DNA of 46,484 nucleotides, from assembly GCF_000743355.1 (NCBI RefSeq), contig NZ_JQEI01000047.1:1-46484 (forward strand), read 5' to 3'. Below, piece after piece: positions 1 through 46,484 of this stretch. Position 1 is the stretch's first letter, and every line of letters starts with the position of its first letter. This DNA comes from Serratia sp. Ag1 (GTDB lineage: Bacteria; Pseudomonadota; Gammaproteobacteria; Enterobacterales; Enterobacteriaceae). Under the pieces are notes generated by a model. It was not told the DNA's origin. It was given only the letters and a program-made list of their open reading frames with translations, and did not search any database. A program made the translations under genes and the position numbers.

Positions 1-3
1 AAT

Positions 4-846
4 ATGCTCAGTTACCGCCACAGTTTTCACGCTGGCAACCACGCCGACGTGCTCAAGCACACCGTTCAGAGCCTGATCATTGAAGCGCTGAAAGAAAAAG
101 AGAAACCGCTGCTGTATCTGGATACTCACTCCGGTGCCGGGCGTTATCAATTGAGCGGTGAACACGCTGAGCGCACCGGGGAATACCTGGAGGGCATCGG
201 CCTGCTGTGGCAGCGTGACGATCTGCCGGAAGAACTGGCGGCTTACATGAGCGTGGTACATAACTTCAACCGTTCGGGCACCCTGCGTTACTACCCAGGC
301 TCGCCACTGATTGCCCGCCAATTGCTGCGCCCGCAGGATAAAATCCACCTCACCGAGCTGCACCCGAGCGATTACCCGCTGCTGCGCAGTGAGTTCCAGA
401 AAGATGAACGTGCCAAAGTGCAGCGTGCCGACGGTTACCAGCAGCTCAAATCCCAGTTGCCGCCCCCTTCGCGCCGTGGCCTGATCCTGATGGATCCTCC
501 TTATGAGATGAAAACCGACTATCAGGACGTGGTCAAAGGCATTCAGGAAGGTTACAAGCGTTTCGCCACCGGCACCTATGCGCTGTGGTACCCAGTGGTG
601 CTGCGCCAGCAGATCAAACGCATGCTGAAAGAGCTGGAAGCCAGCGGCATTCGTCGTATCCTGCAGATCGAACTGGCGGTCAAGCCCGACAGCGATCAGC
701 GCGGCATGACCGCCTCTGGCATGATCGTGATTAACCCACCGTGGAAGCTGGAGCAGCAGATGAATAACGTGCTGCCATGGCTGCACAAAGTGCTGGTGCC
801 CTCTGGCATCGGCCACCATCTGGTGAACTGGGTGGTTCCCGAGTAA
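4..846 (+). CDS. rlmJ: 23S rRNA (adenine(2030)-N6)-methyltransferase RlmJ
   Basis: Cytoplasmic SAM-dependent enzyme that methylates N6 of A2030 in 23S rRNA. The 280-residue product matches the usual family length and is near-identical in layout to E. coli RlmJ: it opens MLSYRHSFHAGNHADVLKH, carries the N6-adenine methyltransferase motif DPPYEMK at about residues 164-170, and ends in WVVPE. The ATG lies only three bases into the window, so the ribosome-binding site cannot be seen, but the start fits the family. In E. coli the next gene is gor; here gor is about 11.7 kb further on. A G+C-rich stem (857-863 with 870-876) follows the stop but lacks a good T-run. Confidence 0.97.
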   Translation: MLSYRHSFHAGNHADVLKHTVQSLIIEALKEKEKPLLYLDTHSGAGRYQLSGEHAERTGEYLEGIGLLWQRDDLPEELAAYMSVVHNFNRSGTLRYYPGSPLIARQLLRPQDKIHLTELHPSDYPLLRSEFQKDERAKVQRADGYQQLKSQLPPPSRRGLILMDPPYEMKTDYQDVVKGIQEGYKRFATGTYALWYPVVLRQQIKRMLKELEASGIRRILQIELAVKPDSDQRGMTASGMIVINPPWKLEQQMNNVLPWLHKVLVPSGIGHHLVNWVVPE

Positions 847-891
847 TCCCCCGCCTGGCCGCCTGCCTGGGCGGCCTGCTTATCATCGCCG

Positions 892-1701
892 TTATTTACC
901 GACCAGTACCACCTGAATACCACTCTTACGCAACCCCTCGAGGCTTGCGGCTGAAATATCACTATCCGTGATCACCATGTGTATACGCTGTATATCAATG
1001 ATCTTATGCAGGCTGGAACGATCAAACTTGCTGGAATCAGTGACCACAATGATCCGTTCAGCCACCTCACACATCCGGCGGTTGAGGCGCGCCTCATCTT
1101 CATTATGGGTGCTGACGCCGCGTTCCAGATCGATAGCATCAACCCCCAGAAACAGCATATCGAAATGGTAGTTCTGCAACGACTGATCGGCCTGATCGCC
1201 ATAAAATGACAGGGATTGGCGGCGCAGGTGCCCACCGGTCATCAGCAGTTCCACGCCTTCGGCTTCCAGCAGCGCATTGGCGACGTTCATGCCATTCGTC
1301 ATGGCAATCACCTCTTTATGCTGGCGCATCAGGCGTGCGATCTCATACGTGGTGGTGCCTGAGTCGAGAATAACCCGGTGACCGGGCTTGATCAGCTCTA
1401 CCGCCGCACGCGCAATGCTCCGTTTCAGGGAAGTATTCAAGGAGCTTTTATCTTCCAGCGAAGGCTCCACCGGGGGAGTGGACGGATCGCATATCAGCGC
1501 GCCGCCATAAGCGCGTACCGCAATCCCCTGCTTTTCCAGAAAAGCCAGATCGTTACGGATAGTCACGGTAGAAACGCTGAAAAAAGCCGATAAGTCATTG
1601 ACCTGTACGCTGCCCTGCTGGCGTAAACGCTGGATGATTTGCTCGCGTCTTTCGCTAGTCCCAATGATGCGCTTTTCGGTAACGGAATCGCTGTTATGCA
1701 T
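892..1701 (-). CDS. agaR: DeoR-family repressor of GalNAc catabolism, AgaR
   Basis: Transcriptional repressor of the N-acetylgalactosamine genes that sits divergently upstream of kbaZ. The N-terminal DeoR winged HTH (about residues 15-70, containing [19 protein letters not shown] and TVTIRNDL) is followed by a sugar-phosphate sensing domain with the signature [14 protein letters not shown]. It matches E. coli AgaR over its whole length. The ATG at 1701 was chosen because it gives 269 residues, the E. coli length, and is preceded by AAGGA; an in-frame ATG five codons upstream is less likely. The effector is expected to be a pathway sugar phosphate (family knowledge). The intergenic region holds AgaR-like sites, so autoregulation is probable. 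Confidence 0.93.
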
Positions 1702-1723
1702 AGAAGATCCTTTCATAAAATCC

Positions 1724-1882
1724 TTTGTTTCATTTCGCTTGGCCTATTAAGTCCTTTCTTTTGCTGGAAAGCAAGCCTTGCCCTGAAGAGCCATTAGCGG
1801 TTTCACCTGTTACCAACCTTTCGTTTCATGCCTTTTGTGAAACGGATCGCAACTTAAATATCCTTTTCTTTATTTTAATCTG
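1724..1882 (+). promoter_or_regulatory. Cluster of AgaR-like operators upstream of kbaZ/agaR
   Basis: The agaR-kbaZ spacer holds three T-rich tracts resembling the E. coli AgaR consensus built on TTTCRTTTYRTTTY: 1724-1740 (TTTGTTTCATTTCGCTT), 1818-1837 (CTTTCGTTTCATGCCTTTTG) and 1861-1882. The second also forms an inverted repeat GTTTCA...TGAAAC (1823-1828, 1838-1843). Position between the divergent regulator and its target supports the call; binding is inferred from the consensus. Confidence 0.6.
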
Positions 1883-1950
1883 ACGTTAACGCAGTATAAA
1901 CAGACGCAAATCGAAAGATATCACACCAAAAAACCGATATGGAGAAGAAA

Positions 1951-3243
1951 GTGAAACATTTAATCGAGTTTGTGGCCAACCATAAACAGGACAAACGTTG
2001 TGGTATCTTTGCGGTTTGTTCTGCTCATCCGCTGGTGCTGGAAGCCGCCATGCGGCACGCCAAAGCAACCCACTCGGCTCTGCTGATCGAAGCCACCTCA
2101 AATCAGGTTGATCAGTACGGTGGCTACACCGGTATGATGCCCGCCGACTTCCGCCGCTTCGTTTTGCAGTTAGCCGATCAACAACATTTTCCTCACCAGC
2201 ATCTGATCCTGGGCGGCGACCACCTTGGCCCGAACCGCTGGCAAAACCAACCTGCCGCAGAAGCCATGGCCAAGGCCGATGAGCTGATTCGCAGCTATGT
2301 GCGCGCCGGGTTCAAAAAAATCCATCTCGATTGCAGCATGTCCTGCGCCGACGATCCGGTGCCGTTAACCGATGCGATCGTTGCCGAACGGGCAGCGCGC
2401 TTAGCGCGAATCGCCGAGCAAACCTGCATTGCGCAGTTTGGGGAATCCGATCTGGTGTACGTTATCGGCACCGAAGTGCCGGTGCCGGGTGGCGCGCATG
2501 AAACGCTGGCGGCGTTGGCCGTCACCACGCCGCAGGCGGCAAAAGCCACGCTTGCAGCCCATCACCATGCGCTGGAGCAGCAAGGACTGAGCGATATCTG
2601 GCCGCGCATTATCGGGCTGGTGGTACAGCCGGGCGTCGAGTTCGATCATACGCAAGTCATTGATTTTCAGCCACAGAAGGCGTTGGCACTCAGCCAGATG
2701 ATCGAGGCTTCTGACACTATGGTGTTTGAGGCCCACTCCACCGATTACCAGACTCCGCTCGCCCTGCAACAACTGGTTCAACATCACTTTGCGATCCTGA
2801 AAGTCGGCCCAGCGCTCACCTTTGCCCTACGTGAAGCCCTGTTCTCGCTAGCGGCCATCGAACGGGAACTGCACCCGGCGCATCAGTGCTCGGGGTTGCG
2901 TGATGTGCTGGAAAGCGTGATGCAGGATCACCCGCAATATTGGCAGCAGCATTATCAGGGCAGCGGTGAAGCATTACGTCTGGCACGCGGCTACAGCTAC
3001 TCTGACCGCGTGCGCTACTACTGGCCCGATCGGGATATCGACGGCGCCTACGATCGGCTGGTCAGCAATCTGGCCAGCGAACCCATTCCGCAGCCGCTGA
3101 TCAGCCAATATCTGCCGCTGCAATATGCCAAAGTTCGTGAAGGGTTGATTGTCGCAACGCCACACGAACTGATTATCGACCATATCCAGGATGTGCTACG
3201 CCAATACCATGCTGCCTGCATGGGCCAATCTCCATCTATTTAA
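1951..3243 (+). CDS. kbaZ: D-tagatose-1,6-bisphosphate aldolase subunit KbaZ (AgaZ)
   Basis: Non-catalytic, stabilising subunit of the class II tagatose-1,6-bisphosphate aldolase, working with KbaY (7308-8186) in GalNAc/galactosamine breakdown. The protein follows E. coli KbaZ nearly residue for residue, including [17 protein letters not shown] near the N-terminus, [19 protein letters not shown] and [13 protein letters not shown] start at GTG 1951, giving a 430-residue protein beginning MKHL as in the family; GGAG at 1941-1944 is correctly spaced for it. An in-frame ATG at 1939 has no Shine-Dalgarno and overlaps that GGAG. First gene of kbaZ-agaVWEF, 23 bp ahead of agaV. Confidence 0.94.
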
Positions 3244-3266
3244 CACAATGATAATAAGGGGAAAAC

Positions 3267-3740
3267 ATGCCAAACATTGTATTAAGCCGCATTGATGAAC
3301 GCCTGATCCACGGTCAGGTTGGCGTGCAGTGGGTCGGTTTTGCCGGTGCCAATCTGGTGCTGGTCGCTAACGATGCCGTTGCAGAAGATTCCGTGCAGCA
3401 AAACCTGATGGAGATGGTGCTTGCTGAAGGGATTGCCGTGCGTTTCTGGCCGCTGCAGAAAGTGATCGATAACATTCACCGCGCTGCCGATCATCAGAAG
3501 ATCCTGCTGGTTTGCAAGAGCCCGCAAGATTTCCTCACCCTGGTACAAGGCAACGTACCGCTCAAACGTATCAACGTCGGCAACATGCACTACGCCGAAG
3601 GCAAAAAACAAATCGCCAAGACCGTCTCTGTAGATGCTCAGGACATTAGCGCCTTCAACGGCCTGCAAGAGGCCGGTGTGGAGTGCTTTGTCCAGGGCGT
3701 CCCGACTGAACCGGCTCAGGATCTCTACAAAATTCTCTGA
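3267..3740 (+). CDS. agaV: PTS GalNAc-specific EIIB component AgaV
   Basis: Cytoplasmic EIIB domain of a mannose-family PTS permease that passes phosphate from EIIA (AgaF) to the incoming N-acetylgalactosamine. The 157 residues match E. coli AgaV almost throughout; the phospho-accepting histidine is His15 in RIDERLIHGQVG. The other AgaV signatures VGVQWVGFAGANLVLVAND and VECFVQGVPTEP are present. An AAGGGG Shine-Dalgarno lies just before ATG 3267. It is the second gene of the operon, 10 bp ahead of agaW. AgaV rather than the related AgaB is preferred because of the sequence match and the gene order VWEF. Confidence 0.94.
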   Translation: MPNIVLSRIDERLIHGQVGVQWVGFAGANLVLVANDAVAEDSVQQNLMEMVLAEGIAVRFWPLQKVIDNIHRAADHQKILLVCKSPQDFLTLVQGNVPLKRINVGNMHYAEGKKQIAKTVSVDAQDISAFNGLQEAGVECFVQGVPTEPAQDLYKIL

Positions 3741-3750
3741 GGTATCTGTT

Positions 3751-4533
3751 ATGGAAATCAGCTTATTACAAGCAGCAGCGCTGGGTCTCCTGGCCTTTAT
3801 TGCCGGGTTGGATATGTTCAACGGCCTGACGCACCTGCACCGCCCGGTGGTACTCGGCCCGCTGGTGGGCCTGATTCTGGGCGATCTGCATACCGGTATT
3901 TTAACCGGCGGCACGCTGGAACTGGTGTGGATGGGGTTGGCTCCGCTGGCCGGGGCGCAACCGCCCAACGTGATTATCGGCACCATTGTCGGTACCACCT
4001 TTGCCATCACTACCGGGGTCAAACCGGAAGTCGCCGTTGGGGTAGCAGTGCCATTCGCGGTTGCGGTGCAGATGGGGATTACCTTCCTGTTCTCGATCAT
4101 GTCCGGCGTAATGTCGCGAGCCGATCGCATGGCGGCCAATGCGGATACCCACGGCATTGAACGCATTAACTATATCGCGCTGCTGGTGCTCGGCATTTTC
4201 TACTTCCTCTGCGCCTTCCTGCCCATCTATTTCGGGGCCGAACACGCGAAGTCGGTCATTGATGTGCTGCCCGCACGGCTGATCGACGGCCTCGGCGTGG
4301 CAGGCGGCATTATGCCAGCCATCGGTTTTGCCGTGCTGCTGAAGATCATGATGAAGAACGCTTACATCCCCTATTTCATTCTCGGTTTCGTTGGTGCTGC
4401 CTGGCTGAAACTTCCGGTGCTGGCGATTGCCGCCGCCGCACTTGCCATGGCTCTGATGGAGTTGATGCGTAAAGAACCGACTCCGCCGCAACCTTCCCGC
4501 GTACAGCAAGAGGAATTTGAAGATGGCATCTGA
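3751..4533 (+). CDS. agaW: PTS GalNAc-specific EIIC component AgaW
   Basis: Integral membrane EIIC subunit of the mannose/sorbose PTS family forming the GalNAc translocation path with AgaE. The 260-residue protein begins MEISLLQAAALGLLAFIAG and has about seven to eight hydrophobic segments, with the family stretch GLTHLHRPVVLGPLVGLILGD near the N-terminus and LELVWMGLAPLAGAQPPN after it. ATG 3751 follows GAGGT and sits 10 bp after agaV; the open frame extends further upstream inside agaV but that start would not fit the family. The 3' end overlaps agaE by 11 bp, indicating translational coupling. Confidence 0.93.
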   Translation: MEISLLQAAALGLLAFIAGLDMFNGLTHLHRPVVLGPLVGLILGDLHTGILTGGTLELVWMGLAPLAGAQPPNVIIGTIVGTTFAITTGVKPEVAVGVAVPFAVAVQMGITFLFSIMSGVMSRADRMAANADTHGIERINYIALLVLGIFYFLCAFLPIYFGAEHAKSVIDVLPARLIDGLGVAGGIMPAIGFAVLLKIMMKNAYIPYFILGFVGAAWLKLPVLAIAAAALAMALMELMRKEPTPPQPSRVQQEEFEDGI

Positions 4534-5398
4534 TACCCAGACTCTGCCGCACACTGGTGGGCAAGAAACCCTGCTCAGCGACGGTAACGACAGCACTTAT
4601 GAAGATCAGACGGTTGGCGTAGAGCTGACCAGGCAAGATATCAACCGCGTGGCATGGCGCTCTATGCTGTTGCAGGCGTCGTTCAACTATGAACGTATGC
4701 AGGCCTGCGGCTGGCTTTACGGCCTACTGCCCGCGCTGAAGAAGATCCACACCAACAAACGCGATCTGGCGCGGGCGATGAAAGGCCATATGGGCTTCTT
4801 TAATACCCACCCGTTCCTGGTCACCTTTGTGATTGGCATTATCCTGGCGATGGAGCGCTCCAAGCAGGATGTGAACAGCATCCAGAGCACCAAAATCGCT
4901 GTCGGCGCACCGTTGGGTGGGATTGGCGATGCCATGTTCTGGTTGACCCTGCTGCCGATCTGCGGCGGTATCGGGGCCAGCTTGGCGCTGCAAGGCTCGA
5001 TCCTTGGCGCGGTGGTGTTTATGGTGATGTTCAACGTCGTCCATCTCGGGCTGCGTTTCGGGCTGGCCCACTATGCTTACCGCAAGGGGGTGGCGGCGAT
5101 CCCGTTGATTAAGGCCAACACCCGGAAGGTCGGCCACGCTGCTTCGATTGTTGGGATGACGGTGATCGGTGCGCTGGTTGCGACTTACGTGCGCCTCTCT
5201 ACCACGCTGGAAATCACGGCGGGCGATGCGGTGGTGAAACTGCAAGCCGATGTGATCGACAAACTGATGCCTGCTTTTTTACCGCTGGTCTACACCCTGC
5301 TGATGTACGCCCTGGTGCGTCGCGGTTGGAGCCCGCTGCGGCTGATCGGCATCACCGTGCTGCTCGGGATTGTCGGCAAGTTTGCTCACTTCTTGTAA
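4523..5398 (+). CDS. agaE: PTS GalNAc-specific EIID component AgaE
   Basis: Integral membrane EIID subunit, partner of AgaW in N-acetylgalactosamine uptake. The 291-residue protein has a polar N-terminal stretch of about 45 residues, then the EIID body with MLLQASFNYERMQACGWLYGLLP, KGHMGFFNTHPFL and GAPLGGIGDAMFWLTLLP, and C-terminal hydrophobic segments ending GIVGKFAHFL. ATG 4523 has a GAGGA Shine-Dalgarno at 4510-4514 inside the end of agaW; an alternative TTG two codons earlier lies too close to that site. E. coli K-12 lost an intact agaE, while this copy is full length, so the permease looks functional. Confidence 0.93.
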   Translation: MASDTQTLPHTGGQETLLSDGNDSTYEDQTVGVELTRQDINRVAWRSMLLQASFNYERMQACGWLYGLLPALKKIHTNKRDLARAMKGHMGFFNTHPFLVTFVIGIILAMERSKQDVNSIQSTKIAVGAPLGGIGDAMFWLTLLPICGGIGASLALQGSILGAVVFMVMFNVVHLGLRFGLAHYAYRKGVAAIPLIKANTRKVGHAASIVGMTVIGALVATYVRLSTTLEITAGDAVVKLQADVIDKLMPAFLPLVYTLLMYALVRRGWSPLRLIGITVLLGIVGKFAHFL

Positions 5399-5422
5399 CC
5401 CACGAATAAGGAGAGAAGACGC

Positions 5423-5857
5423 ATGTTAAGCATCATTCTTAGCGGCCACGGTGGGTTTGCCAGCGGGTTAGAACAAGCGATGAAGCAGATCCTGGGCGAA
5501 CAGCCGCAGATTATTGCCATCGACTTTCCTGAGAGCTCCACCACCGCGTTGCTGAAAAGCCAGTTTGAACAGGCAATAGCCACACTCGACGCGAGCGAAG
5601 GGCTGATATTTTTAACCGACCTGTTGGGTGGCACGCCGTTCCGCGTCGCCTCAACGCTGGCGTTGCAGAAGCCAGGGTACGAAGTGATTACCGGCATCAA
5701 CCTGCAATTGCTGTTAGAGATGGTGCTGGAACGCGAAGGGCTGAGCAGTAACGAGTTTCGCCTGATGGCGCTGGAATGTGGCCACCGTGGCCTGACCAGC
5801 CTGGTGGACGAAATGGGCCGTGAGCGGACAACCGAGGTGGCTGAAGAGGGAATATGA
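5423..5857 (+). CDS. agaF: PTS GalNAc-specific EIIA component AgaF
   Basis: Soluble EIIA of the mannose-family PTS; it takes phosphate from HPr and hands it to AgaV. At 144 residues it has the length of E. coli AgaF. The phospho-histidine is His9 in ILSGHGGFASG, and the family motif LTDLLGGTPFRVAS is at about residues 66-80. ATG 5423 is preceded by AAGGAGAG. It is the last gene of the kbaZ-agaVWEF transcript and is followed by a convincing intrinsic terminator. No agaA deacetylase gene follows, although E. coli has one at this position. Confidence 0.94.
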   Translation: MLSIILSGHGGFASGLEQAMKQILGEQPQIIAIDFPESSTTALLKSQFEQAIATLDASEGLIFLTDLLGGTPFRVASTLALQKPGYEVITGINLQLLLEMVLEREGLSSNEFRLMALECGHRGLTSLVDEMGRERTTEVAEEGI

Positions 5858-5878
5858 TCCCTTTCACTTCCCGGCCTT

Positions 5879-5916
5879 AGGTCTGTGGCCTGCGAGCGCA
5901 CAGACCTTTCTTTTCC
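5879..5916 (+). terminator. Rho-independent terminator after agaF
   Basis: Perfect 9-bp stem AGGTCTGTG (5879-5887) with CACAGACCT (5899-5907) followed by a pyrimidine run rich in T. It closes the kbaZ-agaVWEF unit and separates it from the agaS promoter. Confidence 0.8.
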
Positions 5917-6033
5917 TTTTCTTTAAATCTTACCCTCGCGCACCACCTCCGCAATAATTCAATAAATAGAAAGACAAAGCTGATTATCAACACCGATCAC
6001 AAACTCCGTTTTATTTCCTTTTCTTTGTTGATC

Positions 6034-6093
6034 TTTCATTTCGTTTTATATAGATTTTGTTTAAGCATAAAGCTGACTCAACGAAACGAAAGG
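6034..6093 (+). promoter_or_regulatory. AgaR-like operator pair upstream of agaS
   Basis: Two sites similar to the AgaR consensus lie in the 292-bp agaF-agaS spacer: TTTCATTTCGTTTTA on the plus strand at 6034-6048, and CAACGAAACGAAAGG at 6079-6093, which reads CCTTTCGTTTCGTTG on the minus strand. The opposite orientation suggests dimer or tetramer contacts. This makes agaS-kbaY-GH36 a second AgaR-controlled transcript. The assignment is by consensus only. Confidence 0.6.
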
Positions 6094-6149
6094 TTGCCCT
6101 CTTCTGCTTTGTGCTCCCCCGTCGAATATGCACTGCTAAGGATTGAGTT

Positions 6150-7295
6150 ATGAGTAGAACCCGCACTTCCGGCACCTCAACCTGGACCGAACAAGAGATC
6201 CGCCAGCAACCCACCAGTTGGATGGCTTCGCTGAAAAATATCGAGAGCCTGCACGCCAGCATTGCGGCTTTCCTGGCACCGCTCCTACAGAATAACGACC
6301 TGAAGATCGTCCTGACCGGTGCAGGCACCTCTGCCTTTATCGGTGACATGATTGCGCCTTGGCTGGCACGCCATACCGGCAAAAACGTGGTTGCGGTACC
6401 CACCACCGATCTGGTCACCAACCCCGCTGACTATCTGTACGCCGAGCAGCCAACGCTGTTGGTTTCTTTCGCACGTTCCGGCAACAGCCCGGAAAGCGTC
6501 GCGGCGGTTGACTTGGCTAACCAGATCGTCCGGCACTGCCACCACTTGGTGATCACCTGCAACGAAGCAGGCAGCCTGTATAAAAACGCCACCCACAGCG
6601 ATAACGCACTGGCGCTGCTGATGCCAGCAGAAACCCACGATCGCGGCTTCGCCATGACCAGCAGCATCACCACCATGATGGTCAGTTGCCTGGCGGTGTT
6701 TGCGGCGGACGTGATTAACAGCACGACCTTTCAGGATGTGGCCACACGCTGCGCACAAATTATCACGACCCAAGATGATTTCAGCACCGCCCTGTTCGGC
6801 GATCTGCCCTTCAAACGCATCGTCTATCTCGGTAGCGGCGGGCTACAAGGTGTTGCGCGCGAAGCCGCGCTGAAAGTGCTTGAGCTGACAGCAGGCAAAC
6901 TGGCGGCGTTTTATGACTCCCCCACCGGCTTTCGCCACGGCCCTAAATCGCTGGTTAACGGCGAAACTCTGGTGGTGGTGATGGTGTCCAGCCATCCGTA
7001 CACCCGCCAGTACGATCTGGATTTACTCGCCGAACTGCGCCGCGATCGGCAGGCAATGCATGTGGTCGCTCTTGCCGCAACCACCAGCCCGGAAATTGAA
7101 GCTGGCCCGCATATTCTGCTGCCAGCGGCTCGCGAGTTTCTCGACGTCGAACAGGCGTTCTGCTTCCTGATCTACGCGCAAATTTTTGCATTAACCGAAT
7201 CCATTAAAGCAGGCATCACCCCAGATACCCCTTCTGCCAGCGGCACGGTAAACCGCGTGGTGCAAGGCGTGATGATTCATCCCTGGAAAGGCTGA
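6150..7295 (+). CDS. agaS: Galactosamine-6-phosphate deaminase/isomerase AgaS
   Basis: SIS-domain enzyme that converts D-galactosamine-6-phosphate to tagatose-6-phosphate with release of ammonia. The 381-residue protein carries two SIS domains (about residues 35-200 and 215-360), with VLTGAGTSAFIGD, SFARSGNSPESVAA and YLGSGGLQGVAREAALKVLEL, and the substrate-pocket stretch DSPTGFRHGPKSL. It aligns end to end with E. coli AgaS. ATG 6150 follows AAGGAT. It is the first gene of agaS-kbaY-GH36, 12 bp ahead of kbaY, with AgaR-like sites upstream. Confidence 0.94.
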   Translation: MSRTRTSGTSTWTEQEIRQQPTSWMASLKNIESLHASIAAFLAPLLQNNDLKIVLTGAGTSAFIGDMIAPWLARHTGKNVVAVPTTDLVTNPADYLYAEQPTLLVSFARSGNSPESVAAVDLANQIVRHCHHLVITCNEAGSLYKNATHSDNALALLMPAETHDRGFAMTSSITTMMVSCLAVFAADVINSTTFQDVATRCAQIITTQDDFSTALFGDLPFKRIVYLGSGGLQGVAREAALKVLELTAGKLAAFYDSPTGFRHGPKSLVNGETLVVVMVSSHPYTRQYDLDLLAELRRDRQAMHVVALAATTSPEIEAGPHILLPAAREFLDVEQAFCFLIYAQIFALTESIKAGITPDTPSASGTVNRVVQGVMIHPWKG

Positions 7296-8186
<891 letters not shown>

Positions 8187-8209
8187 ACCTAGAGAAAAAG
8201 GATCTTTTG

Positions 8210-10099
8210 ATGAAAACCATGATAAAGAGCTCGTTACTGTTGCTGCTTGTCAGCAATGCCGCTTTCGCCGCCCAGCATCAGTTGAGTAACGACAATATCG
8301 CCATCTCGTTTGATGACAGCAACTCAGCGCTGGTGGTCAAGGATAAGGGTTCCGAGCATCAACTTTCACCCAATGAACTGTTCTTTCTCACCCTGCCGGA
8401 TGAACGCGTGATCCACGCTGCCGATTTTAAAATCAAGCATGTCCAGCAGAAAGGCGATGCGCTTCATATCGATTATGACCATCAGGACTTCGCCGTTAGC
8501 GTGGTGTTGAACGTGCTGAAAGGGAAATACGCCAGCATTGACTATACCCTGCAAGCGAAGGGCCAAGCGCAGGAGGTAGCAAAAATCACCTTCTTCCCCA
8601 CCAAAGGCAAATCACAAGCGCCTTACGTGGACGGCGCGATTAACAGTTCGCCCATCGTCGCCGACAGCTTCTTCATGCTGCCCAATAAGCCTATCGTCAA
8701 CACCTATGCCTATGAGACCACCACTAACCTTAACGTCGAGCTCAAAACGCCGATCAAAACCGACGCACCGGTCAGCTATACCCTTTATTTCGGTACCTTT
8801 GATGAGCCAAGCCAACTGCGCCGCAGCGTAAATCAGTTTATTAACGTCATGCGCCCGCGCCCATATCAACCCTACCTGCACTATAACAGCTGGATGGATA
8901 TCGGCTTTTTCACCACCTATACCGAGCAAGAAGTGCTCGACCGGATGGACACCTATGCCAATGAGCTGATTAAAAAGCGCGGTGTAAAACTGGACGGCTT
9001 CCTGCTGGATGACGGCTGGGACGATCGCACCGGCAAATGGCTGTTTGGCCCGGCGTTCAAAGACGGTTTTGGTGTAGTGAAAGCCAAAGCCGATAACCTG
9101 CACACGTCCGTGGGTCTGTGGCTTTCACCGTGGGGCGGCTATAACAAGCCACGCGATATCCGCGTTTCTCATGCTAAAGAGAATGGCTTTGAAACTGTGG
9201 ACGGAAAATTTGCCCTCTCCGGCCCGAACTATTTCCATAACTTCAACCAGCAGATCGGCAAGCTGATCAAAGACGAGCACATCACTTCGTTCAAGCTGGA
9301 TGGCATGGGCAACGCCAACTCGTACATTAAAGGCAGCCAGTTCGCTTCCGACTTTGATGCTTCTATCGAGCTGATTAAAAACATGCGCGAGGCTAACAAA
9401 GACCTGTTTATCAACCTGACCACCGGCACCAATGCCAGCCCGTCCTGGCTGTTCTATGCCGACTCCATCTGGCGCCAGGGCGACGACATCAACGTCTACG
9501 GTAAAGGCTCGCCCGCACAGCAGTGGATGACCTATCGTGACGCCGAAACCTACCGTTCTATCGTAAGAAAGGGGCCACTCTTCCCGCTCAATTCGCTGAT
9601 GTATCATGGCATTGTCAGCGCCGAGAACGCCTACTTTGGTTTAGAGAAAGTACAAACCGATAGCGATTTTGCCGATCAGGCGTGGAGCTACTTCGCTACC
9701 GGCACCCAATTGCAGGAGATGTACATCACGCCATCCATGCTGAACAACGCCAAGTGGGATGCCTTGGCAGCGGCAGCCAAATGGGCGCGGGCAAACAGCG
9801 ATGTGCTGGTCGACACCCATTGGATTGGCGGCGATCCGACGTTGCTGGAAGCTTATGGCTGGGCATCGTGGAATAAAGACAAGGCTGTTTTTGGGCTGCG
9901 TAATCCGTCAGACAAAGAGCAAAGTTACTATCTGGACCTGGCCAAAAGCTTTGAAGTGCCGCAGGGCGAAACCACCCGCTTTGCGCTGAAATCCGTCTAC
10001 GGCCAAAATGCCACGCTACCCGCAAACTACAGCCAACCGGTGGTCATCACCCTGAAGCCCTTGGAGACGCTGGTGATGGAGGCAATGCCGGTTAAATAA
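8210..10099 (+). CDS. Secreted GH36/clan GH-D glycosidase (probable alpha-N-acetylgalactosaminidase or alpha-galactosidase)
   Basis: A 629-residue exported glycosidase. The first ~21 residues form a Sec signal peptide (MKTMIKSS, a leucine run, then AFAAQ). A beta-sandwich-like N-terminal part is followed by a clan GH-D TIM barrel with LHYNSWMDIG (about 224-233), FLLDDGWDD (about 264-272), LWLSPWGGY, the nucleophile motif FKLDGMGN (about 361-368) and the candidate acid/base aspartate in WRQGDDINV (about 421-429). ATG 8210 with AAGGAT upstream is preferred to the adjacent TTG. It lies 23 bp after kbaY in the AgaR-controlled unit, so removal of alpha-linked GalNAc in the periplasm or outside is the likely role. 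Specificity is inferred from context. Confidence 0.8.
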   Translation: MKTMIKSSLLLLLVSNAAFAAQHQLSNDNIAISFDDSNSALVVKDKGSEHQLSPNELFFLTLPDERVIHAADFKIKHVQQKGDALHIDYDHQDFAVSVVLNVLKGKYASIDYTLQAKGQAQEVAKITFFPTKGKSQAPYVDGAINSSPIVADSFFMLPNKPIVNTYAYETTTNLNVELKTPIKTDAPVSYTLYFGTFDEPSQLRRSVNQFINVMRPRPYQPYLHYNSWMDIGFFTTYTEQEVLDRMDTYANELIKKRGVKLDGFLLDDGWDDRTGKWLFGPAFKDGFGVVKAKADNLHTSVGLWLSPWGGYNKPRDIRVSHAKENGFETVDGKFALSGPNYFHNFNQQIGKLIKDEHITSFKLDGMGNANSYIKGSQFASDFDASIELIKNMREANKDLFINLTTGTNASPSWLFYADSIWRQGDDINVYGKGSPAQQWMTYRDAETYRSIVRKGPLFPLNSLMYHGIVSAENAYFGLEKVQTDSDFADQAWSYFATGTQLQEMYITPSMLNNAKWDALAAAAKWARANSDVLVDTHWIGGDPTLLEAYGWASWNKDKAVFGLRNPSDKEQSYYLDLAKSFEVPQGETTRFALKSVYGQNATLPANYSQPVVITLKPLETLVMEAMPVK

Positions 10100-10111
10100 C
10101 CCTACATTCAG

Positions 10112-10159
10112 GCCACGCTTCACCAGAAGAAAAAACCACCTTGCCTCTGGTGGCGTGGC
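10112..10159. terminator. Long hairpin between convergent GH36 and RTX genes
   Basis: GCCACGC (10112-10118) and CACCAGA (10121-10127) pair with TCTGGTG (10146-10152) and GCGTGGC (10153-10159), giving a 14-bp stem with a 2-nt bulge. Placed between convergent genes it probably ends transcription, though the T-run on the plus side is short. Confidence 0.55.
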
Positions 10160-10238
10160 TTATTGAATTTCATACTCTTAATTCAAGCTCCCATTTGTGC
10201 TGACTCTACCGACAGCGTAATTCAGTCGGTCACTAAAA

Positions 10239-12137
10239 TCATATAATGGCCCCGTGATTCAATGCGAGATAATCATCGATAATTGATGTATGACCTGACG
10301 TAGGAAGCAATCTCCCTTGCATTATGCCTACGAGATCATCGACTTGGCTAATATTTAATGATTCCCCATCAGCAGTATTTATGCTCTCTAACTTACCATT
10401 ACTAAAAACAGCACCCTTATTATTATCAAACCAGTGATGTATTGTAATCTGATCAGTAGAGTTCAATATTGAAATGACAAGATTATCACTATCAGTAGGG
10501 GAACCTTTAACTCGGCTGAACCAAAGCTGGTCTATATTAATGTCATTTAAAATCAGGGTATCTACATCACCTTTGCCTAAAGTATCGTTATTGTATTCCC
10601 AGATAACATCCTTTCCGTCACCTTTATTAAAAATATAGGTATCGCTACCGTTGAAGCCTTGTAATGTATCATTCCCCTTACCACCGATTAAGATATCATT
10701 GGCATAGATACTACCATTGATTGAGTTATTTAACTCATTCCCTATCACCGTTATCTGGGCGTTATTTGATGATAACATGGTATTTGCTCTGAAATTTTCG
10801 ACATTAGCTGGCAGATGAATAATTGTGTTAGCTTGAATACTACCCAAAAACTCAATAGTATCTGATGCGCCCCCATTTTTATCTTCAAAAATCTCATAAC
10901 TGGCATTGGCCGCACCTATGACATATTTATCATCGCCATTTCCCCCGTAAAGATAGTTGACGCTGTTATTACCGAGGTAAAAAGTATCATTTCCATCGCC
11001 GCCGTTTAATGTTTTGACACCTGCTCCACCATAGAGAATATCCTTACCTTCTCCACCATACAGCACGTCATTACCTGCGCCGCTATGGAGCACATCATTG
11101 CCTTTTCCACCATAAAGCGTATCATTGCCATTATTTCCTTTAATAACATTATTTAAATCATTACCATATATTATATCATTGCCTTGAGTTCCATTCGCGT
11201 TTTCGATATTTGCACCATAGGCAATACCAATAGCATTGGTTCCATCATAGCTTATTGAGTTTAAGTATGATTTTTCAGGGGCAAGCTTAGGGACTTCAAC
11301 ATAGATTGAACTTCTGGTGCCGCCATTCAGATTGATGACTGAACCCAGGTTAAATGCGCTAACATCGAGTGTATCATTACCCCCGCCATCCCAGATGGTA
11401 TCAAAAAAATTCAGCTTGTCTGGCGTATATTTGTAAGTTGTATTATCTGCATTGAAATGGGTATTCTTACCATAAATATACTGTAAAGCTTGAATATCAA
11501 GAATACCGTAGCTGATGGTTTTGGCCTCATCCAGGTATACCCCCTTAGAATTATATAAGGCCGTTTTTTCCTGCGGATAATGTAAAGAATTCCGCATCTG
11601 ATTATAAGACATAAGAGTATCCAAGAGCGTAACGTCAGTGAGGTTGCTTGCCTCTTTCCACTGTCCATTAATCTTGACTTGAGTATGGCTGAGCCCCATC
11701 GCATGGCCGATTTCGTGTGCGGCAATATAAAATGAGGGTGGAACAGTGACGCCATTAGGCGGGTCGATTTTAAATACCAAGGTGCTAACGCCATTAATTC
11801 CAGTGCTGATTCCAGCAGCCCTGAAATTTATCTCATTACTCGCCATGAAGCGCAAATCACCCATTCCGCTTTTGCTTTCATCAATCTCTTTAAAAGTGAC
11901 ATTTGCAAAAGAGCTGAGGTTGCTCAATGATTTCCTGATTAAATCATTGTAAGGATTGTCTGCTGGAATAGGAATGTATGTGGTTCCGAACTCTGTACTG
12001 GGTACAGGATTAGTATATGAGGTTTTGGCCATACTCCATGTATAGACGTTACCACCGCCACTAGGTAATGCCTTGTATTGCCTGAAAATAAAATCGATTC
12101 CAGGGTTTCCGCTTAAAGGCAATTTTACATTTTCCAT
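10239..12137 (-). CDS. RTX zinc metalloprotease, serralysin-like, with unusual C-terminus
   Basis: Predicted 632-residue secreted metalloprotease. The zinc motif [11 protein letters not shown] (residues 141-151, HEXXHXXGXXH) and Met-turn LMSYNQ (about 175-180) define a metzincin catalytic domain. About 318-402 carries RTX nonapeptides such as GGKGNDVLH and GGEGKDILY, which bind calcium. There is no N-terminal signal peptide, as expected for type I secretion. The C-terminal ~130 residues resemble the calcium-binding tail of HlyA-type RTX proteins rather than the compact serralysin end. ATG 12137 follows AGAGGA. The gene is clearly more AT-rich than its neighbours, and no type I transporter or inhibitor gene is adjacent, which points to horizontal acquisition. 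Confidence 0.85.
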
Positions 12138-12546
12138 AAAATGTCCTCTTAGATGCTTTAAAAATATTAACCCTTGCAGTCATGTCTTTTGATATTTACT
12201 TAAAAAAGACTTCCATGTATCAGTAAATACCCTGCAATCTGCCAGGATATTGAATGAGAACTTCAACTAATACGGGAAATATGCGAGAGAATATTGTTAA
12301 CCACCTATTGCACTGACATTCACTTCCAATGTAATTTTTCACCTCGGTCTTTTTTATATAGTTAGCCTAAGCATCAAAGTCAAGGCGATTGGCAACATGA
12401 CGACGCGATCTGGCGTCACTTTTTCTGCTTCTGACGGGAGCACAAGCCTCTGCCTATCACAACTATTGACGCAATCTTTGCGACAACCCCCTGCCAGGCG
12501 TTAAACTCTAACCTTATTCGAATCACACAACTCATGGAAACCCCAG
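12138..12546. other. 409-bp spacer between divergent RTX protease and gor
   Basis: The left half is AT-rich and probably contains the protease promoter; I could not fix its -35/-10 boxes. A short stem GACGC (12402-12406) with GCGTC (12413-12417) followed by ACTTTTTCT resembles a plus-strand terminator although no plus-strand gene lies just upstream. It could be a relic of a terminator that once followed rlmJ. No credible ORF was seen. Confidence 0.4.
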
Positions 12547-13899
12547 ATGACGAAACATTATGATTATCTAGCAATTGGCGGCGGCAGCGGCGGTATCGCA
12601 TCGATCAACCGGGCAGCCATGTATGGCCAGAAATGCGCATTGATTGAAGCCAAAGAACTGGGTGGCACCTGCGTGAACGTGGGTTGTGTACCGAAAAAAG
12701 TGATGTGGCATGCGGCACAGATCGCTGAAGCTATTCATCTCTATGGCCCAGACTACGGCTTTGATACCACGGTTAACGCATTTGACTGGAAAAAGCTGGT
12801 AGCGAACCGTACCGCCTACATTGATCGCATTCATAACTCCTACGACAACGTACTGGCTAAAAACAAAGTTGATGTGATCAAAGGATTCGCCCGCTTCGTT
12901 GACGCCCACACGGTAGAAGTCAACGGCGAAACCATTACCGCCGATCACATCCTGATCGCCACCGGTGGCCGTCCAAGCTACCCGAATATTCCTGGCGCAG
13001 AATACGGCATCAACTCAGACGGCTTTTTCGAGCTGGACGCCATGCCGAAACGCGTAGCCGTGGTGGGCGCGGGCTACATTGCGGTGGAATTGGCCGGGGT
13101 AATGAACGCACTGGGAGCAGAAACCCATCTGTTCGTGCGCAAACAGACACCGCTGCGCGCATTTGATCCGATGATTGTAGAAACGCTGGTTGAGGTGATG
13201 AACACCGAAGGGCCACAATTGCACACCGAATCCGTGCCAAAAGCCATCGTCAAAAACGCCGATGGTAGCCTGACGCTACAACTGGAAAACGGCAAAGAGT
13301 TCATCGTCGACAGCCTGGTATGGGCGATTGGCCGTGAACCCGCTACCGACAACCTGAATCTGGCGGTCACCGGGGTGAAAACCAACGCCAAAGGTTACAT
13401 TGAAGTGGATAAATTCCAGAACACCAATGTAAAAGGCATCTACGCCGTTGGTGACAACACGGGTGCGGTTGAGCTGACTCCGGTCGCGGTTGCCGCTGGC
13501 CGCCGTCTGTCTGAACGCCTGTTTAACAACAAGCCGGACGAGCATCTGGATTACAGCAATATTGCTACCGTGGTATTCAGCCACCCGCCGATCGGTACTA
13601 TTGGCCTGACCGAGCCACAGGCAAAAGAGCAGTTTGGCGAAGATCAGGTTAAGGTCTATAAATCTGCCTTTACCCCCATGTACAGCGCCATCACCCAGCA
13701 CCGCCAGCCGTGCCGCATGAAGCTGGTGTGCGTGGGTGCAGAAGAGAAGATCGTCGGCCTGCACGGCATTGGTTTTGCCATGGATGAAATCCTGCAGGGC
13801 TTCGCCGTGGCAGTCAAAATGGGCGCAACCAAGAAAGATTTCGACAACACCGTGGCGATCCACCCAACCGTAGCGGAAGAGTTTGTGACCATGCGCTAA
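12547..13899 (+). CDS. gor: Glutathione-disulfide reductase
   Basis: FAD/NADPH flavoenzyme that regenerates reduced glutathione in the cytoplasm. The 450 residues match E. coli Gor in length and motifs: FAD dinucleotide fold [16 protein letters not shown] at the N-terminus, redox disulfide [13 protein letters not shown] (about 39-51), NADPH-binding [12 protein letters not shown], second FAD site IYAVGDNTG, and the C-terminal catalytic histidine in [17 protein letters not shown] 12547 has a modest GGAAA site. The start follows the divergent RTX gene rather than rlmJ, its E. coli neighbour. Confidence 0.97.
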
Positions 13900-13934
13900 C
13901 CGGCGCTGTTTATTCAAAGGCATTCTGACCTCAG

Positions 13935-14129
13935 ACTGCTGACAAAGCCGGTTATTAGGGGGAGCGTGCCGAAGGGGTCGTAACGGCGTAAGCCGTCGAC
14001 AAATTTGCCGGGAGCAAATTTGAACGACGTTATGTCGGCCCGTAGGGTGGGACACAGGGATGTGTCCCATCATAGCCCCTCGGTGCGCTAGACCCGGGTA
14101 TCTCGGGCTAGAAGACCACTTGGTCATCA
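13935..14129. repeat. Folded intergenic element with four stem-loops
   Basis: About 195 bp inserted between gor and its likely terminator. It contains consecutive inverted repeats: ACGGC/GCCGT (13983-13987, 13992-13996), AAATTTGC/GCAAATTT (14001-14008, 14014-14021), GGGACACA/TGTGTCCC (14049-14056, 14061-14068), and CTAG-A-CCCG/CGGG-CTAG (14088-14096, 14104-14111). The 7-bp direct repeat ACCTCAG borders it at 13928-13934 and 14130-14136, as a target duplication would. It carries no ORF. It looks like a miniature or REP-type repeat; the family name is not known to me. Confidence 0.5.
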
Positions 14130-14135
14130 ACCTCA

Positions 14136-14165
14136 GGCCAGATGCAAACGCATTCTGGCCTTTTT
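14136..14165 (+). terminator. Terminator between convergent gor and autotransporter genes
   Basis: GGCCAGATGC (14136-14145) pairs with GCATTCTGGCC (14150-14160) with one bulged T, then TTTTT (14161-14165). Probably terminates gor and may also serve the convergent autotransporter gene. Confidence 0.7.
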
Positions 14166-14198
14166 ACCGATCAATCCCCTTATACATTTGCGACAGTA

Positions 14199-17100
14199 TC
14201 AGAAGTCGATTTTTAATTTGGCATAAAAACCGTTTGAGGTGACATCGCTGTTATATGCACCGGTGTAGGAGATGCCGAACGTCGCCGCGTTGTTAAGTTT
14301 GGTTTCAATGCCCAACCCCACGCCAAGCAGATGAGACAATTTACCGCCCTGGATTTTAGCCACTCCGCTATCGGCCAGGTGCATCGTCGCTTCCGGTGTG
14401 GTGTCCCCAAAGAAACGCGTCCCATACAGATCGCTTTTCACGGCCATCTTCACGTCACCCAAGGTAAATGGCAGCGCAGCACGGGCACCCAACGTGGTGA
14501 CCTGTAGATTCTGGTTATCAACGTCGGTGGTGAACTGCATATTGTTAACCGTTTCAACATAACCATTGGATTCAACATGCAACCAACCGAAACCGGCATA
14601 CGACTCAACGGAATAGCTCTCCGTCGTCCATCCTGAATAGGCCGCTTCGGCAAACAGTTGGGTAATATTCACATCCGGGGAAACGGAATTGCTGGCGGTT
14701 TGATCGAGAACCTGCAAAGTGCGATGAGCATCACGACTTTGCCGGGTGTGCATCGCACCATAATTCAGCGAAACCAGGTCGGCGATGTTAGAAACACCGT
14801 ACACCCCAAAGTGCAGATCGTCGCTGTCGATTTTACTCTGCCTATCCCCTTTAAAATCGGTACTGCCCGCACCGAAGTACAGGCCCAGCTTGGTGCTGGG
14901 GCTGGCATCAATTTCACCACCGATTAAAGCCGCATAAAAATCGACGTCCATGCTTGATTGGCCGTAATCCACCGTAGACCAGCTACCGATTGGCGCAACC
15001 CAAAGGCGGCCTGCACCCCCCGACGTTTCCACATAACGGCCACCGCCTACACCAACGGCCTGATCTTTAACCACCCGCGACAGGGTCATGGCATTCACAA
15101 TGCTGGCATTTTGCGTATTCAGGTACATATCACTGCCGAGAGCATCGTTAGTATTGCGAACCTCATCGCCAGAGGCCATGAGCAGGGTATCGAACAAGGT
15201 GCCCGAACCGCTGCCTTCAATCGCCTGACCGATAGACCGGCCATTGTGGCTTGAGGCGTAAGAAGCGAATGTCACGTCCTGATTACGGCCAAAGCGGGCA
15301 GTCAGTGAATTACCGGAGATATCGACATCGGTTTTGAAGAATGCATACTGCGGTGTGGCTGTGGCTTGGTCGGCCCCGGTTAATGTCTCCGCAGTGACAG
15401 TTCCGGTCACTACGGTGCCATGATTAAACACCTCCTCGAACACGTCTTTATCGGTGGAACCCACGGTAATCATCGAGCCATGATTAAAGGTGAGCTGGCC
15501 TACGTTGACACTTGCACCCGTGCTGACCACATAAGTCCCGCCTGCGTTGACCTCAATATTCGCCTTATGGCTTTCGGTTGCAGCCAGTTCACCCTTCAGC
15601 GTAAAGGCATCGTTATAGCGGGCTAGAACACCGAATTTACCGCCGTTTACCGCCACGGTGCCGCTGCCAAATGACTCGGTGAAACCATACAAAGCCCCCT
15701 GTTCCACACGGGTATTGCCCTGATAGGTGTTATCACCCGTCATGATCAACGTGCCTGCACCGAGCTTCACCAGAGAACCGGTATAAAGATCGGCATCAAT
15801 CCTGGCTTGAATAGCCGCCGCACGCTGGCTGTAGTAATCTTGCCGCCATTGTTCAGCATCTGCTTGGCTAACGATGTGATCCGTTGGATCGTTGTTACCG
15901 TCGTTGACCACGAAGCTGTTACCTAACTCGTAGGCTCCACCCGCCGCAATGCCCTGAGCCTGGTAGTTCTGTAGCCAAGCCAGATCTTCCTGTTCACGCG
16001 CATCCAACGCTTGCTGGCTGATATTATTGCTCCAGACGTCAAGCGGCGTGCTGGCAAGGTTGTACTCAAACTTGCCGAGGAATTGACCGGGCCCATACAT
16101 GCCTTTATCCAGATCCGGCACACCCCAGCCGTAGCGAACATCGGGCACACCATCAGCCGCCGTCCAGTTTTCCAAGGTGCTACCATCCAGGTTCTGGTGG
16201 CTGGCAGTAGTAAGCAACACCTCTCGCACCTGAAGCGCACTCATATCCTGATAGCGCGAGAGCAGAACGCCCATGGCACCGGCAACGTGCGGCGCAGACA
16301 TTGAGGTGCCGGATGAATTACCCCAGCCAGCCGCGCCGGTTGCTGCATTCACCGTGGTTGAGTAGATGCCACTTCCCGGTGCTGCCACGGTCCACCATTT
16401 GGCCTCGCCAGCCTCGTTCCAGGTATAAGACAGCGCGTATTTGTCAGTACCCGTGACCCGCTGTAGCCCGGCAACCGCTATCCAATGCTGCTCGGCTTCA
16501 GGATGATAATAGGGGTAAAGTGCGCGATAAAATGGATTGGCGAAGTCGCGGTTACCAGTGGTAAATATCTGCACCACCGTTGTTCCCTTCACAGCATCGT
16601 AGGCGGCGTCCACAAAGGAGGGATTGGCACCATACTTTTTATTGAAATAGAAATACTCATATTCCGACTGGGTCATATTATTTGCCGGTAGGTGAACCCC
16701 GGTGTTGCCGCCGTCATTACCGGTTGAGCCGTTGTCAGCAATACGAATATTAGTGCCCCAACTGTTATTAATCACTTCAGCACCGGCATCGACCAGCGCT
16801 TTCCAACCGGTATAGAAAAACGAATAATCCTGGAACGGGCCATAGTTATTGCCGTCAGTTCCGCCGGTATTAGCGACATAAATATCGGCCCCCCAGGCGA
16901 CACCATGCATTCCTTCACCGTCGCGATTAGCCCCAACGGTGCCAGTCACGTGGGTTCCGTGCCCATCATTCACCTCGGCGATCCATTGGCCGGTAAGATC
17001 GAAGGCTTCACCCGCAGTATATTCGCCCTGTGAACCCACCGCCGACTGGGGATAACGCAAACCGGAGGAACCGTAATTACCAACCGCTGCCACCGCATGG

Positions 17101-17438
17101 AAACGATCGCTATTGAGATCCGGATGAATAAAAAGCAGCGCACCGGAATCCATGACGCCAACCCTGGCCCCTTGCCCGGAGAAACCCAGCATATAAGCAC
17201 TGGAAGCTTTCATCGCAGCCAGGCCCCAATCTTTGCTGTACTCTTCGGTTTCCCAACTGGCTTTATCGCCAATCAGGCCCGGCTCTGCATAGGCTGCCCC
17301 GTCCATTGGCAACATGGCGGCGGTAATCGCCAAGGCAATCAGAGACTTATTAGGCGTTACCTTACCCCTTTGGGTTGCATTCGCTATGTTATGTTCTTGG
17401 TAAGCTCGGTAAAAAAATATCTTTGAAATCAATTTCAT
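14199..17438 (-). CDS. Subtilisin-type serine protease autotransporter
   Basis: A 1079-residue type Va secreted protease. A long N-terminal export region (about 1-52, with a cluster of polar residues before the hydrophobic core and cleavage near AYAEP) is followed by an S8 domain with catalytic Asp97 (GVMDSG), His160 (NDGHGTHVTGT) and Ser379 (SSGTSMSAPHVAG), plus oxyanion Asn in INNSWG. A passenger beta-helix segment (AGTLIMTGDNTYQGNTRV, about 555-580) and a C-terminal beta-barrel of about 270 residues ending LKIDF complete it. It resembles the Serratia marcescens extracellular serine protease family. ATG 17438 has AAGGA. It is divergent from the sensor locus at 17717. Confidence 0.92.
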   Translation of the reverse strand: MKLISKIFFYRAYQEHNIANATQRGKVTPNKSLIALAITAAMLPMDGAAYAEPGLIGDKASWETEEYSKDWGLAAMKASSAYMLGFSGQGARVGVMDSGALLFIHPDLNSDRFHAVAAVGNYGSSGLRYPQSAVGSQGEYTAGEAFDLTGQWIAEVNDGHGTHVTGTVGANRDGEGMHGVAWGADIYVANTGGTDGNNYGPFQDYSFFYTGWKALVDAGAEVINNSWGTNIRIADNGSTGNDGGNTGVHLPANNMTQSEYEYFYFNKKYGANPSFVDAAYDAVKGTTVVQIFTTGNRDFANPFYRALYPYYHPEAEQHWIAVAGLQRVTGTDKYALSYTWNEAGEAKWWTVAAPGSGIYSTTVNAATGAAGWGNSSGTSMSAPHVAGAMGVLLSRYQDMSALQVREVLLTTASHQNLDGSTLENWTAADGVPDVRYGWGVPDLDKGMYGPGQFLGKFEYNLASTPLDVWSNNISQQALDAREQEDLAWLQNYQAQGIAAGGAYELGNSFVVNDGNNDPTDHIVSQADAEQWRQDYYSQRAAAIQARIDADLYTGSLVKLGAGTLIMTGDNTYQGNTRVEQGALYGFTESFGSGTVAVNGGKFGVLARYNDAFTLKGELAATESHKANIEVNAGGTYVVSTGASVNVGQLTFNHGSMITVGSTDKDVFEEVFNHGTVVTGTVTAETLTGADQATATPQYAFFKTDVDISGNSLTARFGRNQDVTFASYASSHNGRSIGQAIEGSGSGTLFDTLLMASGDEVRNTNDALGSDMYLNTQNASIVNAMTLSRVVKDQAVGVGGGRYVETSGGAGRLWVAPIGSWSTVDYGQSSMDVDFYAALIGGEIDASPSTKLGLYFGAGSTDFKGDRQSKIDSDDLHFGVYGVSNIADLVSLNYGAMHTRQSRDAHRTLQVLDQTASNSVSPDVNITQLFAEAAYSGWTTESYSVESYAGFGWLHVESNGYVETVNNMQFTTDVDNQNLQVTTLGARAALPFTLGDVKMAVKSDLYGTRFFGDTTPEATMHLADSGVAKIQGGKLSHLLGVGLGIETKLNNAATFGISYTGAYNSDVTSNGFYAKLKIDF

Positions 17439-17716
17439 GCTGATATTCCTTTTGATGATACTTATAGACAGGATTTTTGTTCCAAGCGAGCAACGCTAGC
17501 TTGTTCGCTGCCCAATCTGTCACATATCGACAAGTATCAACATATTTTTTTACAATACGAAGAGGTTACTGATATAACGGTTTTTATTAATCAAACCGGT
17601 GGCTATAAACGACGCATAAGCCTATCCCGAATGCTCAATTGGGAGTTTTCTGTCACAAGGTAGCCTGATAAATTCGTAACTCTAAAATTCTCACCTATGA
17701 TGATTGGGATACACTG
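17439..17716. promoter_or_regulatory. Divergent control region of the protease and the sensor locus
   Basis: 278 bp of AT-rich DNA between two divergent genes. It must hold both promoters, but I see no consensus box strong enough to place them and no clear operator palindrome. Confidence 0.35.
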
Positions 17717-18211
17717 ATGTTCACCCACTTGCTCAGAATAATCACTTTGGCGTTCGCTGCTCTGGTGATCGGTCAATCTCCTGCATTAAGTTTCACGCTG
17801 GAAGTCACAGGGAATATCAGCCACTTTACGGATGAGGCAAATCACCGCTATATCTTTACCGATGAACAGCTATTTTCCATGCCGGTACACACGATCAGCA
17901 CCACGACGCCTTGGACTCCATTGGAAAAATTTGAGGGTATTGCGCTGTCTGAAATATTGAATACTGTTGGAGCCAAGGGAACCATGATGGCGTTTTACGC
18001 GTTGAACGATTATTACATCAATATCCCCATCAGCGACGTTGAAAAATATCACATGATTCTGGCCTATAAGATGGGAGGAAATCGGCTGAAGATACGTGAT
18101 TTCGGGCCATTATTTCTCATTTACCCCCGTGATGCCGGTGGGAAGGAGTTGAATTCCCCGCTGTACAATTCACGCTTTATCTGGCAAGTCTATCGGATCG
18201 AAATCAAATGA
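17717..18211 (+). CDS. Periplasmic sulfite-oxidase-fold (molybdopterin-binding-like) protein, probable accessory sensor
   Basis: A 164-residue protein with a signal peptide (about 1-25, cleavage near ALSFT) and a domain resembling the oxidoreductase molybdopterin-binding fold: LEVTGNI at the start, LEKFEGIALSEILNTVGAKG, YALNDYYINIPISDV, and the closing IYPRD...RFIWQVYRIEIK. The mature chain has no cysteine at all, so the Mo-ligating cysteine of true sulfite oxidases is missing; a ligand-binding or signalling role is more likely than catalysis. Its TGA overlaps an ATG of the kinase gene (ATGA, 18208-18211), so the two are probably co-translated. Fold assignment is from motif resemblance. Confidence 0.7.
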   Translation: MFTHLLRIITLAFAALVIGQSPALSFTLEVTGNISHFTDEANHRYIFTDEQLFSMPVHTISTTTPWTPLEKFEGIALSEILNTVGAKGTMMAFYALNDYYINIPISDVEKYHMILAYKMGGNRLKIRDFGPLFLIYPRDAGGKELNSPLYNSRFIWQVYRIEIK

Positions 18212-19993
18212 AGCTGACTCAGTATTAAACATGGCAGCAAGTTAGCGATTCCAGCGGCTTTCGCGGTATTATTTTTAGTTGCCTCTGCAGTAACGCTTTA
18301 TTCTTACAGTGCGATCCTCTCCCAAAAAGGGCTGTATGCGATTGCTGGTACTCAGGAAAACTACTCTTGGTCAATTGCCAAATTTGCCATCAAGTTGTCT
18401 GAGTTCGAAACCTTCATTGAACAGCAAAAAAATACCAGCCAACGTGACATTGAAGAATTAAAACTGAAATTCGAGATCCTGTACTCGCGTTTTTCGGTGC
18501 TGGAAAAGGTCTCTGAATCTACGCAACCCTTGTATCGGGAACCCGGTTATGCGCAGGTCATCCAAAAAATGCGTCATCAGATCGATAATCTTGATGACCT
18601 GTTTAACCAGCAAAGCCTTAACTTTCAACAGATCTCACAAGCCTTAACCCAGCTCAAGCCACTGTCTATTGAAATGGCCAATCTCACGGATCATGCAGAA
18701 GTTAAACAGCGTACTGGGGCCTATGATGATTTTATCGAGAAGCGCCGCATTATTTTCTATGGGCTGGTGATTGTTATCTTTTCGGTCACCGCCCTGATCG
18801 TGATCACTTTGCTGGTTTTGCGCCAGCAACGCCTGACCATTCGGCAACAGGCGCTGGCAATCGAAGCAGAGAAAGCCACTCGCACTAAAAATGCCTTCTT
18901 GGGTGCCATCGGCCACGAACTGCGGACCTCGCTGCAAAGTATCATGTCTGCGATTGATGTCCTGGTGAATACCCAGTTCTCGGCTGAACATGCGGATACT
19001 TTCCAGCGCCTGGAGAGCGCAGCGCAACAAATTGAACGGCAGATGAGAGACTTAACCGATTATGCTCACCTGGAAAGTGGTATGATGGAACTGCGCATAG
19101 TGCCATTTAGCGCCAGAAAACTGATTAAAGAGACTGCCGACGAAATTGCCCTGCTGACGCACAAGAAAAACATCAAACTCATCTGCGAGTTAGATCTCAA
19201 TACAGCGCTGATTTATTCCGATCCGCTGCGGATCCGGCAAATTCTTATCAATCTGCTGACCAATGCCTTTAAATACACCGAGCACGGAACCATTACCTTA
19301 CGCAGCCGCCTTAGCAGCCAACCAGAGGGTTCGGCACTGGTTGTCGAAGTAGCCGATACCGGGATTGGTATCAGAGAAGAGGCCCTGCCACAGATTTTCC
19401 AGCCTTTTACCCAACTGGATCAGTCACATACTCGTCGCTACAGTGGCGTCGGCATGGGGTTGGCCATCGTCTACGGCTTGGTCGAATTGCTTAAAGGCTC
19501 GATTAAAGTCACCAGCGAAGTGAAAAAGGGCAGCACCTTTAGCGTCAGCATTCCTGTTGAAATCAGCACAGAGGAGCCAGCAGAAGCCAATCCACCGCCG
19601 GAAACCTCGTCGCTGAGGAAACAACAGCAGATTCTGATCGTGGACGATAACCCAGCCGTCGGCCATGCATTCATCACCTTGCTCGACAAATTGGGCTATC
19701 AGTATGAGTTGTGCAGTTCATCGGAGCGCGCCTTGCAAAAACTGCTGCGCCGCCCTTACGACGCGCTGCTGCTCGATCTGCAAATGCCCGGAATGGATGG
19801 AGCTATGGTCGCGAAACAGTTGCGTAGCCAGCGAGGCCCAAACCGCAACATTCCGATTATCGGTATCAGCGCCTATGCGCCCGAATTACTTTCTACCGAA
19901 CAGCGGGCCATGTTTGATGACTACCTGATGAAACCGGTGCGCATGAGTATGCTGTCTACGTCCTTGAATGCCCTGTTTACCGCTAAAGATTAA
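18208..19993 (+). CDS. Hybrid sensor histidine kinase with a frameshift near its start
   Basis: Membrane sensor kinase. Order: TM1 (coded at about 18245-18300), periplasmic coiled region, TM2 (FYGLVIVIFSVTALIVITLL, about 18755-18820), HisKA with phospho-His in AIGHELRTSLQS, HATPase with NLLTNAFKYTEHGT, DTGIGI and GVGMGLAI, and a C-terminal receiver with LIVDDNPAVGH, phospho-Asp in LLLDLQMPGMDG and MKP. The natural start is ATG 18208, overlapping the upstream stop, but after MKLTQY the frame hits TAA; removing one T at 18225-18226 restores YKHGSKLAIP and a 594-residue protein. A TTG at 18395 gives 532 residues without TM1, and ATT 18224 is a possible rare start. Sequencing error is possible. 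Confidence 0.8.
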
Positions 19994-20834
19994 AGCAACG
20001 CTGCAGTGCGGCTTCGATCACATGGAGCCGCACCGGTTTTTCATAAGGGCCAAGCACGTCATAATCACGCATCGCTCTGGCGATTTCAGATTCACGCAGG
20101 CCAGTGCCCAGTTGCCCGGTCAATACCAATACCGGTGCATCGGGATGATCGGAATTACGAATGGTTTCAATACACTTCTGCGCCGTTTCCTGCCCTATCA
20201 GCCAATCCACGACATAACCATCAAACGGGCTTTTATGCAGCGCCTGGCACAAGCTATCAACATCGTAGAAAGCAACGGCGTTAAAACCTTGAGCAGTAAG
20301 ATATTTGGTTAATTCGTCAGCGGCCTGATGGGCGTCATCCAATACCGCAATACTTAAACGCTCATCTTCAACGCTACCAGGGCGGATTTCGATCAGCTCC
20401 ACGCAAAAACGCTGGCCCGCAGGAGCCTCATTTGCGCGATAAATCGTCCACTGGCCTTCCTGCTGCAAGGCAACAAATTCAGCCAACTGGGGGCCAGCCA
20501 GCTCATCACCGATATGGCCAATGCAAGGAAGCGCGACACCGGCTACCGAAAAGATGGCATCCTGCGCCATAGTTTGGCTAAACACTGCGTATTCGGGGAG
20601 AATATCAATGATGGCCGCCGGGTTTTCACCCAAAGCCATAGCTACACGATTGATTTGCTCCAGCGTCCACGGGCTTTGCCCTTTCAGCTTACGGTGAGCG
20701 TGCGAAAAGCTGAGATCCAATATCCGACTGAGCTCTTTTGCATGCTGACGCTTACCAATCCCATGGTGAAGAAAGAGTTCCCTGACCTTGCCTGCAATCG
20801 ACTGCGAATCGAATTTTTGCTGATTGTTATACAT
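19983..20834 (-). CDS. Response regulator with N-terminal BetR-like HTH and C-terminal receiver
   Basis: A 283-residue regulator with inverted domain order. Residues about 10-75 form a BetR-like helix-turn-helix (GKRQHAKELSRILDLSFSHAHRKLKG, then TLEQINRVAMALGE). A middle linker of about 85 residues precedes a receiver domain at about 160-283 with acidic pair LDD, phospho-acceptor Asp in GYVVDWLIG, VLTG and the conserved Lys in YEKPV. ATG 20834 follows GAAGGATAAA. It converges on the kinase gene, sharing 11 bp at the 3' ends (19983-19993), and is the obvious partner of that hybrid kinase. Targets are unknown; the adjacent protease is one candidate. Confidence 0.8.
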   Translation of the reverse strand: MYNNQQKFDSQSIAGKVRELFLHHGIGKRQHAKELSRILDLSFSHAHRKLKGQSPWTLEQINRVAMALGENPAAIIDILPEYAVFSQTMAQDAIFSVAGVALPCIGHIGDELAGPQLAEFVALQQEGQWTIYRANEAPAGQRFCVELIEIRPGSVEDERLSIAVLDDAHQAADELTKYLTAQGFNAVAFYDVDSLCQALHKSPFDGYVVDWLIGQETAQKCIETIRNSDHPDAPVLVLTGQLGTGLRESEIARAMRDYDVLGPYEKPVRLHVIEAALQRCFNL

Positions 20835-21322
20835 TTTATCCTTCGATCTTTTTTACTGATTTATCAGTCGCTTTGGTGCTTTCTGTGTAGAAACGTTATC
20901 GAAAACTCGCATATTATGCAATCTCAAATCAAAAGCTTGCTTGACACGCCATCTTTTATAGTCAAACATGGCATGAAAAGCTACATATTATAAAAACGAT
21001 ACTAGACTCATCCGTTCATAATAACCATAACAGCACCAGGGAAATTTTGAACCGGTCGCAGTTCCTGAAATCAGGACGTATGCATCAGGTGTTCTGCAAG
21101 CCGTGTGTAGTTTAGCCATCGTGCTAGTCGTTTTACCCACCATTGAACCGGGCCCGCAAGGGTTCCGGTTTTTTATTGGCTGCAATGCCCCGTAGCGATG
21201 GATGATGCTCTTGCCAAATTGCAGCGCTATCCATAAAACGCGCCCTGCTCGAGATGCATAAAGTGGTATTGTGTAGGGGGGTTAAAAACGATTCAGCGTT
21301 TTTTCATGCAATGAAAAGCGAT
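20835..21322. other. Gene-poor spacer with an orphan terminator
   Basis: About 490 bp without a gene I can support. It holds the promoter side of the HTH-receiver gene, a terminator-like hairpin (separate entry) and short ORFs with no recognisable content, including a 65-codon minus-strand frame at 20988-21185. A sRNA or mobile-element remnant is possible. Confidence 0.35.
21147..21174 (+). terminator. Orphan intrinsic terminator-like hairpin
   Basis: ACCGG (21147-21151) and CCC (21153-21155) pair with GGG (21160-21162) and CCGGT (21165-21169) around a GCAA loop, followed by TTTTT. No plus-strand gene lies upstream within the spacer, so it may end a small RNA. Confidence 0.5.
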
Positions 21323-21437
21323 TATACCCAAAATAATTCGAACTGCCTGTAGGCAGCCACCAGGAGCATAGCGGACTGTGTGACTGAGGCGAGGGTGCGC
21401 AGCCAACACCCAAGCAACTTGAAGTATGACGGGTATA
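21323..21437. repeat. ERIC element 1
   Basis: 115-bp enterobacterial repetitive intergenic consensus copy. It begins TATACCCAAAATAATTCG, has the core CAGGAGCATAG...TGTGACTGAGGCGA and GCAGCCAAC, and ends GACGGGTATA, so TATACCC and GGGTATA form the terminal inverted repeats. It closely resembles the copy at 30880-31006. Confidence 0.9.
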
Positions 21438-21488
21438 AATTCACGCTAACGCCATAATACTAAAAAAATAATAGCCAGAAACTGACTT

Positions 21489-21510
21489 AGAGCCTATCCC
21501 AATAGGCTCT
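21489..21510 (-). terminator. Hairpin immediately after the TetR gene
   Basis: Perfect 9-bp stem AGAGCCTAT (21489-21497) with ATAGGCTCT (21502-21510), loop CCCA, five bases beyond the TetR stop. No T-run follows on the minus strand, so it may be a processing or weak termination hairpin. Confidence 0.5.
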
Positions 21511-21515
21511 TATCC

Positions 21516-22136
21516 TTACTTATTCCTCGCGTCTTCTTCGGCTTGGCGAATGATGGCTTTTGCCATCCATTGGGTGACATCTTGAATATCATCAAGCTCT
21601 AAACCCCAGATATCTTTCAACACCAAGAAAACTTCTGAACCATAAATCAGCGAGAATGCATGAATCACGCGCTGCAACGCCTCTGGCGGCAATTTGTGTT
21701 CCAACGGTTCCACCGCCAGTTTCAACAGGCGCTTACGGTTACCGCGCACAAACTTTTCGCCTGGCGTAGCATGGGCCCACTGTTGCAACGACAATTGCAG
21801 CGCCGCACGCAGTGCCCCCTCATGCCGCTCCATCTGCGGATAAGCAAACGCCAGCAGTTGCTGAATGCGTTTCAGTGCGTCGTCATCTTGCGGTTGCCAT
21901 TCAAGGATCGGCCCCAGGCTTTCTGTCACCACAGCGGCAATCAGTGCACTTTGGGTGGGGAAATAGCGATAGGCTGTCGCGCGGGAAACCTGCGCATGCG
22001 CCGCCAGTTCAGTGATAGAAGGGAATACTCCGCTGTCGTAGAGCGCCATGGCGCTACTCAGCAGCAAATGGCGGGTTTTGGCTCTGGTATGCGTCAGAGA
22101 TTCATCCCGCGGCGCGGGGAATGCGTTTATTGGCAC
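21516..22136 (-). CDS. TetR-family transcriptional regulator
   Basis: A 206-residue repressor-type protein. The N-terminal HTH is clear (LLSSAMALYDSGVFPSITELAAHAQVSRATAYRYFPTQSALIAAVV, described here in pieces: helix 1 at about 20-30, recognition helix VSRATAYRYF at about 48-57), followed by a helical ligand domain of unknown specificity. I start at GTG 22136, which has GAGGT upstream and gives the usual TetR length; the frame stays open to TTG 22229 but that adds 31 residues not typical of the family. It is divergent from the Tm-1-like gene, whose promoter region holds a perfect palindrome, probably its operator. Confidence 0.85.
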   Translation of the reverse strand: MPINAFPAPRDESLTHTRAKTRHLLLSSAMALYDSGVFPSITELAAHAQVSRATAYRYFPTQSALIAAVVTESLGPILEWQPQDDDALKRIQQLLAFAYPQMERHEGALRAALQLSLQQWAHATPGEKFVRGNRKRLLKLAVEPLEHKLPPEALQRVIHAFSLIYGSEVFLVLKDIWGLELDDIQDVTQWMAKAIIRQAEEDARNK

Positions 22137-22391
22137 GTCAACCTCGAACTTCCTCGTATCATCCAGCCCTGGAGCAGATACGGTAAAAGCGTAACCGGCA
22201 GGATCCTGGTCCACCAGCACAAAAAACAAGCTAAAACGGCCAATAACGAGATATTTATCACATTATTGGCTAATTAACACTTGCATAAATGATACTGCAG
22301 TCTCATTATGTCTACAAAACAAGCTGTCGTATCTTATTGTCCAACACCAGGGTTCCAAAGCTAAAATAATAATTATTTTTATAATCAAACT

Positions 22392-22411
22392 GTTCGGACA
22401 TCTGTCCGAAC
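22392..22411 (+). promoter_or_regulatory. Perfect palindrome upstream of the Tm-1-like gene (probable TetR operator)
   Basis: GTTCGGACA (22392-22400) and TGTCCGAAC (22403-22411) are exact inverted repeats around a 2-bp centre, 19 bp before ATG 22431. Length and symmetry suit a TetR dimer. A CTTTTT tract follows, so a hairpin role in mRNA cannot be excluded. Confidence 0.65.
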
Positions 22412-22430
22412 CTTTTTCCAGGAACAAACG

Positions 22431-23651
22431 ATGAGACACACCCCGGCTTTTGTCTATATTGCTACCACAGCAGATACCAAAGGACAAGAGCTGGAGTATG
22501 TACGCAATCTGCTCGCCAATCTCGGTTTACCCCCACTGACGCTCGATCTTTCCACTTCAGGAACGCCCTCTGCTTATCCGGTTGACGTTTCCGCAGCAGA
22601 AATCGCCAGTTACCATCCCGAAGGTGCGCAGGCCGTTTTTTGCCGTAATCGTGGCTTGGCCATCGCCGCCATGGCTGTCGCCTTCGAGCGTTTCATGCTG
22701 ACACGCCATGATGTCGCCGCCCTGCTTGGTTTAGGGGGTTCTGGCGGAACCGCCATCATCACACCGGCCATGCAGCAGTTGCCGATTGGCCTGCCGAAAT
22801 TAATGGTGTCCAGTATGGCGGCAGGCGATGTCTCCGGGTATGTCGGAGCCAGCGATATCGCCATGCTGTATTCAGTCACCGACATTGCTGGGCTGAACCG
22901 GATTTCACGCAAAGTCTTGAGCAATGCCGCCAACCAGATTGCTGGGGCGATACGTTTTCACGTAGATGATGCGGCTGACAGCAAACCAGCCACCGGTTTG
23001 ACCATGTTTGGTGTCACTACGCCCTGCATCAAAGCCGTCACTCGTGCGATTGAAAATGAGTGGGACTGCCTGGTATTCCATGCAACCGGCAGCGGCGGGC
23101 GGGCAATGGAAAAGCTGATCGACAGCCATTTACTCAACGCCGTGTTGGATCTGACGACGACCGAAGTCTGTGACTATCTGTTCGATGGGGTTTTAGCCTG
23201 TAACGAAGATCGCTTTGGTGCGATTGCCCGTACTGGTATCCCCTGTGTGATGTCCTGCGGAGCGCTGGATATGATCAATTTCGGCCACCCGAAAACTATC
23301 CCGGCCCACTATGCCGACCGACATTTCTACAATCACAATACTCAAGTGACGCTAATGCGTACAACGGTTGAAGAAAATACGCACATGGGCCGTTGGATAG
23401 GTGAAAAGCTCAATGCCTGCGAGGGTGAGATCCGCTTCGTATTACCCACTGGCGGTGTTTCCGCGCTGGATGCCCCAGGGCAACCATTTTGGGATCCGGC
23501 AGCGCTGAGTGCATTTATCGCTTCGCTGGAGCAAACTCTGGTGCAAACCACAAAGCGCCAGTTGATTAAAACACCGTATCACATCAATGATCCGCTGTTT
23601 GCGAATGTGGTGATAGAACAATTTCATGCCATTGTCCCTGTGGCTGGATAA
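22431..23651 (+). CDS. Tm-1-like ATP-binding (UPF0261) protein
   Basis: A 406-residue member of the Tm-1/UPF0261 family, named after the N-terminal part of the tomato Tm-1 resistance protein. Motifs include [17 protein letters not shown] at the N-terminus, [31 protein letters not shown] (about 100-130, in two pieces), [15 protein letters not shown] and [16 protein letters not shown] near the C-terminus. ATP binding is known for the family; its physiological substrate is not. It is often paired with a phosphoenolpyruvate-hydrolase-like TIM-barrel gene, which is absent here. A GGAAC site precedes ATG 22431 and the divergent TetR gene probably controls it. Confidence 0.85.
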
Positions 23652-23693
23652 TTAGCCTCGTCATACTTCAAATGGCTTGGCGGCCACAACAAA

Positions 23694-23721
23694 AAATGGC
23701 CAGATATTAATCCGGCCATTT
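23694..23721 (-). terminator. Terminator after spy
   Basis: AAATGGCC (23694-23701) pairs exactly with GGCCATTT (23714-23721); read on the minus strand the stem is followed by a T-run. It ends spy and may also block readthrough from the convergent Tm-1-like gene. Confidence 0.75.
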
Positions 23722-23739
23722 CATCGGGTGAAGTCTTAA

Positions 23740-24228
23740 TTATTGCGCGGCAGGCTGCTGCCCTTTCATTTTATTCATATGTTCTTTCATCTTCTGTTCA
23801 CGCTTTTGATAATTGTCTTGGTATTGTTTTTTCTGCTCTGGAGTCAGCAGGTTATACATTTTATTTTCCGCTCTGGCACGTTCCAGCATCCGCTCAGATT
23901 GCACTTTACCGATCGCATCAATCTGCTCTTTGGCTTTGGCTTCATCAAAGCTTTCTGCAGCAACCAGGTTATGCAATGCCTGGCGCTCATCACTCGCCTG
24001 CGGGCCACGCTTCTGATGTGATTCTTTCATAATGTCGCGCATTTGTTGACGCTGTTGTTCTGTCAGATTCAAACCGGCAAACGGACCACCTTTATCTGAG
24101 CCATTGTGATGCATCATTTTCATCGGGGCAGTACCCGTGGCGGGTGCTGCAGTATCAGCGGCCAGAGCTGCAGAAGCAGAACCCAATGCTAAAGTTGAAG
24201 CAACAAATAAAGCCATCAGTTTACGCAT
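23740..24228 (-). CDS. spy: Spy/CpxP-family periplasmic chaperone
   Basis: ATP-independent periplasmic chaperone of the Spy/CpxP family, 162 residues against 161 in E. coli Spy. Signal peptide about 1-24 (MRKLMALFVASTLALGSASA), a His/Met-rich linker MKMMHHNGSDKGGPF, and the two LTxxQ motifs LNLTEQQRQQMR and LLTPEQKKQY in an all-helical domain ending in a basic Lys/Met/Gln-rich tail. ATG 24228 has GAGGAA with good spacing; an upstream in-frame ATG at 24255 would add nine residues before the signal peptide. A CpxR-like box lies about 110 bp upstream, as expected for envelope-stress control. Confidence 0.9.
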   Translation of the reverse strand: MRKLMALFVASTLALGSASAALAADTAAPATGTAPMKMMHHNGSDKGGPFAGLNLTEQQRQQMRDIMKESHQKRGPQASDERQALHNLVAAESFDEAKAKEQIDAIGKVQSERMLERARAENKMYNLLTPEQKKQYQDNYQKREQKMKEHMNKMKGQQPAAQ

Positions 24229-24728
24229 AGTTATTTCCTCAAAATTACTCTTCATCAGGAGCGCTGTACGTTAACAGGCTCATCGTGTCGTCGAAAATAA
24301 TAGTAGTCTGATGAACATAGAGTAATGCGATGGAGTGTAAACTTTTTAAAACATTAAATAGCTTTATGCATCAATTATGAATAAATTATGGATAAGGTGT
24401 CGGTAATTTGAAAGTTTGCATTACGCCAACAGGTGAACCGCTCTATTTTTGCCTGCTCGCGCTTTCACCCCAGCGATAACTCTGGCTGGATAAGGTGGAA
24501 AACAACCGATTTTCGCACACTTGGCAGTTCTCTTTTACACTCTATTTCAGATATTCCTTAAGCAAAAGTGACCTGGTAAAGCGAAAATTGCCTCTATAAT
24601 TGTTCCACTGCTACCCGATGACTCACAAAAGGCGGTTTACCTGATGGGGATCTCTGCGTTACCGGGCCTAAAGTCAGCCGTTCCCCCATCAGAAATGCCC
24701 GATTACTCTGCTTTCTTGAGGAACGATC
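24229..24728. promoter_or_regulatory. Divergent spy/rpfR control region
   Basis: 500 bp with no gene. It holds a CpxR-like box (GTAAA-CTTTT-TAAAA, 24337-24351) on the spy side and a structured leader near rpfR (separate entry). The middle is AT-rich with nothing else recognisable. Confidence 0.45.
24641..24692 (+). promoter_or_regulatory. Structured 5' leader hairpin of rpfR
   Basis: CTGATGGGG (24641-24649) pairs perfectly with CCCCATCAG (24684-24692), enclosing 34 nt, and ends 36 nt before the rpfR start. No T-run follows, so it is not a simple terminator. It could influence translation of the c-di-GMP enzyme. It does not match the c-di-GMP riboswitch cores I know. Confidence 0.5.
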
Positions 24729-26735
24729 ATGCTCGCAGACCAAGGCCCTACGCTACTTAACGCCCACTTTGGCACCAGCAGCCCCTATTGGCATCTGGCC
24801 TTTGACAGCAATGCTCTGGAACTGACAGCGATTAAAGGCAAAACCCACATCGCCGTGGCGCTAAGCGAACTGCAGGCGGCCAAAATTCGCCGCCTGAGCG
24901 GGATCACCGCCAGTCTGGACATCACCATTCTGTTAGGTGGCCAACCGATTCACCTCCACCTGGTAGGCCGCCGGGTCAATAAACAGCAATGGGCGGGCAC
25001 CGCCTCCGCCTACACCGATACACAAGCCGTTGCTCGCGATCTGGTACACGGCCTGTCATTTGCCGAGCAGGTTGTTTCTGAAGCGAATTCAGTGATTGTG
25101 ATTGTTGATCAGCATGGTCGCATTCAACGCTTCAACCGCCTGAGTGAAGAATACACCGGCCTGCAAGAGCAGGATGTGATCGGCAAAAACGTGTTTCAGA
25201 TGTTTATGAGCCCGGAAGAGGCCAGCGCCTCACGCCGGAACATTGCCGGTTTTTTTCGTAACGGCTCCTCTTACGAGGTTGAACGCTGGATAAAAACGGT
25301 CAAAGGTGAACGGTTATTCCTGTTCCGCAACAAATTCGTGCACAGCGGCAGCGGCAAGAAAGAAGTATTCCTGATCTGCTCCGGCACCGACATTACCGAA
25401 GAGCGCCGCGCGCAGGAACGCCTGCGGGTGCTGGCGAACACCGACACCATCACCGGTTTGCCAAACCGCAACGCTATTCAGGATTACGTCAACCAGGCAA
25501 TTAACGAACGCGGCGACAACAATGTCGGGTTGGTCTATCTCGATCTCGACAACTTCAAGAAAGTGAATGACGCCTACGGCCATATGTTTGGCGATCGTTT
25601 GCTGGTGGAGGTTTCACGCGCCATTCTCGGCTGCCTGAAAGAAGAGGAAATACTGGCCCGGTTGGGGGGCGATGAGTTTCTGGTCTTGGTGCGCAAGGCC
25701 GACAGCACCGCCACACTGCAAGAACTCTCACAGCGCATTATCGATCGCCTGAAAATACCGTTCCGCATCGGCCTGATTGAGGTCTATACCGGTTGTTCAA
25801 TCGGTATTGCCCTGTGCCCAGAACACGGTGCCGATCTCGATAGCCTGATCCGCAGCGCAGATACCGCCATGTACGTTGCCAAAGAGAACGGTAAACGCAC
25901 CTTTACCGTGTTCTCACCGGAAATGAACCGGCGCGTTGCGGAATATATGTGGCTGGATACCAACCTGCGTAAAGGGCTGGAGCAGAACCAGTTAGTGGTG
26001 TATTACCAGCCGAAGATCAACACTTGCACCGGTGAGGTGCACAGCGTCGAATCGCTGGTACGATGGGACTCACCAGAACGTGGGCTGATCCCACCGATGC
26101 AATTTATCTCGTATGCCGAAGAATCCGGGCTGATCGCCCCGCTTGGCCGCTGGGTGTTAGAAACTGCCGCCAAACAGGCAGCAAAATGGCAACGCCAAGG
26201 GTTGAAGTTGCGGGTGGCAGTGAACCTCTCACCACGCCAACTGGTAGATGACAGCGTCGTCGACGATTTTATCCGTGTCCTGAAAGAAAACCAGATCTCA
26301 CCCTGTACGCTGGATTTTGAGTTAACAGAAAGCAGCCTGATTGAAGATGAAAACAGAGTACAAGAGGTGATTGGCCGCTTGCGATCGCTCGGTGCGCAGG
26401 TGCATCTGGACGATTTTGGCACCGGTTACTCCTCATTGGCGCAGCTGGCACGCATTCCGCTTGATGCGATCAAGCTGGATAAAAGCTTTGTGCGCGGGGT
26501 GAATCTCGCTCCGGTGTCGCAATCATTGATACGGGCGATCGTCGCTACCGCCGAAGCGTTGCAGTTCCGGGTGATTGCCGAAGGTGTCGAAACAGAAAGC
26601 GAGAACCAGTTTCTGGACAGCGTCGGGGTTAATGAAAAGCAGGGGTTCCTGTTTGCGCAACCGATGCTCCCAGAGGCTCTGGAGCAATGGCTGACATCGT
26701 ATAGCCCGCAACCTCAGCAAAAGGATGCGGGCTAG
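24729..26735 (+). CDS. rpfR: RpfR/PdeR: PAS-GGDEF-EAL c-di-GMP enzyme, DSF receptor
   Basis: Cytoplasmic 668-residue c-di-GMP enzyme, homologous over its full length to E. coli PdeR (YciR/Gmr). Order: N-terminal RpfF-interaction-type domain (about 1-95), PAS sensor (about 105-220, AEQVVSEANSVIVIVDQHGR), GGDEF (RLGGDEFLVL, about 312-321), EAL (from about 415). The EAL signature reads ESL in VESLVRW, keeping the catalytic Glu; ELTESSLI, LDDFGTGYSSL, IKLDKSF and IAEGVET are intact, so phosphodiesterase activity is likely. In RpfR proteins the PAS domain binds a cis-2-unsaturated fatty acid signal. The convergent rpfF 19 bp away decides the name. ATG 24729 has GAGGA. Confidence 0.92.
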   Translation: MLADQGPTLLNAHFGTSSPYWHLAFDSNALELTAIKGKTHIAVALSELQAAKIRRLSGITASLDITILLGGQPIHLHLVGRRVNKQQWAGTASAYTDTQAVARDLVHGLSFAEQVVSEANSVIVIVDQHGRIQRFNRLSEEYTGLQEQDVIGKNVFQMFMSPEEASASRRNIAGFFRNGSSYEVERWIKTVKGERLFLFRNKFVHSGSGKKEVFLICSGTDITEERRAQERLRVLANTDTITGLPNRNAIQDYVNQAINERGDNNVGLVYLDLDNFKKVNDAYGHMFGDRLLVEVSRAILGCLKEEEILARLGGDEFLVLVRKADSTATLQELSQRIIDRLKIPFRIGLIEVYTGCSIGIALCPEHGADLDSLIRSADTAMYVAKENGKRTFTVFSPEMNRRVAEYMWLDTNLRKGLEQNQLVVYYQPKINTCTGEVHSVESLVRWDSPERGLIPPMQFISYAEESGLIAPLGRWVLETAAKQAAKWQRQGLKLRVAVNLSPRQLVDDSVVDDFIRVLKENQISPCTLDFELTESSLIEDENRVQEVIGRLRSLGAQVHLDDFGTGYSSLAQLARIPLDAIKLDKSFVRGVNLAPVSQSLIRAIVATAEALQFRVIAEGVETESENQFLDSVGVNEKQGFLFAQPMLPEALEQWLTSYSPQPQQKDAG

Positions 26736-26754
26736 CGTTAATGGCCTTAATTAA

Positions 26755-27621
26755 TTACCCGGCACGAAGCAGGTTCTGCGCATGACGATCCTGCAGCATC
26801 ACCAAGCGTTCAATGTAGGCAATATCTTTCTCTTCAATGGTAAAGGCTGCCTGCACCCAATCCTCGGTGATATCCATCAGTTCCGAGCGCGTCAATTGCA
26901 GCACCCGCTGGCGGGCACGCAACATGGCGCGCATACCGTTCAGCTTGGGCCGAATGGTATCGATGAAAGTACGGGTCGCCATGTAACCATCATCCGGCTG
27001 GAACAGTTGATCCACCAGCCCACGGCTTTCAAACCATTCAGCCGTGTGTGATTCACCGGTCCAGATCAGCTCTTCTGCCAGCTTCATACCCGCCTTACGT
27101 GCTACCAGCGAGTATCCCCCCATCCCAGGGAACAGGTTGAAGGCAATTTCCGGAAACCCCATGCGTGCATTGTTCTGTGCCAGCACAAAGTGATGTGCCA
27201 ATGCCGCTTCAAAACCACCGCCCAGCGCACTGCCCTCCACCATGGCGATACTGATCGCTCCGGTATCAAAACCACGAGCGGCCGCGTGAACGCAGTCAAT
27301 GCAGGCCCGTGCATAAGCCATCATCGATTCGCGTTTGCGGTTTTTGATCGCTTCGGCAAAGAAGTTCAGATCGCCCCCGACGTTAAACATATTGGGAACC
27401 AGCGAACCCGTTACCCAAAAGTCAAACTGCAGCGACGATTCTTTTGCCGCATGCCCCAATGTCATGATGTCTTCAATGAGAGCATGGCTAAAGCATGGAC
27501 GTGGTTCAGCACGCAGCATCATCCACATGATGTGCCTTTCCTCCTCATAGTAAGCGGAAATTTGTGACAAGTTACCGGCTTCAAGAAATGGACGACAGTT
27601 TGGGTGATTGAATAATTTCAT
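26755..27621 (-). CDS. rpfF: RpfF: DSF-family quorum signal synthase (crotonase fold)
   Basis: Crotonase-superfamily enzyme making diffusible signal factor (cis-2-unsaturated fatty acids) from acyl-ACP, with combined dehydratase and thioesterase activity. The two catalytic glutamates of RpfF are present, in SALGGGFEAALAHH and ARMGFPEIAFNLFPGMGGYS, and the N-terminal VGGDLNFFAEAIKNRKR matches family members. ATG 27621 gives 288 residues, the usual RpfF length, with AAGG just upstream; a further ATG at 27633 adds four residues, and the longer open frame is leader. It is convergent to rpfR, its receptor. E. coli keeps the receptor homologue but lacks this gene. Confidence 0.91.
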   Translation of the reverse strand: MKLFNHPNCRPFLEAGNLSQISAYYEEERHIMWMMLRAEPRPCFSHALIEDIMTLGHAAKESSLQFDFWVTGSLVPNMFNVGGDLNFFAEAIKNRKRESMMAYARACIDCVHAAARGFDTGAISIAMVEGSALGGGFEAALAHHFVLAQNNARMGFPEIAFNLFPGMGGYSLVARKAGMKLAEELIWTGESHTAEWFESRGLVDQLFQPDDGYMATRTFIDTIRPKLNGMRAMLRARQRVLQLTRSELMDITEDWVQAAFTIEEKDIAYIERLVMLQDRHAQNLLRAG

Positions 27622-27895
27622 AGGACCTTCCATTTTTTCTATTGATGAGAAATAAACCCGTTCAGCCCTTACGGCTGCGACAGGCACAGCACGTGTGAAA
27701 ACGCTGCACCCTATGTTGAGTAAACGCCTTCTTAGGGGGTCAATAGATAAAAATTGAAGGTATGCGACTGAAAACATATGTGTAGTGAATGACACAACGG
27801 CACATCACAGGCACATTTTGGTATAATCGACGTGACAACCTCTGCAGCAGATGACGAGAGGCTGCCTTATTTTATCGTTAAGGAATCATGACGTA

Positions 27896-28840
27896 ATGCG
27901 TACAGGGCCAGACAAAACACCTCACCAGCCGCAAAAGCGCACGCTCTCTGGCTTTTCCCGTTTGGTTGAGCAGGTGAAAGCCTGGCCCAGCGTCGCCCAT
28001 CTGTTACGGGCCGCTGATCGCTTCAACGACCGCATGGGCAGCCAGTTTGGTGCAGCCATCACCTACTTCTCTTTTCTTTCACTGATTCCGATCCTGATGG
28101 TCTCATTTGCGGCGGTGGGTTTTGTGCTAGCCTCCAACCCGGACCTGCTGGCTGAGCTGATCGGTAAAATCGTTAACAGCATCAGCGACCCTACGCTCGC
28201 CAGTACCCTGAAGAACACCGTGAATACGGCAATTCAGCAACGTACTACCGTTGGCCTCACCGGTTTGGCATTGGCGTTGTATTCGGGTATCAGTTGGATG
28301 GGGAACTTACGTGAAGCGATCCGCGCTCAGTCGCGTGATGTCTGGGAACGTAACCCGCAGGATCAGGAAAAAATCTACTTCCGCTACACGCGTGACTTTG
28401 TTTCCCTGACCGGTTTGCTGATTGCCCTGATCGTAACGCTTTCGTTGACGTCGATCGCCGGTTCCGCTCAGGCCGCTATCGTGCATGCGCTTGGGCTGGA
28501 TGGCATCGAATGGCTGCGGCCTGCGATGACGCTGATTGCGTTGTCCATTTCCATCTTTGCCAATTATCTGCTGTTTCTGTGGATATTCTGGATGCTGCCG
28601 CGCCATAAGCCGAAGAAAAAGGCCCTGTTGCGCGGTACGTTACTTGCCGCTATCGGTTTTGAAGTGATTAAGTTTGTGATGACCATGACGCTGCCACAGG
28701 TCGCCAGATCGCCTTCCGGCGCAGCGTTTGGCTCGGTGATTGGCCTGATGGCATTTTTCTACTTTTTTGCCCGTCTGACGCTGTTTTGTGCCGCCTGGAT
28801 CGCCACGGCGCAGTACCAAGAAGACCAGGTGGCGAAGTAA
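27896..28840 (+). CDS. yhjD: Inner membrane protein YhjD (YihY/BrkB family)
   Basis: A 314-residue polytopic inner membrane protein of the YihY/UPF0761 family, matching E. coli YhjD, for example in RFNDRMGSQFGAAITYFSF, QQRTTVGLTGLALALYSG, REAIRAQSRDVWERNPQDQEK and the C-terminal SPSGAAFGSV...FFYFFARLTLFCAAWIAT. Five to six hydrophobic segments are visible. E. coli YhjD was linked genetically to lipid A/LPS export; its exact role is unsettled. ATG 27896 fits the family start; the AAGGA at 27880-27884 is better spaced for ATG 27888, which reads ATG-ACG-TAA and overlaps the real start region. yhjE follows, as in E. coli. Confidence 0.92.
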   Translation: MRTGPDKTPHQPQKRTLSGFSRLVEQVKAWPSVAHLLRAADRFNDRMGSQFGAAITYFSFLSLIPILMVSFAAVGFVLASNPDLLAELIGKIVNSISDPTLASTLKNTVNTAIQQRTTVGLTGLALALYSGISWMGNLREAIRAQSRDVWERNPQDQEKIYFRYTRDFVSLTGLLIALIVTLSLTSIAGSAQAAIVHALGLDGIEWLRPAMTLIALSISIFANYLLFLWIFWMLPRHKPKKKALLRGTLLAAIGFEVIKFVMTMTLPQVARSPSGAAFGSVIGLMAFFYFFARLTLFCAAWIATAQYQEDQVAK

Positions 28841-29125
28841 AGCACCATCCCCGGCTGGATGTTTACCCTAGACGAAGGCCTAATCTCCAGCCAATAGCGA
28901 AAACCAGCACAACCCACTAGCTTGCAACTTTTCTTTTCCTATTTTACCGCCGTTACCTCTGCATATTTATTATTTAGCCACGTTTAAAACCAAATACAAA
29001 CCAGACATTAAAACATTAGTCTTTTTAGCAGGTTATCCACAGAATTGTACAAAGTTACGTCATTGAAAAGGTATTTTGCTGTGACTAGAATGGCTTTTTA
29101 CAAATCCAGAATATAAGAAACAACT
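28841..29125. promoter_or_regulatory. yhjD-yhjE spacer
   Basis: 285 bp. A stem GGCTGGA (28853-28859) with TCCAGCC (28886-28892) follows yhjD but lacks a T-run. The AT-rich remainder presumably carries the yhjE promoter; no box is clear. Confidence 0.35.
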
Positions 29126-30448
29126 ATGCAAGCCTCCATCGCAACAACCCTAGACACCGAAGAGGTGTCTACACCGGTTAATTCCCGAAGAAAAGTGATT
29201 GTCGCCTCACTGGTGGGTACCGCCATTGAGTTCTTCGATTTCTATATTTACGCCACCGCCGCCGTTATCGTCTTCCCGCATATTTTCTTCCCACAAGGCG
29301 ATCCTGCTGCGGCAACGCTACAATCGCTGGCCACCTTCGCTATCGCCTTTGTGGCCCGGCCAATCGGCTCTGCACTCTTTGGCCACTTCGGTGATCGTGT
29401 CGGGCGCAAGGTGACGCTGGTTGCCTCGCTGCTAACCATGGGGATTTCCACCGTGCTGATCGGCTTGCTGCCAAGCTACGAAACCATCGGCATCCTCGCC
29501 CCCATCCTGCTGGCGTTAGCCCGCTTTGGTCAGGGTCTTGGATTAGGCGGGGAATGGGGCGGTGCTGCCTTGCTGGCCACCGAGAATGCGCCCGCGCACA
29601 AGCGTGCGCTGTACGGCTCTTTCCCTCAGTTGGGCGCGCCAATCGGTTTCTTCTTTGCCAACGGTACCTTCCTGCTGCTCTCCTGGCTGCTAACCGACCA
29701 GCAGTTCATGACCTGGGGCTGGCGTGTGCCATTTATTCTCTCTGCCGCGTTGGTGTTGATTGGCCTGTACGTGCGTGTTTCGCTGCACGAAACCCCGGTC
29801 TTTGCCAAAGTAGCCAAAGCGGGCAAGCAGGTAAAAATCCCGCTCGGTACGCTGCTCAGCAAGCATTTGAAGGCCACCATCCTCGGTACCTTTATCATGC
29901 TGGCGACCTATACGCTGTTCTACCTGATGACCGTCTACTCCATGACTTACGGCACGGCGGCAGAACCACTGGGGTTGGGCTATTCGCGCAATAGCTTCCT
30001 GTGGATGCTGATGGTGGCGGTAATTGGGTTTGGTGTGATGGTGCCGATCGCCGGTTTGCTGGCAGATGCCTTTGGCCGCCGCAAAACCATGATTGTGATC
30101 ACCCTGCTGATGATCGCCTTCGCCTTCACGTTCCCGAGCCTGTTGGGCTCCGGTAATCAGGTGCTGGTGATGGCCTTCCTGCTGTGCGGCCTGAGCATTA
30201 TGGGCCTGACCTTCGGCCCGATGGGTGCCTTGCTGCCAGAGCTGTTCCCGACCGAAGTCCGTTATACCGGGGCTTCTTTCTCGTATAACCTGGCTTCGAT
30301 TCTGGGGGCTTCTGTCGCTCCGTATATCGCCACCTGGCTGGCCAACCACTACGGGTTGTTTTACGTTGGCATGTACCTGGCCGCCATGGCGAGCCTGACG
30401 CTGATCGCCCTCTTATTGATGAAAGAAACCCGCCATCAATCGTTGTAA
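29126..30448 (+). CDS. yhjE: MFS transporter YhjE (metabolite:H+ symporter family)
   Basis: A 440-residue inner membrane transporter of the major facilitator superfamily, near-identical to E. coli YhjE in length and motifs. Twelve hydrophobic helices are visible; TAIEFFDFYIYATAAVIVFP lies in TM1, the MFS signature GHFGDRVGRKVTL in loop 2-3, GLGLGGEWGGAALLATENAP in TM4-5, its repeat DAFGRRKTM in loop 8-9, and PELFPTEVRYTGASFSYN near TM11. It belongs to the ShiA/ProP-like group; the substrate is not known. It follows yhjD as in E. coli but has its own 285-bp spacer, so it is probably transcribed separately. Its terminator follows directly. Confidence 0.93.
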   Translation: MQASIATTLDTEEVSTPVNSRRKVIVASLVGTAIEFFDFYIYATAAVIVFPHIFFPQGDPAAATLQSLATFAIAFVARPIGSALFGHFGDRVGRKVTLVASLLTMGISTVLIGLLPSYETIGILAPILLALARFGQGLGLGGEWGGAALLATENAPAHKRALYGSFPQLGAPIGFFFANGTFLLLSWLLTDQQFMTWGWRVPFILSAALVLIGLYVRVSLHETPVFAKVAKAGKQVKIPLGTLLSKHLKATILGTFIMLATYTLFYLMTVYSMTYGTAAEPLGLGYSRNSFLWMLMVAVIGFGVMVPIAGLLADAFGRRKTMIVITLLMIAFAFTFPSLLGSGNQVLVMAFLLCGLSIMGLTFGPMGALLPELFPTEVRYTGASFSYNLASILGASVAPYIATWLANHYGLFYVGMYLAAMASLTLIALLLMKETRHQSL

Positions 30449-30457
30449 CCTTTCCAC

Positions 30458-30488
30458 GGCCTCTGACTACAGGGGCCACTTTTATTTT
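30458..30488 (+). terminator. Terminator after yhjE
   Basis: GGCCTCTG (30458-30465) pairs with CAGGGGCC (30470-30477) with one G-U pair, loop ACTA, followed by ACTTTTATTTT. Confidence 0.75.
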
Positions 30489-30564
30489 CCTCTTCGTCAG
30501 CCTATCGTTGCCAGAGTTGGTTATTATCGCTATCAACCTTAGCCCATAAAAAAGAGGAATAGAG

Positions 30565-30768
30565 ATGCCTTACGTCAATATCAAGATTACCCGCGAAGGT
30601 GCCACCGCCGAGCAGAAAAAACAGCTTATCGCCGGGGTTACGCAATTGCTGGTTGATACGCTGGGTAAAAACCCGGTGACTACCGTAGTAGTGATTGAAG
30701 AAGTGGAGACCGACAACTGGGGTATCGGCGGCAAGAGCGTGACTGACCTGCGCGCCGCCGCCAAATAA
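30565..30768 (+). CDS. 4-oxalocrotonate tautomerase-family enzyme
   Basis: A 67-residue tautomerase. After Met removal it would expose the catalytic Pro1 (MPYVNIKITREGATAEQK), and the second half has the family stretch VVVIEEVETDNWGIGGKS; Arg11 (TREG) is also conserved. Such enzymes form hexamers or dimers and catalyse keto-enol tautomerisation; the substrate here is unknown. GAGGA precedes ATG 30565. It stands alone between yhjE and the ERIC element upstream of kdgK. Confidence 0.9.
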   Translation: MPYVNIKITREGATAEQKKQLIAGVTQLLVDTLGKNPVTTVVVIEEVETDNWGIGGKSVTDLRAAAK

Positions 30769-30791
30769 CCGGCCTTACACTGATGGACGAT

Positions 30792-30810
30792 GGGAAACGC
30801 CACGTTTCCC
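30792..30810. terminator. Short stem-loop after the tautomerase gene
   Basis: GGGAAAC (30792-30798) pairs exactly with GTTTCCC (30804-30810). No immediate T-run, so it is a weak terminator candidate; a T-rich tract (TTTTATTTTTATTG) starts about 30 bp later. Confidence 0.35.
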
Positions 30811-30879
30811 GATCTCGATCATAAAATAATTAAAACGCCGTTTTATTTTTATTGACACCCCCTACCCTTGCGTTGAGAC

Positions 30880-31006
30880 TATACCCAAAATAATTCGAAT
30901 TGCTTGTAGGCGGCCAGCAACGGAGACCCCAGGAGCATAGCCCACTATGTGACTGGGGCGACGGTGCGCAGCCAACACCCAAGCAATTTGAAGTATGAAG
31001 GGTATA
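30880..31006. repeat. ERIC element 2 upstream of kdgK
   Basis: 127-bp ERIC copy with ends TATACCC (30880-30886) and GGGTATA (31000-31006), core CCCCAGGAGCATAGCCCA...TGTGACTGGGGCGA and GCAGCCAACACCC. The right end is 29 bp before the kdgK ATG, so it lies inside the kdgK control region or leader. Confidence 0.92.
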
Positions 31007-31035
31007 AATGTAACTCATATCAGTCAGGGATTATC

Positions 31036-31968
31036 ATGAACAGCAAAAAGCTTGCCGTAATCGGCGAATGCATGATCGAACTGTCGCAGAAAGGCGCAGA
31101 TCTCAGCCGCGGATTCGGCGGTGACACCCTCAACACCGCAGTCTACATTGCCCGTCAGGTTCCGCAGCAGGCACTGAACGTGCATTACGTTACCGCACTC
31201 GGTACCGACAGCTTCAGCAAGGAGATGTTGCACGCCTGGCAGCAGGAACAGGTGAAAACCGATCTGATTCAGCAATTGGAGAATAAGCTGCCGGGGCTGT
31301 ATGTGATCGAAACCGACGATACCGGTGAACGCACCTTCTACTACTGGCGTAACGACGCCGCAGCCCGTTACTGGCTGGACGGCCCGCAGGCAGAAAGCCT
31401 GTGCGCACAGCTGGCACAGTTTGATTATCTGTACCTCAGCGGCATCAGCGTGGCGATCCTCAACCCTGCCAGCCGGGCAAAACTGCTGAACCTGCTGCGC
31501 CAGTGCCGGGCCAACGGTGGCAAAGTGATCTTTGACAACAACTATCGGCCACGTCTGTGGCAAAGCAAGGACGAAACCCAGCAGGCCTACCGCGATATCC
31601 TGTCCTGCACCGACATTGCTTTCCTGACGCTCGATGATGAAGATCTGCTGTGGGGTAAACAACCGGTTGAGCGGGTGGTGAGCCGCACGCGCGATTTCGG
31701 CGTGAATGAGATCGTTATCAAACGCGGCGCAGACTCCTGCCTGGTATTCAGCGCCGACGGGCAGACGTATGACGTCCCTGCGGTGAAACTGCCGAAAGAG
31801 AAAGTGATTGATACCACCGCCGCCGGTGACTCATTCAGCGCGGGTTATCTGGCACTCCGCCTGATCGGCGGCGATGCGGTGAGCGCCGCCCAACGTGGCC
31901 ACCTGACCGCCAGCACGGTAATTCAGTACCGTGGGGCCATCATCCCACGTGAGGCCATGCCGCAGTAA
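31036..31968 (+). CDS. kdgK: 2-dehydro-3-deoxygluconokinase
   Basis: PfkB-family kinase that phosphorylates 2-keto-3-deoxygluconate to KDPG for the Entner-Doudoroff aldolase, serving pectin and hexuronate catabolism. The protein starts MNSKKLAVIGECMIEL, has the substrate glycine pair in RGFGGDTLNTAVYIAR, and the catalytic-base motif DTTAAGDSFSAGYLA near the C-terminus. ATG 31036 gives 310 residues (E. coli 309) and follows AGGGA; the open frame runs upstream through the ERIC element, which is not coding. In E. coli it lies near yhjD/yhjE too, so the neighbourhood is conserved. Confidence 0.95.
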   Translation: MNSKKLAVIGECMIELSQKGADLSRGFGGDTLNTAVYIARQVPQQALNVHYVTALGTDSFSKEMLHAWQQEQVKTDLIQQLENKLPGLYVIETDDTGERTFYYWRNDAAARYWLDGPQAESLCAQLAQFDYLYLSGISVAILNPASRAKLLNLLRQCRANGGKVIFDNNYRPRLWQSKDETQQAYRDILSCTDIAFLTLDDEDLLWGKQPVERVVSRTRDFGVNEIVIKRGADSCLVFSADGQTYDVPAVKLPKEKVIDTTAAGDSFSAGYLALRLIGGDAVSAAQRGHLTASTVIQYRGAIIPREAMPQ

Positions 31969-31991
31969 CTTCTCCGCCATTGAGGATGCAA

Positions 31992-32017
31992 AAAGGCCAG
32001 CGACAATGCTGGCCTTT
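31992..32017. terminator. Bidirectional terminator between kdgK and the antitoxin gene
   Basis: AAAGGCCAGC (31992-32001) pairs exactly with GCTGGCCTTT (32008-32017), with A-run before and T-rich tail after, so it can terminate both converging transcripts. Confidence 0.85.
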
Positions 32018-32027
32018 CTCATTCAGA

Positions 32028-32309
32028 TCAAAATGACAGGGTGGGGTGCTCAATGCCACAGGCTTTAGCATAGCGAACGATCGTTTCAATACTGGACTTT
32101 GTTACGTTGTTCTCCATCCGGCTGACAGTTGAGGCATTCACACCCATCGCCTTGGCTACCTGAGCACTGGTTAAACCGGCGATTTTACGCCATTCTGCCA
32201 GCGTTGCCTGTAAATGCTCTTTGCGCATTTCCTCTTCAAGTGCGGTCTTAAACTCGCTGTTCTGCATCATTTCAGCCTGTACTTGTGCATGAGTTTTATA
32301 CTTTGTCAT
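32028..32309 (-). CDS. HigA-like XRE-family antitoxin
   Basis: A 93-residue XRE-type DNA-binding antitoxin. The N-terminal half (MTKYKTHAQVQAEMMQNSEF) probably contacts the toxin; the C-terminal half is a helix-turn-helix with AEWRKIAGLTSAQVAKAMG and VNASTVSRMENN. The gene follows the toxin gene, the usual order for HigBA. Its ATG overlaps the end that an unshifted toxin frame would reach (32296), as in coupled toxin-antitoxin operons. The protein appears intact, so it may remain an autoregulator through the palindrome at 32648-32663. Confidence 0.87.
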   Translation of the reverse strand: MTKYKTHAQVQAEMMQNSEFKTALEEEMRKEHLQATLAEWRKIAGLTSAQVAKAMGVNASTVSRMENNVTKSSIETIVRYAKACGIEHPTLSF

Positions 32310-32347
32310 TCAGCATCTCCTCTAAACGCTGTATAGCCAAATCGATC

Positions 32348-32620
32348 TCACTCTGTGGGGGTTTTTGGTGTCTTTTTAATAAACACTCTCAGTAAAAAAA
32401 TTCTCTCCCCTTTTTGGTATACCCACAAACCACGAGCGATATCCCTCCCCATAGTCCGAATTTCATAAATTCCATTGCCTAGCGGTTTTGTATCCAGTTC
32501 TCTCAGCTGACGTGGGTCGATTTCCAACTTACTGATTAGCCTTGATAGCTTCGCACCAACAATCGGGGGTAACGCCTTGACTTCCTTTTCAGCTTCATAG
32601 TGGTAGATTACGGTAAACAT
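32348..32620 (-). CDS. HigB/Gp49-like toxin, C-terminally truncated by frameshift
   Basis: RelE/HigB-superfamily toxin, expected to cleave mRNA on ribosomes. The body is recognisable (MFTVIYHYEAEKEVKALP, LETDP-like LEIDPRQLRELDTKPLGNGIYEIR, RGLWVYQKGERIFLLRVFIKKT). After KKTPKTP it ends TE-stop because of a five-base run (C5 on the coding strand, 32357-32361). With one C fewer the frame continues QSEIDLAIQRLEEMLNDKV to a stop at 32296, overlapping the antitoxin start by 14 nt and giving 107 rather than 90 residues. ATG 32620 with AGG upstream is preferred to ATG 32653. The toxin may be inactive, or the run may be a sequencing error or slippage site. Confidence 0.8.
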   Translation of the reverse strand: MFTVIYHYEAEKEVKALPPIVGAKLSRLISKLEIDPRQLRELDTKPLGNGIYEIRTMGRDIARGLWVYQKGERIFLLRVFIKKTPKTPTE

Positions 32621-32647
32621 CTGCCCGCCTGAATTCCCAAGTGATAT

Positions 32648-32663
32648 TTGCATTGTAATGCAA
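32648..32663 (-). promoter_or_regulatory. Palindromic operator of the toxin-antitoxin operon
   Basis: TTGCATT (32648-32654) and AATGCAA (32657-32663) are perfect inverted repeats around GT, 27 bp upstream of the toxin ATG. Symmetry and position fit an autoregulatory site for the XRE antitoxin. Confidence 0.6.
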
Positions 32664-32707
32664 TTTTATTTACCCAGAAAACAACCGCTCAAAACCTAAA
32701 GACGTTT

Positions 32708-32738
32708 TTAAAAAGAAAGGGGAGCCGTTAAGCTCCCC
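32708..32738 (-). terminator. Terminator after ilvC
   Basis: On the minus strand GGGGAGC (32738-32732) pairs with GCTCCCC (32725-32719) and is followed by TTTCTTTTT. It lies about 50 bp past the ilvC stop. Confidence 0.85.
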
Positions 32739-32786
32739 CTTGTCTTTCTACTGGCCTCAGCATACTAAGACCAACAGTAATAGCGT

Positions 32787-34262
32787 TTAGCCCGCAACCG
32801 CAATACGTTTCATATCGGTCATGTAGCCACGCAGTTTGCGGCCAACAGATTCGATGGGGTGGTTACGCACCGCTTCGTTCACGTCACGCAGTTGGGCGTT
32901 GTCAACCGAAGTGCCAGCAACAGATTTACCCAGATCGCCCGCCTGCAGGGTTTTCATAAAATCTTTCAGCAACGGCACTGCCGCGTTGGCGAACAGGTAG
33001 TTACCGTATTCCGCAGTATCCGAGATCACCACGTTCATTTCATACAGACGCTTACGCGCGATGGTATTGGCGATCAGTGGCAGCTCGTGCAGTGATTCGT
33101 AGTAAGCAGACTCTTCGATGATGCCGGAATCCACCATGGTTTCGAACGCCAGTTCAACGCCCGCTTTCACCATAGCGACCATCAGCACGCCGTGATCAAA
33201 GTATTCCTGCTCGCTGATTTTGCCCGCAAACTGTGAAGCGTTTTCGAACGCGGTTTTACCGGTCTCTTCACGCCAGGTCAGCAGTTTCACATCATCTGCC
33301 GCCCAGTCAGCCATCATACCGCTGGAGAATTCACCAGAGATGATGTCGTCCATGTGTTTCTGGAACAGCGGAGCCATGATGCCTTTCAGTTGTTCAGACA
33401 GCGCGTAAGCACGCAGTTTAGCTGGGTTGGACAGGCGATCCATCATCAGGGTGATCCCGCCCTGCTTCAGCGCTTCGGTGATGGTTTCCCAACCGAACTG
33501 AATCAGTTTTTCTGCGTAAGCCGCATCGGTGCCTTCAGCTACCAGTTTGTCGAAGCACAGCAGAGAACCGGCCTGCAACATGCCGCACAGAATGGTCTGC
33601 TCACCCATCAGATCCGATTTCACTTCTGCTACGAAGGAAGATTCCAGCACGCCCGCACGGTGGCCACCGGTTGCTGCTGCCCATGCCTTGGCAATCGCCA
33701 TGCCTTCGCCTTTTGGATCGTTTTCCGGGTGAACGGCGATCAGGGTCGGCACACCGAAACCACGCTTGTATTCTTCACGTACTTCAGTACCTGGGCACTT
33801 AGGCGCTACCATCACTACGGTGATGTCTTTACGCACTTGCTCACCCACTTCAACGATGTTGAAACCGTGGGAGTAACCCAGCGCTGCGCCGTCTTTCATC
33901 AGCGGCTGTACGGCACGCACTACAGAAGAGTGCTGCTTGTCTGGCGTCAGGTTAACCACCAGATCGGCCTGTGGGATCAGCTCTTCATAAGTGCCTACCT
34001 TGAAGCCGTTTTCAGTGGCTTTACGCCATGAAGCGCGTTTCTCTTCGATAGCTTCTTTACGCAGCGCATAGGCTACGTCCAGGCCGGAATCACGCATGTT
34101 CAGACCTTGGTTCAGCCCCTGCGCACCACAGCCGACAATCACCACTTTTTTGCCTTTCAGGTAGCCCGCTTCATCAGCAAACTCGTCACGCGCCATAAAA
34201 CGGCACTTACCCAATTGCGCCAACTGCTGACGCAGGTTCAATGTGTTGAAATAATTAGCCAT
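32787..34262 (-). CDS. ilvC: Ketol-acid reductoisomerase
   Basis: Cytoplasmic NADPH- and Mg2+-dependent enzyme of valine and isoleucine synthesis that rearranges and reduces acetolactate or acetohydroxybutyrate. At 491 residues it is the long class II form found in Enterobacterales. The Rossmann motif [20 protein letters not shown] is at about residues 36-55, and the duplicated C-terminal knotted domains contain the metal-binding [11 protein letters not shown] and EEFSSGMM-like stretches. It is divergent from ilvY across a 153-bp spacer containing an IlvY-type site, so inducer-dependent activation by IlvY is expected. Confidence 0.97.
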
Positions 34263-34376
34263 GGTTTACTCCGGTAAGATGTAAGGTTCATTCCCCGCTC
34301 GGTTCATGCGGGACAGGTTGCGTTCAATGTATAACAGGAATTGTGTTGCTTAAATTGATATATTACGAATGTGATA

Positions 34377-34391
34377 TTGCAATTTATGCAA
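34377..34391. promoter_or_regulatory. IlvY-type operator between ilvC and ilvY
   Basis: TTGCA (34377-34381) and TGCAA (34387-34391) form a T-N11-A LysR-type palindrome. A second half-site GTTGC occurs at 34345-34349. Divergent ilvC/ilvY arrangement supports the assignment. Confidence 0.6.
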
Positions 34392-34415
34392 CACTCTCGC
34401 TGCGAGCGTACTGAT

Positions 34416-35306
34416 ATGGATTTACGTGATCTAAAACTGTTTCTGCATCTGGCTGAAAGCCATCACTTTGGCCGCACCGCTAAAGCGATGCACGTCAGCC
34501 CGTCTACGCTTTCCCGCCAGATCCAACGGCTTGAGGAAACGCTTGGGCAAGCGCTGTTTCTGCGCGACAACCGCACCGTACAACTGACTGACGCCGGTGA
34601 ACAGCTGAAAGTGTTTGCCCAGCAAACGCTGCTGCAATATCAGCAACTCAAGCATGCGCTTGGCCAGCACGGCCCCTCGCTGAGCGGCGAACTGCGGTTA
34701 TTCTGTTCAGTTACCGCTGCCTACAGCCATTTACCGCCGATCCTGGATCGCTTCCGCGCCCAGCACCCCTTGGTGGAAATCAAGCTGACCACTGGCGATG
34801 CCGCCGATGCGGTGGACAAAGTGCAGTCCAACGAGGCCGATCTCGGCATCGCCGGGCGGCCAGAAACCCTGCCCACCAGCGTGGCCTTCACCCAAATTGG
34901 CGAGATCCCGCTGGTGCTGATTGCCCCGGCCCTGCCGTGCGCGGTACGCGCTCAGGCCTTTGCCGATCAACCTGACTGGGCCAATATCCCCTTTATCCTG
35001 CCGGAGCACGGCCCTTCACGCAAACGTATCGAGCTGTGGTTCCGCCGCCAGCGCATTGCCAACCCATTGATTTATGCCACCGTCGGCGGTCACGAGGCGA
35101 TTGTTTCGATGGTCGCCCTCGGCTGCGGCATCGCGCTGATCCCGAGCGTGGTGGTGGACAATAGCCCGGAACCGGTGCGCAATCGCATTTCAACGCTGGA
35201 CAATATTTCCATGGTTGAACCGTTCGAACTGGGCGTTTGCGTGCAGAAAAAACGCCTCAATGAACCGCTGATCGAGGCGTTCTGGCAATTGCTCTACCCA
35301 AAATAA
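34416..35306 (+). CDS. ilvY: LysR-family activator IlvY
   Basis: LysR-type regulator that activates ilvC when acetolactate or acetohydroxybutyrate binds. The winged HTH (MDLRDLKLFLHLAESHHFG...HVSPSTLSRQIQRLEETLGQ) occupies about residues 1-60, followed by the effector domain with LRLFCSVTAAYSHLPPILDRF and ATVGGHEAIVSMVALGCG. ATG 34416 gives 296 residues (E. coli 297). The last codons, Tyr-Pro-Lys-stop, lie within sequence matching the left end of an ERIC repeat (TACCCAAAATAATT, 35295-35308), so repeat DNA supplies the stop codon and the natural C-terminus may have been slightly replaced. Confidence 0.95.
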   Translation: MDLRDLKLFLHLAESHHFGRTAKAMHVSPSTLSRQIQRLEETLGQALFLRDNRTVQLTDAGEQLKVFAQQTLLQYQQLKHALGQHGPSLSGELRLFCSVTAAYSHLPPILDRFRAQHPLVEIKLTTGDAADAVDKVQSNEADLGIAGRPETLPTSVAFTQIGEIPLVLIAPALPCAVRAQAFADQPDWANIPFILPEHGPSRKRIELWFRRQRIANPLIYATVGGHEAIVSMVALGCGIALIPSVVVDNSPEPVRNRISTLDNISMVEPFELGVCVQKKRLNEPLIEAFWQLLYPK

Positions 35307-35341
35307 TTTAAACGAAGCTAATAGCGCTACGGTTTGAAAGA
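35295..35341. repeat. Partial, rearranged ERIC fragment at the ilvY 3' end
   Basis: Left-end sequence TACCCAAAATAATTT (35295-35309) is joined after a few bases to CGCTACGGTTTGAAAGA (35325-35341). That 17-mer recurs exactly at 35451-35467 inside the right part of ERIC 3, so this looks like an internally deleted ERIC copy lying beside a full one. Confidence 0.6.
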
Positions 35342-35352
35342 GAAAGATAACA

Positions 35353-35477
35353 ATGCCCTATGGATTTCAAATTGTAGCTAGGCGGCAAGTGAGCACATCC
35401 CCAGGAGCTTACCCAAGTAAGTGACTGGGGTGTGCAAACGCAGCCAACAACGCTACGGTTTGAAAGACGACGGGCAT
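35353..35477. repeat. ERIC element 3
   Basis: 125-bp ERIC copy with variant ends ATGCCC (35353-35358) and GGGCAT (35472-35477). Its core CCCCAGGAGCTTAC...AAGTAAGTGACTGGGG is the classical ERIC centre. Its right end abuts the stop codon of the DUF2461 gene at 35478. Confidence 0.92.
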
Positions 35478-36179
35478 TCATAGATCTGCTGGATCGATCT
35501 GCTTCATCGCTTCGACCTGCATCAACCAATGGTAAAGCGGTTCTAGCTGCAGGAAGCCTTGCGTCAGCAGGGAAACCAGCTCGGCGCTGAACAGTTTTTC
35601 CACCTGGTTGTCGGTGACCATCACCGCAAAAGATTTGCGGTTGTACCAGGTGGCGATCTCAGGAGCCTGCTCTTTCACCAGCGGGCGTTTGTAGCTTTCG
35701 CCCACCAGTTCAAACGGCGCACGGCAGCACGCGGACACCGCTAAAAACGGCTGTGGCCGCTGCCGCAGCGTGTGGCGGAACAGGTCCATCGTCGGTTTGT
35801 TGGCACTGTAATAGCCTAATCCGTAACGCAGCATGTCCGGCCCCAGCTCAAAGAAATACACTGGCGCGTCTTTCCAATCCTTGCTGGGCCGTTTGAACGT
35901 TAACCACATGCGGCTACGGTAGCGCGATTTATCATGGGAGAAACGCGTGTCGCGGTGTATACGCGACAGCGTTTTACCAATCGCTGGCCGGGTTTCGAAG
36001 TACGGATCGATCGCCAGCATCGCCTGGCTGAGTGCTTCCACCAGCGCACGGAACGGCGTTAACAGCTCACGATCATACACATCGCGGTTCGCTTCAAACC
36101 ACTCTTTGTCGTTCTCAATCCGCACCTGCTGAAGAAAATTCAACCCTTGCTGACTGAAACCGGTGAACTCATTAGCCAT
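35478..36179 (-). CDS. DUF2461 family protein
   Basis: A 233-residue member of the DUF2461 (TIGR02453-type) family of unknown function. Recognisable pieces are FLQQVRIENDKEWFEANRDVYD near the N-terminus, IHRDTRFSHDKSRYRSRMWLTF (about 73-94) and YFFELGPDMLRYGLGYY (about 108-124). No signal peptide or membrane segment is visible, so it is likely cytoplasmic. It follows ilvA by 21 bp on the same strand and may be cotranscribed with the ilv operon, though a functional link is not evident. Its TGA begins at the first base beyond ERIC 3. Confidence 0.85.
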   Translation of the reverse strand: MANEFTGFSQQGLNFLQQVRIENDKEWFEANRDVYDRELLTPFRALVEALSQAMLAIDPYFETRPAIGKTLSRIHRDTRFSHDKSRYRSRMWLTFKRPSKDWKDAPVYFFELGPDMLRYGLGYYSANKPTMDLFRHTLRQRPQPFLAVSACCRAPFELVGESYKRPLVKEQAPEIATWYNRKSFAVMVTDNQVEKLFSAELVSLLTQGFLQLEPLYHWLMQVEAMKQIDPADL

Positions 36180-36200
36180 GCGCTGCCCTTGTCGCTGATT

Positions 36201-37745
36201 TCAGCCTTGCAGGAAGAAACGGAATGATGGATTGTGAGTTTCATCGTGACAATCGTAGCCCAACGCCGTCAGATGCTGCTCGAACTCCGGCTCGCTTTGC
36301 GACAGCTCAAAACCCGCCAGTACGCGGCCAAAATCAGTGCCATGGCTGCGGTAATGGAACAGGGAAATATTCCAGTGGGTTCCCAACGTCTGCAGGAACT
36401 TGAGCAATGCGCCGGGCGACTCTGGGAATTCGAAGCTGTACAGGCGCTCACGCAGCGGTTTCGAAGGCCGCCCGCCGACCATGTAGCGCACGTGCAGTTT
36501 CGCCATTTCATCGTCAGACAGATCCACGACCTGATAGCCACCGCTGTTCAACTCGTTGATGATCTCCAACCGCTCGGTACGGCCACGCGTTAAACGCACA
36601 CCGACGAAAATGCACGCATGATCGGCATCGGCGTAACGGTAGTTGAACTCGGTGACCGCACGGCCACCCAACAGTTGGCAGAACTTCAGGAAGCTGCCTT
36701 TCTGTTCTGGAATGGTCACCGCCAGCAGCGCTTCACGCTGTTCACCCAGTTCGCAGCGTTCGGAAACATAACGCAAACCATGGAAGTTCACGTTGGCACC
36801 GGAAAGGATGTGCGCCAAGCGCTCGCCCTGAATATTGTGCTGCTGCACGTATTTCTTCAGCCCGGCCAGCGCCAATGCCCCCGAAGGCTCAGCAATGGCC
36901 CGCACGTCTTCAAACAGATCTTTCACCGCTGCGCAGATTGCGTCACTGTCGACGATGATCACATCGTCCAGATACTCGCGGCACAGGCGGAAGGTTTCGT
37001 CGCCAATACGTTTCACCGCCACGCCTTCGGCAAACAGCCCGACACGCGCTAAATCCACCGGTTGCCCAGCATCCAGCGCCGCACGCAGGCAGGCTGAATC
37101 CTCGGCTTCCACACCAATCACTTTGATCTGCGGCATAAGTTGCTTGATCAGCACCGCCACACCCGCCGCCAAGCCGCCACCGCCGACCGGGACGAAAACC
37201 CGATCCAGGTGCGCGTCTTGCTGCAGCAGTTCCATGGCCAGCGTGCCCTGCCCGGCGATCACCATCGGGTGATCAAACGGCGGCACAAAGGTCATCCCCT
37301 GTTGCTGAGAGAGCGCTATCGCTTTAGCTTTGGCTTCGTCGAAATTGGCACCGTGTAACAACACTTCACCACCAAAACTGCGTACCGCATCGACTTTGAT
37401 GTCTGCGGTGGATACCGGCATCACGATCAGGGTTTTGATCCCCAACCGGTTGCCGGAAAACGCTACGCCCTGCGCGTGATTCCCCGCCGAAGCGGTGATC
37501 ACGCCATGCGCTTTCTGTTCTTCCGTCAGGCTGGCGATCATTGCGTAAGCCCCGCGCAGCTTGAAGCTGTGCACCGGCTGGCGATCTTCACGCTTCACCA
37601 GAATGGTATTGCCCAAACGCGCAGAGATTTTATCCATCGCCTGCAACGGGGTGACCTGAGCCACCTCGTAAACTGGCGAGCGCAGCACCGCTCGCAGGTA
37701 TTCCGCCCCACAGGGGGCGTCGGATAAGGGAAGGGAAACCGCCAT
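36201..37745 (-). CDS. ilvA: Threonine ammonia-lyase, biosynthetic (threonine deaminase)
   Basis: PLP enzyme converting threonine to 2-oxobutyrate, the committed step to isoleucine, with feedback control by isoleucine. At 514 residues it equals the E. coli enzyme. The PLP lysine lies in HSFKLRGAYAM (about residues 60-70), the phosphate-binding glycine loop is VPVGGGGLAAGVAV, and two C-terminal ACT-like regulatory domains (about 330-514) contain KGSFLKFCQLLGGR and PGALLKFLQTLG. It is the last classical gene of ilvLGMEDA, 5 bp after ilvD. Confidence 0.97.
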   Translation of the reverse strand: MAVSLPLSDAPCGAEYLRAVLRSPVYEVAQVTPLQAMDKISARLGNTILVKREDRQPVHSFKLRGAYAMIASLTEEQKAHGVITASAGNHAQGVAFSGNRLGIKTLIVMPVSTADIKVDAVRSFGGEVLLHGANFDEAKAKAIALSQQQGMTFVPPFDHPMVIAGQGTLAMELLQQDAHLDRVFVPVGGGGLAAGVAVLIKQLMPQIKVIGVEAEDSACLRAALDAGQPVDLARVGLFAEGVAVKRIGDETFRLCREYLDDVIIVDSDAICAAVKDLFEDVRAIAEPSGALALAGLKKYVQQHNIQGERLAHILSGANVNFHGLRYVSERCELGEQREALLAVTIPEQKGSFLKFCQLLGGRAVTEFNYRYADADHACIFVGVRLTRGRTERLEIINELNSGGYQVVDLSDDEMAKLHVRYMVGGRPSKPLRERLYSFEFPESPGALLKFLQTLGTHWNISLFHYRSHGTDFGRVLAGFELSQSEPEFEQHLTALGYDCHDETHNPSFRFFLQG

Positions 37746-37750
37746 GTGTG

Positions 37751-39601
37751 TTAGCCCCCGAGCTTGCTTTTGTCGCGTACTGCGCCTTTATCGGCGCTGG
37801 TAGCCAGCGTCGCGTAAGCGCGCAGCGCATAGGAAACCTGGCGTTCACGGGCTTTTGGCGTCCAGGCAGCGTCACCGCGCGCCAGTTCCGCTTCGCGGCG
37901 GGCAGCTAGCTCACTCTCAGATACGTCCAGAGCGATAGCGCGTTGCGGGATGTTGATATCGATCATATCGCCGTCCTGCACCAAGCCAATCATGCCGCCG
38001 CTGGCGGCTTCCGGTGATGCGTGACCGATCGACAAACCTGAAGTACCGCCAGAGAAACGGCCATCGGTGATCAAGGCACAGGCTTTGCCCAGGCCCATGG
38101 ATTTCAGATAGGTGGTCGGATAGAGCATTTCCTGCATGCCCGGCCCGCCTTTCGGCCCTTCGTAGCGGATCACCACCACGTCGCCAGCCACGACTTTGCC
38201 ACCAAGGATCGCGTCTACCGCATCTTCCTGGCTCTCATACACTTTGGCCGGGCCACGGAAGAGCAGGCTGTCTTTGTCCACGCCTGCGGTTTTCACGATA
38301 CAGCCGTCTTCAGCCAGATTGCCATACAGCACCGCCAAGCCACCGTCCTGGCTGTAAGCATGCTCACGCGTGCGGATACAACCTTCCTGACGATCAGTAT
38401 CCAGCGAATCCCAGCGGCAATCCTGCGAGAATGCCTGCGTGGTGCGGATGCCCGCCGGGCCAGCGGCATACATTTTTTTCACCGCTGCGTCTTTGGTCAG
38501 CATTACGTCATAAGCTTCCAGCGTCTGCGGCAGGCTCAGCCCCAGCACGTTACCCACATCGCGGTTCAACAGCCCAGCGCGATCCAGCTCACCCAGGATG
38601 CCGATCACACCACCAGCACGGTGCACGTCTTCCATATGGTACTTTTGCGTGCTCGGTGCCACTTTGCACAAATGCGGCACTTTGCGCGACAGGCGATCGA
38701 TATCCGCCATGGTGAAGTCGACGTCGCCTTCCTGCGCCGAGGCCAACAGGTGCAATACGGTGTTGGTGGAACCGCCCATGGCGATATCCAGCGTCATGGC
38801 GTTTTCGAACGCGGCTTTATTGGCGATATTGCGCGGCAGGGCGCTTTCATCGTCTTGCTCGTAGTAACGCTTGGTCAGTTCGACAATGCGCTTACCGGCA
38901 TTGAGGAACAGCTCTTTACGATCGGCGTGGGTCGCCAGCAGCGAACCGTTACCCGGTTGCGACAGGCCGAGTGCTTCGGTCAGGCAGTTCATCGAGTTAG
39001 CGGTAAACATGCCGGAGCAGGAACCACAGGTCGGGCAGGCGGAGCGTTCAATCTGCTCGCTGTCGGCATCGCTGACGTTCGGGTTGGCCCCCTGGATCAT
39101 CGCATCGATCAGATCCAGCTTGATAATTTTATCTGACAGTTTGGTTTTACCGGCTTCCATCGGGCCGCCGGAAACGAAGATCACCGGGATGTTCAGGCGC
39201 ATTGCCGCCATCATCATCCCTGGGGTGATTTTGTCACAGTTGGAGATGCACACCATCGCATCGGCGCAGTGGGCATTGACCATATATTCCACCGAGTCGG
39301 CGATCAGTTCACGCGACGGCAGGGAATACAGCATACCGCCGTGCCCCATGGCGATCCCATCGTCCACGGCAATGGTGTTGAACTCTTTCGCCACGCCGCC
39401 GGAGGCTTCGATCTGTTCTGCAACCAGCTTACCCAAATCGCGCAGATGCACATGACCCGGGACGAACTGGGTAAAAGAGTTGACCACCGCAATAATCGGT
39501 TTGCCGAAATCGGCATCGGTCATCCCGGTCGCGCGCCATAATGCGCGGGCACCCGCCATATTGCGGCCATGGGTGGTGGTGGCGGAACGGTACTTAGGCA
39601 T
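37751..39601 (-). CDS. ilvD: Dihydroxy-acid dehydratase
   Basis: Iron-sulfur lyase that dehydrates dihydroxy acids to 2-oxo acids in valine and isoleucine synthesis. The 616 residues match the family; cluster-ligating cysteines appear in [12 protein letters not shown] and [19 protein letters not shown], and the C-terminal part holds [23 protein letters not shown] 39601 gives the family start [19 protein letters not shown]. It lies between ilvE (49-bp gap) and ilvA (5-bp gap) in the operon. Confidence 0.97.
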
Positions 39602-39650
39602 GCTTTTTCACTCCAAATGAATTCATTTTATGTTTATTGTCAGTAATTAA

Positions 39651-40577
39651 TTATTGATTCACAGGATCCAGCCAACCGTATTTATCTGCGGTTTTACCGG
39701 TAAACAGGCCGAAGAACGCCTGCTGGATCTGCTTGGTAATTGGGCCACGTTTGCCAATCCCGACCTGGATGCCATCGACGCTGCGCACCGGGGTGATTTC
39801 CGCTGCGGTGCCAGACATAAACACTTCGTCCGCCAGATACAGTGACTCACGGGAAAGCACCTGCTCACGCACTTCCAGCCCCAAATCCTGCGCCAGCTTA
39901 ATGATCGCGTCACGGGTGATGCCCGGCAAGGCAGACGAGGTGAATGGCGGAGTGAACAGCACGCCATCTTTCACTTCAAACAGGTTCTCACCGGCACCTT
40001 CAGAGATGTAACCATGAACGTCCAGCGCAATCCCTTCCTGATAGCCGTGGCGGCGTGCTTCGCTGCCCACCAACAGGGAGGAGAGGTAGTTACCCCCCGC
40101 TTTGGCAGCGGTTGGAATGGTGTTTGGTGCGGCACGGTGCCAAGAAGAAACCATCGCGTCGATACCTTGCTCCAGCGCCTCTTCGCCCAGATATGCGCCC
40201 CAAGGAAACGCAGCGATAATCACGTCAGTTTTATAGCCCGGTGGTGGGTTCACCCCCATACCCACATCGCCGATAAACACCAGCGGGCGGATATACGCGC
40301 TCACCAGATTGTTTTTACGCAATGTTGCGCGGCAGGCTTCCATCAGTTCATCGACGCTTTGCTCCACCGGCATACGGTAAATTTTTGCCGAATCATGCAA
40401 GCGCTGCATGTGTTCACGGTGGCGGAAAACAACCGGCCCCAGGTGGGAATCATAGCAGCGTACGCCTTCAAATACCGAGGTGCCGTAATGCAGCGCATGT
40501 GACATCACGTGTACTTTGGCATCAGCCCAGGGAACCATCTCACCATTGAACCAAATGTAATCGGCTTTCTTCGTCAT
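39651..40577 (-). CDS. ilvE: Branched-chain amino-acid aminotransferase
   Basis: PLP fold-type IV aminotransferase for the last step of leucine, isoleucine and valine synthesis. ATG 40577 yields 308 residues starting MTKKADYIWFNGEMVPW, as in E. coli (309); the frame is open for another 25 codons upstream, but those lack family similarity and overlap the ilvM-ilvE spacer. Motifs include HALHYGTSVFEGVRCY, the PLP lysine in TAAKAGGNYLSSLL, and EGAGENLFEVKDG. It lies 22 bp after ilvM. Confidence 0.96.
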   Translation of the reverse strand: MTKKADYIWFNGEMVPWADAKVHVMSHALHYGTSVFEGVRCYDSHLGPVVFRHREHMQRLHDSAKIYRMPVEQSVDELMEACRATLRKNNLVSAYIRPLVFIGDVGMGVNPPPGYKTDVIIAAFPWGAYLGEEALEQGIDAMVSSWHRAAPNTIPTAAKAGGNYLSSLLVGSEARRHGYQEGIALDVHGYISEGAGENLFEVKDGVLFTPPFTSSALPGITRDAIIKLAQDLGLEVREQVLSRESLYLADEVFMSGTAAEITPVRSVDGIQVGIGKRGPITKQIQQAFFGLFTGKTADKYGWLDPVNQ

Positions 40578-40599
40578 TGTTCCATTCCTTGTGGCGCAA

Positions 40600-40857
40600 T
40601 CAGGCGCGTATTTGTTGTGATAGCTGTTGCTGAACCTCAACGCTGGAAACATCCATCAGCTTACTTAACTGTGATGACAGTAAATCCACAGAGCGCTGGC
40701 TGGCAACGGTCAATTCAATATTAATATTGTCGGGATTGATCCCCGCAGCCATATTCATGGCGCAAACCTGAAAGCCACGGTGGCGTACCACACGCAATAC
40801 GCGCTCCAGCATTTCGGGGCGGAAGCGAGCCTGGATCGAGAGTTGATGCTGCATCAT
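40600..40857 (-). CDS. ilvM: Acetolactate synthase II regulatory subunit IlvM
   Basis: Small ACT-domain subunit of acetohydroxyacid synthase II, required for activity of IlvG. The 85 residues begin [12 protein letters not shown], with [22 protein letters not shown] and [10 protein letters not shown] typical of IlvM. The start codon overlaps the ilvG stop (40854-40857, ATGA), indicating translational coupling and balanced synthesis. Confidence 0.95.
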
Positions 40858-42500
40858 GATACTTTCTCCAACATAGTTTCGTTACCTGCGCCCGGCGGTA
40901 CCAGCGGCCAGACGTTCTCAAGCTCATCAATAGAAACCTGCAGCAGATAAGCCCCTTTGCTGTTGAGCAAAGCATCAAGCGCGTCTGCGACCTGGTCTTT
41001 ACGGGTAATACGCTGGCCGGGGATGCCGAAGGCACTGGCCAACATCAGGAAATCGGGGTTATCAGAGAGATTGGTTTCGCTGTAACGCCCGTCAAAGAAC
41101 AGTTGCTGCCACTGACGAACCATCCCTAAACGCTGGTTGTCCACTAAAACGATTTTCAGCGGCAACTGCTTGCGTTTGATGGTGCCCAGTTCCTGCACGT
41201 TCATCATGAAAGAACCGTCGCCAGAGACGCAAATCACCATGCTCTCAGGGTTGGCTATCTGGGCACCTACCGCAGCGGGGACACCAAAGCCCATCGTACC
41301 CAGGCCGCTGGAGGTGATGAAGTTCTCTGGGCGCTCGAAAGTCATATGTTGCGCAGCCCACATCTGGTGCTGGCCCACATCGGTGGTCACGATGGTATTC
41401 GCCAGTGTCCGTTCCGACAGTTGCTTCAATAGCAGCGGGGCATAAATTGGCTGGCCAGGATGATCGTAGCGCCAGGCGTGCATCTCTTTCAGCTCAGCCA
41501 CCCGTTGCTGCCAGGCGCTGATATTTACCGGCTGTTGCAGCGCTGGCAGCAGGGTTTTCAAATCACCGTGCAACGCAACATGCACTTGGCGCAGCTTGCT
41601 CATTTCTGCCGGATCGATATCCAGATGGATCACTTTGGCATGCGGCGCAAAAGCGTTCAGCTTGCCGGTTACACGGTCGTCAAAACGGGCACCCACGGCG
41701 ATCAGCAAGTCACACTCCTGCACCGCAAAGTTGGCCGCTTTGGTGCCGTGCATACCCAACATACCGAGATAATACGGATGTTCGGCGTCAGGAGCGCCCA
41801 AGCCTTTCAGGGTGGCAACGGCGGGGATCTGGGTTACCGCGATAAACTCGCGCAGCGCTGGCACCGCCTGTGCCATACCCACACCGCCACCGATATACAG
41901 CATTGGCTTTTGTGCCTGAGCCAGCAGCCGCTTGGCCTGAGCCAGTTCCGCCACCGGGTGTTCCAGTTCTGCCTCTACTGGCAGCAGATGAGGCGGTAAA
42001 TCGCCCTGGGCCAACTGGATGTCTTTCGGGATATCGATCAGCACCGGGCCAGGACGGCCACTGGTGGCAATAGCGAAAGCTTCCGCCATAATACCCGGCA
42101 GCGCTTCCAGAGACTCCACCAGAAAACTGTGTTTGGTGCAGGCCAGCGACAGGCCCAAAACATCGATCTCCTGAAAAGCATCAGTACCAATCAGTGCGGA
42201 ACCGACCTGACCAGTGATAGCCACCACCGGCACTGAATCCAGCAGCGCATCCGCCAAACCGGTGATCAAATTAGTGGCCCCAGGGCCAGAGGTGGCGATA
42301 CAGACGCCGACTTTACCGCTGGAGCGGGCATAACCAATAGCCGCTATCGCCGCCCCCTGTTCATGGCGACACAGTAGGTGTTCTACCCCGCCGTCATACA
42401 ATGCGTCGTAGACCGGCATAATTGCGCCGCCCGGATAGCCGAATACCGTATCCACTCCCTGCGCACGCAACGCTTGAACTACCCACTGAGCACCATTCAT
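40854..42500 (-). CDS. ilvG: Acetolactate synthase II large subunit IlvG, intact
   Basis: Thiamine diphosphate- and FAD-dependent catalytic subunit of AHAS II; isoform II is generally valine-resistant. The 548-residue frame is complete, unlike the frameshifted gene of E. coli K-12. Motifs: [15 protein letters not shown] at the N-terminus, catalytic Glu in [17 protein letters not shown] (about 47), and the ThDP motif beginning [15 protein letters not shown] and ending near [15 protein letters not shown] precedes ATG 42500. It follows the leader peptide and attenuator, so expression depends on branched-chain aminoacyl-tRNA supply. Confidence 0.97.
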
Positions 42501-42586
42501 GGTTATTTCCCTGCCTTACTGCGATAAAGGCAGGATTTTATTCCGTTGTTCATTCTCTGCTCCTCGTTTTGCTTTACTCTTGGCAT

Positions 42587-42619
42587 AAAAAAACCCCCGG
42601 ACCTGACGGTGCGGGGGTT
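42587..42619 (-). terminator. ilvGMEDA attenuator
   Basis: On the minus strand AACCCCCG (42619-42612) pairs with CGGGGGTT (42599-42592) and is followed by a run of seven T (42593-42587). It lies 24 bp past the ilvL stop and upstream of ilvG, as in the classical multivalent attenuator. Confidence 0.92.
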
Positions 42620-42642
42620 CTCTTGCGATTCTGGCTTGTTTT

Positions 42643-42741
42643 CTAAGCCTTTATTCGTCCAAGTGCAGCCCCGCACGGTGGGATAATAATCACCACCACG
42701 CTAATCACGACTAGGCTAATCACTTGGATAAAGGTTTTCAT
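42643..42741 (-). CDS. ilvL: ilvGMEDA leader peptide IlvL
   Basis: A 32-residue leader peptide, too short for ordinary ORF calling. It begins MKTFIQVISLVVISVVVIII and ends GAALGRIKA. It carries a dense series of Val, Ile and Leu codons (GTG ATT AGC CTA GTC GTG ATT ...), so ribosome stalling when charged branched-chain tRNAs are scarce prevents formation of the downstream terminator at 42587-42619. It differs from E. coli IlvL mainly in its first six residues. Confidence 0.93.
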   Translation of the reverse strand: MKTFIQVISLVVISVVVIIIPPCGAALGRIKA

Positions 42742-42788
42742 TATTGGCTTGTTCACTGTGCTTGCGTCGAACTAATACCTACAGAGTT

Positions 42789-42816
42789 ACCATAGCAGCA
42801 GGGGGGATGACAACAA
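42789..42816 (-). promoter_or_regulatory. Probable ilvLGMEDA promoter
   Basis: Minus-strand -35-like TTGTTG (42816-42811) and -10-like TATGGT (42794-42789) are 16 bp apart and would start transcription about 40 nt before the ilvL ATG, similar to the E. coli layout. Confidence 0.5.
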
Positions 42817-43102
42817 TTTTTTGCGTTATTATTCATCGTGATCTGGTCATACCTCAAGCAAACTGCCAGTAATTCAAACGGTAACATCCGCAACGGTGAC
42901 TTTACCCTGCGACATAACCTCAGCAAAACCTAGGGCGGATTGTTAAGCAATATTACTGAGAAATGCGTACAGTTGCGCAAACTCGTGTTCATTGCCTGAA
43001 TCAGGCAAACTTTAATTACACATCACCACGCAAGTCAGCCATTCTCTGCGCGCATCTCCTGCGTAACTCCCACATCATGTTGCCTTCAGCAAGGAGAGCA
43101 AT
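42817..43102. other. Remainder of the ilvL-yifB divergent spacer
   Basis: About 290 bp with no ORF I can support. A small inverted repeat GCCTGAATCAGGC (42996-43008) lies in it. It must contain the yifB promoter, which I cannot place. Confidence 0.35.
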
Positions 43103-44626
43103 ATGTCACTGGCGCTAATTTATACCCGTGCCACTATCGGCGTTCAGGCCCCGTCGGTCACCGTGGAGGTTCATATCAGTAATGGTTTGCCAGGCCTGGC
43201 ATTAGTTGGTCTGCCGGAAACCACGGTCAAAGAAGCACGTGACCGAGTCCGTAGCGCGCTAATCAACAATGGCTTCACCTTTCCGGCTAAACGGATCACC
43301 GTTAATCTGGCCCCCGCCGACTTACCCAAAGAAGGTGGGCGCTATGATTTACCTATTGCACTGGCGATCCTCGCCGCTTCAGGGCAGTTGCCTGCCGACC
43401 AACTGATGCGCTATGAATTTCTCGGCGAGTTGGCGCTTTCTGGCACTTTGAGAGCGGTCAATGGCGCGATCCCGGCAGCAATAGCGGCAACAGAAGCAGG
43501 CCGGGAATTGATTCTGGCGGCGGCCAATGGCAAAGAGGCGGGTCTGTTGCCAGACAACAATACGCGAGTAGCGGAACACTTGCTGGAAGTTTGCGCTTTC
43601 CTGCAAGGTAAGGGCAATCTGCCAAACGCAGTCGCCCCACCTGCGGCAGAAACACCAGTGGAAACTGCCGATCTGCAGGAGATCATCGGCCAGGAGCAGG
43701 CAAAGCGAGCGCTGGAAATTGCCGCAGCCGGTGGCCACAACCTGCTGTTGCTCGGGCCACCAGGCACCGGCAAAACCATGTTAGCCAGCCGGCTCAACGG
43801 TTTATTACCCCCATTGAGCGATCAGGAAGCTCTGGAGAGCGTTGCGGTTGCCAGCCTGCTGCATCACCCCGACGAAGCGCTGCCATGGCGACAAAGGCCG
43901 TTCCGCGCCCCTCATCACAGTGCTTCAATGGCAGCACTGGTTGGCGGGGGCTCATTACCTCGTCCAGGGGAAATATCCATGGCACATAATGGCGTGCTGT
44001 TTCTTGATGAATTACCGGAATTCGAGCGGCGAGTGCTGGATGCACTGCGTGAACCGCTCGAGTCAGGTGAGATCGTGATTTCTCGCACCATGGCCAAAGT
44101 ACGTTTTCCGGCCCGGGTTCAGCTCATTGCAGCGATGAACCCTAGCCCTACCGGGCACTACCAAGGTGTGCATAACCGCACACCGCCACAGCAAGTCCTG
44201 CGCTATCTTGGCCGACTCTCCGGCCCATTTCTCGATCGCTTTGACTTGTCGATCGAGGTCCCACTGTTACCACCCGGAATGCTGAGTAAGCAACGCAGCA
44301 TTGGTGAAAGCAGCCTGCAGGTGCGCCAACGAGTGTTGCAGGCACGAGAACGGCAGCTCACGCGAGCGGGAAAGGTGAATGCGTTACTCAATAACCGCGA
44401 AGTGGATCGGGACTGCCATTTGCCAGCAGCAGAAGCGGACTTTCTGGAGTCGACATTGAGCAAACTGGGGCTATCGGTGCGTGCCTGGCATCGCATCCTG
44501 AAAGTAGCGCGCACATTGGCAGACTTAGCCGGGGAAAAAGATATTGATAAACGCCACCTGAGCGAAGCACTCAGCTACCGCAGCATGGATCGGTTGTTAA
44601 TGCAGTTACATCGTAGCCTAGAGTAA
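43103..44626 (+). CDS. comM: YifB/ComM Mg-chelatase-like AAA+ ATPase
   Basis: A 507-residue AAA+ protein of the YifB/ComM family; in naturally transformable species ComM is a branch-migration helicase for donor DNA. The N-terminal Lon-protease-like domain (about 1-170, with VEVHISNGLPGLALVGLPE) is followed by the AAA+ module: Walker A LLLGPPGTGKTMLA (about 212-225), Walker B NGVLFLDELPEF, and a C-terminal Mg-chelatase-related helical domain with RVIL-like WHRILKVARTLADL. ATG 43103 follows AAGGAGAG. It is next to ilvL, divergent, as in E. coli. A role in DNA uptake here is not shown by the sequence. Confidence 0.95.
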   Translation: MSLALIYTRATIGVQAPSVTVEVHISNGLPGLALVGLPETTVKEARDRVRSALINNGFTFPAKRITVNLAPADLPKEGGRYDLPIALAILAASGQLPADQLMRYEFLGELALSGTLRAVNGAIPAAIAATEAGRELILAAANGKEAGLLPDNNTRVAEHLLEVCAFLQGKGNLPNAVAPPAAETPVETADLQEIIGQEQAKRALEIAAAGGHNLLLLGPPGTGKTMLASRLNGLLPPLSDQEALESVAVASLLHHPDEALPWRQRPFRAPHHSASMAALVGGGSLPRPGEISMAHNGVLFLDELPEFERRVLDALREPLESGEIVISRTMAKVRFPARVQLIAAMNPSPTGHYQGVHNRTPPQQVLRYLGRLSGPFLDRFDLSIEVPLLPPGMLSKQRSIGESSLQVRQRVLQARERQLTRAGKVNALLNNREVDRDCHLPAAEADFLESTLSKLGLSVRAWHRILKVARTLADLAGEKDIDKRHLSEALSYRSMDRLLMQLHRSLE

Positions 44627-44649
44627 AAAATGGGGCCAACGGGCCCCAT
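44624..44649 (-). terminator. Terminator of maoP between convergent genes
   Basis: ATGGGGCC (44630-44637) pairs exactly with GGCCCCAT (44642-44649) with loop AACG. Read on the minus strand it is followed by TTTTTT, overlapping the end of yifB. Confidence 0.85.
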
Positions 44650-44655
44650 AGTAAA

Positions 44656-44994
44656 TCAGTCATCGCTATCAGTGTAATCTTCCACTACGTCAGCTTGCGG
44701 CTTGCCACCTGACAATGTATGGAACTTTTTCGGGCGGCGAGTGCGCGCCAGATACTTGGCCCATACTTTCTCTTGTTCGGTCACGGGTTCACGCTCGCCA
44801 CGACACATTGCGACGAACAATTGTTCCTCCTCAGTGGTTGGCTGACGTTTACCTGCGTCCAACTCGTTAAACGCATACCCGAAACGCTCTAGCAATTGCG
44901 CTTCTTTAATGGTGAAATCGCCGTGGCGGGAAAACCCGCGAGGATAGTGTTTATTATCAAAAAAACGATTGTTTGTGGTGTAGCTATCCGCCAT
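44656..44994 (-). CDS. maoP: Macrodomain Ori organisation protein MaoP (YifE)
   Basis: A 112-residue protein equal in length to E. coli MaoP (YifE), which with the site maoS organises the Ori macrodomain. The sequence starts [25 protein letters not shown] in E. coli style (positions 1-25), includes [20 protein letters not shown], and ends in an acidic tail [14 protein letters not shown] 44994 has AGGAG; the open frame extends upstream but without similarity. It is divergent from hdfR, as in E. coli. Confidence 0.93.
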
Positions 44995-45113
44995 CTGACA
45001 CGCTCCTAATTCTCTCATGGCCGTGCTGTTTATGGCGCGGAGTATTAGATAGGCTTGACATTGTGTAAAACAAAACATTTAAATCTTAACGACAAAAAAA
45101 ATTGGAGATAGGT

Positions 45114-45941
45114 GTGGATACCGAATTACTGAAAACCTTTTTGGAGGTCAGTAGAACGCGTCACTTTGGCCGGGCAGCGGAATCCCTGTACTTAACGCAG
45201 TCAGCAGTGAGTTTCCGCATCCGCCAGCTTGAAAATCAATTAGGTGCAAATTTATTCACCCGTCACCGTAATAATATTCGGCTGACACCAGCCGGCGAGC
45301 GGTTACTGCCCTATGCTGAAAGCCTGATGAATACTTGGCAACTGGCAAAAAAGGAAGTTGTGAGGACATTACAGCACACCGAACTTTCAATCGGTGCGAC
45401 AGCATCACTGTGGGAGGCCTACTTGACCCCATGGTTACAGTCTCTCTACCAACAGCGGGAAGCCTTACAATTGGAGGCAAGGGTTGCGTTACGCCATTCG
45501 TTGGTGAAACAGCTACATGAAAGGCAACTCGATTTGCTGATTACCACTGAGCCACCCAAAATGGATGAGTTGGCGAGCCAGTTACTGGGGAATTTCTCGC
45601 TACGGTTATTTTCCTCAGTTCTGCGTGATAAACAGGCACCAATGTCTTATATCAAGCTGGAATGGGGAGCTGACTTTCATCAGCAGGAAAGCCGCATGCT
45701 GGAAAGCGAAAACATACCAATGCTGACCACCACTTCGGCGCACTTAACGCGTCAATTGCTGGAAACTACCGGAGGCTGTGCTTTTCTGCCCAGTCAGTGG
45801 GAAAAGGAATACCCGGGATTGGTTGCAGCAGCCGATATGCCAGCCGTTGTTCGCCCACTCTATGCCGTGTGGTTGCAAAATAGCGACCAGCAACCGCTCA
45901 TCCGCCAGTTATTGAAAATACCTTTAAATACCGCAATCTAG
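45114..45941 (+). CDS. hdfR: LysR-family regulator HdfR
   Basis: LysR-type regulator; in E. coli HdfR represses the flagellar master operon flhDC and affects gltBD. The HTH region [21 protein letters not shown]...[19 protein letters not shown] is almost identical to E. coli, while the effector domain diverges more and ends [11 protein letters not shown] start at GTG 45114, which gives the family N-terminus MDTELL with GGAG at 45104-45107 well placed; the in-frame TTG at 45102 is preceded by no such site. Length 275 residues. Confidence 0.94.
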
Positions 45942-45957
45942 GGCGCCATAACGGCTT

Positions 45958-46100
45958 CTACAGTGTTTTAGCTAGCTGCCTAGCCCAAACATGCATATCG
46001 TCTTCTGAAAGCCGGCAGATGCCCATCATGATCTTGTCTTTCTAAGAACTTAATTGCGCCTTGGATAACGTCACTGGGTTGTGAATGGCAATTCAACGGA
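45958..46100 (-). pseudogene. Possible degenerate gene remnant beside the rRNA operon
   Basis: Two minus-strand frames each give protein-like text: one reads SDVIQGAIKFLERQDHD up to about 46040, the other MGICRLSEDDMHVWARQLAK and a stop at 45958-45960. A single frameshift near 46036-46050 would join them into one C-terminus. No start or family can be assigned, so this may be chance. Confidence 0.25.
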
Positions 46101-46138
46101 GGGGGTTTTAGGTGTGATAGGTTTGGGAGCTTTGAAGC

Positions 46139-46168
46139 AAAAAACCCTTTGCCTAAGCAAAGGGTTTT
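46139..46168 (-). terminator. Strong terminator of the rRNA/tRNA operon
   Basis: AAAACCCTTTGC (46141-46152) pairs perfectly with GCAAAGGGTTTT (46157-46168), loop CTAA, and on the minus strand ends in six T. It lies four bases beyond the 3' end of tRNA-Trp. Confidence 0.92.
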
Positions 46169-46172
46169 AATA

Positions 46173-46248
46173 TGGCAGGGGCGGAGAGACTCGAACTCGC
46201 GACACCCGGTTTTGGAGACCGGTGCTCTACCAACTGAGCTACGCCCCT
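46173..46248 (-). tRNA. trpT: tRNA-Trp (CCA)
   Basis: 76-nt tRNA on the minus strand beginning AGGGGCG and ending with encoded CCA. Acceptor stem AGGGGCG pairs with CGCCCCT; anticodon CCA sits in GGTCTCCAAAACC; the T-arm has GTTCGAGTC. It is the last gene of an rRNA operon, in the order 5S, tRNA-Asp, tRNA-Trp, matching E. coli rrnC. Confidence 0.97.
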
Positions 46249-46301
46249 AAATTTTTCTTAACATTATGCCCGCTAAAACTAGCAGGCATAATCTTAATAA
46301 G

Positions 46302-46378
46302 TGGCGGAACGGACGGGGCTCGAACCCGCGACCCCCTGCGTGACAGGCAGGTATTCTAACCAACTGAACTACCGCTCC
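46302..46378 (-). tRNA. aspT: tRNA-Asp (GTC)
   Basis: 77-nt tRNA on the minus strand, GGAGCGGTAGTTCAGTTGG at the 5' end, anticodon GTC in CTGCCTGTCACGCAGG, T-arm GGTTCGAGCC and encoded CCA. It is separated from tRNA-Trp by 53 nt containing a processing-type stem ATTATGCC (46263-46270)/GGCATAAT (46285-46292). Confidence 0.97.
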
Positions 46379-46469
46379 ACCGATTCTTTCATGCGGTATC
46401 GCTTGATACCGGTGAAATCGCTTCTGCGACCTCACTATTACCAGATGTCACTCTGATAACCTTTGTTTG

Positions 46470-46484
46470 ATGCCTGGCAGTGTC
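46470..46484 (-). rRNA. rrf: 5S rRNA, 3' end only
   Basis: The last 15 bases, read on the minus strand, are GACACTGCCAGGCAT, matching the 3' end of enterobacterial 5S rRNA (…CTGCCAGGCAT). The gene continues beyond the window. A stem GGTATC/GATACC (46395-46400, 46405-46410) lies in the 5S-tRNA spacer. Confidence 0.75.

What the first reader, a model, noticed from the sequence alone, without database searches (positions are those of the whole stretch)
17717..20834. Candidate undescribed three-component sensor: cysteine-free sulfite-oxidase-fold protein, hybrid kinase and HTH-receiver regulator
A secreted molybdopterin-domain-like protein is translationally coupled to a hybrid histidine kinase, and a BetR-like HTH plus receiver regulator converges on it with an 11-bp 3' overlap. 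The combination suggests that the periplasmic protein is a sensory partner for the kinase. I know of no named system with this composition.
Basis: partly seen in the sequence, partly recalled or inferred. Interest (0 to 1): 0.8.

Follow-up and report, generated by a model that had tools for sequence, protein, structure and literature searches.

The report
Pterin-sensor kinase with dedicated regulator
A small secreted protein of a known pterin-sensing family, a membrane kinase and a DNA-binding regulator form a conserved signalling set; the protein-kinase pair is already named in print, but the regulator as third member, and copies of the set beside plasmid DNA-transfer genes, were not found in print here.

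Summary
The three genes are real and at the stated places. The small protein is a PruR-type pterin-binding protein (best solved matches 7KOS and 7RKB), and PruR next to a sensor kinase is already named: PruR-DTB. So "no named system" is wrong for that pair. The co-occurrence guess is right: of 80 loci found with the regulator alone, 70 also hold PruR, in Alpha-, Beta- and Gammaproteobacteria and in two layouts; some have a fourth, glycosyltransferase-9-like gene. The parts of the PruR review that I saw do not mention this regulator. The window's genome has a second copy. In 7 of 8 plasmid regions with the four-gene set that I read, it stands divergent from the first genes of a conjugation system, of three unrelated types. 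Two departures: the WX7E motif keeps W but has K for E, and the kinase's overlapping ATG is out of frame with the kinase body here, although in frame in 8 of 8 close relatives. Most likely a pterin-responsive phosphorelay whose output is the BetR-receiver protein; ligand, phosphotransfer and targets are inferred. New variant of a known kind.

The parts
17717..18211 (+). PruR-type periplasmic pterin-binding protein (164 aa; W66, N97, Y99 kept; no Cys)
18208..18228 (+). ATG overlapping the pruR stop; here reads MKLTQY then stop, out of frame with the kinase body
18218..19993 (+). hybrid histidine kinase, open frame (first ATG/GTG/TTG of this frame at 18395); DcpA-type periplasmic domain, HisKA, HATPase_c, receiver
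18368..18370 (+). Trp codon of the WX7E-like motif (W kept; position +8 is Lys, not Glu)
18887..19081 (+). HisKA domain of the kinase
   Evidence: residues 224-288 of the frame from 18218
19220..19561 (+). HATPase_c domain of the kinase
   Evidence: residues 335-448
19631..19963 (+). receiver domain of the kinase
   Evidence: residues 472-582
19983..20834 (-). BetR-HTH plus C-terminal receiver regulator (283 aa); converges on the kinase with an 11-bp overlap (19983-19993)
20938..20968 (.). inverted repeat TG(T/C)TTGAC-N15-GTCAA(A/G)CA about 0.1 kb upstream of the regulator; candidate operator, core conserved in nine Serratia chromosomal upstream regions aligned

Best explanation
A PruR-DTB-type pterin-sensing system with a dedicated output regulator. 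Inferred chain: a reduced pterin in the periplasm binds PruR (17717-18211); PruR docks on the helical DcpA-type periplasmic domain of the hybrid kinase; this sets the kinase/phosphatase balance; phosphate passes from the kinase His, through its own receiver and perhaps an outside HPt protein, to Asp210 of the convergent BetR-receiver protein, whose N-terminal HTH binds DNA, probably including an inverted repeat upstream of its own gene. Shown here: gene identities, conservation of the set, homology of the sensor domain, intact phosphorylation residues, a conserved inverted repeat. Inferred: ligand, PruR-kinase contact, phosphotransfer, targets, sign. In this assembly the kinase start is broken, so the pathway may be silent in this strain.
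For: PruR identity: phmmer 7kos 1.3e-28, 7rkb 1.4e-27, 7kp2 4.6e-21, with W66, N97 and Y99 aligned. Named precedent PruR-DTB. Sensor domain homologous to 14 WX7E-type partner domains: hhalign 99.1%, E 7.6e-19 over 159 columns, W on W. Linkage: 70 of 80 regulator loci hold PruR; kinase called beside it in 68 and present as split frames in the other 2. Among 21 PruR loci of near relatives, 12 of 13 kinase-type loci have the regulator and 0 of 8 others. Regulator Asp167, Asp210 and Lys266 invariant in 26 of 26 aligned members. Candidate operator core in 9 of 9 Serratia upstream regions aligned; no other place in the genome with under 2 mismatches. A protein of family NF005066 (dihydromonapterin reductase by recall) scores 368 bits, cut-off 249.
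Against: No ligand, contact or phosphotransfer was tested. The E of WX7E is K here. No HPt lies in the set, so the relay is incomplete on paper. In 71 PruR-bearing genomes of the order, none of the window's genus, 0 carried a regulator match at 1e-14, and 5 of 20 PruR loci fetched there have a kinase without it, so the regulator is not a general part of PruR-kinase systems. 10 of 80 regulator loci show no PruR (L064 is partly masked; L120 ends at a contig end). The operator pattern was taken from this very site, and the total of matches up to 2 mismatches equals the reversed-pattern control (12 places each). The window kinase start is out of frame. Structure searches with the sensor domain gave no Foldseek match at 0.001 and otherwise generic helical bundles.
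Confidence: 0.75

Rival explanations
1. PruR and the kinase are a PruR-DTB pair, but the convergent regulator is only a genomic neighbour and the kinase output is another response regulator.
For: The regulator is on the opposite strand in the window; PruR-kinase loci without it exist (5 of 20 fetched; L033); a regulator without PruR or kinase beside it exists on a Serratia fonticola plasmid.
Against: 70 of 80 regulator loci found without using PruR hold PruR, across three proteobacterial classes, 34 convergent and 36 co-directional; a chance neighbourhood would not be expected to survive such rearrangement.
Confidence: 0.12
2. A small molybdenum enzyme of the sulfite-oxidase fold, with unrelated signalling genes beside it.
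For: Pfam names the domain Oxidoreductase molybdopterin binding.
Against: No cysteine at all, Trp in its place as published for PruR, best solved matches are named pterin-binding proteins.
Confidence: 0.03
3. A decayed system: the kinase is a pseudogene in this strain and the rest is on its way out.
For: ATG 18208 out of frame with the kinase body; some relatives show broken frames too (L056 regulator, L061 regulator and kinase, L093 PruR and kinase).
Against: The rest of the kinase is open with its motifs, and its N-terminal region and receiver are 80.6-85.4% identical to the two nearest orthologues L024 and L025; one offset could be a sequence error; 8 of 8 close orthologues are in frame.
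Confidence: 0.1

Closest known systems
[quoted passage not shown]
   Same: PruR-type protein encoded just upstream of a membrane kinase with a DcpA-type periplasmic domain; SUOX-type protein with Trp for Cys; HisKA/HATPase/receiver
   Different: WX7E has K for E here; a BetR-receiver regulator (and in some loci a GT9-like gene) is added; neither appears in the passages and sections of the review that I saw
PruR-DcpA of Agrobacterium tumefaciens
   Same: PruR and homologous periplasmic domain
   Different: Output there is c-di-GMP turnover; here a kinase and a DNA-binding regulator
TorT-TorS (recalled), QseG-QseE
   Same: A separate extracytoplasmic partner speaks to a helical kinase sensor domain
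   Different: Partner folds differ (recalled); QseG-QseE appears only among generic helical matches
TraJ-type activators of F-like plasmids (recalled)
   Same: In F-like plasmids L206, L207 and L209 the set lies between traY and traM (L207) or an unnamed gene in its place, where F carries traJ
   Different: The window copy has no transfer gene found near it; domain make-up differs (recalled)

Membership tests
PruR | SUOX/Oxidored_molyb-type domain of about 170 aa related to solved PruR | tested here: met
   164 aa; Pfam 31.4 bits over 24; phmmer 7kos 1.3e-28
PruR | Mo-ligand Cys absent, Trp instead; conserved Tyr and Asn | tested here: met
   No Cys; W66, N97, Y99 align with the same residues of 7kos and 7rkb. 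That these are the residues meant is my reading of the motif; the review's numbering was not mapped
PruR | Secreted to the periplasm | tested here: inconclusive
   Sec-like N-terminus seen by eye only
PruR | Binds reduced pterin | not testable with these tools
   Needs purified protein
PruR-DTB | DcpA-type periplasmic domain in the downstream regulator | tested here: met
   hhalign A3 against 14 WX7E-type partner domains: 99.1%, E 7.6e-19
PruR-DTB | WX7E motif (in the vast majority, per review) | tested here: not met
   W kept, +8 is K in the window; E in 2 of 24 aligned members, both Rhizobium; W lost in 4 of 24. Filed therefore as a variant, not a plain member
PruR-DTB | Cytoplasmic sensor-kinase module | tested here: met
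   HisKA, HATPase_c, Response_reg over Pfam cut-offs; best NCBIfam hit TorS 264.3 bits, under its cut-off 676.5
PruR-DTB | Two-gene operon with pruR coupled to the kinase | tested here: inconclusive
   ATGA overlap in window and 8 of 8 close orthologues, but out of frame in the window
PruR-DcpA | GGDEF/EAL output | tested here: not met
   Kinase and receiver domains; no GGDEF or EAL among the Pfam matches
SUOX/MsrP enzymes | Cys ligand of molybdenum | tested here: not met
   No Cys in the protein
BetR-domain regulators | BetR HTH domain | tested here: met
   PF08667 106.9 bits over 21.6

The most novel reading that the evidence does not exclude
PruR-DTB plus BetR-receiver is a portable pterin-sensing switch that has been placed, more than once, at the control point of conjugation: plasmid copies (regulator, GT9-like protein, PruR, kinase) stand divergent from the first transfer genes of F-type, VirB-type and Dot/Icm-type (MPF_I) systems, so that plasmid transfer would answer to extracellular pterins. 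The chromosomal set in the window would be a relative with other targets.
Probability: 0.4. Interest if true: 0.85.

Novelty: new variant of a known kind. Interest (0 to 1): 0.62.

Why it matters
PruR-kinase systems are named, but no output regulator is given in the parts of the review seen here. The conserved BetR-receiver partner offers a concrete output and a candidate DNA site, so pterin signalling through a kinase becomes directly testable. If the plasmid copies control transfer, a new environmental cue (extracellular pterins) would govern conjugation in several plasmid groups of Enterobacterales.

Tried and rejected
Considered and dropped: molybdenum enzyme (no Cys); c-di-GMP output (no GGDEF/EAL); regulator as chance neighbour (70 of 80). 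Class-wide search with the regulator model (201 of 369 genomes) returned mostly receiver-only matches; in the capped list only the window's own genome gave full-length matches, so it was not used as a count. Class-wide PruR search: 17 of 369 genomes, own genome included. L037 counts as a kinase locus by its N-box only; my H-box pattern did not find a phospho-His there. The GGDEF/EAL and kinase calls rest on short patterns and one kinase model, on stretches of 3.7 to 9.5 kb (L023: 10.5 kb).

Papers, all search listings unless stated: 'BetR domain' with 'response regulator', 0; BetR, helix-turn-helix and receiver domain, 3, not opened; molybdopterin-binding, hybrid sensor kinase and Serratia, 0; molybdopterin, sensor histidine kinase, conjugative transfer, plasmid and transfer region, 0; plasmid two-component terms, 2 listings on Agrobacterium, not opened; IncFII, conjugative, molybdopterin-dependent oxidoreductase and Klebsiella pneumoniae, 0; PruR terms, of whose listings only PMC13259868 was opened: abstract, sections 7 and 8 and found passages. 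Library limits and the missing primary paper mean that absence is not proof.

Structure: sensor domain model (mean pLDDT 85.4, pTM 0.64) gave no Foldseek match at E 0.001 or better and then generic helical bundles; regulator model (84.7, pTM 0.48): the 50 rows shown match over about 125 residues, receivers, so nothing was learnt about its middle beta domain. A common operator between chromosome and plasmids was not found by the simple inverted-repeat scan. A second match of the loose core TTGAC-N15-GTCAA lies in the window at 12899-12923 and was not followed. A query piece named HKbody was translated in a wrong frame by my mistake; its rows are not used.

Full report
Observation. The window holds, at 17717-18211 (+), a 164-aa secreted-looking protein without cysteine; at 18218-19993 (+) the open frame of a hybrid histidine kinase; and at 19983-20834 (-) a 283-aa protein with an N-terminal BetR HTH domain and a C-terminal receiver. 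The receiver scores 29.0 bits against Pfam's 30.2, but it keeps the acidic pair, the phospho-acceptor Asp210 and Lys266. Kinase and regulator overlap by 11 bp at their 3' ends; the same 11 bp is found in 16 of 17 Serratia loci L043-L059, the exception L056 having a stop inside its regulator. Over all 34 convergent loci measured, 28 overlap and 6 do not.

The kinase start. The pruR stop overlaps an ATG (ATGA). In 8 of 8 close orthologues (L024-L031) this ATG reads in frame into the kinase. In the window it reads six codons to a stop, and the kinase body lies in another frame with no ATG, GTG or TTG before 18395. A start there would lose the first membrane helix and the W motif. The rest of the frame is open and conserved, so this is either a recent break or a sequence error. 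'Translationally coupled' holds for the relatives and not, as read, for this assembly.

Identity of the small protein. It matches solved pterin-binding proteins: 7kos 1.3e-28, 7rkb 1.4e-27, 7kom 3.7e-21, 7kp2 4.6e-21. The review PMC13259868 (sections 7 and 8 read) identifies 7KOS as Agrobacterium PruR and 7KP2 as Vibrio cholerae PruR, says that PruR has Trp for the Mo-binding Cys, and that PruR interacts with the periplasmic part of DcpA. W66, N97 and Y99 of the window protein align with the same residues of 7kos; that these are the residues the review means is my reading.

The pair is named. The same review describes PruR next to kinases with a DcpA-type periplasmic domain as PruR-DTB. The window kinase's periplasmic domain is homologous to 14 WX7E-type PruR-partner domains (hhalign 99.1%, E 7.6e-19, 159 columns). 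It departs in the motif: the W is kept, the residue at +8 is K. In the 24-row alignment of regulator-linked kinases +8 is E in 2 rows, both Rhizobium, and the W itself is lost in 4. I therefore call it a variant of PruR-DTB.

The third member. The regulator alone (alignment A1) was used to search the collection of 84,980 species genomes: 131 stretches matched, 112 were confirmed, the best 80 kept, so 32 weaker ones were not examined. Of the 80, 70 hold a PruR gene; the kinase was called beside it in 68 and is split over frames in L067 and L093. 34 are convergent as in the window and 36 co-directional. The 70 come from Serratia, Kluyvera, Klebsiella, Burkholderia, Variovorax, Xenophilus, Rhizobium and others. 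Of the 10 without PruR, L064 is masked next to the regulator and L120 ends at a contig end; L103 and L121 have a kinase beside the regulator. Conversely, among 21 of the 22 PruR places of the near relatives (one, L022, was not extended) 12 of 13 kinase-type loci have the regulator and 0 of 8 others (L037 is counted as kinase by its N-box only). Results against generality: in 71 other PruR-bearing genomes of the order 0 had a regulator match at 1e-14 (the same model finds the window copy at 1.1e-145), and of 20 PruR loci fetched there, chosen by me, 14 have GGDEF and/or EAL partners, 5 kinases, 1 none called, and none has the regulator. The set is thus a sublineage of PruR-kinase systems.

A fourth gene. 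A protein of about 330 aa, glycosyltransferase family 9-like (two of four tested over Pfam's cut-off, 24.1 and 23.0 against 22; two below, 13.9 and 14.0), sits beside pruR in 6 of the 21 near-relative loci and is found in 10 of the 80. tblastn found none in the window. Its role is unknown; modification of a pterin is only a thought.

Second copy and plasmids. The window's genome has another PruR on contig C94, with regulator, GT9-like gene and kinase, next to VirB1-, VirB3- and VirB4-like genes. Its regulator is 99.6% identical to that of K. pneumoniae plasmid pK66-45-4, so C94 is probably a plasmid (inference). In the plasmid collection the C94 regulator matches 467 records, 383 typed conjugative; the weaker matches include regulators without the set. 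The window PruR matches 638 records. I read ten plasmid regions, chosen by me for diversity. Eight (L203-L210) have the four-gene set regulator, GT9-like protein, PruR, kinase; all four were confirmed by profile in 8 of 8, also where the record calls them hypothetical. In 7 of these 8 the set is divergent from the start of the transfer operon: one MPF_I/Dot-Icm type (L203), two VirB type (L204, L205), four F type (L206-L209). The eighth (L210) is not. L211 has the regulator without PruR or kinase at the same spot before traY, and L212 the three-gene convergent layout without transfer genes in the stretch read. Among the 80 genome loci, a VirB1-like gene lies divergent within about 1 kb upstream of the regulator in 7 (L094, L101, L108, L109, L117, L118, L122); L101 and L122 are among those without PruR, and L094 and L109 may themselves be plasmid contigs. 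In F-like plasmids the set sits between traY and traM (L207) or an unnamed gene in its place (L206, L209), where F carries the activator traJ (recalled). For the window the same scan found no transfer gene.

A candidate DNA site. Upstream of the regulator, 20938-20968, lies TG(T/C)TTGAC-N15-GTCAA(A/G)CA. The core TTGAC-N15-GTCAA is kept in 9 of 9 Serratia chromosomal upstream regions aligned, in 5 of 5 of those checked by pattern. The pattern was taken from this site, so its own perfect match is by construction; what the genome search adds is that no other place has 0 or 1 mismatch, 11 others having 2, while the reversed control pattern also gave 12 places. It suggests autoregulation; it does not show it. 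The plasmid upstream regions examined lack this core.

How it most likely works. A reduced pterin binds PruR; PruR acts on the helical sensor domain (model mean pLDDT 85.4); the kinase passes phosphate, through its receiver and perhaps an outside HPt, to the BetR-receiver protein, which binds DNA. The genome has a protein of family NF005066 (by recall, dihydromonapterin reductase, FolM) at 368 bits, cut-off 249, a plausible pterin source. An invariant Cys104 in the regulator's middle domain (26 of 26) could be structural or redox-related. All steps from ligand to target are inferred.

Novelty. The protein-kinase pair is known. The regulator as constant partner, the K-for-E motif, the GT9-like companion and the plasmid placement were not found in the parts of the review that I saw ('plasmid' 0, 'conjugat' 0 occurrences) or by the paper searches listed; the primary paper was not available.

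Noticed in passing
own genome contig C94:7000-17500 (L023): Second PruR-kinase-regulator set with a GT9-like gene beside VirB-like genes; regulator 99.6% identical to that of a K. pneumoniae plasmid.
   Followed up: partly
L203-L209: Four-gene pterin-sensor set divergent from the head of transfer operons on seven plasmid regions of three transfer-system types.
   Followed up: partly
window 20523-20525 (-), regulator residue 104: Cysteine invariant in 26 of 26 aligned regulators, in the middle beta domain of the model.
   Followed up: no
L056, L061, L093: Broken reading frames in the regulator, kinase or PruR of relatives.
   Followed up: no
window 12899-12923: Second match of the loose core TTGAC-N15-GTCAA in the window; 0.01 expected by chance.
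   Followed up: no
window 21326-21438: Intergenic stretch bounded by tataccc and gggtata, looks like a small inverted-repeat element; by eye only.
   Followed up: no
window 14199-17438 (-): 1079-aa protein that looks by eye like an autotransporter with a subtilisin-like protease, divergent upstream neighbour of pruR.
   Followed up: no
L033, about 0.5 kb upstream of its PruR: Small HPt-like protein, by eye, beside a PruR-kinase locus without the BetR regulator.
   Followed up: no
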